Origin: Oryzias latipes
Lineage: Eukaryota > Chordata > Actinopteri > Beloniformes > Adrianichthyidae
NCBI RefSeq assembly: GCF_002234675.1
Contig: NC_019866.2
Span: 19,265,311 to 19,329,310, forward strand
Direction of reading: 5' to 3'
DNA length: 64,000 bases
Below, piece after piece: positions 1 to 64,000 of the stretch. How positions within the stretch are numbered: position 1 is the stretch's first letter; every line of letters begins with the position of its first letter. A program made the position numbers and the translations under genes. A model generated the notes under the pieces. The model had not been told where the DNA came from and searched no databases. It saw nothing but the letters and a program-made list of their open reading frames with translations.

Positions 1-1130
1 AACGCCAACTAAACGACAGGCAATTGTAAAATACATTTATGGAAAATAAAGACAAGTAATAAAAATTTCCACAGTAGTTAATAATGACAATATTTGCATA
101 AGCCAGTGCTCTCAAATAGTGGGACTGGGGGGCGCGATGCGATGCCAGGGGGGTGAGCAGTAGTAGAGGTTTTAGGCACATGTAATACGGGCAATTGCCC
201 GGGGCGCAAATTTAACGGGGCGCGGTGGTGACAGCAGCTCAGTGCTTGGAAAAAAATCTGTGCCACTATTGGTTTACTATTATCTGTTATATGACAGTGT
301 TTGTAACAGCCTGAAACTGTGAACTGCAGTCCCTGCAGCTGCTCCTGTCACATGCTGCTCGCGCGTGTGACAAGGAGAGGGGAGTGGTAGTGGGCTCAGG
401 CTGCGAGTTGGAATGGCGCACGGAGAGCTATTGCGCAACACCAGGATCATCGTGTGTCTTTAGATTACTCAGTTCATGCTAGTAATTCTTTATGAACTAT
501 TGTGGAAATTTTTATGCCGTGTCTTTATTTTCCATAGATGTATTATTTGCGTCTGCCTGTGGTTTAGTTGGTGTCAGTATTTGACATAAAGACAGCAGGT
601 AATGCAGTAAAAGAGCTGCGCATTTTGAGATTGTAAATAAACAATCGATCATTTAGAAGAATGTTTTTGACTATAACAGGGCAAAGTAAAGTTAATATTT
701 GTTGAAAGTGTATTTATATTGTTTTGTTTCTTGCAAAAAATAATTGAGAAGCATTGGCATAAGCTGAGTAAACTGAAGGTGACCCAGGGATTGCGCAATC
801 GAGGCTGTGCTCTTTGTGTTGTTTCCCCTCGCAGCCTGAGCAGTAACTGTAAACAAAACTTGCAAAATACAGCGGTATGAGGAAAATAATTATGAAAATT
901 CATCCATATAAATTACATCTAATGTGGATTAGAGGACAGTTTTTGATTTCATTATCAGTTTTAGGATATTTAGGAGAGATCCACAACTGAACTGATTCCC
1001 AGAACAGTTAATCAAACAAACAGATAATAGAAAACCATGATGGCGCCGATTTTTTTCCCCCAAGCGCTGAGCCGGTGCCCCCTTTTAATTGCCCCCGCTG
1101 CTGCCCGTACCTAAAGCCGCTACTGGAATA
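1..1130. repeat. Large imperfect inverted repeat, probable non-autonomous DNA element
   Basis: Bases 1-85 and about 490-577 are inverted copies of one another: each has a GGAAAATAAAGACA core followed by an AAAAATTTCCACA block. In addition, about 160-460 is inverted at about 750-1130. The shared blocks include GGCTCAGGCTGCGAG, ATTGCGCAA and a GCAATT-rich stretch preceding a run of A. The centre of symmetry of the second pair lies near 645. No coding frame of substance is seen inside. The left edge is cut by the window, so ends and target duplication cannot be read. It could be two nested elements rather than one. Confidence 0.6.
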
Positions 1131-1167
1131 GAGACACCCAGATAGGCTGTCGCCTGAAGGGTCTTAC

Positions 1168-1234
1168 TTAACCCTTGTGCTATCCTAGGCACGTTAACAT
1201 TGGGAGTTGGGTCATCTAGACCCACTAGACAGTG
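1168..1234. repeat. End of TTAA-type (piggyBac-like) MITE, copy 1
   Basis: TTAA at 1168-1171 is followed by CCCTTGTGCTATCCTAGGC and about 63 bases nearly identical to the left end of the element at 15537-15745. TTAA targets and a CCCT-type terminus fit piggyBac-type elements. Only the left end is clear here; beyond about 1234 the match is lost except for a short GGTGTCCAT block near 1252. Confidence 0.6.
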
Positions 1235-1323
1235 CGGGGGGGGGATTCTGTGGTGTCCATCTCCACAGGTCTCTTGCGTCTTTTGGGAGGTTGTTGTTCT
1301 GAGGCCGGTCTGTCTCTGACTTT

Positions 1324-1712
1324 TCAGTTTGGGCTCAACGACATTCTCCAAAGAATCTGGCAGTAAACCTTTGGCTTCAGTCTGTTCAAGGTCTCTGTCA
1401 CTGTTGAGTCAGTTTCCTCCATTTTTGTTTGATCCAGATTCATGTCAACCTGGTCAGTCAGAGGTGGGCTGACTGGTTCACAGCTTCCTGGTTCCTCTGG
1501 GGCAGGGAGGGCCTTCGCTTTCTTGTTCTTATGCTTCTTGCGCTTTTTGGAAGGCTCTGGAACCGCTTCTTGTTCGGAACCCAGCTGTGGTTCTGAAACG
1601 TTGGTGTCAACTGGTGCCTCTTCATTGACGTCCGCAGACTCCACAGGTGGGACGAATGCTAGCAGCGTTGTTTTGACTTCAGAAAGCTGACTCCAGTTTT
1701 TCTCCCAGTTTG
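1324..1712 (-). other. Unrecognised open frame, lysine- and glutamate-rich
   Basis: A minus-strand frame is open from about 1712 down to 1324. It contains an acidic stretch followed by a basic block KKRKKHKNKKAK (about 1515-1550) and a proline- and glutamate-rich tail. No convincing start codon is seen at its upstream end, and a second minus-strand frame overlaps its downstream end (1085-1351), so it is at best a partial or decayed gene or exon. I do not recognise the family. It lies just inside a TTAA-type terminus (1168), which raises the option that it belongs to a transposable element rather than to the host. Confidence 0.25.
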
Positions 1713-3687
1713 ATCTTCAGCCGCAGTTTTGTGTTGAGTTGATGTTTCAGGTTAACCTGTTCCTCAATGATGATGCAGATATGGGGGGAGAGACGTGAAG
1801 TAGTCTCTTTTCAGACCTTAAACCCAATTTTAGAAGAAAAAAACAATCAATCTTCCTGTTTTTTAAAGGTTTCTGTCAGTTGGTCAATTCCAAAGTACAG
1901 TAGTGACAAAGACTTCTACTGAAACTCCAAAAACTCTCAGTCAAAAACTTTTGCTTGTTAACCAGAAGAAAAAAATAAAACAATTTCGTGCTTTAACTAG
2001 AAAAAAAGAGGCATTTTGCTTCATGCAGTTCTCCAAAAGTTTTTATCACAAATGATCTTTATCAAAATAACACAAGAAAAGCTTTGAAAAACACTGAGGG
2101 AGGGTAAAATGAATAGTTTAAAATGTTTATTTAGTAGAAATCCAAGCAACATAAACGTCAGTTACTACTCGCTGCAACGATGTGAAGCGATCTGATTTGT
2201 ACGTGCTCAGTTCAACTCTGGAACTAGCACTTAGTTTTTGACCGAAGAAATGCAGGAAAAACATATAATACTTTCCACATATAGAAACAAAAACTTCGCT
2301 CTCAGACGACAAACTGAACCTGGAAGTCTACGGAGTCCGTCAGCAGCAGGAGAGTGAAATGAACCGAATCTCTGTCTGTCTGCATGTAGTTCACTCTCTG
2401 TGTTAATGCAAAACACACGATCTAAAAACATTAGCTGGCAGCTTCTCCCACACACAGCATCAAGCTCAGGAACACATTTTTAGACAGGCGGCGAGCAGAC
2501 AATGCACGTTCTGCAGTGGATCTATGTCTGCCGGCATAACAGGAGAGCAAGCTCTGCAAGCCCACGGGCTGCTAGCTGCTGACAGACAGAGAGGTGTCAC
2601 CGGCACTTCACTTCTGTTGTGGCTTTGCCTGTTTGCATCGCTTTTCTTTTTTTTTTGCTGTGATGGCAGTTATTATTTGCAGCGTTTATTTTTTGTTTGC
2701 ATTTCCTTTTTTTGTTTGCAGTTTCTACTCTTTTTTTTGCTGCAATGGCGGTTCTCGGCCACCGTAGATTTGTCCTCTTTCATTTCTGCAGTCAGATCCT
2801 TCCATAGCTCTGCTTCCCAGAGATTCCTCTTTCCAGCGTTTCAGTCTTAAATCGGAGTTTTAGAAACATTTCAGTTCTTTTTAGATCATTAAGCTATTCA
2901 GATCTTCTTTAGACGTTTGGAGATTGACAGTTGAAGAGAGTTTCAGTTCTTTAATCAGGAAGAAAGTTTGGATTTTTCATTTAGCCTTCAATGAACAGGA
3001 CAAAGCATGTTCAGAAAATGGATGTTCTCCATGTAGAGGCTCTGTCTGAGGTTTGCATGTTGTTGAAGTCAACACACAATCTTCAATCCCGGTCATTTCC
3101 TCTGTGATGAAGGTGATGGTGTGATGAAGACCTGGAAGCTTCCAGCTGTGCTGCTAAAGACTCAGACATTTAAAGATGAACTGACCCTTTTTGTCTTCTT
3201 CACTGTAAACTTTGAGCTTTTGCTGCTTTATGTCACATTTACAAATGTTTATTTAAAATCCCAACATTACTTTTTTGACTCTCACTCTTAAGCAGAAACG
3301 TTGAATGATAATCTAAAGAGGCAAAGCTTTTCACACAATTCCAAGCAGGGGGCCTGCTGGAGCCTCATGGTTGTGGAGCCTTTGAGTGGAGGCTGTTGGT
3401 GTCTGGAGTGGGTGGGCACTGTGGCGATGCTCTGTGTCTGAGTCCTGATATAATGTTTTCTTACAATAGAGCCATACATCTCTTTTACAAAAACTAGTCA
3501 TTTATTCGCGCCTGTATGCATTTTTTGTGTGTTTGTGTGTGTGTGTGAATGAAGGGGAGGGGGAGGGCAAAGGGGTGGGGTTTTTTTTGCATTTTAATGT
3601 TTGATGATTAATCATAAAACGTTTTGAGCTTAAACACATGAAAAGAGATTTTCATTAATAAAGCTTGATCGATACATTCAGTTTCAA
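1713..3687. other. Intergenic, no gene recognised
   Basis: No conserved coding frame was recognised. There are T-rich runs near 2645-2740, a GT-rich stretch at 3525-3550 and a purine-rich stretch just after it. Short open frames here look random. Confidence 0.5.
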
Positions 3688-3850
3688 TCAATCAATCAAA
3701 CTTTATTTATAAAGCACTTTTCATATATAGACGTAACACAAAGTGCTTTGCATTAAAACAAAATTATATAAAAACAAGCCGTAAATTAAAAAAAATCATG
3801 AAAATTAAAAATAAATAAATAAATAACCAAGCACAGTCAGATTAAACCCA
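3688..3850. repeat. Interspersed repeat tail with (CAAT)n and TTTATTTATAAAGCAC motif
   Basis: A CAATCAATCAATCAA run leads into ACTTTATTTATAAAGCACTT, later answered by AAAGTGCTTTGC, then an A-rich stretch. This pattern is dispersed in teleost genomes and resembles the 3' tail of a non-LTR retroelement. Related motifs occur near 28600 and 62675 in this window. The family assignment is uncertain. Confidence 0.45.
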
Positions 3851-5046
3851 GACTTTCTTTAAATCACGTTAAATGTGAAGACGTTTTAAATTTACTACTA
3901 AAGCTGATCGCCCCTCCATTTACTGGGGGTGAAAAAAATGAACTGCCCAATTGTGCAAAATGTTTAAATACTATAGCGAACTAACTAAAAAGTAAAAACA
4001 TTTCATTTTACATGCAATAAAAGCACTATCACAGAATGAATGAAGTTCCTCACACCCTGTCTCATAATGTAAGAAAAGATGAATGACTTTTTTTTTCATT
4101 GTTTGGAGTTTATAGAAATATCTATGGTATTTTGTCCTGACGTATCCAATCGCTGTAGGTATGACATACAACAAATACAGTACTTTTGTCACAAATAGTT
4201 GCAATACTATTTAAACTATGGCCTATTTTCTTTGAGCAATATGAAAGCACTTGTTGAGTTAATGCCAAAATATCTAATAAATAAAAAAAAAAGAAAGCTA
4301 TTTCACCTGCTGCTTGTGAATTAACTAAAATTTCAGTTATTGGAAAGGTTTTTGTTTGTCTTTGTCTTAGAGTTCACCTTCTAGTTGGTGATGACACAGT
4401 TGTTAAATGATCCACTGTGTCGCAGCATTTGGATCACTTGCAGATCCTTCATCCACATTGAGAGAAAGCAAAGAGAAGCAGAAATGAAGAAACGCTTTGA
4501 GGAAGGAAGGAGGAGGAAGGTGATGAAGGCCCTTCATGAGATGCAGGAAAATCCATCACATTAAGCAAAGAGGCTGATTCTTGGATTAAGGCCAGAGACA
4601 CATCTCCATCCTCTTCCTGGGTGGCTGTTGAGGGTGGGGGTGGTGTGTTTGTGTGTGGGGGGGCATTCATTGATTAGTGGCTGATTGGAGCAGAGATATG
4701 AACCCCCAGAGTCACCTTTGCCACTCGCTCTCAATTCTCGGCCTGAGTAACTAACAGCACCTTTAGCATCTTTAGGAATGGAAGCGGGGGCTGTAGAGCC
4801 GCTTCATTGATCGGCTGCAACCCCCCCCAGGTATCTAGAGCCCAAACATAGTAAATGCTTCAGGCTATTATTACAGACTACATGAAATCGGACACACTTA
4901 TTAAAGGGGAGAGGCGTGAACATTAAAAGGCTGCAATACTTTCTTGTAAATTATCACCAAAGGATGTTTTTAATCCCAACTACCACCACCACCACCTCCT
5001 CTAAAATCTCTCATACTTGGGTCTTTCAGGTAAATGTGATGTAGGG
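3851..5046. other. Intergenic, no gene recognised
   Basis: AT-rich at first, then mixed. Homopurine or homopyrimidine tracts lie near 4500 and 4980. No conserved frame, RNA gene or complete element was seen. Confidence 0.5.
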
Positions 5047-5599
5047 CAGTGGTCCCCAACCCCTGGGCCGCGGACTGGTACCGGTCCGTAGGTCACCTAG
5101 TACCTGACTGCAGGAAGAAAAAATCTATACGCTAACAGAGGTTATTTCCGTTTTGTTTATTCTCTGATACTGAAGAAAGTTTTATTTTGGAAAACCAACG
5201 GATTCTGCTCACCACATCTGTCTGTCTTGACGGGACTTTAAGCAGCTGCTAGGTTAGTAGCCCAAAGCTAAAAAGCTAATAAAAACCCAAAAATTGAACG
5301 TCTTTAGAAAGTTTCTTTGGGGGGAAAAGAATCAGTAAGGAAACCGAAGGAAAACTTTCAACTTCAAAGAAGTTGCTATTTACAGACAAAACCTGGAGTC
5401 ATCCTCCAAATACAGATTTATTGAGACAGCCGCTTTGCATATATATGCAGCAACTGGCTGAAATGTTTCACAAAAAATATGCAGAAAGGATGGATTCACG
5501 TTTATAATTATATTTAGAAAACACCAATTTTACGACAGTTTTATTTTGATTTATTTATCCATCATTAAAGTTGGACGCGTTTCAAGTTTCTCCGCATTT

Positions 5600-8500
5600 T
5601 AGCGGTAGAAGTTGGTTGGACTGACCCGGCACTCCGGGGCGTGTTTTATCAATCTCTCAGTGAACCCATCAAAGACCATCTATGCACCCAGCCGGAAGCT
5701 AATTCATTTGAGGAGTTGGTTGCTGCGGCCTTTCGTTCCGATATCAGGCTCCGAGAGCGCAATCTTGAACGAAGTCATATGCCCCGTATTGTTCCAGTAC
5801 GGACATCTCCTAACCTGCCAGTCTGTCCCGATCCTGGTTCTCAACCAGAGAACCCACGCGTTACCCCCGATGAACCCATGCAGGTTGGACATTCGAAGCT
5901 CATCGCGGAAGAGCGGATGAGACGACGCAACGAAGGTGCGTGTTTTTACTGCGGGGAACTAGGTCACCAGGTCAATCAGTGCAATCGCCGTTTGAAACTC
6001 CAGAACCCCCCGTTAGATGACGGGTCGCGGGGGGATAATGCTAATTCAGCAAATGAATTTTTTTTGTACCCGTCAAATTATGTCATCAGTCTAAATGGAG
6101 AATTTTCAGGCGCTCATCGATTCTGGCGCTGAACAGAGTTTAATATATCAAAATATAGTCAATCGGTTATCTCTACCCACCGAACGCCTTTCATCCCCTG
6201 TTAAGGCGGCCGGCCTCAGTGGTCAACACCTCTCGCTCATTACGCACCGCACTAAACCTGTCATGCTAGTTACCTCGGGGAATCATCACGAATTCTTGCA
6301 ATTTTTCGTTACGCACACTCCTCAAACACCCGTGGTTTTGGGGTTTTCCTGGCTTAAGCTCCATAATCCCCATCTCGATTGGAGTAACCACAATATCATA
6401 GGTTGGAGTGATTACTGCTTGAGCAATTGTCTCAAATCTGCGGTTCCTTCTATCACTGCTCCCGTTAGCGTCGAATCTGACATCATCGATCTATCTAACA
6501 TCCCTAAGTGTATTTGAAACTGGTGTTCAGTAAAGCCAAGGCCCTCTCCTTACCACCTCATAGGCCCTATGATTCTGCCATCAATCTCTTAGAGGGCTCC
6601 CCCCTTCCTAAAGGGAGATTGTTCAATTTGTCAGGCCCTGAAAAAGTGGCCATGGAACGCTACATTCAGCTAGCTCTCACCCTTGGTCATATTCGCCCCT
6701 CCTCGTCTCCTGCCGGACTGGGGTTTTTTTTTGTTCAGAAAAAAGACAAAACCCTCAGGCCTTGCATCGACTTCCGTGAACTCAATCAGATTACGGTAAA
6801 GGACAAATATTTGTTGCCCCTGATCACTTCGGTGTTTGATTCAATTCAGGAGGCGCGCGTCTTTACTAAGCTAAACTTTACCTCCGCAACGCTTATCATC
6901 TTGTGCGCATGAAAGAGGGGGATGAGTGGAAGACCGCATTTAACACCCCCATCGGCCATTACGAATACCTCGTAATGCCCTTCGGTCTCACTAATGCTCC
7001 CGCTATTTTTCAACGTCTCGTTAACGACGTCCTTAGGGACTTTTTGAATCAGTTCGTTTTCGTATACTTAGACGACATCCTAATCTATTCAAGAGATCCT
7101 GTCGTCCACCAGAACCATGTTCGTCAGGTCCTACAGAGATTAGTCGAAAATCAGTTATTTGTGAAGGCTGAAAAGTGCCAGTTCCTTGCCAACAGCATCC
7201 CGTTTCTGGGCTACATCTTTGAAGCCGGCAGCACACGTCTGGATCCCGCCAAGATCACTGCAGTCTCTCAGTGGGAACCCCCTTCTTCTCGCAAAAAACT
7301 CCAACAATTCCTAGGTTTTGCCAATTTTTATCGTCGGCTCATTAGAAACTACAGTGCTATTGCCACACCTCTCACCCAGCTTACTTCCACATCCAAGCCA
7401 TTCCACTGGGGTCCCTCAACTCAAAATGCTTTTGGTACGCTCAAGAAGTTATTCATCTCTGCCCCCATCCTCATACAGCCAGACACCTCCAGACAGTTTG
7501 TGGTCGAGGTGGATGCTTCTGACTCCGGAGTAGGGGCTGTCCTATCCCAGCGTGAAGAATCATCAGGAAAACTCAAGCCTTGCGCCTACTTTTCCAGGAA
7601 GCTATCCCCAGCAGAACGGAATTACGATGTGGGAAATAGAGAACTCCTCGCTATCAAATTGGCTCTTGAAGAGTGGCAACATTGGCTGGAGGGCTCGACA
7701 CATCCATTCATAGTGTGGACTGATCATAAAAATCTTGCATATCTGCGCTCAGCTAAACGCCTCAACTCACGTCAAGCCCGTTGGTGTTTATTCTTCGATC
7801 GGTTTAATTTTTCTTTCACATACAGACCTGGCAGCCGTAACATCAAGCCGGATGCCTTATCTCGCCAATTCTCCGACTCTGTACTCCCTGAAATCACCAC
7901 CAGCATCATTCCGGAGACCTGCATCATTGGCAACCTGACCTGGGACATAGAGACAAGTCATTCAGGCGCAAGGTGAGGAACCTGACAATCCCACACCTCC
8001 TAACGGCACTCTCTATGTTCCCCTCTCACTAAGGTCAGACGTCATCACTTGGGCTCACACCTCCCGTATCGCCTGTCACGGCGGAGTTACACGCACTCTC
8101 AACCTTGTGCGTCGACGGTTTTTCTAGCCTTCCATGAATCGAGACGTTCGAGACTACATAGCCGGCTGTTCCACCTGTGCGCCCTCCAAGTCCTCGAATT
8201 CTCCTCCAGCAGGGTTGTTACATCCTCTGCCCACGCCCAACCGCCCTTGGTCCCATATCGCACTGGACTTCGTCACCGGCCTGCCCCCGTCACAAGGTAA
8301 CTCGGTCGTACTCACCATCATTGACCGGTTCTCTAAGTTTGTCCACTTTGTTGCTCTCCCTCAGCTGCCCTCGGCCACCCAAACCGCTGACGTGTTGGTC
8401 AATCTTGTCTTCAGAAACCATCCCCTCCGACATCGTGTCCGACCGCGGACCTCAAAGTGTATCTCAAGTCTGGAGAGCCTTCTGTTCTGCTCTAGGTGCC

Positions 8501-9778
8501 ACCGTCAGCCTCTCTTCGGGTTACCATCCCCAATCCAACGGGCAGGCTGAGCGGGCCAACCAGGAGCTGGAGACTTCCCTCCGTTGTATTGCCGCCCAGA
8601 ATACCACAGATTGGGCCCGATACTTAGTCTGGGTCGAATACGCCCACAATTCCCATCCTTCCTCGGCCACAGGTTTGTCCCCCTTTGAAGCCTCACTCGG
8701 TTACTTGCCTCCTCTGTTTCCCTCTCAGGAACTTGATTTGTCCACCCCCTCCGTGCAAGAGCACCTTCGGCGATGCCAACGCATCTGGCACCAAACTAAG
8801 ACAGCCCTCCTACGCACCACAGAGAATTACTGTCGCGCAGCCAACCGCCATCGTATTGACGGCCCCACATACCAACCAGGCCAGAAAGTGTGGCTTTCCT
8901 CCAAGAACATCCCTATTCAGGCCACATCACGCAAGTTGGCTCCCCGGTTTATCGGTCCTTACACCATCGACCGCATCATCAATCCCACCTGGGTCCGTCT
9001 CCATCTTCCAGCAGCCCTTAAGGTACACCCATCGTTTCACATTTCTCAAATCAAGCCTGTTCTGGACAGCAGTTTGTGCCCGCCTTCCGCTTCCCCGCCA
9101 CCCGCCCGGCTCATTGATGATGCTCCGGCGTACAGCGTCAGCCGGATATTGGACGTCCGGCGCCGGGGTCGCGGCCATCAGTTCTTGGTGGACTGGGTGG
9201 GTTATGGTCCTGAGGAACGGTCCTGGATCTCCCGTTCCCTCATCTTGGACCCCTCCCTCATTTCCGACTTCTACCGCGCTCATCCGGATCGTCGGCCTGG
9301 ACCGCCTGGAGGCGGTCGTTAAGGGGGGGGGGGTACTGTCACGGTGCCCCTGTCTGCCCCGCCTCCTCCTGCTCTGTTCCTGATCCCACCAGCTGTGACC
9401 ACTTCACCTTCATCAACCCGTCTGCTCTTAAGGAGAGCCAGTCCATCCATTCGACGCCAGTTCGTCACCCCTTATGGTGACTACGCCTGGTCTGCCTGCT
9501 CATGCCTTGTTTACTCTCGTCTTGCCACGTTCTAACCCTGTGTATCCCTGTCACAGGATTCATCACGACGAAGGTCACCTGTGTGGAAAACCTCGGCTGC
9601 TTACCTGTTGCTACGACGAATTCCGGAGACGCTCTGCCGCTACTCTGCCTCCAGCCACGTCACGAGCCACGCTCTCGCCAAGGATCATCTTACAGCCAAA
9701 ACAGCATTGACATTAAAACACTCTTGTGATCATTCTGGGTTTCAGCGTCTGGGTCTGTCCCGCCTACTGATCATGACA
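5600..9778 (+). mobile_element. Ty3/gypsy chromovirus fossil, broken, 5'-truncated
   Basis: Parts in order on the plus strand: the end of gag with a CCHC zinc knuckle (about 5640-6060), a protease region with a DSGAE motif (about 6095-6500), reverse transcriptase with YLDD (about 6600-7350), RNase H (about 7480-7880), integrase (about 7980-8900), a chromodomain (about 9130-9280), a polypurine tract (about 9321-9335) and one LTR (9337-9778). The chromodomain after integrase places it among the chromoviruses. No 5' LTR is visible and gag is incomplete. It is broken, with a handful of breaks. Long stretches of still-readable coding sequence suggest an insertion of modest age. Confidence 0.85.
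9337..9778 (+). repeat. 3' LTR of the gypsy fossil
   Basis: It begins TGTCACGG directly after a G-rich polypurine tract and ends ATGACA, so it has the usual TG...CA ends. Length is 442 bases. It lies immediately before the short right-hand remnant of the host hAT element. Its partner LTR is not found in the window. Confidence 0.7.
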
Positions 9779-9808
9779 CTTTGGCCTGAAAAAGGTTGGA
9801 GACCACTG

Positions 9809-11860
9809 AACTAGAGGATCTCCAAAATGGTCACTGAGATGCTGCTTCAGGGCTCATTGCATCCAGAAGGTTCTTGGTTAAAAGGCTCTTGACTGAAGAG
9901 TTAAAGATCAGCTCTCCAGTAATAAAACACAATGACACAATGAATGGTTATGGAGTCTCTTGTTCAATTGAAATGAGTGGATTTTCAGACTTCTTCATAC
10001 TTTTTTTAAAGCACAATGATACAAAATTCCCAATTCAAACCAGATAAATTAACTTTTTTAAATTCTAAAATCTTATTTTTGATCTAAATTCTCTACGGAT
10101 TAACCCTGTCAAGGTTCTAAGGTGCAGCTTGAAAGGATTTATTTTCCAAAATGTTCAACTGATCTTTTTTCTTCAAGTTACAGGCTTATGAAGCTGAATC
10201 AGGCTAAAAACATTCAAAGATGTGCCGCAATGAAGTAGCTCTGTGCGAGAACAACCAGCAGGTACAGAACAGAGTGTTTATGCATGATTCATTCTTAACA
10301 AAATATTTCTGAACTCACCGGCCTCTTCAGGCTAATGCACATCCCAGTTTCACTGCATGAATAATGTGAAAGTAGCTTCCGCATAAAGATGCACAGAAAA
10401 GAATAGATGTTTTTTTGAATCTATGCTGAGTTGTGGAGCCACTGAGCAGCACGAGAACACATCTTCACTCATGTGCTCAGAAGAAAAGACGTGGGCTCAA
10501 TCATGTGATTAAGGCATTGAAACGTGAACACTCCACCAGTGCTGAAGAGGCCCGACCCAGAAAAAAACGATTTACAAGCAACCAGAAAAACAAACGCAAC
10601 TGTAATCAGTCACAGTCTGGAAAATTGTATTTCTTCAAAAATGCTCATGAGTGCTGGGAGAGGCTGATTATTAAAGATGAAGTGCTCTTTAGCACTAAAG
10701 GAAATTAAAAAGAAATAAATGCTAACCCTCTGAAGTTATTTCATTTAAGATTCACTGATAGCTCAACAGAAAAGTCAATTATTTACTACAAAAATGACTC
10801 CAGAAGATGACACATAATAGAAGCTGAATTAGATGAAAAATAAAAAAGAAATATTGGAAAAAATCTTTTAAACAGGGCTAAATGAAGTTAATAACATCGA
10901 TCGATCATATTTAAAAAATATGAAGAATTATTGACAAAACCTGAATTTTTGAATGCAATAAAATGATAAAAAGCTAAATACTTGATTCTAATTAAGTGTA
11001 TTCTACTTGACATACAGCTGATAAAAGAAGAATGATGTGAACACTGTTTCATGAACTCTGATAGTGATGAGGGGACATGACGGCTGCAATAAATGCAGCT
11101 AAAGCCTCATAAGTGAACAGAACTAAGAATAAATCCTGCTGCTGTTTGCTAATGGAAAGACCTGAAACAGATTAAATAAGAGCAAAGTGTTGTGATGTGT
11201 GAAACATCCAGAAAAGCCCACCACATGGTCAATATTTCACCATAAAAAACAAAATGTAAACTGAAAACTAAACAAAAATAAAAACAAGGTTTTCACAAGT
11301 TTTTATGTTCTCAGGGTTATACTTTACAAATAAACAATTTTAATAAAATGATCTAAATTCTTGTAATAAGAGATGTTAATACAAACCAATCAACCATAAT
11401 TTCTATTTTTCTTAACTTAAAATGATATTACAACTTACATAAACATTGTGAAATTTTTGATCCAATTTTTTAGAACATTTTCAACTCAATTTTGGACAAT
11501 CTTAAACCAAATAAATACATTTCATTACTAATAAAATATCTTGACAACACTTTTGAAAATTAACATTAGGTCAATCCTGGTTGCAGACAGGGTGAACTGA
11601 AAATTTGGGTTTTCATCCAGTCATTTTAAAAAGCTGAAATTTAAAATTTAAATACAAAAATTGCTAAATGAAATTTCATTTCTTTAATATTTCAAATTAT
11701 AAAAGCTAAGAGGAAACTAATCTTGGATTTGGGGATGTTAATCAGCAAATAAAATAACAAAAAAAATACATTTAAAAAAAGATGAACATTTAAACAAAAT
11801 ATAGAAATAGTAACAAAAACTGTTCTTTACAGTGAATGACAGCTGATTGGCGGAAACACG
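9809..11860. other. AT-rich intergenic DNA, no gene recognised
   Basis: A long AT-rich stretch with many short A runs. An open frame at 10433-10708 has a basic, low-information composition and no recognised motif. No tRNA, complete element or conserved exon was seen. Confidence 0.5.
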
Positions 11861-11905
11861 AGGATGTGCCATCTGGCGCCATCTAGTGGCCGAATTTAAA
11901 AAACT

Positions 11906-11925
11906 CATTATGGGAACCCATAATG
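11906..11925. promoter_or_regulatory. Palindromic promoter site upstream of ATP5MF
   Basis: Two 9-base arms, CATTATGGG and CCCATAATG, are separated by AA. The right arm continues as CCCATAATGCAC, which resembles the core of the ZNF143/SBS promoter motif (CCCAKMATGC). It sits about 50-70 bases before the ATP5MF start codon, where a promoter element would be expected. Factor assignment is inference from the motif only. Confidence 0.4.
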
Positions 11926-11974
11926 CACCTCTTCAATTTTTCCCATCATTCTTAGCAACAGATCTCCGGTCACG

Positions 11975-14793
11975 ATGGCGGACAGACCAGGTAATATGTC
12001 CTCTGCCTTTAAAATCGAGAGAGTTTCTTTAGTTTGCATTCATTACGAATTTTAGATGGATTATGTGAAAGTTGAGTGCGACTACGAGCTATTCTAAAGA
12101 CGGAAAGAGAAGCGCATTTGAGTTTTATTGGTGAACGCAGGCCATGCTAACCGTCCGGTTCATTTCAAGGTCTTCGACTCACTGACACCGATAGAACTAC
12201 CGATTAAGTTATCCGTATCCGGCGCTTATCAATCAATATTTAGACAATCTGGTTGAATAAAACATTTTCAATGTCGTTGTTTCACATGTTTAGTTTGCTA
12301 AACAGTTGTATTCTTTTTGGGTTGGCCGCTTAGCCTTAAACCCTTAACTTACAGCTATGTATGTCAATACATGCAGAGCGGTTTCATGAGTGCATGTTGG
12401 CGATTTGGTTCCATGATTTTCCTCAGGTGGTGCTCAAACTCTTCCTGGAGCTTAAACGTTCTGTTTCTACATCCTTAGTTCCCGTGGTGGAGAAGCGCCT
12501 GATGGATGTGAAACTGGGAGAGCTGGGAAGCTGGCTGGGAGGGCGAGACTTCACCCCTAACGGCATCCTGCAGGCCATCCGCCGAGGTGACTGACTGCAG
12601 CCTTATCTCTGTCCAGGGACCCGGAAAAGTTCTGGATACAGACACACTTTACGCTCAAAACCAAGCCTTACGTCTTATTAGTTTCATGGCAAATTTAGCT
12701 AATTGTAACGCAGATAGAATCTGACATTTAGGCTCTTTTCTTTTTTCTTTTTTCTGGTCATTGTTTGCCTTTACTTAAACTTGTTTACCTATTGATTGAT
12801 CATTAGCTTTACAAAACACCAACATGGAAAAATGGCAAATACTAAATCCATTTAATTTACTATTTAAAGATGTAATAATTCACTCAAATGTCATTTAAAA
12901 ACATTTCTTTATTATTAAAAAGTAATTAGTGATTCCAACTGAACCAAATGGAAGATACAATTGTTTAAAAATAAAAAAAGTTTAAGCTTTCAAATAGGAT
13001 GGTTGTTTAAATTTGCTAAATAGATGAGGCACATTTAAAGTGGAAACCAATTGATCCAATAAAAAGCTATCCCGAATGGTGTTAATTCTCTCCTTTTCTT
13101 TTAAAGATGGGACCATTTTTCTTCAAAGGTTTAGGTGCAAACCTGTATTTTTTTATCCAATAGTCATGACTGTAGAACATAAAAATCTGCTTCCTAATCT
13201 GGAGTTTTAACTCCTATCAAATCCTGGTATTTGCATCAGCAGATGAAAAAATGAAAAGTTGCTGTGAAGTGTTAAAAGTAGGGCTGCCAAATTATGACAT
13301 TAATCGCCATTAATTACAAATTGGCACAATATTCTGAGTGGATGCAGGGTGTGGATTAAAAAGTGATGTACCACAGAAATAACAGACACCTTGAAAAGAT
13401 GTTGGTCATGTGGCCCAAATGTTCTATAGCACTGCCCCTTCGCAAAAAGCCTGTTGGTGTTTCAATTATTAACATGTTTAAAACGCATTTAAAAAAACAT
13501 AGGTTGTTGGAACTTATTCCTCAGTTTATTCCAACAGAAAAACAGTAGAAAAGACAAGTGATTTTATAGTTTACTTTAACCTGTTTGGTTTTTGGTCATT
13601 TTAAAGACTGGGATGCAGCAGAAGAGAGAGAAAATAATCTGAGGAAGAGACATGAGGGGGAATTGAACAATTTAGACTTTGTTTCTTTGAAACAAACTTT
13701 AGCTTCATCATCTGGACAAAAACATGCAGTAACTTTCCCTCTGAACTGATGCTTTATTTCACAGTAGCAATCTCACTTCGCTTTGGATGGTCAGGCTTCT
13801 GCATCGTCCATTGTTTTCTGATAATGCATACCTCGTCGAGCATCGTTCCTTATGTAAGGCCCATGTGTCAAACTCAGGCCCGGCCCACCCGGGGTGTAAT
13901 TATAGTTGGCCTGTGAGATCATAACAAATGTATATCATATACTGTACCACTAATACTACAAATCCCACAATGCTTTGCTTGTATGTTAGCGCGCAGTCGA
14001 AACCAGCAAGCGCTCCTCTTTCCTGTGGACTCTTTGAAACGCGGTGTCCCGCGTTGTCATGGTAATGGCTACAGAACACAAAATCTAAATAGTTCCATTT
14101 CTTCGTGTCTCATCTCCTTTTTCAGATTCTCTTCTCTCTTCTGCTGCTTTGCAGTCAAAGTGATCAAATTCACTAAACAGGTTCAAGGAAACTAAAATGT
14201 CTTTTTTTGCTTTTGTTGTAAACTGTGGATCACCGTAGGCTTTGTCTACATATGGGTTCTGCTATTAGAAGTTTCTGGTCAATATTGTTTGGATTGCTCT
14301 CTAAAGTGTTCCTACGGTTTTTTGATGTTAAATTACAGAACTCTAGACCAGATCTTTTTCCCCAATAGCTTTAGATTAGAAAAGAAAAAACTATAAGTGG
14401 TCTAAAAGTAAAGGTTGGAAGTTTGTCACGATAAAAAAAACTTCAAACCCACTTTTGTTGTATTTTGATCTTTGAAAAAAAAAATAACCCCTACAACTTT
14501 AAATCATCAAATCAGAGACACTTAGCTCTAGACTCTTAATCCTTAAAGCAGTTTTTCCTTTTGCTTTCAGGCCACGACAGATACTACAACAAGTACATCA
14601 ATGTGAAGAAGGGCGGCATTGGCGGCGTGGCCATGCTGCTGGTCGGATACGTGGCCATCAGCTACTTGTGGGAATACGACCACATAAGTGAGATTCTTAC
14701 CATCTGAACTACGTTTTTCCTGGTTTGGTTTGCCAGATTTGCTGAACATCTTGTTTTTTGGTAGAACACGATCGCTGGAGGAAGTACCACTGA
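11975..14793 (+). CDS. atp5mf: ATP synthase membrane subunit f (F1Fo ATP synthase)
   Basis: Coding exons 11975-11990, 12479-12586, 14571-14687 and 14765-14793 join to 270 bases (89 residues), close to the vertebrate family length. The start ATGGCGGACAGACC lies directly before a GTAATA donor and gives MADRPVPVVEKR. The middle carries the family's VKLGELGSW and RDFTPNGI blocks, then RYYNKYINVKKG, a single membrane segment rich in G, V, A and L (about residues 57-75) and the C-terminal KHDRWRKYH. The protein is a small subunit of the Fo membrane sector in the inner mitochondrial membrane, where it helps hold the stator and the dimer together. Introns are 488, 1984 and 77 bases. It faces CPSF4 tail to tail. 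Confidence 0.93.
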
Positions 14794-14874
14794 GTCCCAG
14801 CAGCCATCGGGGTGAACCGTCACATCCTGGCACCTCCTGCTTCTATGCTCAGCTCTGTTGTATTAATGTGACCA

Positions 14875-14880
14875 ATTAAA
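14875..14880 (+). terminator. Probable ATP5MF poly(A) signal (ATTAAA)
   Basis: The common variant hexamer ATTAAA lies 82 bases after the ATP5MF stop codon. The next candidate signal on the opposite strand, for CPSF4, is under 200 bases away, so the two transcripts end close together. Confidence 0.5.
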
Positions 14881-15054
14881 GACAATACCAGTTTCATGTT
14901 CCAGTGAGTTTGTTTAGTAATAGATCTGAATATCAGTGGTTCTGACAGGAACGTCTTCCAGTCTGTGTGTGACAATGGCTGAAAAGACAAGTTTCAAGTG
15001 TTCAATCACACACACTGATTGTGTTGACATCCCCACTATGGGTCATCACTCAGA

Positions 15055-15060
15055 TTTATT
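15055..15060 (-). terminator. Probable CPSF4 poly(A) signal (AATAAA)
   Basis: TTTATT on the plus strand reads AATAAA on the CPSF4 strand, about 280 bases beyond its stop codon. It would give a short 3' UTR ending near 15035. Confidence 0.45.
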
Positions 15061-15338
15061 AGGAAATTACAGACAGTAGCACTTCAGTGAAGCACTGACG
15101 AGAATCCTACCAGAAAAAAAATCGCAATGGCACCTTTAAAGAGGCTGGGAACTGGAACTATCGTTTTAAAGCGCACATCTTTGAGTCCAGACTTCGAACT
15201 GAAACCTTTTCTATCGTCCACATCCTGCAAAAATCAGGTTTCGTCTGTGTGAATTCCCACAGGAGAAAGTTTGAAGTCTGTTCACCGTGAGGACGAGGGC
15301 GTCCTTCCATCTCCTGAGGCAGCACACTGCAGCCCAAA

Positions 15339-18300
15339 TTACTGTCCACTCAGGAAGGCAAGGTGGCCTTTGGTACATTTGTTGGCGTAGTGGCCCTTCT
15401 CACCGCACTGCAGACAGGATAACAGTTTGTAGTTATTTCAGAATGTTTAACCATTAAAGATCAGAGAAGGAAATACATGATTCATAAAGACAATGTAGCA
15501 CAAAATGCAAATTTAAACTTGAAAGTTCAGGTTTTATCCCTTGTGCTATCCTAGGCACTTAGACATTGGGAGTTGGGTCATCTAGACCCACTAGACAGTG
15601 CTCTGAACCCTTTTTCTTCATTTTATTGTGATCTTCACTGGTGTCCATGGATTACATTAAAATCTTCACCTTTATCCATCTTTGTCATGGTAGGGAGAAC
15701 ACGTTAATGTAAGTGTGGGGTCATCTAAGATAGCACAAGTGTTAAACACTTGATCATCACACTGATCATCTTTTGATCTATAATAAAAGCATTCCCAGTG
15801 GTCTTTTCATTATGATTATGCCATTTTTAGACAAAAACAAAACTGTTTTCCGAGACATAATTTCTGCAGTGCAGCAGAAGTTCATTAGAATTTCTCCTCT
15901 GAGTTGGGGGTGGGACCACTGCTGCAGAGTGAGCCCACCCCCACTTCCTGTCACCCATCTATTTACACTCTCTCCTGCAAGCTTACAGCCCCTCACACCC
16001 CAACATAACATTAGTGCTGCAACAAAAATGGCGAGCAATATTGGAGCTATCCAGCTGTACAGTTTTGAGCCAGATGCCAGCTCAGACAAAAAGATGTTCA
16101 TGAATCCATTTGTCTGACAGTGGATGCATCAGAATGGAGCTTGTGGCCCGCCCATTGTATTTTCTCAGAAAACTGTTCTCCATCCTGAAAAAAACCTCAG
16201 AAATGCAATTTTGTCTTCCATAATCATTTTTTAAAACACCAAAAACATTGTTTTCATCGATGTGGGTCTTTAAACCAGCATGATATGGCCTCAACTATTA
16301 CTTGATCTTTTACATTCTGGGAGGAGCTGTGAACCTCAAGTTTCATAAATTGTGCATTAGGGCTTTACTTAAAAAAAAATGAATTTTATTTTTAATATGC
16401 ATTGTCAGTTAATCAAATCCATTACCAATTTTTTTTTGGCAATTTCTATTGTAGCTTAAAAAAAACAAAAAAAAATCAATGTAATTTTTATTCAGAAAGT
16501 TGCACCTTTGTTTAGTTTAAATAATCAGTTAAAAGGAAACCGTTTTCATTTATCGAAAAATCTGCTCCAAAATTACTTTAATTTAACATCTGTGACAGCA
16601 GATTTTATAGCTGAAAATACATGTTTTTTGGATTTGAAAAAACAATTCCAATGAGCTTTGTTTTCCCTATGGGGGCGTAAGGAAAGGCTTCATTAACCCA
16701 GCTCTGTTACTGTGACCCCAAAAGTTACAACACTATTTCGACTTATTTTCCTTGCGCAGTATTGTTATGAAAGCACTTTTTGAGTTAATGCCAAAATGGG
16801 TTTTCAAAAAGCTGCCGTCCACCTGCCATTTATGAATTAAATAAAATTTCTGATATATTGGAAATGTTTTTGTATACTAGAGTTTGCATTATAGTTGGTG
16901 ATGGCACAAATGTCCAGGAGAACATTTCCTGTCATAAACCAGGGTTGCTCACACTTTGCGCGGGGAAAGTAGTGACTATCTGATGACAGAATTTGCGCGC
17001 AGTGTATTTAAACACACACGTGCAGTGACGTATGTGTCTGAGGATATTTGATTGGCCGTTCTCCATGTCAATCAAGTGCCGTACTTCTCGTGAGGATTTT
17101 GATTTGCTGATGGATTTTTTTAATTCACTTTTTTATTTTTCGGTATTTGTCTTTGCTGGCCTGCTATCTAACCTCATGTCTTTGAAGATCGACCGGTCGA
17201 TCGCATTCGACGTCATGAGCACCCCTGTCAAACGTTGCTAACAGCTTGTAATGTTAGAAATGACCAGAAGAGGGCACTGGTAGGTGGAGCATCAGGGTAC
17301 TGATGTGGAGAGAGACTCCAAAGAAGAGTTGGTGATGCACTGGGACTGTATGTCGGAGAGAAACTGAAGAATAAAACCGAACAGATTGAACCCACAGAGA
17401 GTCCTGAATTCTATTTTTTGTCTGTAAGATAAACACAGACATTACAGCCCTGATTTATGTTAAACTGCTAATGTTCCTCACTGCAGAACAATGACAGAAC
17501 AAGAGCAGAGCCTCAGGCGACTCACCTTGTAACAGGTGACCTGGTCGAGAGGTCGGGGTCCTCTGTTGGCATTCATGTTGTTTTGATGAGAAATGATGTT
17601 TGTGTTGTTCTGCTGGCGTTGGCCTGGACTTGAGTTGGTCAGCTGGATGAGAGAAAGAGACGAGCGTCCGCTGGAAGCTGCAGTCTGTGGCAGAGAATGA
17701 ACAGAGAGCTGTAAAAAAAATCCCATTGAAGCCCAGAAATACTTGAAGCACTTGCAGGTACTGAATCTTGGATCCATTTTCGCACCTTTCCCTGGTTTTG
17801 TATTTGCTGTGGTAGAGGGGGCTGTTCAGATGTTCCCATAGGCAACTCAAACCGCGGGCTGCAGAGGAACATTTATCATCACATGATGTCGCTCACATTC
17901 AGAACTTTACCCAAACCAATTACACCATTATTGAAAGCAGAAATGTTTACTTACTGCATAAATTTACAGGATTTGCCTTCTGGACAGAAGCCCACCAGAT
18001 AATTCACACAGATCACTCTTCTGGTGTGTCTGTGTCTGCAGTCAGGACCTAGTGGGGAAGGAGAACAAAATGAAGATTACTTATATCAGTGGTTCCCAAC
18101 TTTTTTCAGGCCCCGGTCTGATTGAACAGTCAATATTTTCACACAGCAGTCTGTATGAGACTGAAAGGGACGACCAACTTTTTTTTATCTTTGCCTTCAG
18201 TTTCCCTTTAACTTTTGAGGGTCAAGTTTATCTTCATCGTCTGTAAAATATTTGTATTTCTATGGATATAGTTCACCCTGAAAGGCTTAAGAAAAGCAGG

Positions 18301-20509
18301 ATACAGGCCCGTTAATCCATAACTGTCAAAGTGGAAGCTACAAAAATCGAATTCCAACTTCAGCCTCGTCTGACTTTTAAGGACAGATAAATATGAAAAA
18401 TAATTGTGTCTAAAAATTGTATTTTCTAAACATACTAATAAACCATTTCAGCAACGTTATTTGCAAACATCCTCGTAACATTACACAGCAGGTTGCTGAA
18501 TATGATGCCCCATTGTTATGGCGTGTGGGAACAACTGTCACAATGAATCCACATTTGCAGTAAAGACTCCTGGTTTTTGTCTGTTCAAATGCAGATTTCT
18601 TGTATTTTGAAGATAAAGGCTCTTCTTCTGTTTCCTCACTTAATATGCTCTATGAACAAAAAAAACTTTCCAGGAACATTTGCGTTTTTGTCAGCACGTC
18701 ACTGAGCAATTTGTTATGTGTCAAGAATGAGTCAGATGTGGTGGGGAGAATTCAGAAATTTTTCAAAATAAAGCCTCTTTCCGAATCAAATAAAAAATAA
18801 AAACGGTAAAAATGTGGGTTACAACGAATCCAGAGCACGAAAACCTGACACTGGGCTGGACCTTACCGTGTTTGCAGAAGCCTCTGTCGTACCAAGGACA
18901 GTCTTTGATCTTAGACTCTGGATCGATGTGCAGGAAGGGACATTCCTTGTTGCTGCACTCACCTGAGAGCCAACACACAGTTTGAATCTATCAGACCTGC
19001 GTGCTAAGCAATGGAAAGCGTTTTAAACGAGGAAGTCAAGTGAACCCACCAAACTTTGAGTAGAAATAGCATTCAGGCATCTTGGTCATGTCGTATTCGT
19101 GCAGAAACTCGCACTGGTCTCCCTTCTTACAGAGCCCTCTGAGCCAGTGCTTACACACCACCGTCTTCTCCCCGCTGATGTGACGGAACGGACACATTCC
19201 ACCTGAGAGACACAGACACAGCTTTGTGGATTCATACGACACATGCAGGGATCGTTTTCCTCACTTTTATATGAAAGCGTGACCCACCAAAACCTCACAC
19301 AAATATAGACATACGATTAAAAATAAAGTCTCTGCAGAACTGCCTTCTTTGTAACCCCAGAAATGTAAAACAGGTTTTAGGGTGCACATAAACAGGACAA
19401 AATAAAAAGTAAGAAGGCCAGACAATAATGATTACATAAATGATTACATCCAGACCTTTTAGCCGTATTTTGCTCATGTCTGCCTTAGTGTGACACTGAG
19501 TACATACAGAAAATCACAATAAAACACAAGAAGTTAATGAAATATAGAGCTGTAAAAGGTAAACTGAACATCACGACAGTGAAAGCCACGAACGGGCAAA
19601 TGTCCCAACTAAATTCTGTAAAAATCTTAATCAGTGTAAGTCATCTATTAAAAAAAAATGAAATCAGGATTTTACAAACAGCAGTAGTTTGTAACTAAAG
19701 CTCTGGCTCATTATTTAAGAAAAAGGAAATAAGGTTATTAAAGAGTTATTTCATAAAGTTTAAAAATTATTTTAAACATTTTTTACAAGTTAGCGTTTGT
19801 CAATAGAATGCAAATAAGGTTTTAAAGAATAATTATTTCAAAGCAAACTTTTGCAAAGAAAACAAAAAAGTTTAAATTTACTTAGTTTACCAAACATATC
19901 CAGAAAGAAATAATAATAATCACCATTAACCATTTTAAATGAAAGAAAAATATTTAAAAATAGTTGTATCCACCTCTTTAGTTTATCAAAGAACTTTTTT
20001 TCAGCGGTTTATTATTTCTGTAATAAAAAAGTTATAGTAAACTGGTTCCCGCCTACAACGTACTAAAATGACAAACGATACCAACAACATGTAAACATTG
20101 CAGTTTCCTTCCAAATAAAACGTTTCTGAACATTTAAAACTGTTAAATGCAGATAATAATAGCAGCGCAACAGATGCTTCTGACTGTAGATGCTTTACCT
20201 TTCATACACGTTCCCTTCATGAAGAACTCGCACACAGCTGAGCCGGACTCTGCAAAAAGACAACATTATAACTGAACTGACAATTATAACGTGTTGTTTC
20301 TATTAAAAATAACAGAAACCAAAGAGGGCGAACCTGAGAAAAACTATGGTTATTCTCAACAAAAAAAGATGCTAGCATTAGCATAAGCTAGCATCCATGC
20401 ACTTACTGTCCATGCCGGGAAACGGCAAAGGCTGCGCTCCCAGCTGCTGCTCCACAGCGATCTCCAGGTCGAACTTGATGTGATCCACGTTTGCTAGTAG
20501 CTCCTGCAT
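15339..20509 (-). CDS. cpsf4: Cleavage and polyadenylation specificity factor subunit 4 (CPSF30)
   Basis: Eight coding exons on the minus strand: 20407-20509, 20199-20249, 19050-19202, 18867-18962, 17955-18048, 17786-17858, 17526-17684 and 15339-15407. They sum to 798 bases (265 residues; human 269). The start gives [16 protein letters not shown]. Five CCCH zinc fingers follow from residue 41, the first being [19 protein letters not shown]; then comes a Q- and N-rich linker and a C-terminal CCHC knuckle [14 protein letters not shown] ending GHLAFLSGQ. The family protein is a nuclear subunit of CPSF that, with WDR33, contacts the AAUAAA signal of pre-mRNA. The knuckle is split by the last and longest coding intron. 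All splice sites read are GT-AG and the frame closes without adjustment. Confidence 0.95.
15537..15745. mobile_element. TTAA-type (piggyBac-like) MITE, copy 2, in a CPSF4 intron
   Basis: The ends CCCTTGTGCTATCCTAGG and (inverted) CACTTGTGCTATCTTAG form a terminal inverted repeat. TTAA follows the right end (15742-15745); the left flank reads TTAT, one base off. The first 63 bases repeat the element end at 1172-1234. It is too short to code for a transposase. Confidence 0.65.
15742..16272. mobile_element. TTAA-flanked repeat of the 'FEP' family, copy A
   Basis: It runs from TTAA at 15742 to TTAA at 16269-16272. The right end reads (inverted) TTAAAGACCCACATCGATGA and matches the ends of copies at 45427 and 59578. 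Inside, an ATG at 16028 opens [20 protein letters not shown]. It abuts the MITE at 15537-15745, and the TTAA between them seems shared. It lies in the last CPSF4 intron. Confidence 0.55.
18084..18240. repeat. hAT-type element fragment
   Basis: CAGTGGTTCCCAACTTTTTTC is a Charlie/hAT-like terminus. The matching opposite end was not found nearby, so this is one end of a decayed copy in a CPSF4 intron. Confidence 0.4.
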
Positions 20510-21380
20510 GTTTGCCTTGAGTTGGTAGCTTTCAAAGCAAAGACTTGTTCGGTTAACTTAAGCTAAGATAGCTTAATGTCGAAACTGTTAGCCGGCGATT
20601 CCCTCATTAGCCAGCTAAAGTGGCTAACGGGGCGAGCCAGGCGAAACAACAAGAGCAGAGGATAACAATGAGATAAGGTAAGGATCACCGAAGTCCTTAT
20701 ATCAACTATTTCCAAACAAACAGGTGAACATGACTTAATATTTTTGTCTCCGAATCGACAGAGGTTCTGTTTGAGGACGCGCGCACATTGACCTCTGACC
20801 TGACGAATTCAGACGGATCTAAACGATTGTCGAGCAAGTCGAGTGATGTCACCGTTGAGTTAACCAAACCTGTTCATTTCTGACACTTTGCCTCTGGCAA
20901 ATGACCAAAAACGAATGAAAATTTCATTTATTTTACTATTTTATTGTTTAGACATATTGGACACGTATGTGCATCTGATCATTTTTCTTAACTTGCACCT
21001 CGTGTATGCATTTCCATGTCCAATTATTTATAAAAATAAACAAAAAACAGGTTAAAGTTCAATTCAGAGATTAGCATGTCACACACCAGATCATGAATAC
21101 AAAATGCTTTTGATGCTTCATCACTGCAAACCCCTCTCCTAAACAAAAAATCACTCATTCAAAGTCTGGTATGATCAACCAAATGATTTGATCCATTGAC
21201 TGCATAAGAGACTCTAATACAACGTTGTGATCTGCTGGTTTTAGGGTGAAACACGACGCTTCAGAAATGAGTAATTGTTCAGCATTTTATAATCATTGGA
21301 AGCATGATGATATGACATGTTTAAGCAAGAATAAGCTTTCTAAGCTTTTATTGTGTTTTTCTACAGTGGAAAAAGAAAAA
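20510..21380. other. CPSF4 upstream region
   Basis: It contains the inferred 5' UTR and promoter of CPSF4 (about 20510-20850), followed by AT-rich intergenic sequence. No other gene was recognised. Confidence 0.45.
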
Positions 21381-21389
21381 AAAAACAGT

Positions 21390-21860
21390 ATTCAATACTT
21401 TAATACTTCAATACATAGATGCTGAAAAGGCTTTTGACAAAATAGATTGGACATTTTGCAAGTTCGATTATTAGTTCGAATTTGGAAAAACATGTAATTG
21501 TTGGTTTAGATGCCTGTACAAGAACTCTAAATCAAAGTAAAAATGATTGGACATTACAGTTTTTTAAATAATAGAAAATAAAATAAAGGGGAGTCAGACC
21601 TTACCCTCTACCCTTTTTTGTATCAAACCTCTAAGAGAGATGATACATCAAGAAATTCATACAGGAGTTTATTTATAAATGATCCCTTTATGCCAATGAT
21701 ATTTTGCTATTTGTTAAAAGCCCGTTGCTTCAAGACTTACGTCATGTTGACAGGAATATAGACGTTTCAGGCTATAAAATAAACCAAAAGAAAGCAGAAG
21801 TAATGATGTTATCAGGAATATGGCAAAATAACCTAAAACTTTAGATATCAATAAAAATAA
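21390..21860 (+). mobile_element. L1-like LINE fragment (reverse transcriptase)
   Basis: Plus-strand translation gives DAEKAFDKIDW, a typical L1-clade reverse transcriptase block. Later LYANDILLFVK appears, corresponding to the YADD catalytic motif with the first Asp changed to Asn, followed by INQKKAEVM. Frames shift between these blocks, so the copy is dead. Neither end is visible. Confidence 0.7.
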
Positions 21861-21932
21861 GAAGATTTTATTGTATTAGTCTTTAAAAGGACAAAGAAAA
21901 AACAGTATTCATTGGCGGTTTCATGAAATCTT

Positions 21933-21938
21933 TTTATT
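21933..21938 (-). terminator. Candidate SHMT1 poly(A) signal
   Basis: TTTATT on the plus strand reads AATAAA on the SHMT1 strand, about 310 bases past the stop codon. Other A/T-rich hexamers lie closer, so this is one option only. Confidence 0.3.
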
Positions 21939-22245
21939 ACAGTGAATGAGTTACACATACTCATGGAATGTTTTTGGACTTAATTTACTAAAAATCGAAA
22001 TTCCAGTCATGAATTTCCAGTCAGTTTTGATCGTAACATCTAAAAGATGTGAATCCCAAGTAAAACATCAGGACTCTGTAACATTACTAAATCATGACAC
22101 AATGACATTTGCAGGACTGAGCTTAAATGTGTCTTTAATAAAAACAATTCTATTGAATTATCAAGTGAGGAATGCTTTAAGGTCAGAATACACCCATTGA
22201 CTGGTGTGTTTAAACAATAAACGTTAGTCCAACTCTCGTCTGGCC

Positions 22246-25012
22246 TCACAGTTCCGGCAGGCCGGGCATGGGGAACTGACCGGCAAAAGCCTCCACCTCG
22301 GCTCTCAGCGCAGCTACTCGCTCCTGAAACTTCTCTCCCTGAGCCAGAGCCTGGACAAACTCCTTCAGAGTGGCTTTGGGATCCTGGCTCCTCTGCACAT
22401 CCAGGGTCAATTCAACAGCTACAGGAAAAAACATTGGCGAAAGTCACGTTTTGCCTGAGAAACATCACTTTATGTTTTTAGGAGCATTTTTAGATGGATG
22501 GTGCACCTTTGTGGATGAACAAAGCCACCTTCTTGAAGTCTTCCTCCACCAAGCCCCTGGAGGTCAGAGCTGGAGAGCCAAACCTGAGTCCACTGGGACG
22601 GAGAGCGCTCTTGTCTCCTGCAAAAATACAACAAAAAAAAAAAAGATATTTGAAAGGTTCCTTCCCTCTTAAGCTTACAAACTGATCAACTCATTTGCAC
22701 CCCAGCTTATGTCTGAATACCTGGACAGGTGTTCTTATTGCAGGCAATAGCACAGGCCTCCAGCACCTTCTCAGCTCGTCCACCATCAGTACCTTTGTTG
22801 CGCAGGTCCAGGAGGATTAGATGGTTGTCAGAACCGCCTTTATAGAAACACAGAACATCAGAAAACATCCCATGGAAGAAAATCCATATAATTACAGATC
22901 TTACCAGTAACAATCTTGTAGCCGTGGCCCACGAGGGCATTGGACAGAGCTTTACAGTTAGCAAGAACCTGCTGCTGGTAGACCTTGAACTCGGGAGTCA
23001 TGGCCTGTTTGAGAGCCACAGCAACGCCTGTAAACCAGAGAACGGGGGAAGCAGATGCTGACATGGCTCAAGAGCTTTTAGGATGAAAAACAGAGAAGAA
23101 ATGAACGACAGGACACCTGCAATAGCGTGGTTGTGCGGTCCACCCTGCAGCCCCGGGAACACCGCCTGGTTTATCAACGACTCCAAGTTGTACAGAGTCT
23201 CTTTTCCTTTGGCATCAACACTCCTTACTCCTGGTTAAAAGTCCATTTGTTACCAAAAAAATCCTATGAAAGTTTTTCTTTTGAAATGTTATTTTTTTTT
23301 TACCTTTTCTGTAGAAAATGACTCCAGCACGGCAGCCGCGCAGCGTCTTGTGGGTCGTCGTGGAAACAATGTCACAATGCTCGAAGGGTGACGGCACAAC
23401 CCCAGCAGCTACTAAGCCACTGATGTGAGCCATATCTCCCATCAGGTAGGCGCCGTTCTCATTAGCAATCTGCTTTAAGCGGGCGTAGTCGAGGTTGCGG
23501 GAATAGCAGCTGGTTCCTACGGGCAGATGGAGACAGTTTAGGAACATTTTAAAGCAAACTTGCAGCCTGTGCATGTGTGTGCGTTTAATAACCTGCAATA
23601 ATGAGCTTAGGGTGAAACAGTCGTGCGTTGTCTTGAAGTCTGTCATAGTCGATGTAGCCGGTTTCTTGATTCACCTTGAAAGGGAAAAAAACATCAGCTG
23701 TGTGGTAACGTCCGTGTAGTTTAGATGGTTCACTCTGAAGGTGCTTCTGTTAGTTGTCACTTTTTATTCATACACTTGTGTCTTTGAGAAACATCCAGAA
23801 TTCGAGCTAACAACATATATGCATACTCATTTTGTACCTTATACGGCATGGACTCAAAGAAGATGGACGTCGCAGAGATCTTCTTCTTATCGGTCATGAA
23901 GCCGTGTGTCAGGTGACCTCCGTCAGGAAGGTCCAGCCCCATGATCCTGCCATGAGGTTCCACAACAGCCGTGTACACAGCAAAGTTGGCTGGAGAACCT
24001 TCCAGAAGAAACACAGTACCGGTAAATGAAATCCATATTTTACAGAAGAGCTGCCTCCAGAAGGTTTACATGGAGGAGCCATAAAGAGCCCAAAGAGAAA
24101 ATCAGAATCTGTCAAAATGTTTAGAAGATATCGTTTATTTTCAAATACACTAGACGTTTGGTAAATGATACCAGCAAGAATTTTCAATCCCTTTAGGAGC
24201 AACTCAAGACACTGCCCCCTACAGGTGGAGATGGGAATTGTGGTTTCTGGTTGAGTCTGCACAATAAATTGGTGAAAAAGCATAAATATTTGAGTCATTA
24301 CTTTTTGGTTTCCTGCCAATGAAACAACTTGTTTATTACATTTTTGCTATATAATTTAACTTTATTTTTCAAATTATTCATCAAAAGAGGCGAATTTCAA
24401 CTGGAGGGGCCACTAAGGTGGTCAGCAGTGTTCAGAGGTTTTCAATCACGTCGCTTAAAATCAGTCACTGCAAGAGTTTGATACCTGAGTATGGCTGCAC
24501 GTTCACTCCCCATTTCTCTGGGTCCAGACTAAAGGCCTCCAGTGCTCTCTTCTGACAAAGCCTCTCCAGCTCATCAATATGCTCTGTGCCACCATAATAC
24601 CTAAATAAACACACATCCAGAATTATAGGTAAACTAAGGTAAACTTCAGTGTTCTAGTAATGACTCAATCCTGACCTTTGGCCAGGATAACCTTCAGAGT
24701 ACTTGTTGTTCATGCAAGAACCCAGAGCTTCAAGAACAGCCCTGCTGGCAAAGTTCTCAGATGCGATCAGCTCCAAGCCGTACGTCTGCCTCTTCTTTTC
24801 TTTCTTTATGATAGAAAACACCTGAATATAAACAGAAACACTGCCATCACAACAAGCCCGACCTGAAAAACCTAAAGAAATGTTCACAGTGCTGCACGTT
24901 GGTGAGGAGAGACACAAACCTCAGAGTCGTTGACAGCCAGAGGCTCCAACATCATCTTGTTGTGAGAGTCCCAGATTTCTTTATTAATGCTGTGGCCATT
25001 CGTCAAAGCCAT
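22246..25012 (-). CDS. shmt1: Serine hydroxymethyltransferase, cytosolic
   Basis: Eleven coding exons on the minus strand: 24920-25012, 24676-24821, 24485-24600, 23838-23998, 23593-23674, 23304-23516, 23117-23230, 22905-23027, 22721-22837, 22507-22617 and 22246-22418. They total 1449 bases (482 residues; human SHMT1 483). The enzyme interconverts serine plus tetrahydrofolate with glycine plus methylenetetrahydrofolate, using pyridoxal phosphate. The PLP lysine is K256 in [11 protein letters not shown], and ASENFAS and YSEGYPGQR active-site blocks are intact. The start [12 protein letters not shown] has no mitochondrial transit peptide and the C-terminus is PMPGLPEL, both supporting the cytosolic paralogue over SHMT2. 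A T-rich acceptor at about 25047 just upstream of the start codon implies a further, non-coding 5' exon. Confidence 0.95.
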
Positions 25013-25157
25013 GTTTGTCTCTTTACTGGTTGGAAGCAGATAAAATCTAAAATAATAAACAGAAGTTGAGGCAAATCATTCAACCAGAAAATCCACTTAA
25101 AACTTTATCAAAAAAGGAATTAAGTGTCAAAGCCACATGGATATCAATTCAAACACA

Positions 25158-25166
25158 ATCATAGAC
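25158..25166 (+). repeat. 9-bp target site duplication, left copy
   Basis: ATCATAGAC directly before the foldback element's left end; the identical right copy is at 27720-27728. Confidence 0.85.
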
Positions 25167-27719
25167 ACGACGCTGAAGTTGGCTTCCGATTCACAGCTTC
25201 CGATTCGCGAAGGCACAAAAGAAACATTCCGCTGCATTTTTCGCATTAAGATCACCCAAAACCGGGTCCTGTTCAAAAACCGCTGGACCTGGACTGCTCA
25301 AACCTGGATTAAATTATACATTAGATACTAAAGAACACATTAAATATAGTTTCTGATTTGTGAAACCTTCCTCTGATTTGTGAAAATCTGAAATAGATTG
25401 ATGTTTATCGCATTTTACGCACTGAGTCCACCTTAGACCAGGTCCTGTTCAAAAACCGCAGGACCTGGACTGCTCAAACCTGGATTAAATAATAATTTAG
25501 ATACTAAAGAACACATTAAATATAGTTTCTGATTTGTGAAACCTTCCTCTGATTTGTGAAAATGTGAAATAGATTGATTTTTACAGCATTTTACGCCCAG
25601 AGTCCACCTTAGACTAGGTCCTGTTCGAAAACCGCTGGATCTGGACTGCTCAAACCTGGATTAAATAATAATTTAGATAGTAAAGAACACGTTAAACCCA
25701 GTTTCTGATTTGTGAAACCTTCCTCTGATTTGTGAAAATGTGAAATAGGTTGATTTTTATCCCATTTTACGCACTGAGTCCACCTTAGACCAGGTCCTGT
25801 TCAAAAACCGCAGGACCTGGACTGCTCAAATCTGGATTAAATAATAATTTAGATAGTAAAGAACACGTTAAACCCAGTTTCTGATTTGTGAAACCTTCCT
25901 CTGATTTGTGAAAATGTGAAATAGGTTGATTTTTATCCCATTTTACACACTTAGTCCACTTCAGACCAGGTCCTGTTCCCAAACCGCAGGACCTGGACTG
26001 CTCAAACCTGGATTAAATTATGCATTAGATACTAAAGAATACATTAAATATAGTTTTTGATTTGTGAAACCTTCCTCTGATTTGTGAAAATGTGAAATAG
26101 ATTGATTTTTACAGCATTTTACGCCCAGAGTCCACCTTAGACTAGGTCCTGTTCGAAAACCGCTGGACCTGGACTGCTCAAACCTGGATTAAATTATAAT
26201 TAAAATAGTAAAGAACACAATAAACACAGTTTCTGATTTGTGAAACCTTCCTCTGATTTGTGAAAATGTCAAATAGGTTGATTTTTATCCCATTTTACGC
26301 ACTGAGTCCACTTCAGACCGGGTCCTGTTCCAAAACCTCAGGACCTGGACTGCTCAAACCAGGATTAAATTATAATTAAAATAGTAAAGAACACAATAAA
26401 CACAGTTTCTGATTCGTGAAACCTTCCTCTGATTTGTGAAAATGTGAAATAGGTTGATTTTTATAGCATTTTACGCACTGAGTCTCAAAATCTCAACATA
26501 CAAAAGAAACTGGGAAACAGATGTCAGATTGGACAAATAGTTATGGTCATGGTTAGCATGTACCACTGACTTAAGTTTTGTTTTTCTGTTCAATATTTCT
26601 TGGTTTGTTTTCTGATTTACTTTAAAGTCCCTGTTATGGTGTTTTCCTTAAAGTTGTCCTTCCCTTGTCCCCATTATCCTTAAATTGCATAAAATTCGAT
26701 GAAATGATACTTTTTCCCACAGTGGTGTTTGAACAGGACCCGGTCTGAAGTGGACTTAGTGCGTAAAATGTGATTAAAAATCAACTTATTTCACATTTTC
26801 ACAAATCAGAGGAAGGTTTCACAAATCAGAAACAGCATTTATTGTGTTCTTTAGTATCTAAATTATTATTTAATCCAGGTTTGAGCAGTCCAGGTCCTGC
26901 GGTTTTGAACAGGACCTGGTCTAAGGTGGACTCAGTGCGTAAAATGCGATAAACATCAATCTATTTTAGATTTTCACAAATCAGAGGAAGGTTTCACAAA
27001 TCAGAAACTGGGTTTATTGTGTTCTTTACTATCTTAATTATAATTTAATCCAGGTTTGAGCAGTCCAGGTCCTGCGGTTTTTGAACAGGACCTAGTCTGA
27101 GGTGGACTCTGGGCGTAAAATGCTGTAAAAATCAATCTATTTCACATTTTCACAAATCAGAGGAAGGTTTCACAAATCAGAAACTGGGTTTAACGTGTTC
27201 TTTACTATCTAAATTATTATTTAATCCAGATTTGAGCAGTCCAGGTCCTGCGGTTTTTGAACAGGACCTGGTCTGAATTGGACTCAGTGCGTAAAATGCG
27301 ATAAAAATCAACCTATTTCACATTTTCACAAATCAGAGGAAGGTTTCACAAATCAGAAACTGGGTTTAACGTGTTCTTTACTATCTAAATTATTATTTAA
27401 TCCAGATTTGAGCAGTTCAGATCCTGCGGTTTCTGAACAGGACCTGGTCTAAGGTGGACTCAGTGCGTAAAATGCGATAAAAATCAACCTATTTGAGATT
27501 TTCACAAATCAGAGGAAGGTTTCACAAATCTGAAACTGTGTTTAATGTGTTCTTTAGTATCTAATGTATAATTTAATCCAGGTTTGAGCAGTCCAGGTCC
27601 AGCGGCTTTTGAACAGGACCCGGTTTTAGGGTGGTCTTAGTGCGAAAACTGCAGCGGAATGTTTCTTTTGTGCCCTCGCGAATCGGAAGCTGTGAATCGG
27701 AAGCCAACTTCAGCGTCGT
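25167..27719. mobile_element. Foldback-type DNA element built of opposed 176-bp arrays
   Basis: Perfect 9-base direct repeats ATCATAGAC (25158-25166 and 27720-27728) flank the element. Its ends are inverted copies starting ACGACGCTGAAGTTGGC and matching closely for about 120 bases. Inside the left end are seven tandem units with an exact 176-base period (marker GGACCTGGACTGC at 25285, 25461, 25637, 25813, 25989, 26165, 26341). The right arm has the same unit inverted about five times (marker at 26892, 27067, 27243, 27419, 27595) plus a partial. The centre (about 26490-26725) is unique and has no coding frame. Long tandem-built inverted arms and a 9-base duplication fit foldback elements or a non-autonomous Mutator-like element. 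Confidence 0.85.
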
Positions 27720-27728
27720 ATCATAGAC
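27720..27728 (+). repeat. 9-bp target site duplication, right copy
   Basis: ATCATAGAC directly after the foldback element's right end, identical to 25158-25166 and in the same orientation. Confidence 0.85.
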
Positions 27729-28209
27729 TGACGAGCCATCCTCCCAAACTACTGATACATTTCAGACAAAAGCTTCAAATTCTCTGCTGCCTGACACAAA
27801 ATGTGGCAAAGATATGGTCTCAACGAGTACCCTTTATACCACGACGGTCCTGTCAAAACCATGTAAACAACACATTCCTTTAAAAATCTATGAAGTCTCT
27901 CAAGTTAGGAGTCTGCACATGACTGCGATCAGCTGCCACAGCGAGCTCGTGCGTTTCATTTGCAATCATCATCCGCTCAACAGACGCGTACATCTGAGCT
28001 AGAAAAGCGACTAAAAGTTTAAAGAGAAGCCTGCAACGATAAATAATCACAGTAAATCGCAATAAAACTAAAAACTAGCTTAGTTTTGACAGCTGCAACC
28101 ATTTTATGCCAAATACCAGGCGGATTGACGCTAAATCAGTATGAAGATAAAATATCTTCCTTTTGGACGACAACTAATTTTACCAGCTTTGAGGTAAAAG
28201 TGAACTCAC

Positions 28210-28380
28210 TAAACACCCGTTAGACTCCCGCCGCCGTCTGACGCGACACAAAAAAATGTTATCTAACCGTGAACAAAGTCCGCGAAACTTTCTACCAACC
28301 CGCTCTCGACTTTTTTCTTCCTGAGTTAGATTGACGTTTTGAGGCGCAATACCGCCATCGTGCGGTCGGAGTCAAAACTA
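28210..28380 (-). promoter_or_regulatory. Inferred SHMT1 non-coding first exon and promoter
   Basis: On the minus strand a GC-rich stretch with CGGCGGCGGG is followed by a consensus donor, GTGAGT (28204-28209). The SHMT1 start codon lies just inside an acceptor at 25047, so an upstream exon is needed, and this is the best candidate seen. The resulting intron of about 3.2 kb would contain the whole foldback element. The transcription start is not determined. Confidence 0.4.
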
Positions 28381-28595
28381 CGTTTTTTTTCTTTCTTTCA
28401 AACATGAAGATACTTTTTTGCAAACACCAAACAAAATATGTTCTTTAAAATTATAGTTGACAAAAGAAAAATTACTTTATAAGGAGTAGCTTTTTTTGTT
28501 TGAAAATGCATTGAGTTATTGTTAAATTAAGTTTAGATTGCAAAACTAAGTTTTGTTGACAAAACATTAACATGGTTTTCCTTAAAATTTTAATT

Positions 28596-29640
28596 CAATT
28601 CAATCTTATTTATATAGCCCAAAATCACAACAACAGTCGTCTCAGTGGGCTTCGTACAGGTAATAGTAAAGTACACATAAAATCAAAAAGGATCATGAAT
28701 ACATAGAATCCAATTGGAAAATTCTAAACTGAACTAACTAAAAAGACTGAACTAAACTCGACATCCCTGCCCTTAGACCCTCCTTCGGGAGATTAGGAAA
28801 AACTCCAAAAAAACAGATTCCGGAAATAAAGAAGAAACCTCAGGGGTGTCGACATGAAGGAGTGATCCTCCCCCAGGACGGACAGGCGATGTACCAGAAC
28901 TCTTGGAGAAGAAATAGCTTCTCTAACTCTACAACTTCATATTTAAATAGTCCATCATATGGGCTTCATCCAGATGGAGATGTTGGACAGCTGAGGGCGC
29001 GAGACCAGCCAGAGTCAGGATCCACACCCAAGAGTAGGAGCAGGAGGAGCAGAGACGAGCCAGGGACCAGGGACTTGGTCCGGTATGGGAGCACGGATGA
29101 GCCAACTGGAATCTGGAAGAGGGACTGTACAAGAATCGCACTGTACCAAACAGGGTCACGGAGAACTAAATGATAAATGATCAAGAACAGAGGAGAGAAG
29201 GAGAGTAGAAGTAGATGAGAATAGAGGACAGAACCCCAGTGCATCATAGTTTCCCCAGCTTCAAACTCCTAGCAGCCTAACAACAACTAATTGTTATTAA
29301 GTTTAATTGATTAATTAATTAATTATTAATTTTTGTATATTAACTGTTATTAAGTTGAATTCAAACATGTTAATAGTAAGTTAAATAATCTCTGAATACT
29401 AGCTGGTCGGACAATAAGCCTGTCCAAAGAGGAATGTTTTCAGTCTAACTTTGAATGTAGAAACTGTGTTGGACTGTCTTACATGAGCTGAGAGTTTATT
29501 CCATAAAACAGGAGCTTGGTGGCTAAACGCTCTACCTCCAACTGTACTTTCACTAATTCTAGGAACCACAAGCAGTCCTGCAGTTTGTGAGCGAAGTGTT
29601 CTGTTCTGTTTTAGGTAAATTCATTGTATTTCTGGGTGAA
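28596..29640. repeat. Interspersed teleost repeat, about 1 kb
   Basis: It begins TTCAATTCAATCTTATTTATATAGCCC and later contains a block near 29470-29600 (TTCCATAAAACAGGAGCTT, then CTAGGAACCAC) of a type dispersed in fish genomes. A similar arrangement occurs near 62675-63060. Short open frames within it are not convincing genes. The class of element is uncertain. Confidence 0.5.
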
Positions 29641-30371
29641 CAGCAATGCCCTGCACAGTCATTGTTGAGCTAAGCTGAAGCCCACAAATGCTCAAAACAT
29701 CTCTGATTTTAACAAAAATGTTGTCCTTTCCTAATTTAATTAAAACCGATTTGAAAGTATACTTAAATATCAAACATGTTTTATTTCAAATCAAAACAAC
29801 AATTGCATAAACTAAAGTGAGTCAATACAAGACTTTGAAAATTTGATTTGAAAGGGGATTGGAAGAAGTTTATGCTTATAGGAATCCAATCCCACACTCA
29901 ACACCACTCATAACCGACGACAACAAAATTAAACATTTGACATTATAACGTTAACACACGACAAACACAAGACAAAGACAGACAAACATGCCCAAACACT
30001 CCGACCACACCCACGTAAAAGAGAAAGAAAAAAAAAAGGAAGAAAGAAACAGGATGCCTCAGCTGAAATAGAAACAACAAACCAAAACATACCAACAACA
30101 CGAGTAAGCATATATAAACACATGTTCTATTGTCTTTTCCTTCATCATCCCCCCTCTTTCCTTTTTTTCTTTTCTTCCCCCTTTCCCCCCTTTCTCTTTC
30201 TTCCTCCTTTATGTATTTTTTTCTTCTTTTCCTTTTCCCATAGCTTATGGAGATTCAATACATATAAAATAGAAAAATTAAAAAAAACACACAACAACTT
30301 ATAGATGTAAAACATGCATTTAAAACAGATATGCCATAGCCCCACTGTATTCCTAAGCCTGTTCATCATTG

Positions 30372-30840
30372 TTACATTGCTTTGTGGTACTTATTCGTTA
30401 TGTATCTTTTAAAGAAACATTTAAACTGGACAAGACTTTTACAAGTTTTCATATTATCCGTCAGATCGTTCCATAGCGTGACACCCTTCACTGAGATGCA
30501 GATGGATTTTAGGGTTGTCCTTACTTTAGGTTGATAAAATTTGTTGGTTCCTCTCAAGTTGTATTTATTTACCACATCTCTGCTTTGAAACAAGGTTTGA
30601 ATATTAGATGGCAGAGAATTTATTGATACTTTATACATGATTTAAGCAGTTTTAAAATCAACCAAATCCTGTAATTTTAAATTAAATGTGTTAAGAAAAA
30701 GTGAATTGGTGTGTTCATTATATTTGACTCTGTGAACTAATCTGATGGCTCGCTTTTGGAGTATAATTAAAGGATGCAGATTTGTTTTGTAACAATTTCC
30801 CCACACTTCAATAGAGTAATTCAAATATGCCATTATGAAG
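30372..30840 (-). mobile_element. LINE fragment, C-terminal end of reverse-transcriptase ORF (L2/CR1-like)
   Basis: Two minus-strand frames read YSIEVWGNCYKTNLHPL, LQKRAIRLVHRV and, downstream, YNLRGTNKFYQPKVRT and ISVKGVTLWNDL. These blocks are typical of the ORF2 C-terminus of L2/CR1-type non-LTR elements. The two frames are offset, so the copy is dead. Sequence from about 29900 to 30370, including a pyrimidine-rich stretch at 30120-30240, may be its 3' region. Confidence 0.65.
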
Positions 30841-31951
30841 GAGCGCTACAAAATAAGGCGTATTGATTAAGCATCAAGCTACTTAAAATAAAAAATGTCA
30901 AAAATTCTCAACAAAAATAAAGTTTTCAAAATAATTGCAACGCAATTCTTTTTTAAATTAATTTATTTGATGTTTTGTATCAAGTCTATTCCCGATAGGG
31001 AGTATAACCCATTGACTGAAATAACATTTTCTCATTTATGGAAGAGGTTATTTCCAAGCTAAAATTAATATCAGAGGAATAAAGGCCTTTAATCGACCCC
31101 TTATACAAACTAGTGAGTCATGTGACCCCAGTCTGTTTATGGTCTGAGTGTTCAGATACAGAACAGCCTTATCTGGGTCTGGGGGCTGACAGTACCTTCC
31201 ACGTCTGAGCCACTCAAACACATCTAAACCCGTTAACAGCCTTAGCCGTTATGTAAAACCAAAAAAGAAAACATGTTCTCTGAGGTACAAAGAGTCTTTA
31301 TATGTCCATTTAAACATGTTTGTTGGCATCAATGCAAATAAAAGCTGTTAGGCACTACAAGCTTCTTTTCTTTTAAAATACACATCTGTGATATTGATTT
31401 TCTTTTCTGACTCGATCATAGAGTTTGCATTGAAGGTTGAGGAAGATCAGCTCTTAAAGCAGAACGTGGCTGCAGGACTTTAAGACTAGAAAAGACTTCT
31501 TCAGATTTAGGTCCATTACAAAAAAAAAAAATCAAGCAGAAGAGTTTACAGGTTTGACTTTTTATCATATTGATTTGAAATATTTCCCATGAGTTAGTTA
31601 TATACAATGCAAGATCAAAAACAAAAAAGTGGCAAAGCTCAATTTGCAAAGTTGGAATAACACAACGAGTTTAAGTAGAGCCTGAATTATATGATGAAAT
31701 GATTCGAAGTGTTCATGAAGACCGATGTATTGTCATTTGTAGCTTTACTTCCTGAAGGGCCTGAGGTCATTACTCCGGTGTAAAATACACGATGCACAAC
31801 TCCTCTCCACTGATGGCACCTCGACCTTTTTCAAAATGTTCATAGATACAGTAATGCCAAACACTCTTCATAGAACTTCCTTTAAAAATAGTCAAATATA
31901 TATTGCGCCAGTCCATGAACAGGTGAAAATCTTTTAGATAAGAACTCTGCA
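30841..31951. other. Intergenic and probable PDAP1 3' UTR
   Basis: AT-rich, without a recognised gene. The part nearest 31951 should be the 3' UTR of PDAP1 on the minus strand; no single poly(A) signal stood out. Confidence 0.4.
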
Positions 31952-34900
31952 TCATTTTAGAGAGAGGGAATTGATTCCTCTCGCTGCTGCCGCCGCTGCC
32001 ACTGCCGCCTCTTTAGCTGTGGGAGGAGAAAACGGAGAAAGAGCTGCAGGTCAGAACACCAGCATGACTCTACAGTCCAAAGGTTAAAGTGTTACAACAA
32101 CAGTACCAAGGATGAAAAAAACACCAAAGCTTCAGCATTTACTGCTGTGGAAGACCACAACTGATAACATCTCGTCTGCAAATCAGTCTAAATTAAAACT
32201 GATGTAATAAAGAAAAAAAAAGATCAGAAACACTCCAGGAGCATAAAAGAACTCTGGAGCCTTTCAGATGTTTCCTGGCATAATAACGTACGTCTGTCAA
32301 AGATTTGGGTCCATTTAAAGTTTGTCTTTCAGTGATTATAACTCATTTTGACCAGTTTTTTTAGATGAGAAATAGCCATTTTTTTTTCCCATCAACTAAG
32401 TTTAAATTAACAGCTTTTTTTAATCAGCATATTTATTGAAAACTACCTGACAATTTTGGAAAAGATAATGACATTTAACAAAAAACAAACTGACTTGAAA
32501 ATAACAGTTTTAATATAATTAGTTGAACTTTTGCACATTAAATAAGACTCACTTTGGTAACAACATGGTTCTTGTGAGGATAAATATTAATTGTAAATTT
32601 TCTACAAGCAAAAAGATAATTGTAAAACAGCCCAGTAGATAAACAGGCTGTGACTCCAAACACCCATTTTGTAATTATGAGCAATTATTTTTTTATATTA
32701 CCTCACATTAAAAGTGCAAAGACAATGTGGTAAAAAGAAAAAACAGAGGAAAGAATGGACAGGGCAAACAAAAAACAGCAAACAAATCTGTATTTGGAAC
32801 CTCACTGGTCCTCGTATGCTGAATATTAAAAAGTTCAAAAGAAACATTAAAAGGAGTGATAGTTAAGATACAAATTTTAATAAAATTAAGAAGAATGTAA
32901 TTTAAAGTAAACTTAAAGTAGCAGTGTGAATTTTTGAATCCAGACTAATGCAGCTGAGTCTTTAACCTGGAATTAAATACACTGTTTCAGCTGATCTGTA
33001 GCTTTCAGGGAGTCTATCGCAGATATGTGGAGCATAGAAGCTGAATGCAGCCTCTCCATGTTTGGTTTTAACTCTAGGAACTGACAAAAGACTGGATCCA
33101 GATGAGCAGAGAGGTCCGGTTGGTACATACTGGGTCTGTAAAAGCACTTTGAATTGCAGACACAACACTAGATCTCAGCTAACAGACAAAGAAGTGACAC
33201 ACCCAAACCAAGCTGTAATCAGGGAATGGTGGACTTTTCTTGGTTTAGGAATAATCCATGTTGGCTGATTAACTGTAACCAAAATGGCTGCTCACCTTTC
33301 TTCTCCTCGTCTTTCTTTTTTGCCGCCTCCTCTCTCTGTTTTCTAATAATGGCAAGGCGTGCAAGATCAGCTTTTGCCTGGTCAGTCTTCCCCGCCAAAT
33401 GCATCTTCATGTAACGCTCTTTTGCTTTCTGCTTCTCAATTTCTTCCCTGTGAAAGAAAAAAAAGAGGGAAAGTAGAAATTCCTGTGAACAACCACGACT
33501 GTGACGGTTTTCTAAATCAATAATATTTGACTTTACTGCAGCTGGATTTCCAATTTGAACTATTGGAACACAGTTGAAGGATTATTTTGTATCTTATTGC
33601 TTTGCATGCAAAACTAAACCAAAGTTCCTGTTGAATGTTGGCTGAAACAAACCTCTCTCTCCTAGATAACTGCCGAGGTTCATCCAGTTCAATCTGAGTC
33701 ACCTTTTTGGACTTCTGAGCCACCCTGTTAGGATTCTCAATTTCTATCAAACCCTCCACACCCGTCTTTTTCCTCTGCAAACACAAATGATACAAAAGCT
33801 TTGTTTGCAAGATAAAAAACAAAATCCCTGTGTGTGCACAGAACAGAAATTCAGATAAATCCTGAAATTTTGTGCTGTCATTTGAAACGGGAATCCATTC
33901 ATGTCTGCAGGAACATAGCCAAGATGGGATGGCCATTCCAGCCGTACCTCAGAGTCGTCATCATCACTCTCATCTGAACCAGATCCTGGTAGTTTGTCTT
34001 CAGACACGTCTTTCTTTGCTCCGCCTTCATCTTCACCCTCTTCTTGCTCGTTCTGAAACATGAGAAGAAACAAACAGGCTTAACCAGGTGCACCTTGCCA
34101 AAGATGAGGCAAATACAAAAACAAAATAAAACGTTTTAAGAATAGAGTTAAAGCATTAAGGTTTTATTTTTGATAAAGCCTATAAACCTTTAGTTATGAG
34201 TGGAATAAAGCAATAGCTTTGGTTATGCCGTTATTGATTGATATTGAGGGCGAGTAGATGGACTTTAGTTGGGTTTAGTTGTACAACAACAGAGCAATTC
34301 GACTGCTGTAGGTCTTTCAAGGATGCAGTTTTATCTCACTGTAGCTCTTTGGCTGCTCATTTAATCATTTAAGGGGCTATATCATGCTTTTCTTAAGCCT
34401 TTCAGAGAAAACAATATCCATAAATGATAATGTATTACCTTTGGCACACCAAAGAAAGATTTAAAAAAAAAAAAAAAAGTTATTTTCGCAGCTCATTGTG
34501 GGTGCCTCCCATTTCATGACATCAACCTAGAGCCGGCCTCGACATCATGTCTGTGTTTTGCCTATGAAAAACTAACAACGTGCAAAGTTTTGCAAAGATG
34601 GATGTGCATAGTGTGCATGTAAAGTGTTTGCCCATCACTGCTAGCTCCGCTGATAAAGTGTGTGTATGTGTCTGTGTGTGTGCGCGTCTTCCTGGAAGAG
34701 GCGGTTCCTCACTTTGTGACATCACATTGTGAGAACCCACTCCTTTTCGTGAAAAGGGAGGGGCTGGTGCTCAGAGAGCAGGTATATGGAGGAGCACCCA
34801 GAAATGCATGAATTGGTCAAATACTCCATTGTAGTTGTTTTTTGTGAGGAATTAACATAATTGTTGATTTTGCAAGATATAGTCCCTTTAATGTCATGTA

Positions 34901-35674
34901 TTGTATGTATATGTAAAAATATGTCTATTCACAATTAAGAGTAATTATAATGGCATCATTTACATGTGTATGGATGTATATATATGGATGTCTTCTAATA
35001 CTTTTAATTTTTCTCTCTTCCAATCAATTCACGATTAATCATTCAAAGTTTGATATCTTGTAACAATTTGTAGATGGGAAAAATGTTGACTTAAACTACT
35101 CTGCATAAAAATAACTAACAATTATCTCATCATAGCCCCCCATAAAATCTAATTTCCTTTGCCATTCCCTGTTGGCTTAACTAAGCATGTAATCAATGAA
35201 ATCCTCAGCAATCATGGCTTTAATACAAGTATGCTCAACATTAGTCACTCTGTGGAAGGGTGTTTTCCAGCTGGAAAAGGCTGACCTTAGTAAATATATT
35301 CATAAAAAACATCTAAATTAAACTCGAACCTTTTTTCTTTCCTTTTCTGCTTTCATCTGAGCATCTATTTCCTCAGGGCTGGTGTAAGTCCGCATGCGAC
35401 CCTTGTGGCCACCTTTTCTACCTGAAAAGAAAACCACGTTAAAAATGACATAAAATACACATCATGTGAATACTCTTTATACAAAGTAAAAGAAAAATAA
35501 GAAGTAAAAGAGGTTATAACGTTTTCTACTTTCCTGCTGTAGTTTGGTGTTTTAACCAAATTCTGAGCAAAAGTATAGCTTCTCTTGTGGCTAACAACAG
35601 GCTAACACGTGTAGAAAAATGTACTAAAACATCGTAAAATAAATTTTGGGGCCTTTCTTACCTCCTTTAGGCAT
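31952..35674 (-). CDS. pdap1: 28 kDa heat- and acid-stable phosphoprotein (PDGF-associated protein 1)
   Basis: Six coding exons on the minus strand: 35662-35674, 35330-35421, 33948-34052, 33653-33774, 33296-33447 and 31952-32016; 549 bases, 182 residues (human 181). The start [13 protein letters not shown] is basic, an acidic serine-rich middle follows (ESDDDDSE, a likely phosphorylation region), then the conserved [16 protein letters not shown] and the basic helix [12 protein letters not shown] and [18 protein letters not shown]. The protein is a small charged, probably largely disordered phosphoprotein; its cellular role is not well settled. Here the last exon encodes an alanine run ([10 protein letters not shown]) before the conserved SLSLK-type end, unlike the human tail. 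It is divergent from BUD31, with 614 bases between start codons. Confidence 0.94.
32962..33168 (-). mobile_element. LINE ORF2 C-terminal fragment in a PDAP1 intron
   Basis: The minus strand reads [20 protein letters not shown] then [11 protein letters not shown], the usual C-terminal signature of L2/CR1- or Rex-type ORF2 proteins. Only this short stretch is seen. Confidence 0.55.
34369..34891. mobile_element. TTAA-flanked MITE in a PDAP1 intron
   Basis: The left end TTAAGGGGCTATATCATG and the right end (inverted) TTAAAGGGACTATATCTTG form a terminal inverted repeat bounded by TTAA at 34369-34372 and 34888-34891. It is 523 bases with no transposase frame. It resembles non-autonomous piggyBac-type elements by its target site, and is unrelated in sequence to the other TTAA families here. 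Confidence 0.6.
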
Positions 35675-36288
35675 TTCTGTAAACAATCTTCTAACAAAAT
35701 ATATACAACGTATTTAATAAAAGGTAAGGGCAACTGAAAACAATAATGCTAATAAAGCGGCATAAACCGACACCTGGCTAAATTCACAGTCGGTTGACGC
35801 AGTGGACACTCTTAGTGTGGCAAGAATATGCCTGTCAGAAAATGTTTAGTTTTAACGTTTATTTTCGTGAAGCTGAAGCATGTGTTCATTACTGAAAAAC
35901 TGAATTTCAAAGTTCATTCCATTATTTTTTGTATAGCTAAATATTAATATCGATTGTGCACAAAAAATTGAGAAGAATGTTTTATCTACAGGCAAGTTTG
36001 TAAGTGTGCTAAAGTGATGCAACATGCTACAAACAACAGAAAATTGTTTTCATACATTTTAGTGTTTGAATAAATGTGTATATTTAGTTTATCCGCAGAA
36101 AAGAATAAAATAAAAGGTATTCTTGCAGTTAAATCAAATTGTGTTTTCCATCAATGACGATGTTTGGTAAAGCGGTAAATTGACACCCCCCTCTCCCCTC
36201 CCCTCCACGTCTGACGTGTATTTTGCGCGCCTGAGAAGAGCTCCGCTGTCGGAAGGTTTTATTTCGTTTTTGCATTAAACTGAGCATA
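35675..36288. promoter_or_regulatory. Bidirectional promoter between PDAP1 and BUD31
   Basis: The 614 bases between the two start codons must hold both promoters and both 5' UTRs. The half next to BUD31 has a GC-rich patch (36181-36240) with a GACGT core and GCGCGC. The same head-to-head pair is found in human, which supports a shared promoter. Start sites are not resolved. Confidence 0.6.
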
Positions 36289-37593
36289 ATGCCAAAAGTG
36301 AAAAGGAGTCGAAAGCCACCCCCAGATGGATGGGAACTAATTGAACCCACTTTGGATGAGCTGGATCAAAAAATGAGAGAAGGTTGGTCGGGAGACGACG
36401 AGCCTGCGTCGCCCAATGTTGTTTCACAAAACGGCTGATAACTCACGGCATTTTCATTATATATTTTCATTTGGTTTGTGCGTTTCGCCACTCGCTGTAA
36501 GATTTTATACAAATTAGTGGAACTGAACTTTGTAAAATTGGTGAATTTGTGGCTGTTCAATGTCGAAGGGTACAAAGTTAATTCTTCTAGAAATTTCTCG
36601 AGGCGAGCCTGGTACCCAAATGTGGAAGTTTTAAGTCGTTGTTTGCGTATTCCGATTTTCTGCTCACATGTCCACTGATTTTGCTGTATTTATTATTTGG
36701 ATAGTGAACGCGGAGTGAAATAATTAATTTGATCCCCAAAAAACAAAAAAACATGGAGGATCTCAATAGTTCAGATACTTTTTCTGTTAAGAAGCATCTA
36801 ATTCCATCACAACTGCAAACTATTACTGTAATCCTTGCTTTACATCCAGCTGAGATGATGAAGGCACGTGCACCTTACCCCCCCCCCCCTCCATCCCAAG
36901 AGTATTTTCAATTTTTTAATGACCAGTTAAAAGTCTTTGTTTGTGGTAATATGCTTTTAAAACTATAGTCTTTTATTAAGTCTTAATATAACATATGACA
37001 TTTTCTCCTTATTTCAGCTGAAACTGAGCCTCATGAAGGAAAGCGAAAGGTGGAATCTCTTTGGCCCATTTTCAGGCTTCATCATCAGCGCAGTCGCTAC
37101 ATCTACGACCTTTTCTATAAAAGGAAAGCTATCAGCAGAGGTAAGCCTAGCTGTTCTTAGTTCTTATCCTGTTTTATATTCAGTCTTTATTTTCTAAAAT
37201 AAACGGAACTCATTTCTATACTCAGACCTGATTTAACTCTAGATACTTGGTCACTTTGCATGTTTTATGCGTCCTCTCGTCCACTGGCAGAGCTGTATGA
37301 CTACTGTATAAAGGAGGGCTATGCAGACAAGAATCTGATTGCTAAATGGAAGAAGCAGGGCTATGAGAACCTCTGCTGCCTGCGCTGCATCCAAACCCGA
37401 GATACCAACTTTGGAACGAATTGCATCTGCAGAGTTCCAAAAAGCAAACTGGAAGTTGTAAGTGAGAAATCTCAGCATTTTTCTCTTGGACTCGTGTGAG
37501 ACCAGCTTTTTCTGTAGCTGTGTGGTTTGATTCTGTTTCCAGGGACGGATCATTGAATGCACACATTGTGGATGCAGAGGATGCTCTGGCTGA
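36289..37593 (+). CDS. bud31: Splicing factor BUD31 (G10 protein)
   Basis: Exons 36289-36382, 37018-37140, 37291-37457 and 37543-37593 join to 435 bases (144 residues, the family's exact length). It opens [20 protein letters not shown] and ends with the cysteine-rich zinc-binding region: [20 protein letters not shown] and [14 protein letters not shown]31 is a nuclear component of the activated spliceosome, associated with the Prp19-related complex and the catalytic core. The sequence is nearly that of other vertebrates and shows strong constraint. A canonical AATAAA lies about 400 bases after the stop. It is transcribed divergently from PDAP1. Confidence 0.97.
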
Positions 37594-37995
37594 TCTGAAG
37601 AACGGAACTTGTTTTTTCTTTCTATTACACATTTGAGACCCTTCCAACTTCTAGTCTGGAACGGCAGTTGATTTGTCACTCATTTGATCTGAAACACTGC
37701 TGCTCTCATAAGGGATCAATATTTTTAGCATCCTTCTAAGTTTAAACACAGAAATTCAGCAGAGAGCATCATCAGGGGCCCATTCAGTCTAGGCGTGTGT
37801 TTTCTTCACAACTAAAGTCTTTAAAAGAAAATCTTTAAAGCATGTAGTTAAGATTAGTTCCCTTGCTGGTTCCAGCTCCTTTTGCAAACTTTGAACGTAT
37901 TTTTTTTGGATCTTTAAAAACAATTGGAAGGGGAGTTTTTTTTTTTTTTTAATGTTGTTAACCATCTCTATTTGTTTATCTGTTGTTTCATTTTA

Positions 37996-38001
37996 AATAA
38001 A
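37996..38001 (+). terminator. BUD31 poly(A) signal (AATAAA)
   Basis: Canonical hexamer 403 bases after the BUD31 stop codon, followed by a T-rich stretch from about 38016. Confidence 0.6.
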
Positions 38002-38202
38002 AATTCTCTAATTCATTCCTAATTTATTGACTTTGTTGTTTCTACATGAAAACTGTGATGCTGAAATTATGTTTAAAATGTAATTTCACAAAGTGTAACT
38101 CGACCATGGAGAGAAAAGTGGACCCAGATCAAAGTAATAAAAATAAATCTGTCAGCTTTTAAATAGTTTAACAGTTTGACCCATCCATTCGTCTTTCAAA
38201 CC

Positions 38203-38335
38203 CGTTGTATCCCGTACTGGATCACGGGGCTGCCGGAGCCCAACCCGGCCACTGTTGGGGGAAGGCAGGGTTCACCCTGGACGGGTCGCCAGTCTGGAAA
38301 GAGCCACACCCATGTGTGCACCCATGTGCACTGGT
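38203..38335. repeat. Fragment of tRNA-like-headed (SINE-like) repeat
   Basis: GGTTCACCCTGGACGGGTCGCCAGTC is characteristic of a dispersed fish repeat whose other parts appear at 49945-50230 and 53430-53545. Only the middle of the unit is recognisable here. Confidence 0.45.
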
Positions 38336-39479
38336 TTGACCCACGAAGGTCAAATATTTGTGTACATCTGGTATTAAATTCACATTTAGGAATTTTTCTT
38401 GCATTGGGACACACCCAGAAGTAAGGGAGGGGGAATTAAATTGAGTCTCAAGCAAGTGTGTTTTCAGATTAAAGTACTGTCACTGTGAAGCTCTTTTTAT
38501 AGCATATTTATGGTTTCTCATCTGAGTTTATTTCCGTTTTTCGTCATTTTCATTTTCTTTCTGGTTGATTTGGATTTTTCCTTCGTATTTTACCAAAACG
38601 TTTTTCTCTAAAGGAGTCAGAAAACGGTGTGTTTTTGGGATGTTTGAGGAAACTTCTTTAAGTTTCCTTGACCATTACTGCCTGACTGTGAACTTTATGA
38701 ATTCACACAGGTGTAAGTAATGAAACTAACATCACCAAAAAAGGAAAGTTACAATACCAAAAGCAGTCAAATAAATGTGAAATTGCATAGATACATTTTA
38801 AATTACTAGGTTTTAGAAATCTGGAAGATTGTAAATACATTTCAAAATGTGTAAATATAAATTCAAAAAAAGAATAAATTCCTTCAGAATTGAAAACATA
38901 AATACGTGGATGAATCTATAAATGCTCGAATAAATATTGAAAAGCCAAATTAGGTTAAATGTTTGACAAGAAAAAGCATTTTATCTATCCTGACTGATAT
39001 AAAAATAAAATTCTGCAGAAAAGTAATAATGCATTTGCTATTTTTCTATTGTTAGTACTGTTTCTTTTATTTTCAGGTTGTGTAAAGTGTGCAGCTTTTA
39101 ATTATTTGCTCAGGTTTCAGTCAGTAATCTCTTAATAATCATAGAGCTAAACTGTACTTAATTAACTTCTTTTTGCTTTTCCAACTTCTTAAATTCTTAT
39201 TCATGACCAAAACGATGACCCGTGAAGCCACTAGTTACAGATGAAAAATAAAGTGTTTTTCTGGATTTAGGACTTCCAGACTGAAAGACTACAGTCTGCG
39301 GGTTGGGAAAAAACTTCTCCAAACCCATAATGCTGAGCACCAGCTCTCCTCAGGGATGTTAACTCAGTCCATTACTGTTTACAGTGCTGGCACATGACTG
39401 TGATGTGTGAATGTAAACTAGACCAAGGAAACGGTTCTTGACGTCCAGCAGACTCGACCTTAAGACGCTTCCCTCGGCT

Positions 39480-39930
39480 TTAGAGGTCACGTCATGGAGG
39501 GAGTAGAAAACATCCGATTCCTGGGACTGCAAATCTCATGGGATCTGGGATGGACATCCAACACTTCAGTGATAACATGGCGGGCCCAGTAGAGACTGTA
39601 CTTCATGAGAAGGCTGAAAAAAGCCTATGTCAGGACCTGCTTCTTCAGAGCCTTCTGGAGGCGTGATGAAGAGTGTTCTAACATACTGCTTGTCCACTTG
39701 GTTCTCTGGTTGCAGTAACCAGACATGTGTTATGTATGGACTTATTGATGTAGTTGGGGTTCAGGAGAGTTCTATGATTTCTTAGTGTTTTATTAGTTGT
39801 TTTATTTTTAATCTAGTATTTTATTTTTAACTTTCACTCTCACAGTCCCAGGACAAGCCATTTCACTAAGCCTGCGATGTATTTGTATGAATGCCAAGTG
39901 ACAATAAAGCTTCTACTCTATTCTATCAAA
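39480..39930 (+). mobile_element. LINE fragment, ORF2 C-terminus and 3' tail
   Basis: The plus strand reads VENIRFLGLQISWDLGW then RLYFMRRLKKAYV, a common ORF2 C-terminal block of CR1/L2-like or Rex-type elements, with stops. The tail reads CAAGTGACAATAAAGCTTC followed by a short CTATT repeat, as expected for a non-LTR 3' end. It is a 5'-truncated, decayed copy. Confidence 0.6.
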
Positions 39931-39967
39931 TCTAAAAGCTGCTAATATCCTGTCTGTGTCCTTAGAG

Positions 39968-40170
39968 CAGTGTTTCCCAACTCTGGTCCTCGGAGAACAC
40001 TGTCCTGCATGTTTTCCATGTTACCCTGCTTATGCACATCTGATTCAGCTCATCATCAGGCTCTGCAGAAGCCTGACAATGACAGTCATCAAAGGCGGGT
40101 GTGTTTGAGCAGAGATGGATTGAAAAACAACAGGACAGTGTTCCCCGAGGATCAGGGTTGGGAAACACTG
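39968..40170. mobile_element. hAT MITE with perfect 8-bp target duplication
   Basis: CAGTGTTTCCCAACTCTGGT at the left and its inverted partner ACCCTGATCCTCG-type end closing GGTTGGGAAACACTG at the right form long terminal inverted repeats. The octamer CCTTAGAG stands on both sides (39960-39967 and 40171-40178) without mismatch. At 203 bases it is a typical non-autonomous hAT element. The intact duplication shows simple insertion. Confidence 0.88.
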
Positions 40171-40178
40171 CCTTAGAG

Positions 40179-41921
40179 ACCTGAATCAATAGTGACCTGA
40201 AAGAAAGGAGAACTCTTCCTCAGGAGCCGGCGCCTACTGCTTCTCCTCCCATTACTGATAATCAAGTTCAGCTATGAAGCATTTACAAGCCAAGGCAAAC
40301 TTGTTTACATGACAAGCTGCAAACTGCACCACCCACACGCCGCTGCAGCATGCAAGCATGAATATCATTTTCACAACAGCCCCCCCCTTTGCTGCTCTGG
40401 CAATTAGAGGCGCTCACACATGAGTATTTATTTATTATTCATGACACCCCTGACACTTTTGTCATCGCTGAGGCGAGTCACAGAAACATGAAGCTGTTCA
40501 ACAGTAAGATTCAGCGCTGATCCCAGAAATGAAAAAAAAAAAAAAAAAAACATCTGAGTATTCATGCTTTATTAAAATCACTGGAAATGACAGCCATCCT
40601 GCAGGCCTGAAGCAGCAAAGATGACTAAAACACGACAACAGCAACACACAGTAAGGACACTGGGTGACAACATGTTAAGCACACTGTGGTATGGCTTTCT
40701 CAAGTTACATTCATGTTTTTTTTGCATTAGCACAACATTAAAAAGATGCAATACCTTGAACAAAGATGCTAAACACATGCTGCATTTTTGCCAAAAATTG
40801 CAAAAAAGTGAAACAAAACTCAAAAAAAAAAGTTGACCTTTGTTGAAATCCTTGCTTGTATTGTGATGCTTTCACTCAATTTGAACTTTTGCTTACAGCT
40901 CTGACCTATAAGTCAAAATCCATACAGTTTCACTGACAAAAATAGAAAATAAAAGTAAGGACCCAACAAAATAAAAGTGCTCATTAGTGAAGTCATATAT
41001 AAAATAAAAGAGATTATTAAACTAAAGTTAAAATTTTTAATGGCACTGGAAATAAAAAAAGAGCTGTAAACATTAAAAAGATGTTTTCCTCTGCGAGTCT
41101 GTTCATCTTGATACAATAAACGTTACCAACACAGTAATCACCTGAGCACAAGACTGTCTCATGCTGACACCACAACACTCACGCAACTTAAGGACAACAG
41201 TGAAGTTCAATACATTGAAGTTCATATGCTTTAAAATCGATTGTTGTGTGGCTAATATACATGAAAATGCCCACCAGCAGCAGTTAAGGGTGGTGGTTTT
41301 GGTCGTAGCTGCTGGTCCTGATGAGAGTAACATTGGACATAAGCTCATAAACGAGGACCGAAGGGAATCCGACTCCAATCTGAAGCCTGACCCTTCAAAT
41401 CAGTTCAGGCATCCTCAGAAAATGTAGAAATCCTGTAACAACTCGGAGCAAAACAAACATTCTTCCGCAGGAATGCACCATTGAGTTTTAGAGAGGGAAA
41501 CAAACAGATATGGAAGGCGGATGGAAGCGAAAGAGCCATGTCACATTACCAGCTGTAACCAGCCAATCAGGTAGCCTGAAATGACATTTGTTCTCAGAAA
41601 TAATCAGCGAAAAAACACCTTATGGTTTGGAATGTACCATAGCTGCTAGGTTGTAACGCTGAACTGAGACTGTACCTGTGAACAGAAGTCAAACCAACAC
41701 TCATGGACATGTTCAGTGATAGCAGACACGTGAGCGACTCTTTTCCATTTCACAGTGGAAGTGAAAGAAGAAGAAGAAATGCTGACAGACGTGGAGCCAG
41801 CTTCATCTGCGCTGTGATGTGTGCTTGAGAGCCTGAAGGAACCAGTCCAGGACATTCAGGAACCCCCTGCCTCCTTCAGAGGCAGAGGGTAAACAGGGAT
41901 AAAACTCCAGGGTAAACAGCA
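40179..41921. other. Intergenic and probable SMCR8 3' UTR
   Basis: No gene was recognised. A long A run is at 40530-40550. The part upstream of 41922 is likely SMCR8 3' UTR on the minus strand; TTTATT at 40568-40573 (AATAAA on that strand) is one possible end signal. Confidence 0.4.
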
Positions 41922-44900
41922 TCAGATTTTGTATAAAACGCTGGTGGTGTAGTTAAAACTGAAAGCCGGGGCTGCAACAGTGCTGGGGGGTTGCAGGTAC
42001 TGCTGAGTGATGAGGCGGCCGAGGTGCAGCAGAATCTGGCTGTCCTCCTCATCCAACCCCAGCTGCTCCTGCAGGAAACCGCGACGCCTGGCCTCTATGT
42101 CCTCTGGCCCCTCCTCGGAGCTGACCGGCACATGGAGGTGGTGGGTGAAGGCGAGCAGGAAGGCCTTGGCTGCCAGGCGGCAGAGCGTGCTCTGAATGTG
42201 GAGGAGGTAGGTGGAGCCTCTGCGGATGAAGGTGCGGTGGTCGGCGATGTTCGCGAGCAGCCGGCCACGATACGGAGGGCAGCGCAAGGTCTTCTGATCA
42301 ACATCTAAAATGGAAATGTAGCGGCTGTAGCGGGACAGCGAGTGGAGCATGCTGGAGCCCAAGGGTGATGCAACTCTGCAGAAGACAGGAAACCCGTTAA
42401 AACATCCAAAATACTGTGTGTGTCTAGAACACCAACATGACAAGAGAAAGCTGTTTCGTACCAGATTTAGCTTTGCTCCTGCAGGCCCCAGCATACCAAC
42501 ACAACAACAAAACACACAAAAACATTAAAAGAAAACAACTTTGGGACAAAAGTCAGGCTACTACGCGTCTCTGTGGTTCTGACTTTGCAGATTTTTAATC
42601 AGCTGCAAGTTTTCCTCAACAAAACAAAATATTCAATTGAATAAACTGTTGAACTAGATCGCTGTTTTATAAAAAGAAATGTGCAAATATGAAATTTTCA
42701 CTTTTTAATCCCTTTATTACTGAAATAAACAAACTGTTAGGAATATATTTTAACTATTTGGCTGCACCTGTATGTCATTGAAAAAAATTAATTTATAATA
42801 TAAGACCTAATTTTCTGGTGAAGCTCTGTCAAGCATCTTTTGATGAAAGAAAAAAAGCTTTTCAGCAACTTTATAATGAATACAATTGGTTATTAAGAGG
42901 CGTTTTGGTAAATGTGTCATTTCTGTTTGTTTTTTTAAAGAACTTAAACCTTTTTTTGGTTGTGTGTTTGTGTGTGAATTATTCTAGTCAGTCTCTCCTC
43001 TGCAAATCTTTTTCAGGGATTAAAATGCTGCTAGTCAACGGTCCAAACAAAACGAAAGCAGCTCTGGTTTCTTGGAGAAGTCAGTTATTCTTGGAGCTGC
43101 TGCAGCATACAGGAATTCTTCGCATTCACTTCTCCTTTCACGGCTTTTTGTCTTTACTGAGAATATTCACACATTTTTAAGTTGAACTTATGACAATCAT
43201 AACATACATTTTTAAACACAAAAGATTGTATTTTCTCCCAATTTTACACAATTGAACAGCACTTTCAATTCCTTTAAGAAAATGCAAACATGTTCACACA
43301 TGTTTTTGCTCCTCCTTTGAAGGAGGTTTGTGTTTGGTGGCTTAGATTTGGTGACAAGTATTTAACAAGACTGAAACACAAATTTAAATGGACTTTAAAT
43401 AGAAAAAAATAAGTAAATAAAACTCAAGTTATTACATTTTTAATCAAACAAAACAACTCAATAAGACAGCTTTAATATTTCCTTTAAAAAGTTCAAAGAA
43501 ATGGAAGTTTTCAGTGCAACACCCTTAGGACTTTTAAGAATAAAGTCCTTTTTTCTACCAGTCAAAAGCCTAAAACTTAGCCAAATCTCTTTGGTAAAGG
43601 CCAAAAACACACGAAAAGGCTGAATGGAAGTTAAACCTTCATGTTCTCCTACCTTTGCAGTCCAATGAGTTTCCATCTCTGCAGATCCGTGAGGGTGAAG
43701 GGGCACGACAGCCAGGCTTGGACCCGCTCTCCACACTTCCCAGCAGCTGGTACAAACAGAGTTAAAGCAGCAACCAGGCGGCGGACACGCCCCTCATCTG
43801 CCCCGAGGACCACCAGAGTCCTGCCGCTCAGCAGACACCACAGGGCCTGCATGGAGAAGGGATACTGACGCACAAACCTCAAGGTGCTTTGAGCACCCTT
43901 TTTCTTCTCACGAAGGGTCGCCACGCCCCCAAAGCCGATAGGCGAGGCAGCTCGATCGGACCCCGTGGAGGCGCTCATGGTGCAGTCTGACCCATCCTCT
44001 GCAGACATCTGGAAAACTGCATCTCCAAAGATCTCCACAGGAAGCTCCAGTCCAGCTGCAGGGCTTCCTGAGCTCGGAGACCCCACAGTGTAGTCGCCCT
44101 GAAGTGGGAGGAGGGCGTGAGGCTCCCGCCTGACCACCAGAGTTTGGGAGAGCTCAGAGTGTTGGCGACAAGACACGGCATGAGGGCCTGACGCCTCGTA
44201 CAGGAAACCCTCCTGGGCCATGCAGCATGTAGAATCCCCTGGAACTGGCGGCTCAGATACCAGCTCCTCCTTAAACGCCTCCAGCTCAGAAACCACGTCC
44301 AATAAGGACACAGGCGTCTGGTCTTCCTTGTTCTCCCCCTCATCCTCCCCTGCAGTGGTCTCCATGTCATCACTGCTGCTCTCCCGCTCCATGTCCGTGT
44401 TCTGGTCAGGTGTTGGATCAGAACTCTCTTGTTTCTCAGCTTGATCCACTCCACTCCTGTCGCTGCTAAAGCTTCCTTTCGTCTCCTCCGAGCTCTCCTG
44501 AGTCTCTAAAGTCTGGTCAGAGGCAGAGGACTCCAGATAGCTCTCCACAGTTCCAAGCTCCTGAGCAGCGCTGGCCTCAAACGCCACATGAGCGGGGCCT
44601 GGATGTTCTGGTTGACTTATTTCCACCGCTTCTGATGCCAAAACAATGTGAGGTGGAATCAACTGCACACAGTTATCAATGGAATGATTCACAGCGCAGA
44701 ACGGTCTCAGTCTTCCAGCTTCATCCTCACTCTCATGGTCTTCCAGATCCTCCTCAAACAGGAAGTTGACAACTTTATGTTTCCTGCGAAAGGCTCTGTC
44801 CAAGCGTCGGATGTGTAAGTAACACAGGTCGCCCCGGAAACTCCTCTCGGTCTCCTTCAGCAGCTCCACGGTGGCCTCGTAGAACGTTTCATCACACAGC

Positions 44901-46905
44901 TCCTGCAGGGTCTTCAGCCGTTTGTCGAAACACTTGGCAGACTTGCCTTTGATCAGCTGCGGCGTGTAGGATGGTTTTTCTTCTTTGTCTCCCTCCTCTT
45001 CCCCTTCGCCACTGTCACCTCCCTCTCCAGTCAGCCCCTTTTGGCTGTAGCTGAAGGGGCTGGCTAGCTTGGCGTATTTGTCTAAAAGCTCCTCACACTC
45101 GCTCAGGCATTCGCTAACACACTTCTGGCAGCTGACGGCGTACGGGTCGCGCCGCTGACGCCGATGGTAGGAGCTGATCTGCTTCAGCAGGTCCCTGTGC
45201 TCGTAGATGCTCTTTTCCACGTTCGCCAGTTCGTTGGCCTTCTCCACGGCGTGGGCGGAGTACATGCTCTGGGGCCCCGCCTCCCTCTGCAGACCCTCCT
45301 CCTTCTGCAACACAGAGTGGGTGTACCTGAAGATAACACAAAGGTTCAGTGATCACTTTCAAACAAACGTAATTAAATATTTTCCAAAAAGAAATCAGTA
45401 AAGTGAAGTGTTTCTATCATCTGAGCTTAAAGTCCCACTCTGATAATCTTTTGATCTATTTTCAAAGTGTTCCCAGTGGTCTTTTTATTATTATTATGCC
45501 ATTTTTTAGGTAAAATCAAAAAACCTGAGTCATTTTCTAGGACATAGTTTCTGCAGAGCGACAGGAGTTCATTAGAAATTCACTTTTGAGTTGTGGGCGG
45601 AGCTTTTGGCGCAGAGCAGCCCCTCCCCCACTTCTTGTCACCCTTCTGTTTACACGCTCTCCCACTAGCTTACAGCCCCTCATACCCCCAACCTAACGTT
45701 ACCGGTGCAACAAAAATGGTGAGCAATATTGCAGCTATCCAGCCTTTCAGTATTGAGGCAGAAGTCAGCTCAGACGAGGAAAACTTAGAAGTAAAAGAAT
45801 CTATTCATTCATTCTATCCAATAAATCTATATATATATACATATAAGATAAATCTATTTATCCAAAAGTGGATGCATGAGAATGGAGTGGAGCAGGGAGC
45901 TTGTGGGCCCCTCAGTGTATTTTCCTCGTAAAAAGTAGGATCTTTTTCGTACTGCATTGATCGGCTGCTACGGATTCACAACAATTTGAATAATGAGAGC
46001 AATTTGTTGCAGGTCCTAATTGTCTTTATCTTCTCTATCAGGAGAAAATTGCCACAAGAACATCTTAAAAACATGATTTTTATCAGAATGGGTCTTTTGT
46101 CAAAAGTGAAATAACAAAACTAACTTTTTCTAAGATCACTAAGGTGTCATGAGACGGATTTTTTTTTTTCTACTCAAGAAACCAAACAAATACTAAACCG
46201 CAAAATATTTTTTCATCCCTCTGGAAACTTTTGCCCCCATGACTCAACTTGCACCATTTTCTTGCATCCTGAACCAGGAAGGATGTGAATGAGAAGGAAA
46301 CAGAAATCTTACTCGAGGTCTTGAAGTTTTCTCTGGAGTTCTTTGGCGAATGCTCTCCTGTTTCCAGCTTTCAGGCACTCTGAGGCCTGTGAGAAGCGGA
46401 GTGATAACTCTTGAAACTGCTGCATGATTTTCTTCTCATCCGCTGTAACATAGGCCATGCAGAAAGGCCGCACAAAGCCCCTAGCTTCCAGGTCATAAAG
46501 GGTGAGGTGATGGACATAAGCAAACGCCCCCTCTTTGGAGTCCCCCAGTACCACCCTGGAGTCCTCTACAAAACTGAGCCTCGGATAGCCGCTTCCAGGT
46601 GTGTGACCCACAAAGGAGGCTTGGTAGTCCACGGACATGATGCGCAGGGAGAAGTAGTTGAGATCAAAGGTGCCACACACTTTAGGATCATCGGGGATGG
46701 TGAGGAGAGGCTGAGGGCCCACCTGCTCAGAGAACTCTGAAATGAGGATGAAGTCTTTGATGAATTTGGCATAAGACGTTTTGGCCCACGGGTTGGAGTC
46801 GGCCGGTGGGTGGAGAGAAACCGAAAACTCCTCTGGGAGAGGAGACGAGTCTGGACTAGACTCATCCTCTTTAGTGAAAGCCACCACATCCGGGGAGCCG
46901 ATCAT
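41922..46905 (-). CDS. smcr8: SMCR8, subunit of the C9orf72-SMCR8-WDR41 complex
   Basis: Three coding exons on the minus strand: 46313-46905, 43653-45326 and 41922-42375; 2721 bases, 906 residues (human 937). The chosen start MIGSPDVVAFTKE aligns with the human start MISAPDVVAFTKE; an in-frame Met pair 18 codons earlier is less likely. The N-terminal longin region has FILISEFSEQVGPQPLLTIP and GTFDLNYFSLRIMSVDYQ. A long acidic serine-rich linker follows (about residues 330-680), then the C-terminal DENN portion with QYPFSMQALWCLLSGRTLVV, WKLIGLQR and LSRYSRYISILD. The complex acts as a GTPase-activating assembly for small GTPases and in autophagy and lysosome signalling in the cytoplasm. The human gene has its coding sequence in two exons; here the first is split by a 986-base intron. 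Confidence 0.95.
45427..46100. mobile_element. TTAA-flanked repeat of the 'FEP' family, copy B
   Basis: It begins TTAAAGTCCCACTCTGATAA at 45427. Its right end, near 46085-46098, reads AGAATGGGTCTTTTG, but TTAA is no longer intact there. Inside, ATG at 45716 opens MVSNIAAIQPFSIEAEVSSD, parallel to the peptides of the copies at 15742 and 59578. It fills most of the intron that splits SMCR8's first coding part. Confidence 0.6.
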
Positions 46906-49463
46906 AGTGGTTCTGCCAGGAAAGGCATTAGAGACAGCAGCACCACAGACAGTCATCAAGAAACCCGCCAGAACAGAACCACAGAAAGTCTGCTGAGACT
47001 TCTCATGATGGTCAGATCTTCACACATCTCAGTGCTGGAGGTGTGATCATGAGAAACTCACAGAAGCATCAAAAGACTGGACACAAAAATCTATTATCTA
47101 TGCAGCCATATTGAAGCACGGAAATAAAACGAGCTCCAGTTTGCATGAGTCTAACTTAAAAATGTGTAGCTCTTAAACACAGCTTTGTAGCGCCAAGATC
47201 CGCGTTCCAACAGGCAGCAAATCATCCTTTTTTCTGCAGAAAGAGAAACAGGAAAAGCGGCATCAGGGAAGAGCGTCCGTCCCTCTTTTCCATCTGTTCT
47301 TGAGTCCAAGTCTCCCGTCCATCGTGTTTTTCAGGACAGGGCTGAAGTGCGTCGCTCTGATCCACACAAATGTCGATTTTCAGACAGCAACGCTCTCACA
47401 CATAGACAGACGCCATGTTTATCAGCTGGACTGTGCTTGGTCATGTGACTCATCCTCCTCCCCCTCCGGAGGAAGTCCACCCCGAACCGGAAACTCATCT
47501 TTTTTGCTCTTTTCTGGAAATAAAAATATATTCTATAATACTGTAATTCTTCATAAATACAGAAATATATTGTTGCTTAAGTGCATAAAAAGGCATTAAA
47601 CAACTGTGCCAATAAAATGCTAAATGGAATTAATGAAGATGTAAAACATAGAAGTTTCAGTTTTACAAGTTGGTTTATGAAAGCTTTATAATTATTACAG
47701 CCCATAACAGTATTTGGACATAAAGTAAAGGTCTTTTTAAATAACACAAACAAACGATAGAAATAAAATTAGGACGTTTATCCTCAATTTACAAATATGA
47801 GAGTACTCTTTGGCTAATAATGATCTTCTGATTTGTCCTAACTGCAAAAACACTATTTCTTTTACTGTTTGTACATCATTAGACATGTCTTTAATACAGC
47901 CAAAACTGAATAAAATAAACCCAAAATTTCTACGCAGAACTAAATGAAACAAAAAGTCTTGATACTTATGTGTTTCAGAAAATAATTTAAGCAATAAGTA
48001 TTTTAGACAACCAATTCATTCATTCATTCATTCATTCATTCATTCATTCATTCATTCATTCATTCATTCCTGTTTGATGCATTTACTGAAAGTGTGGTTA
48101 AAAGGTTTTTTCCTTCCAAGTTTTCCATTGATTTAATCTTAATATTTACAGTACAAGTCAGACTAAATTTGAGCCTGTGCTAATCAGATTATTGTAATTT
48201 AAGATAAATTTATGACAAAAATATGACAATTACGGAGGTAAACACTGAGGTATTATTTCAGTTATTGTTATTAACATCATCATTATTATCAATGCATGTA
48301 GCCTGCATAAAAGTACTAAAAAATAAGATGATTCTCCACTTCTGGCCCACATGGTCTGAGAACAGCTAAGACATGCAGGGGTTTTCAATTTGATATTTGC
48401 AAAGACTGCAAAAGTTTTTGAAAATAAAATGAAAAATAGAAGAATATATTTTTAAGGAAAACACACAGCCAATGTTCCCTTTTTTTTCAGGTGTCCTGCA
48501 AATGCATCCATGTGTGTGATTTTAATAAATTAACTGTTAGTTTCTGTATTTATTTATTGTTTGTTTGTTTTTATTAGTTTATTTGACAGGGACAATGTGC
48601 AAAAACATTAAATATGCTTTACACCAGAAGACTGCCAAAGCTAGTTTCCATCTGTTGTCCCTGAACAGGTTAAAATACAAAAAAATACAATGTAAATAAG
48701 CGTCCTTAGTCTATTCTAAAAGTGAGACAGGATGCCCAAAGTTTACTTTTTATATACTATCTTGTAAACTTGTTCCAATTCATTAAGATGAAGTATTTTT
48801 TTAGCGTACTTCAGGCACTACACATACATAGTTTGCGGTATACTTGCTTAAACCTAAGTGTACTTAATAAAATAAACTTCGAGTGTGGATGCTACTTTTT
48901 GCTAAGTCATGTATTTCTATAAAGAAAATTCTGATTTAGGGTGTATTCCACAAAAGAGTCATACAAGTTATCATTTACATTTTTGTGCATTAATATATTA
49001 CATTTGTATGGAAGCTTTTGCATTCAATGCGTTTGATTAGAAAATTGTAGTTATAATATCGCAAACATATAACGTTAAACAACTAAATAAACAAAAAACC
49101 AAAATGTTTAGAAAAAACTTTATTAAGACGCCCAGCTGGTTACAAGACTTTACGACAGTTTAACAACCAGATTGACGGCAGAATTTGACAAGTGGGCGCG
49201 TATTTTTGTAAACAGCCATGAGTGACCTAATTTAACACTTTTCTTGATGCTATTCAATAGGTTCTTGTTTGTTGGCCTTCTTTCTGTGTAACTGTCTTCC
49301 TTCTAATCGATCCCTTTCATCCAGTAATAATTTTAAAGGCACCTGGAAACTTTGTTTCTGTTGATGCCTACAGCTAGCTCCGTCAGCTAGCATGCCAACA
49401 CCGCTTACAGCAGCTGAGAGGCTGCCCGGAGGAGCGGCTGTTCCTGGTAAAAAAGAATAGGTA
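46906..49463. promoter_or_regulatory. Intergenic region between SMCR8 and TOP3A starts
   Basis: The part up to about 47520 is the likely SMCR8 5' UTR and promoter (CCCCTCCGGAGG-type GC patch at 47460-47475). The middle is AT-rich with an (ATTC)n run and no gene. The last 300 bases before 49464 are the TOP3A promoter side. The head-to-head arrangement matches human, but at 2.6 kb the gap is too wide to call one shared promoter. Confidence 0.5.
48014..48069 (+). repeat. (ATTC)n microsatellite
   Basis: Fourteen uninterrupted tetranucleotide units. Confidence 0.95.
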
Positions 49464-52400
49464 ATGCTGATGGTGCACCTCCTGGGTCGATCCTCACTAC
49501 TTCGATCGGGACTCTTTCGGTTAAGGATCCAGCGGAGGTTTTTCTGTGCCGCACAGCGCAGCCGGTGTCCAGACACGACACAAGAAACAAACATGATCCG
49601 GAGCAGGACTCAGATCAAGCGGGTCCTCTGTGTGGCCGAGAAGAACGATGCAGCCAAAGGCATCTCCGAAATCATGTCGAGCGGCAGAGCGCGGAGGGTC
49701 AGTCATGTGTTTGATCTTTTATTATCAGACAAAACAATCCTATTTTTGCCTCGTGAGTTTGTTATTTATTTCAGAATCTTATTAACTATGAAACCTAATC
49801 TGCTTTACTACGCCACCCCACACGATTTGATCAAAAAGAGAAATTCTTGCTCCTTTTGTTTTAAGAACTTTTACCCCTGGACTAGTTTCTCTTTGAGTTG
49901 AATGTTAAGACTTTTTCATCCCTTGTTTACATCCTGGGTAAAGTCATGGTGATGGTGCACCCAGTTGCCATAAATGCCACTGGATGCCAGTCTATTGCAG
50001 GACCACATAAAGGCAGAGAACCACACACTCACACCCAGCTCTAAGGGCAAATTCAGTTACACATCAGCCAATAAAATATGGTTTCGGACTGTGAGAGGAA
50101 GCAGGAATGCCTGAAAAAACACACTTTTGCAGAAAGGGAGAACATAGAAACACACAGCTCTAACAGGGATTCAAACCAGGATTTTCTCACTGTGAGGCAG
50201 CAGTGTTACCCTCTACAGAACCCTTCAACCCCATCTTCTAAATCAGTGTTTCTCATTACTGTTTCTTCTGTATACTCTGTTTTTTTCTTGAACCTTTTCC
50301 CTCATTCAGAACAGAGGAAATGCTGCCACCAACCACTAAAATGGCCTCTTAGTCATCAACACTGTTTTTTAGAGTGTTGAAATTTCTTTTGATTTTCAGG
50401 ATTATATTTTATGACAAGAATGTTGAGTAAACAGACAAAAGGTTGTGGATAAGCAGACAGACGATTGTTACTTACAGCACATGCGGTTGATTTTAAAATA
50501 AAAAATTGGATTTTTGGATCACCATTAGGGGTGTAACGATTAACCAGTGATTTGATTTCTATTCCTATGATCCAACCAGATCAAGCTGTCTGAGGCTCAA
50601 ATCAAATTGACATATACCATTAAAAATTGTTTTTAAACGAGATAAATCGTTGATTGATGTTGGAGAATACCATTTGGATTGAGAGATGGCAGATTCATTT
50701 TACTATGACGTAAAAATGACCAAGTACATCACAGCAGACAACACACGTGATGACAGCAAAAAGTGATCATGCCTTCATTCCAGACCAATGTGTGGAACCA
50801 CTTTGATTTTTGTAAAGACGTGACAATACAGTGTGGTAGAATGTTATAATAATGTTCGGTTTGTGTTGTTTTTATGTGGAAAAAAAAACAGTGGACTGAA
50901 CTTTTATGAAACTAAAATGTGAATGGATTTGTCATTCATTCTTGTTTGTTTGTTTGTTTGTTTGTTTGCTTGAAAACATTTAATTTACACTTGATTATCT
51001 TACAAGAAATGCAAGGAATCTGGAAAACTTCACTTTCAGTGTTTAGTATCCAGGTATTTATCACACTGGTTGAGTTTTTGGCTAAAGATGTTCTTGGTCC
51101 ATTATAGGTCAGGGAATCGGATCGTTCAAAATGAGCCAAAATCGACTACAAATCAGATGGGCCACCACAAATCATGAAGTGAATCGTTGTTAAAACGAAT
51201 CCTTAGACCCCTCATTACCATTATCTAAGAGCCACAGCTCCCTGAATATTGCTATACTTCAGTATCACCAATAGTAAAAGGTTCCAACATGTAGTTAGTT
51301 TTCCCACAGAAGCTTTCTGCTGCTGCAGACTGTTAGCAAATTAGCTCTAATGCCTTTCAACACAACACAGTTGAGCACAAATTAGGTTTTAACTCCTGCT
51401 GCTGTAATAATGACTTTTTTTTTGTTCTTCAGAGGGAAGGAATGTCCAAGTTTAATAAAATCTATGAATATGAATACTTTCTCTTTGGTCAGGTAAGCAA
51501 AACTGGTGAAATCTTACCTGATTTCTCAGAATGTCAGTTCTTAAATGCTTCTGTGATTTTTTTTTTTTTTTTTTTTAGAATGTGACAGTGACCATGACAT
51601 CCGTATCGGGTCACTTACTGGCTCTGGAGTTTAAAGCTCCTTTTCAGAAATGGTAAGTTTGAATAAAAATGTTTGCATCTTTACGATCAATGTGGAACAA
51701 AACTTGACTGGTTTGTTCTTCTCCCCAAAGGCACAGTTGTAATCCGGTGATGTTGTTTGATGCAGAAGTAGAGAAGTATTGTCCAGATAACATGATTCCT
51801 ATTAAGGTATAATTATAATTTTCTCTACAAGATAAAGATTGTTATCTTTTATTGGAACAAATTGCTTAAATTTTTTTCCCCAAGTCCAAAAATATATGGT
51901 TAATTTCTTCTTGTTCGTGTTTTTTTTTTGTTTTTTTTGTAGCGGACATTAGAGAAAGAGGTGAGGCAATGCCAGGCCTTGGTCATCTGGACTGATTGTG
52001 ACAGAGAGGGAGAAAACATTGGCTTCGAAGTGATTGATGTTTGCAAAGCAGGTAAAATCGAAGCTAAACCCAAAAATGTCAAACATTTTCTTTGAGTTTC
52101 TGAGTCTGTAATAATAACGCAGCTTTTGTGCTTTTTGCTTTTTCAGTGAAGCCTAACTTGCAAGTCTTCCGAGCAAAGTTTTCTGAGATCACACCGGCTT
52201 CCATTCGGAGAGCGTGTGAGACTCTAATAGAGCCAGATGCAAACATCAGTGATGCCGTGGATGTGAGACAGGAGCTGGATTTACGGATAGGTAAGGGGAC
52301 TGAGAAAAAAAAAAAAAGAGGTTCTTTTGCTGCCTTTCGTGGCTGTTTGTGAAGACAAAGTCATTGACGTCACTTTCTGCAGGTGCATCCTTCACCCGAT

Positions 52401-55400
52401 TCCAGACGCTCCGCCTGCAGAAGATTTTCCCAGAATCCTTGGCCAACCAGCTCGTCTCATATGGCAGCTGTCAATTTCCCACTCTGGGCTTTGTGGTGGA
52501 ACGCTTCAAAGCCATCAAAGCTTTTATACCAGAGACCTTCTACAAAATCAAAGGTAACAAAAATAAAAATAAAAACATCTCCAAACACAAGCCTGCAGGG
52601 CTCTGTTCAGTCCCCCCAGTTTTACACGTGTCTCCTTGTGGCAGTGCTACACACACTAGAGGACGACACCGTGGAGTTCAGTTGGAAACGAAACCGGCTC
52701 TTTAACCACACGTGCTGCCTGGTGCTCTACCAGATCTGCATGGAGGTACGACTTTCTGAAAGCACCTTGCATGAATTTTTGCACGACTATGTGTGTTCAA
52801 CCTTTTAATCTGCTGGAATATGTTTGTGATGAAACTCTGTAAACCTGAATGATTTTAATGGGTCTTGGTAAGAAAACGCGGCCTTTATTGCACCTGGTAT
52901 TTTACTCACTGGTCTTGATGCTTTAACTTCAATGCTGTTCAGATGCTCACCAACATTCTGATCTTTTCCCAACAAAGAAACAGAAACAGAAATGAAAATG
53001 CTTTTGTCATCATCTTTGTCTGAAAAATGTCATATTTCGGATAAGATTTTTTTGGTTTTACGATACTAAGAAGCACTGTTTAAGGCAACGTAATCCTCTC
53101 TGAATTTACTTAGAGATTTTTGCCAATTTTCCTAAAAGAAACAAAACAAAATCATTTCTAACTATAGTTTTGTTCAAACTCTCACGAATAATCTGGACAT
53201 AGGGACTAAAGATGGATATTAGCCCAATATAATTATTGTTGGATGTTTGCATTTTTAAATGTCACACCTTGAAATGTGCTCTCCGTGTCTTAAATAAACA
53301 AACAAACAAATACTAAACCAATAAGCTTTGTGGTTGAGCTTGACGAAAAATAAATGTTTTTATTGTTTGTTTATTTTTAAAAATGGGAGACTTTTCAAAT
53401 GGGATGTCTTGTCTTTTCGTATATTTTGGGTACATTTTTAAACGGCTATGACTGAAATGAACATTAAGTGCAGCCGGGACTTGAACAAGGGGCCTTCTTA
53501 ATGTGAGGCAAGAGCGCGCTAACCACTGCACCACCGTGCAGCGCCGTCATTCAAACTTATTTATCAGAATTATATTTTTACCCAGAAATGGTTTCTGTCT
53601 TTGTAATATCCATGGTTTATACTTGAACATGGTTTTTAAACTCTTATTTCCTTTTTGTGGCTTCTTTTCTGACGAGTAGAGACTTTGGTGCCTTAGTGAC
53701 TTTCATTCATAGACACGCTGTAGTGTTCTGGATCTATCGGTCTCTCATTTTCACTGTCCTGTGTGGCAGAAAGTGAGTCAGGGAGCAGATTCAGGTCGTG
53801 TGTTCTGACAGGCCTGAAGATGATGGTTTCTGAAACGGCGGACATCAAACATCTCGAATGTTACAGCAGCTGTTGTTGCCAGATATTTTCTCATCCATTA
53901 CAGCATCAGCCACCTAGATCAGGTTTCAAAATGATTTGACTAAAACTAAACTTAACTTTACTTATAAAATGCAGTATTTACTCATCAAAAACTGAAATTG
54001 ATCTTTTTCTTTAAATAAACAAATTGCTGTTTTTTTTCAGACACTGCGCTAACAGTTTATGTAAGAATTCACCATTTTTAAATATAAATCTCTGATTTTT
54101 TTTTTTTGCTTCAATCACTTATTTGATAAGACTTTTTCTTAAACAAAATTGGTTTTAAATGAAAACTGTATAGATTTATTCAAAGTGAACACAAAACACA
54201 TTGTGAAATAAGTTAACTCTGTGTTTTGCATGAATCCCATCCCTTAAAATGGTTTAAAAAAAAAAGAAAGAAAAGAGACATTTGTCATAGGTAAACATTT
54301 AACATCATGCTTTTCCATTTTAGTCTCAGATATAAACTCATGTAGGGATTACTTTGGCGTTCTGCAAATAAATGATTACATTTTTTGAGTCCAATAATGC
54401 TGCAAATCCAGCTGTAGTTTCTCCTCTTTAAAAAGCTCCTTGTTCTTGCCAGCCGTGTGCTGCTGCAGCTGACATGACTCTGACTGGAAGCTATTAGAGT
54501 GAATGAAAGGGTCTAAAAGCCATATTTGAAATGAGAAAATGATTTTATTCATTTCCAGGATCCCATAGCAACAGTCACCTCAGTAACAAGCAAACCAAAG
54601 AGTAAATGGAGACCGCTGCCTCTGGACACTGTGGTAAAAGGATGAAACCAAAATACTTTTTCATGCTGTCAAAGTTTGTTGTTGAAAAATAAATGTTTTT
54701 GTTGTGGATTTATTTCAACATCACAAGTCTTTTACCTTTGCCTAACCTGCAGGAGCTGGAGAAACTGGCTTCTCGGAAACTCAGAATAAACGCCAAAGAG
54801 ACCATGAAGATTGCCGAAAAGCTCTACACCCAAGGGTGAGCGTCTCAACCTCTGAACAAGCCGTGCGTTCGAGCCCAGACTGTTCCCTGAGACCGTTGTG
54901 TTTCTGCTCAGGTTTATCAGCTATCCTCGCACAGAAACCAACATTTTTCCTGCAAACTTGGTCCTGGCGCCCCTGGTGGAGCAGCAAACTCACAGCTCAA
55001 CGTGGGGGACATTTGCCCAGCGGGTGCTTGACCAGCCTGGGGGGCCCAACCCAAGGCAGGGCAAAAAATCGGACCAGGCCCACCCTCCCATACACCCCAC
55101 TAAGTACACTAGCTCTCTGCAGGTGGGTTGTAAGGAGTCAAAATATGCTTTTATTTAATATTTCAATTCCATTTTAAGAAAAAACTATTTTTTTAAAGGA
55201 AATATGAAGTTTTTTTGTTTTGTTTATTGAGTTGATAAGTTCTTCATGAATGGTAAACACGATTACTTTAACATTAACTGTCTCCTTCCGCTCCAGGGAA
55301 ATGAAGCTCGTGTCTACGAGTTTATTGTTCGACACTTCCTGGCCTGTGTGTCCCAGGATGCTTTGGGGCAGGAGACTGTGGTGGACATAGACATTGCTCA

Positions 55401-58400
55401 AGAGAAGTTCTCTACCTCCGGACTCATGATTATAGCCAGGAACTACCTGGATGTTTATCCGTACGACAAATGGAACGCAAAGGTACAAACAGACCGAACT
55501 CTTGACAGTTCACTGCAAGTTTCTTAATCTTCACGACAATCTGTTTTTATTGTGTACTCGCTGCCACGTGTGTGCTGCAGGTGATTCCGGTGTATGAAGA
55601 AGACTCTCAGTTCCAGCCCTCTGCTATTGAGATGGTAGACGGACAGACGAGTCCACCGCAGCTTCTCACTGAAGCCGACCTCATTTCACTGATGGAGAAG
55701 CATGGCATCGGTAAACTTTACATTTGTCAATCCCAAAGCTTTGTAAACTTTTAAATCTCAACTTAAAGACCCTCTCTGATGAAAAATTTGAACACCTCCT
55801 TGTGTCATTTGTTTTTTGACGATGGAGGAGATATGGAAAGAAAATTAAGATAAAAAAAGGGCATTTCTGAGTATTTCTTTTTTAAATCAAGAGCAGACAA
55901 AAAAAAGGCTGTTTGATGTAGAAAATACGCTGGGTGGGCTACAAGCTCCGCACTACGTTCTCTAAGCAACAGGAAGTGAAAGAGGGGGCAGGTATGCTCC
56001 ACACCAACGGTCACGCCCACAACGCAGAGGTGAATTTGTAAGGAACTACTTCAGCTCTGCAAAAATTAGTTTTTCAAAACTTTTGGCTAAAAACAGCATA
56101 AGACCCTTGGAAACGCTTTGACAGTAGATCAAAAATATTGTATACATTTCATATTATATTTCAAAGTGTATTGTTCTGAAACTTGATCGATTGATTTTAA
56201 GACAAAATTCATAAAGGACGTTTTTTTTTTTTTTTTTTTACTTTTAATATTTTAACGACCGTCTGATTTCTACTAATGCACAGCAATAAATGTACATTTT
56301 CTTCATGGATTATTTTGCAAGTATTCCTTCCCTGTCAGGAGGGTGTCTGTTGCTTTTTCAAATCTTTTTTATTTATTTATTGCTGTCTCATGTTGCAAAG
56401 CAAAAACAACACATTTTTGTCATGAATTTTAGACCATCTTTCTCCAAAATGTGTAACCTCCACTATTGTAGGAACTGATGCCACCCACGCAGAGCACATC
56501 GAGACCATCAAAAGCCGCATGTATGTGGGTTTGACAGCAGACCAGAGGTTTCTCCCTGGAGAACTCGGCATGGGATTAGTTGAAGGTACGTGCACCTGAT
56601 ATGATATCTGTGTGCAGATGTTAGGCAGATCAAGACTGTGTGCATTTATCTGAACAGGTTACAACTCCATGGGCTATGAGATGTCCAAACCAAACCTGCG
56701 TTCTGAGCTGGAGGCCGACCTCAAGCTGGTATCAGAGGGTCGGAAGGACAAAAGAGGCGTGCTGCAGCACCACATCCAGAAGTACAAGACCGTCTTCATC
56801 GAATCTGTCAGGAAGGCAAAGAAGTTCGTTGTCTGCTTGTTTTTCTCATAATGTGTGGAGTAATGCCTTTCAAAGGGAAGACAGTCCTAATGGGTTTCTT
56901 TCCTCAGGTTGGATGAAGCTCTGTCAGCATATCTGGGTGCAGCTCTGGAGATCCCTGAAGCGCAGCAGCAGGACCTGGAGATGCCGCTGCCGGTGAGGAA
57001 GTGTCCAAACTGTGGTCGGGACATGGTGCTGAAGCGGAAGAGGGAGGGAAGCAGGTGAGAGAAAAATCATAACAAAGAGAAAATGAAAATTCTTTGATCT
57101 CAAATAGGCCATTTTTCTCATGTGTGCCTGGATTTCCTGCCTGCAGTAAGTTCCTGACCTGTGTGGGTTACCCAGCCTGTAAAACAGCAGTGTGGTTCCC
57201 TGACATGGTTCTGGACGTCAGCAGAGATGAAAGCATTTGTCCCACATGTCAGCCAAGCCCTGTCCACATGTGAGTATTGATCCAGACGCATCTCCATCCC
57301 TCAAAAGTTTGTAATTGTCACTGTTTAAACAGTAGAAACACACTTTTTTTAAAAACTGAAATTAGCTGTGTTTATATTATACAAAATGAGCTAATTTAAT
57401 TGTTGCTATTTTTTAGCTTAAAAGTTGGACCAGCCACAACCAAAGTTAATGTGTGTTTACGCCTACACAGAAACCCGGGGAGGAACATTTCCCATCAGAG
57501 AGCGAGTGGGAAAAAGACAGTTTACCCTGAGAATGTGATTCAGTTGCAAATGCTGTCTCTGTTGTTCATTTAGTTGATATTGATTTTTAAGGTCTGTCGG
57601 ATTTATGAGCCCCCCCAGAAGGTTTAAATATTTTTCCAACGCTTTTCTTTACTTTTATAATTTTTTCTGGTTTTAAAATATTCTTTTTGGAAGTTTTCTG
57701 AGTGAAACCTAACCTGTTAGGACCAAGAAGAAAGTTTAAAAACTTAAACTTACACACTGTGCCTCTACACTAAAAGCTCAGAAAAAAGTATGAAATCCAG
57801 CCCCTTACTAATTCTTTCCTATTGTCAAAGCTCGGTTTATATCACTCTGCCAGGCTCCAGACTACGGTACTAATAATACTCCAGCAATCAATCAAGCAGA
57901 GCGTCTTCGTAGTTTACTAAAGTCTTATTAAAACATTTGGATGGATTTCTGAGCGCCGTTTACCACAGATGATCAATTTTAGGTCAGTAAGAATAACCAG
58001 AATTCATACACGAGGAATTTTAAGTGCGCCCTATGGTTTGAAAAAGAATGTCAAGTAATTATTCAATTTTGAAAAAAGGAAATGAGAGTTTGTCTATACC
58101 TTTATGTTTTTAAATCATTTTATTTGCACATAAATAAAAAAGAATAAAAATAAATCACCTGCAAAAATAGTGAGAAATGTGCAGGAATTTAAGCTGTACA
58201 ACCCCTTATAAGGGTTTCCAATTTTTAGAGGGTTACATATTAATGCAATTAATTTAACTAAATAAAACTGTAAATTGAAAAATATGCATCATTTTACACA
58301 TCAGGACATTTTTCTGCAGTTAGAGCTAAGGGACTGTAAACGAATGTAATGTTTACTCATGATACTAAACAAAGAATGTAGGAGACAGAAATGATCTCAG

Positions 58401-61139
58401 TCCAGACAAATATGATTTACTACAATTGAATTCAATATGTTTATGTTTTCCTCTGTTATACTACGTCTATTTAAAGCTATGAAAGTAAACACTTTGAACA
58501 CTGTGTACTATTGTTTGCTATGGATGCTTTTTTGCTTGTGACATTTATCCTACATTATTATTAACAGTGTAGCTCCTGTGAAAACCATTTCAAGCTTATT
58601 GCACTTCTCATTTTTTTTAATTGCTGCGTAATTCAAAACAGTGAGTCCTATCATTTTCCAGTACTCATCCTCAGCCCAGCACGTGTTTGCTCTAAGAAAT
58701 CTTCCCTTCAGCGATGCCTGTTGTGAGGCATGGCTTCAGTGCTGTTTTTTTTTTCCTTACGAGCTGTGCAAACACCATCGAACACCAACAACACCGAAGG
58801 CTCTCCAGAAATCTGTCTAAATTCTTGTTTACGCAGGTCGGCGTTAACCCTTTCAGCGCAAGCCCAGGCTTAGTCCAAATATAGGGCACGCTCGCTTAGC
58901 AGAGAACCAAAGTGCTTTACACCACCTTGTGTTGCTATAGCAACCAATCTGGTTCAGAGCTCAAAGTTGAACAGCAGTAGTTTTCCGAAACGTCCTTTTT
59001 TTGTTGCTTTTTCTACATCAGCTTGTTGTGTAACTTCAGCAGCAAATGCATTCAGATTAAACTCTTTTCATTCCTGCCTCTTTGGTTGCCATGGCAATCT
59101 GATGCATTATCATTACTTTCCCTGCAGTCACACGTTCTCAAAATACCTCACTGATACACTTTTTTCTAGCTACTGGGTTTAGTGATGATGAACTGATTTT
59201 TTTTAAATTCCTGTTTTTTAGTACATTTCTTATATGGGAGAATTAGCCACATAAATGTTGCTAAACTAGATATTTTTAATGACATTTCCTTTCTTGGATA
59301 GGTCAACAGAGTAAAAGCTGTATGAGTTTTTGATTTGTTGTGAACTGGAATGTCCTGACTTGTAAAACCCTAAGCATTTAAAACAGCAGAAACTTCAGAA
59401 ATCCTGATACACCCTGAAAATACTGAAGGAAAATATCAGGTCGTGTATTCAGATACAGCAATATATTTATGCCAGACATGCTTAAAATCCTATCAGTCAG
59501 GATGTTTTAAAAGCTTAAGTGGAATTTTTATAGTAATTTATTCTCAATGCTAAGTTAAATTTGCAAATTTGAAAGTATTAAAGACCCAATTCGATCATTT
59601 ATTTGATCTATTTTAATTATGATTTAGCCATTTTTAGCCAAAATAAAAAAAACGGTCGTTTTTTAGGACATATTTTCTGCAGAGTGACAGGATTTCATTA
59701 GAAATTCCTCTCTAAATTGTAAGCGGAGCAGCCCCATCCCCACTTCCCATCACTCATTACTGAGCTATCTGTCTGTTAGCTCTCCCACTAGCTTACAGCC
59801 GTTACACCCCCAATCTAACATCACCGCTGAAGCAAAAGTGGCGAGCGATAAAGCTATTCGGTGGTACAGTATGGAGCCAGATTCCAGCTCGGACAGGGAA
59901 AACAAAGACGGACATGAATCTTTTTGTCTACAAGTGGATACATCAGAACGGAGCGGAGCAGGAAGCTTCCTGTTACAAATACAAGCTTATTCAAGTGGCA
60001 TTTTTTGTCTGCTCCTGATTCACAACAATTTGAAAAAATAAAATGCTCAGAAGAAACATTTAAGCTTAGTTTTCTTTATACATGTCCTCATCATCAAAAA
60101 AGTGCAACAAAACAATGTAAAAAAAAAACAACACAATTTTGATTGGAGTGAGTCTTTTAAGTATATGATTTAGTTATTTAATCATAAATATTATTATTAT
60201 TATTGCCAATTCATATTTTAATTCATTACTCTGAGCCTCTCAGGATCAAGATCATTATTTCTGGAAAAGTGTTCAAAGATGAAAAAAAAAGATGTTTTCA
60301 TTGATGATGTGATAGATTTATAGATGTCTTCATCTAACTTCATCTATTCATCTTTGCACCTTTAAATGTTTTCGTTTAGGTTGAAGTTCAAGTTCCGCAG
60401 AGGTTCCCTTCCTCCCATGATGCCTCTGGAGTTTGTAGGCTGCATTGGTGGTTGCGACGAGACACTCAGGGAGGTGCTGGACCTGAAATACCTTAGAGGA
60501 GCTGGGGCGGGAGGAGCTGGCGGTGGTGGAAGAGGCGATGATCCTCATTCTCCTCCTCCAAGGCCCCCCAGGGCAGCACCACCCAGAACCCAAAGGGCTA
60601 TTCCTCCTGTTCCTTCTGTACCAGCCTGGAACCCCGAGCCAAGACCTCCACCAGGGGGCAGCAGTGTGGCCATAAACAACAGCAATGATGTGATTGTGTG
60701 CAACTGTGGTCAGGAGGCAGTACTTCTGACTGTGCGTAAAGATGGGCCCAACCAAGGCCGGCAATTTTACAAGTGCAATTCAGGGAGTTGCAACTTTTTT
60801 CTGTGGGCTGATCAGCCAAGCCAGCAGGAGGCGCCGCAGAGTCGAGGGCCGACACCTTCAGCACAGAGAATCCAACAGCTTCCGAGGCCTTCTGCGGGGT
60901 TCAGGAACGCATCTGGAGGCCGCAGAGGGCATGAAGCAGGTGGATCGGGGCATTCGGGACAGACTCTGTGCAACTGTAACCAGACTGCTGTGACTCGAAC
61001 CGTGCAGAAGGACGGCCCCAACAAGGGACGCATGTTCCACACCTGCGGGAAACCTAGAGAGCAACAGTGTGGATTCTTCCAGTGGGCTGACGAGAACGTT
61101 CCTCCACCAGGCAAGTGTCCATCTGATTTACTAAACTAG
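49464..61139 (+). CDS. top3a: DNA topoisomerase III alpha
   Basis: Eighteen coding exons: 49464-49697, 51433-51492, 51579-51652, 51731-51806, 51943-52051, 52147-52290, 52383-52553, 52645-52745, 54559-54633, 54753-54835, 54912-55122, 55297-55482, 55581-55710, 56472-56585, 56658-56823, 56908-57054, 57147-57269 and 60380-61139. They give 2964 bases (987 residues; human 1001). It is a type IA topoisomerase that passes single strands and dissolves double Holliday junctions with BLM and RMI1. Seen: the Toprim domain with [12 protein letters not shown] and DCDREGE (D166, D168, E170, E172), catalytic Tyr380 in [17 protein letters not shown], a C4 zinc finger (CPNC...CPTC) and two GRF zinc fingers in the last exon. 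Met1 begins an Arg-rich mitochondrial-type leader; Met44 (49593) gives a form without it. A GC-type donor at 61111 could splice to a further exon. Confidence 0.95.
49945..50230 (-). repeat. SINE-like repeat with tRNA-like head
   Basis: It contains GGATGCCAGTCTATTGCAGG, CACACTCACACCCAGCTCTA, GGACTGTGAGAGGAAGC and, at the right, CACTGTGAGGCAGCAGTG. This series follows, in decayed form, a dispersed fish repeat whose tRNA-like box lies at the high-coordinate end. It lies in TOP3A intron 1. Confidence 0.5.
50942..50969 (+). repeat. (TTTG)n microsatellite
   Basis: Seven tetranucleotide units, the last altered, in TOP3A intron 1. Confidence 0.85.
52746..54558 (+). other. TOP3A intron 8
   Basis: Intron of 1.8 kb between GTACGA at its start and TTTCCAG at its end. 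Apart from the SINE-like piece near 53460-53545, nothing was recognised in it. Confidence 0.7.
53430..53545 (-). repeat. SINE-like repeat, tRNA-like head only
   Basis: On the minus strand it reads GCTGCACGGTGGTGCAGTGG, TTAGCGCGCTCTTGCCTCAC, then a box-B-like GTTCAAGTCCC. This is the tRNA-like head of a widespread fish repeat. It is not a functional tRNA gene: no full cloverleaf was found. Confidence 0.6.
57270..60379 (+). other. TOP3A intron 17
   Basis: The gene's longest intron (3.1 kb), from GTGAGT to TTTAG. It contains the TTAA element at 59578-60160 and otherwise AT-rich sequence without recognised features. Confidence 0.75.
59578..60160. mobile_element. TTAA-flanked repeat of the 'FEP' family, copy C
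   Basis: Bounded by TTAA at 59578-59581 and 60157-60160. The ends read TTAAAGACCCAATTCGATCA and (inverted) TTAAAAGACTCACTCCAATC. The frame opening at 59838 reads [22 protein letters not shown], parallel to copies A and B (the codon before ASDKAI is GTG here). Length 583 bases, in TOP3A intron 17. Confidence 0.7.
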
Positions 61140-62670
61140 TGAGAAACTATAACGAAATAATGACGTCTGATCAGACCTGCAACAGGAAAAACCTAAATCT
61201 GCTCAAACCGACAGGTGTGTTCAGTAACAGGTGCTCCAATTATGATCCAGTAGCCAATAAGTGATCAGATTGATCAATTCTAATACATTCACTTTAGCTT
61301 CTTGCAAGGCATTTTTAATTTTTAATTTAATCAAAACTAAAACTGTTCAAGTGAAGTTTTACATTTTAAAATCATGAGTGACAGTTTAATTCTGAGTTTC
61401 TTTCATTTTTATTAACTTTAAGCCATGTAATGAGTTTTTATTTGCCACATTACTAAAAAATAAACAATTTCGTAAACTCTTCTGCTAAATTCACACCGCA
61501 TATGCAGATGAGACCTTCCTTGATGAAAGGTCTGACAAAACTGAACTGGAACCATTAAAAAAGGAACTTCAGGTTTGGAAGACGGAAAATGTGAGTGAAT
61601 GGCAACAGAATCAGCTCCTGCATGACTGCTGTTTAGAAATGAATCGTTCAAAACGCTAATCTTAGATTTGATATTTAGGCTGCAACAACTGGATGTCATA
61701 ATAAATAATGTTGATAATAATAATAAGTATTAAACACAATTTTATCATTGTGGATAGCTTTATAGACACATTATAACACATTTCAAACAATAGAGGCAGA
61801 ATAGAGAACTAGAATCTAAGGTGAAACTGTGTTTCCTTTGTGCCCATTTTTTGTTGCACACCAGCTTTAGCTACATGTAATCATCACAAGTGTTTTCTTG
61901 TGTTTAGTCTATTGTCTGTATAGGAGAACTGGACTGAGTGAGTGTCACGACACTTATAGAAAATGACTTAAATGTGGCTCTAAGCAAATTAAGTCCATTC
62001 AATCGCCATTTTTTCACGAAAAGGACACCGCCATGTTGGAGCCAGTGATTGGTCCAAGTCTGTCTGAGTCGACGTTTTTATGGCAACCACTATGACCAAA
62101 CATGAGTCAGTTTGTTGGAAGGCCACACCCCTTCCACTGAGAGCGGGAGAATCTGTCAAACGTTTCGAACGTTCAACGCGGGACCAGCGGGCGCCACACT
62201 CCTTAATTGAGGCATCTGATTGGTCAGTTTATAACTTGATTATTGAATACTCAATTCTGATTGGCTGCTGGATGTGGAATAAACAGTGATAATGGACACC
62301 TAAAAAATAAGTTCCGGTCACGTAGCTCAAATGTTTCATATCACTGTGCTTGCATCTTTAAAACAGACTTTTACTGGACAAATAGGACGAATCCGTTTAT
62401 TTCTCATATTGGACATTATCCCTTACAAAACTTGCAATAAAGAAAGGGGAAAAAAAGGATTATCAAGAATATGTTTTAAAAAAAAAAAAGGTATCAGAGC
62501 AACAATGGTTATTCTGACAAATAGGATGACTGAATAGCCTAATGGCTGTTTAGTTTTCTAAAGAAGTCTATGGGATTTGGGCTTCTTGGAAGCAGCGTAT
62601 CCTTCCCTTTCCCTTTTGGAAGGCCAGGGGGGAGGGATCACCGAGTCCAGTGGTTGAATGAAAGGCAGGA
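61140..62670. other. Intergenic, no gene recognised
   Basis: AT-rich sequence after the TOP3A stop; any 3' UTR or further TOP3A exon would lie here or beyond. An A- and T-rich patch at 61700-61740 and scattered short open frames are not convincing as genes. Confidence 0.45.
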
Positions 62671-63065
62671 TGAATGAATCTCTATTTATATAGCACTTTT
62701 TTATTACACCATCAGGGTGCCTAAGTGCTTTACGATATAAATGTGATGAAAAGAAAAGTAAAAGTGAAGCAAAGTATGAACAAAATTATAAACAACAGCC
62801 TAAAAATTAAGGAAGACAGTCAAATACATAAAAGGCAGGCAAAAGATAAATAAAACTAGTAAAAGAAAATAAGATGCCACCAACTACGGAGTATGACATA
62901 CCATTCCAAAAAAGGTTAGTCTTATGTTGACATTTAAAGCTGTTTAGGTCTGAAATAATGCTCTGTTCATAACTGGGTCCGGCAATGGAAAATGCTTGGT
63001 CACCCCGGTGTTCTTGTCCTGATCTGAGCTCATGAAGGAGACGGTGGTTGGCAGACCTTCAAACT
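62671..63065. repeat. Interspersed repeat with TTTATATAGCAC motif
   Basis: CTCTATTTATATAGCACTTTT, then CTAAGTGCTTTAC, and further on a block around CATTCCAAAAAAGG and GGTCCGGCAATGG. The arrangement parallels the repeat at 28596-29640. Confidence 0.45.
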
Positions 63066-63848
63066 CTAGAATGGCTGCCAACTAGAAACAGAAACTAAAA
63101 GGACTCAACAACTTTCTGAAGAAACAATGAAAAGATGATCTTTTGCAGTTCCTGCCCTCTATTATGAATAAATCCCCAGTTCTGCAACAGCCTTTCTGGG
63201 TAAATTCTACCTTTGTTCCACCTGCCTCTTTGCCGCTCTTTGGAAACGGTTGAGCTTTGTTCAAAATAGCAGGAACCGCAGACTGGATTCAAATGGGCCC
63301 AAAACAGGCAAAAGTGTTACGTTAAAGTGTGATGCAGACCTTTATGAACATATTTCATTTAACTTGGGTATTTGTGGCTGTTGGGGAAAAACTAAAAGCA
63401 GAACTTGGACATTTTGAGAAGCAGTGAGATGTTTTTGTTTATTTCATTGCGTTGCACATCTCAATGGAACCGGTGTGTACCAGGGGCAGTTTCCCATCAG
63501 TGTGGGAAGTCAAGGGAATGTCCGCTCTTTAGGTTTTGTCTGTAGGGCGGAGATTCAGAGTGGGTTATTTTAAGCCAACATAGATTGGGGCAGCACAGCT
63601 TCAGTTTTCAGAGAAGGGTTTTTTTTTGCAACTGACCAATCAATTATACAAAAAAAACCTCAGTTAAAGAAAGAAAGTCCGCAATGCTCACTGAAATGAC
63701 TTGAAACGCTCAAAAGTAACAATAAATTAAAATTTATTGAAAATTAAATAATCAAAATCAGCCATTACTTTTGAGTTGTTTATTAACAGACATATTTAAA
63801 AAAACAAACTAATGAAACAGGCTGGACAAAAATGATGGGACCCATAAC

Positions 63849-64000
63849 TTAATATTTTGTTGCACGACCTTTTGAGGCAATCACTGCAATTAAACGGTTT
63901 TTGTATTTGTCAATGAGCCTTCTGCACCTGTCGACAGGTATTTTGGCCCACTCCTCATGAGCAAACTGCTCCAGTTGTCTCAGGTTTGACAGGCGTCTTC
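63849..64000 (-). mobile_element. Tc1-like transposase, C-terminal end, cut by window edge
   Basis: The minus strand reads RRLSNLRQLEQFAHEEWAKI, PVDRCRRLIDKYKNRLIAVI and ASKGRATKY followed by a stop at 63849-63851. This is the usual C-terminus of Tc1/mariner transposases of fish. Its frame is open to the window's end, so whether the copy is whole cannot be said. The element's own end should lie between about 63650 and 63848. Confidence 0.85.

Follow-up and report, generated by a model that had tools for sequence, protein, structure and literature searches.

The foldback element at positions 25167–27719 of the window, i.e. the whole stretch of 64 000 nucleotides of medaka (Oryzias latipes) DNA that we analyzed, is probably a non-autonomous foldback cut-and-paste DNA transposon derived by internal deletion from a Rehavkus-like (Mutator-related) parent. 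Far more tentatively, we propose recent activity of a Rehavkus-like lineage in a vertebrate, with a parent PHD-DDE gene that carried a ubiquitin-protease-like last exon and with non-autonomous derivatives that spread as transposase-binding repeats were gained and lost in both arms.

Two perfect 9-bp target-site duplications, both ATCATAGAC, are present in the sequence of the window (25158–25166 on the left and 27720–27728 on the right). The 2553-bp element between them is delimited by these duplications and by its termini, the left one beginning ACGACGCTGAAG and the right one finishing CTTCAGCGTCGT; 59 of the 60 outermost bases of the terminal inverted repeats are identical between left and right. 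The left outer repeat (25167–25262, + strand; 96 bp) carries a pair of TTCCGATTC motifs with a 14-bp spacing and adjoins an array of 7.0 copies of a 176-bp unit (25261–26484, + strand; 91% matches). On the other side, 5.3 copies of the same unit, inverted relative to the left array (26724–27652, – strand; 90% matches), adjoin the right outer repeat (27625–27719, – strand). The arrays enclose a unique centre of 239 bp (26485–26723, + strand), which comprises the end of a parent gene's last exon together with 3΄ sequence; the relic of the coding exon end (KISTYKRNWETDVRLDK, then a stop codon) occupies positions 26481–26540 on the + strand. Because the longest ungapped inverted pair extends over 728 nt per arm with a complementarity of 93%, the strands would be likely to snap back into a stem. 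Long, internally repetitive inverted arms around a variable middle, a feature of the foldback class, were observed in this element and in other copies. An earlier note on this DNA had described a 2.55-kb element with 9-bp duplications, terminal inverted repeats, opposed 176-bp arrays and a unique centre, and this description was right to the base. Its proposal of a recent insertion of a non-autonomous cut-and-paste element is likewise supported, since the element has no coding capacity and close copies are near-identical in the centre.

We searched the medaka genome (734,051,031 bases, 25 contigs) for the terminal 26-mer with at most three mismatches and obtained 347 places (179 forward and 168 reverse); the reversed 26-mer, used as a control in the same search, gave 0 places. 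The window and 28 other loci with such ends (L009–L036; L001–L008 are sites of the same set) were read, a non-random sample chosen from the best or first-listed matches. Both ends were present in 26 of these 29 loci, and L023, L027 and L031 displayed one end in the stretch fetched. The 9-bp duplication was perfect in 21 of the 26 end-paired copies and contained one mismatch in four, with all 25 nine-mers distinct; the remaining copy (L025) was without a duplication, and duplication lengths other than 9 bp did not fit the end-paired copies. When left and right nine-mers were compared across different elements, none of the 650 cross-pairs matched. The agreement within elements (25/26) as against cross-pairs (0/650), together with the 347 terminal 26-mers as against none for the control, indicates that the duplication and the termini are not products of chance. 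This outcome agrees with the expectation, set in the earlier note, that several genome copies would bear differing 9-base duplications. Among the 25 copies that bear a duplication, all but one had two ends identical at no fewer than 56 of 60 bases, each end retaining four to seven CpGs; in the exception, L036, the ends agreed at 31 of 60 bases, probably owing to an indel. Outside the duplication, the flanks displayed an apparent weak palindromic preference, with AACT ahead and AGTT behind. One copy (L033, C4:17389400–17398400) is a compound foldback, in which the left end and the centre are each present twice and the right end once; the outermost pair of ends is flanked by the duplication.

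We also joined the flanks of 25 copies across one duplication and compared them only with the window and the loci already retrieved. A paralogous empty site turned up for at least three copies. That of L013 was matched in L036, L039 and L044 with 94–95% identity, and the nine-mer GTGTTTGCC is single in these empty relatives and double around the element. Empty sites were also found for L019 (L006/L022, which are one site, at 88–92%), L018 (L023 at 82%, and L012/L007, again one site, at 75%) and L026 (L038 at 71%). A 53-bp match of the joined flanks of L012 to positions 45446–45498 of the window was left out, and the spanning matches J_L009 and J_L036 were dropped as empty sites, being those copies' own flanks. 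A second transposon of ~1.6 kb (ends GGGGCCTCATTTATAAA, with a Myb/SANT-like ORF), perhaps a member of PIF-Harbinger/ISL2EU, is inserted in foldback units in L036, L039 and L044, and the converse nesting, a foldback copy inside a copy of this transposon, was observed in L013. The Myb/SANT-like ORF in L036 and L039 was accordingly rejected as a gene of the foldback family, being part of this separate insertion.

The 239-base centre was 100% identical in six of the 26 paired copies (the window, L009, L010, L012, L013 and L015), the arrays of which range from 4 + 5 up to 14 + 7 units. An identical centre in six copies with differing array lengths suggests that the burst of this family was recent. 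The centres of other paired copies exhibited 88–98% identity, and a centre match was absent in L011 and L034. We compared the arms of 24 copies, excluding L033, which is compound, and L036, which carries a LINE. Unit counts varied from 1 to 14 in the forward arm and from 1 to 38 in the reverse arm, and were equal in one copy. The rank correlation between the two arms was weak (Spearman 0.42, P = 0.04) and the relation was not linear (Pearson 0.08); in other words, the independence of arm lengths is incomplete.

The 84 full units of the six young copies were assigned to 23 types, 7 of which occur in both arms. Blocks of units were found to be duplicated, namely GHE three times in L009, AC in L012 and L013, and FBDDx twice in L015. 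The mean unit identity in these copies was 0.923 between the arms of one element, compared with 0.917–0.920 between elements; because these values and those within arms are nearly equal (0.917–0.923), identity does not demonstrate arm-to-arm exchange. We read the duplicated blocks as unequal exchange, and exchange from arm to arm has perhaps contributed as well. Young copies that share one centre and carry very unlike arrays make the growth and shrinkage of satellite-like arrays traceable inside a transposon. In L035 (C14:19932000–19940040), which is flanked by a perfect 9-bp duplication, one arm consists of ~38 units (6.7 kb) and the other of 3, and the grown arm may represent an intermediate on the way to such an array of satellite type.

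The 176-bp unit contains two CTGATTTGTGAAA motifs with a spacing of 20 bp, which look like a CpG-to-TpG decayed form of the TTCCGATTC motifs of the outer repeat. The observed/expected CpG ratio, 1.6 for the first 60 bases, was 0.49 across the left array. Of 2000 Markov-resampled controls, 2.6% reached the score obtained on aligning the first 70 bases with the unit, which points to a weak likeness between unit and terminus. By analogy with Galileo, the units are putative transposase-binding sites. We envisage that a transposase supplied in trans by a longer copy would bind the termini and excise the element, and that reinsertion would proceed via a 9-bp staggered cut. The units might act as additional or degenerate binding sites, and array lengths would shift by unequal exchange, perhaps including arm-to-arm exchange favoured by the foldback geometry.

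At the position of the centre, fuller copies have the end of an intron with the splice acceptor ttcacacag, followed by a stop-terminated exon of ~62 codons; young copies retain only ~18 final codons of this exon. Judged from these signals, the centre is the last exon and 3΄ end of a larger gene. The last exon resembles, by eye, the C-terminus of a ubiquitin protease; Pfam and PDB searches with it gave no match, and a search of the genome yielded 88 matches at E ≤ 1. A longer upstream region is common to three of the more diverged matches (L047 on chromosome 7, L048 on chromosome 11 and L041 on chromosome 17). Read on the gene strand, the chromosome 7 relic starts with the outer repeat, which matches at 87.5% across 96 bp, fragments of the unit and a PHD-like ORF (CAQCSCCRDWFHANISPWCCPSC). 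It continues with frames that resemble, by eye, the reverse transcriptase of an inserted LINE and with LYFDATG, followed by a second-D region in which the D is lost, LCAAH, DSNAVVENWFRKIK (NAVVENWF), a further exon and the last exon. A relic on chromosome 18 matches the PHD exon at 23569878 (85%; residues 21–87 of 90, i.e. only the finger's end and the following part) and has DDE parts at 23570357 and 23574274, with TDFSW and LCAAH retained. The outer repeat and the unit were absent in the 5 kb read there (L051), and a last-exon match beside the DDE parts was absent among the matches listed. Both relics bear stops and neither is intact, and the PHD finger is a pattern recognized by eye in one of them (chromosome 7), without a Pfam match. 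The apparent PHD-like finger and the putative CxxH-bearing DDE-type transposase of the longer element were seen in broken relics only. Six last-exon relic places lie within 0.4 Mb at C13:1.28–1.69 Mb, perhaps as a result of segmental duplication.

No intact source copy or intact transposase of the foldback family was found in the genome searches. Two long copies were rejected as autonomous, as the length of L035 (7.9 kb) is due to its 38-unit arm and that of L036 (6.1 kb) to a LINE and the second transposon. The one-ended loci were also rejected: L027 and L031 contain large retrotransposon ORFs, and L023 displayed nothing decisive. As a longer source, L037 proved to be merely a further array copy, and the exon match in L038 was discarded as a parent gene because it is set among unrelated reading frames.

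An intact DDE-type transposase-like ORF of 626 aa (P0001) was identified on chromosome 24 (L050, C24:1543800–1548300; positions 899–2776). The relics matched P0001 with E = 2e-24 (chromosome 18) and with 3e-13 and 9e-12 (two parts of chromosome 7) in a search space of 18.8 kb. Its residues D185 (LDATG at 184), D258 (ETDHS at 256), C305xxH308 and E498 (HVERWF at 496) are colinear with the DDE motifs of the relics, except for the second catalytic D lost on chromosome 7. P0001 has 46 matches in the genome; its search gave no Pfam hit above the curated cut-off and none in NCBIfam or PDB, and no relatives were found in the viral contigs searched. More generally, the Pfam, NCBIfam and PDB searches returned no name for any relic or relative protein tried. 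For the MULE domain PF10551, a genome search at E ≤ 0.001, in which six first-look candidates were scored and which a degenerate or intron-split copy could escape, gave no match, and the domain was also unmatched in the relic peptides tried and in the chromosome 24 ORF. AlphaFold models of the relative were poor (mean pLDDT 39.0 and 40.6), and a fold search listed 743 matches at E ≤ 10, none of which reached E ≤ 0.001. In IS256-type and hAT transposases, the available portion of one report places a C/DxxH motif inside an alpha-helical insertion (PMC7780238). Downstream of the P0001 ORF, a segment (L050:4135–4326) resembles Ulp1 protease by eye. Open frames of 325–364 aa with YLDAT, CDGS and HRCLSH motifs in L054, L055 and L056 exhibited 24–26% identity to P0001 and may represent another unnamed transposase-like group.

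A 9-bp duplication, an outer repeat of ~96 bp, which falls within the terminal inverted repeat range of 26–400 bp, and minisatellite arrays near the ends are Rehavkus features present in this family, which also shows the terminal inverted repeats and the duplication within 8–11 bp of MULE/MuDR elements. The element could be a classical Mutator-like (MuDR-type) element moved by a MULE transposase, which its duplication length and long terminal inverted repeats would fit. According to the accessible text of two reports, 206 MULE-MuDR copies were counted in medaka in a 2016 survey (PMC4746887), and CxxH is common to MULE and hAT transposases (PMC5225508). However, the genome search for PF10551 described above was without a match, and both the PHD-like finger of the relic and the terminal tandem arrays of the family have been reported for Rehavkus; we regard a MuDR-type origin as unlikely. 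The earlier note had called the element a foldback and likened it to FB-type and some Mutator-like elements. The foldback form and the ~9-bp duplication bear this out, but 'Mutator-like' was a loose term, given that PF10551 is unmatched in the genome and that the longer relatives resemble Rehavkus more than classical Mutator.

Alternatively, the foldback element might be unrelated to the transposase of the relics, having captured the exon and been mobilized by another type of transposase (e.g. P or hAT). P and hAT elements generate 8-bp target duplications, compared with 9 bp here, and not only the exon but also the outer repeat is common to the chromosome 7 relic. Exon capture is thus quite improbable, even though the foldback form occurs in other superfamilies, as the available part of one report describes for Galileo of the P superfamily (PMC4079207). 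That inverted satellite arrays were built in place by recombination, with no transposon, is scarcely credible: long tandem arrays of up to 38 units in one L035 arm would suit such a process, but it is refuted, for the copies read, by 9-bp duplications that differ from copy to copy, by the constancy of the termini and by the empty sites. Many of the unit matches listed fall inside these copies. Descent by internal deletion from a Rehavkus-like parent is the reading that we prefer.

Several known systems are comparable. FB elements of Drosophila melanogaster (FB/FB-NOF) combine the foldback form with a 9-bp duplication, and are likened here by form, not by sequence. Galileo, a P superfamily foldback element, is unlike the medaka family in its P-type transposase and in a target duplication of a length other than 9 bp. 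As far as the available text of the source goes, Galileo does share long, internally repetitive terminal inverted repeats, in which the repeats carry extra transposase-binding sites (PMC4079207). The same text describes Tetris, a foldback element of Drosophila virilis, with an outer flanking domain, ~220-bp tandem units in the terminal inverted repeats, a variable middle, 8–10 bp duplications, a varying unit number and no autonomous copy found (PMC4079207). Tetris has a fly host; the medaka family is represented by hundreds of ends and also by longer relics with coding sequence. Muta1, a MULE of Aedes aegypti, has duplications of 8 or 9 bp and a DDE transposase with CxxH according to the portion available (PMC5225508), and differs in that no Pfam MULE-domain match was obtained in the medaka genome. 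In the accessible parts of two reports, the Rehavkus group is characterized by a 9-bp duplication, terminal inverted repeats of 26–400 bp, a PHD finger and a minisatellite (PMC6446971), and Rehavkus-1_TC of Tribolium castaneum by inverted termini and short arrays, mostly of 5 and 8 monomers of a 164-bp unit (PMC10218199), as compared with 7 and 5 units of 176 bp here. In contrast to Rehavkus-1_TC, the host is a fish, the present copy is non-autonomous, and the parent gene has a ubiquitin-protease-like last exon (by eye). The likeness to Rehavkus is one of structure and relic motifs, not of Rehavkus protein alignment.

The label MULE-NOF covers both FB/NOF and Rehavkus. In the available part of a 2016 comparison of four teleosts, it appears with a single value, 1159 copies, which we read as zebrafish (PMC4746887), and it is listed for Orestias too (PMC11184842, in part); the elements themselves are not described in the accessible text of either. 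A 2019 survey, in the portion available, reported Rehavkus in arthropods and annelids only and called the listed vertebrate MuDR elements mis-identified (PMC6446971). The available text of the Rehavkus literature (PMC6446971, PMC13359780, PMC10218199, PMC4438587) covers insects, arthropods, annelids and broad eukaryote tables with no fish family, and the words 'Rehavkus' and 'foldback' are absent from a review of mobile elements in ray-finned fish (PMC7599744). The view of the earlier note that this form is seldom described in fish fits the literature examined, with the qualification that two fish surveys, as far as their text was available, list MULE-NOF (PMC4746887, PMC11184842). The foldback family may already be named in Repbase or Dfam. 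The fish MULE-NOF labels would gain substance from a medaka family in which 9-bp duplications are clear and PHD-DDE relics survive.

Within the window, the element lies ~150 bp upstream of the start-codon exon of a serine hydroxymethyltransferase gene (24920–25012, – strand; 31 protein letters), which, judged from the protein sequences, is probably shmt1, with smcr8 and top3a as probable neighbours. Since a plausible 3΄ splice site lies on one side and a CpG-rich stretch (27.6–28.4 kb) on the other, the element is probably located in the first, non-coding shmt1 intron, and the CpG-rich stretch may be a candidate shmt1 promoter. Elsewhere in the window, frames of a Ty3/gypsy-type retrotransposon (zinc knuckle, reverse transcriptase and integrase) were recognized by eye in the ORF list at 5569–9403, and a perfect (ATTC)14 microsatellite occupies positions 48014–48069.
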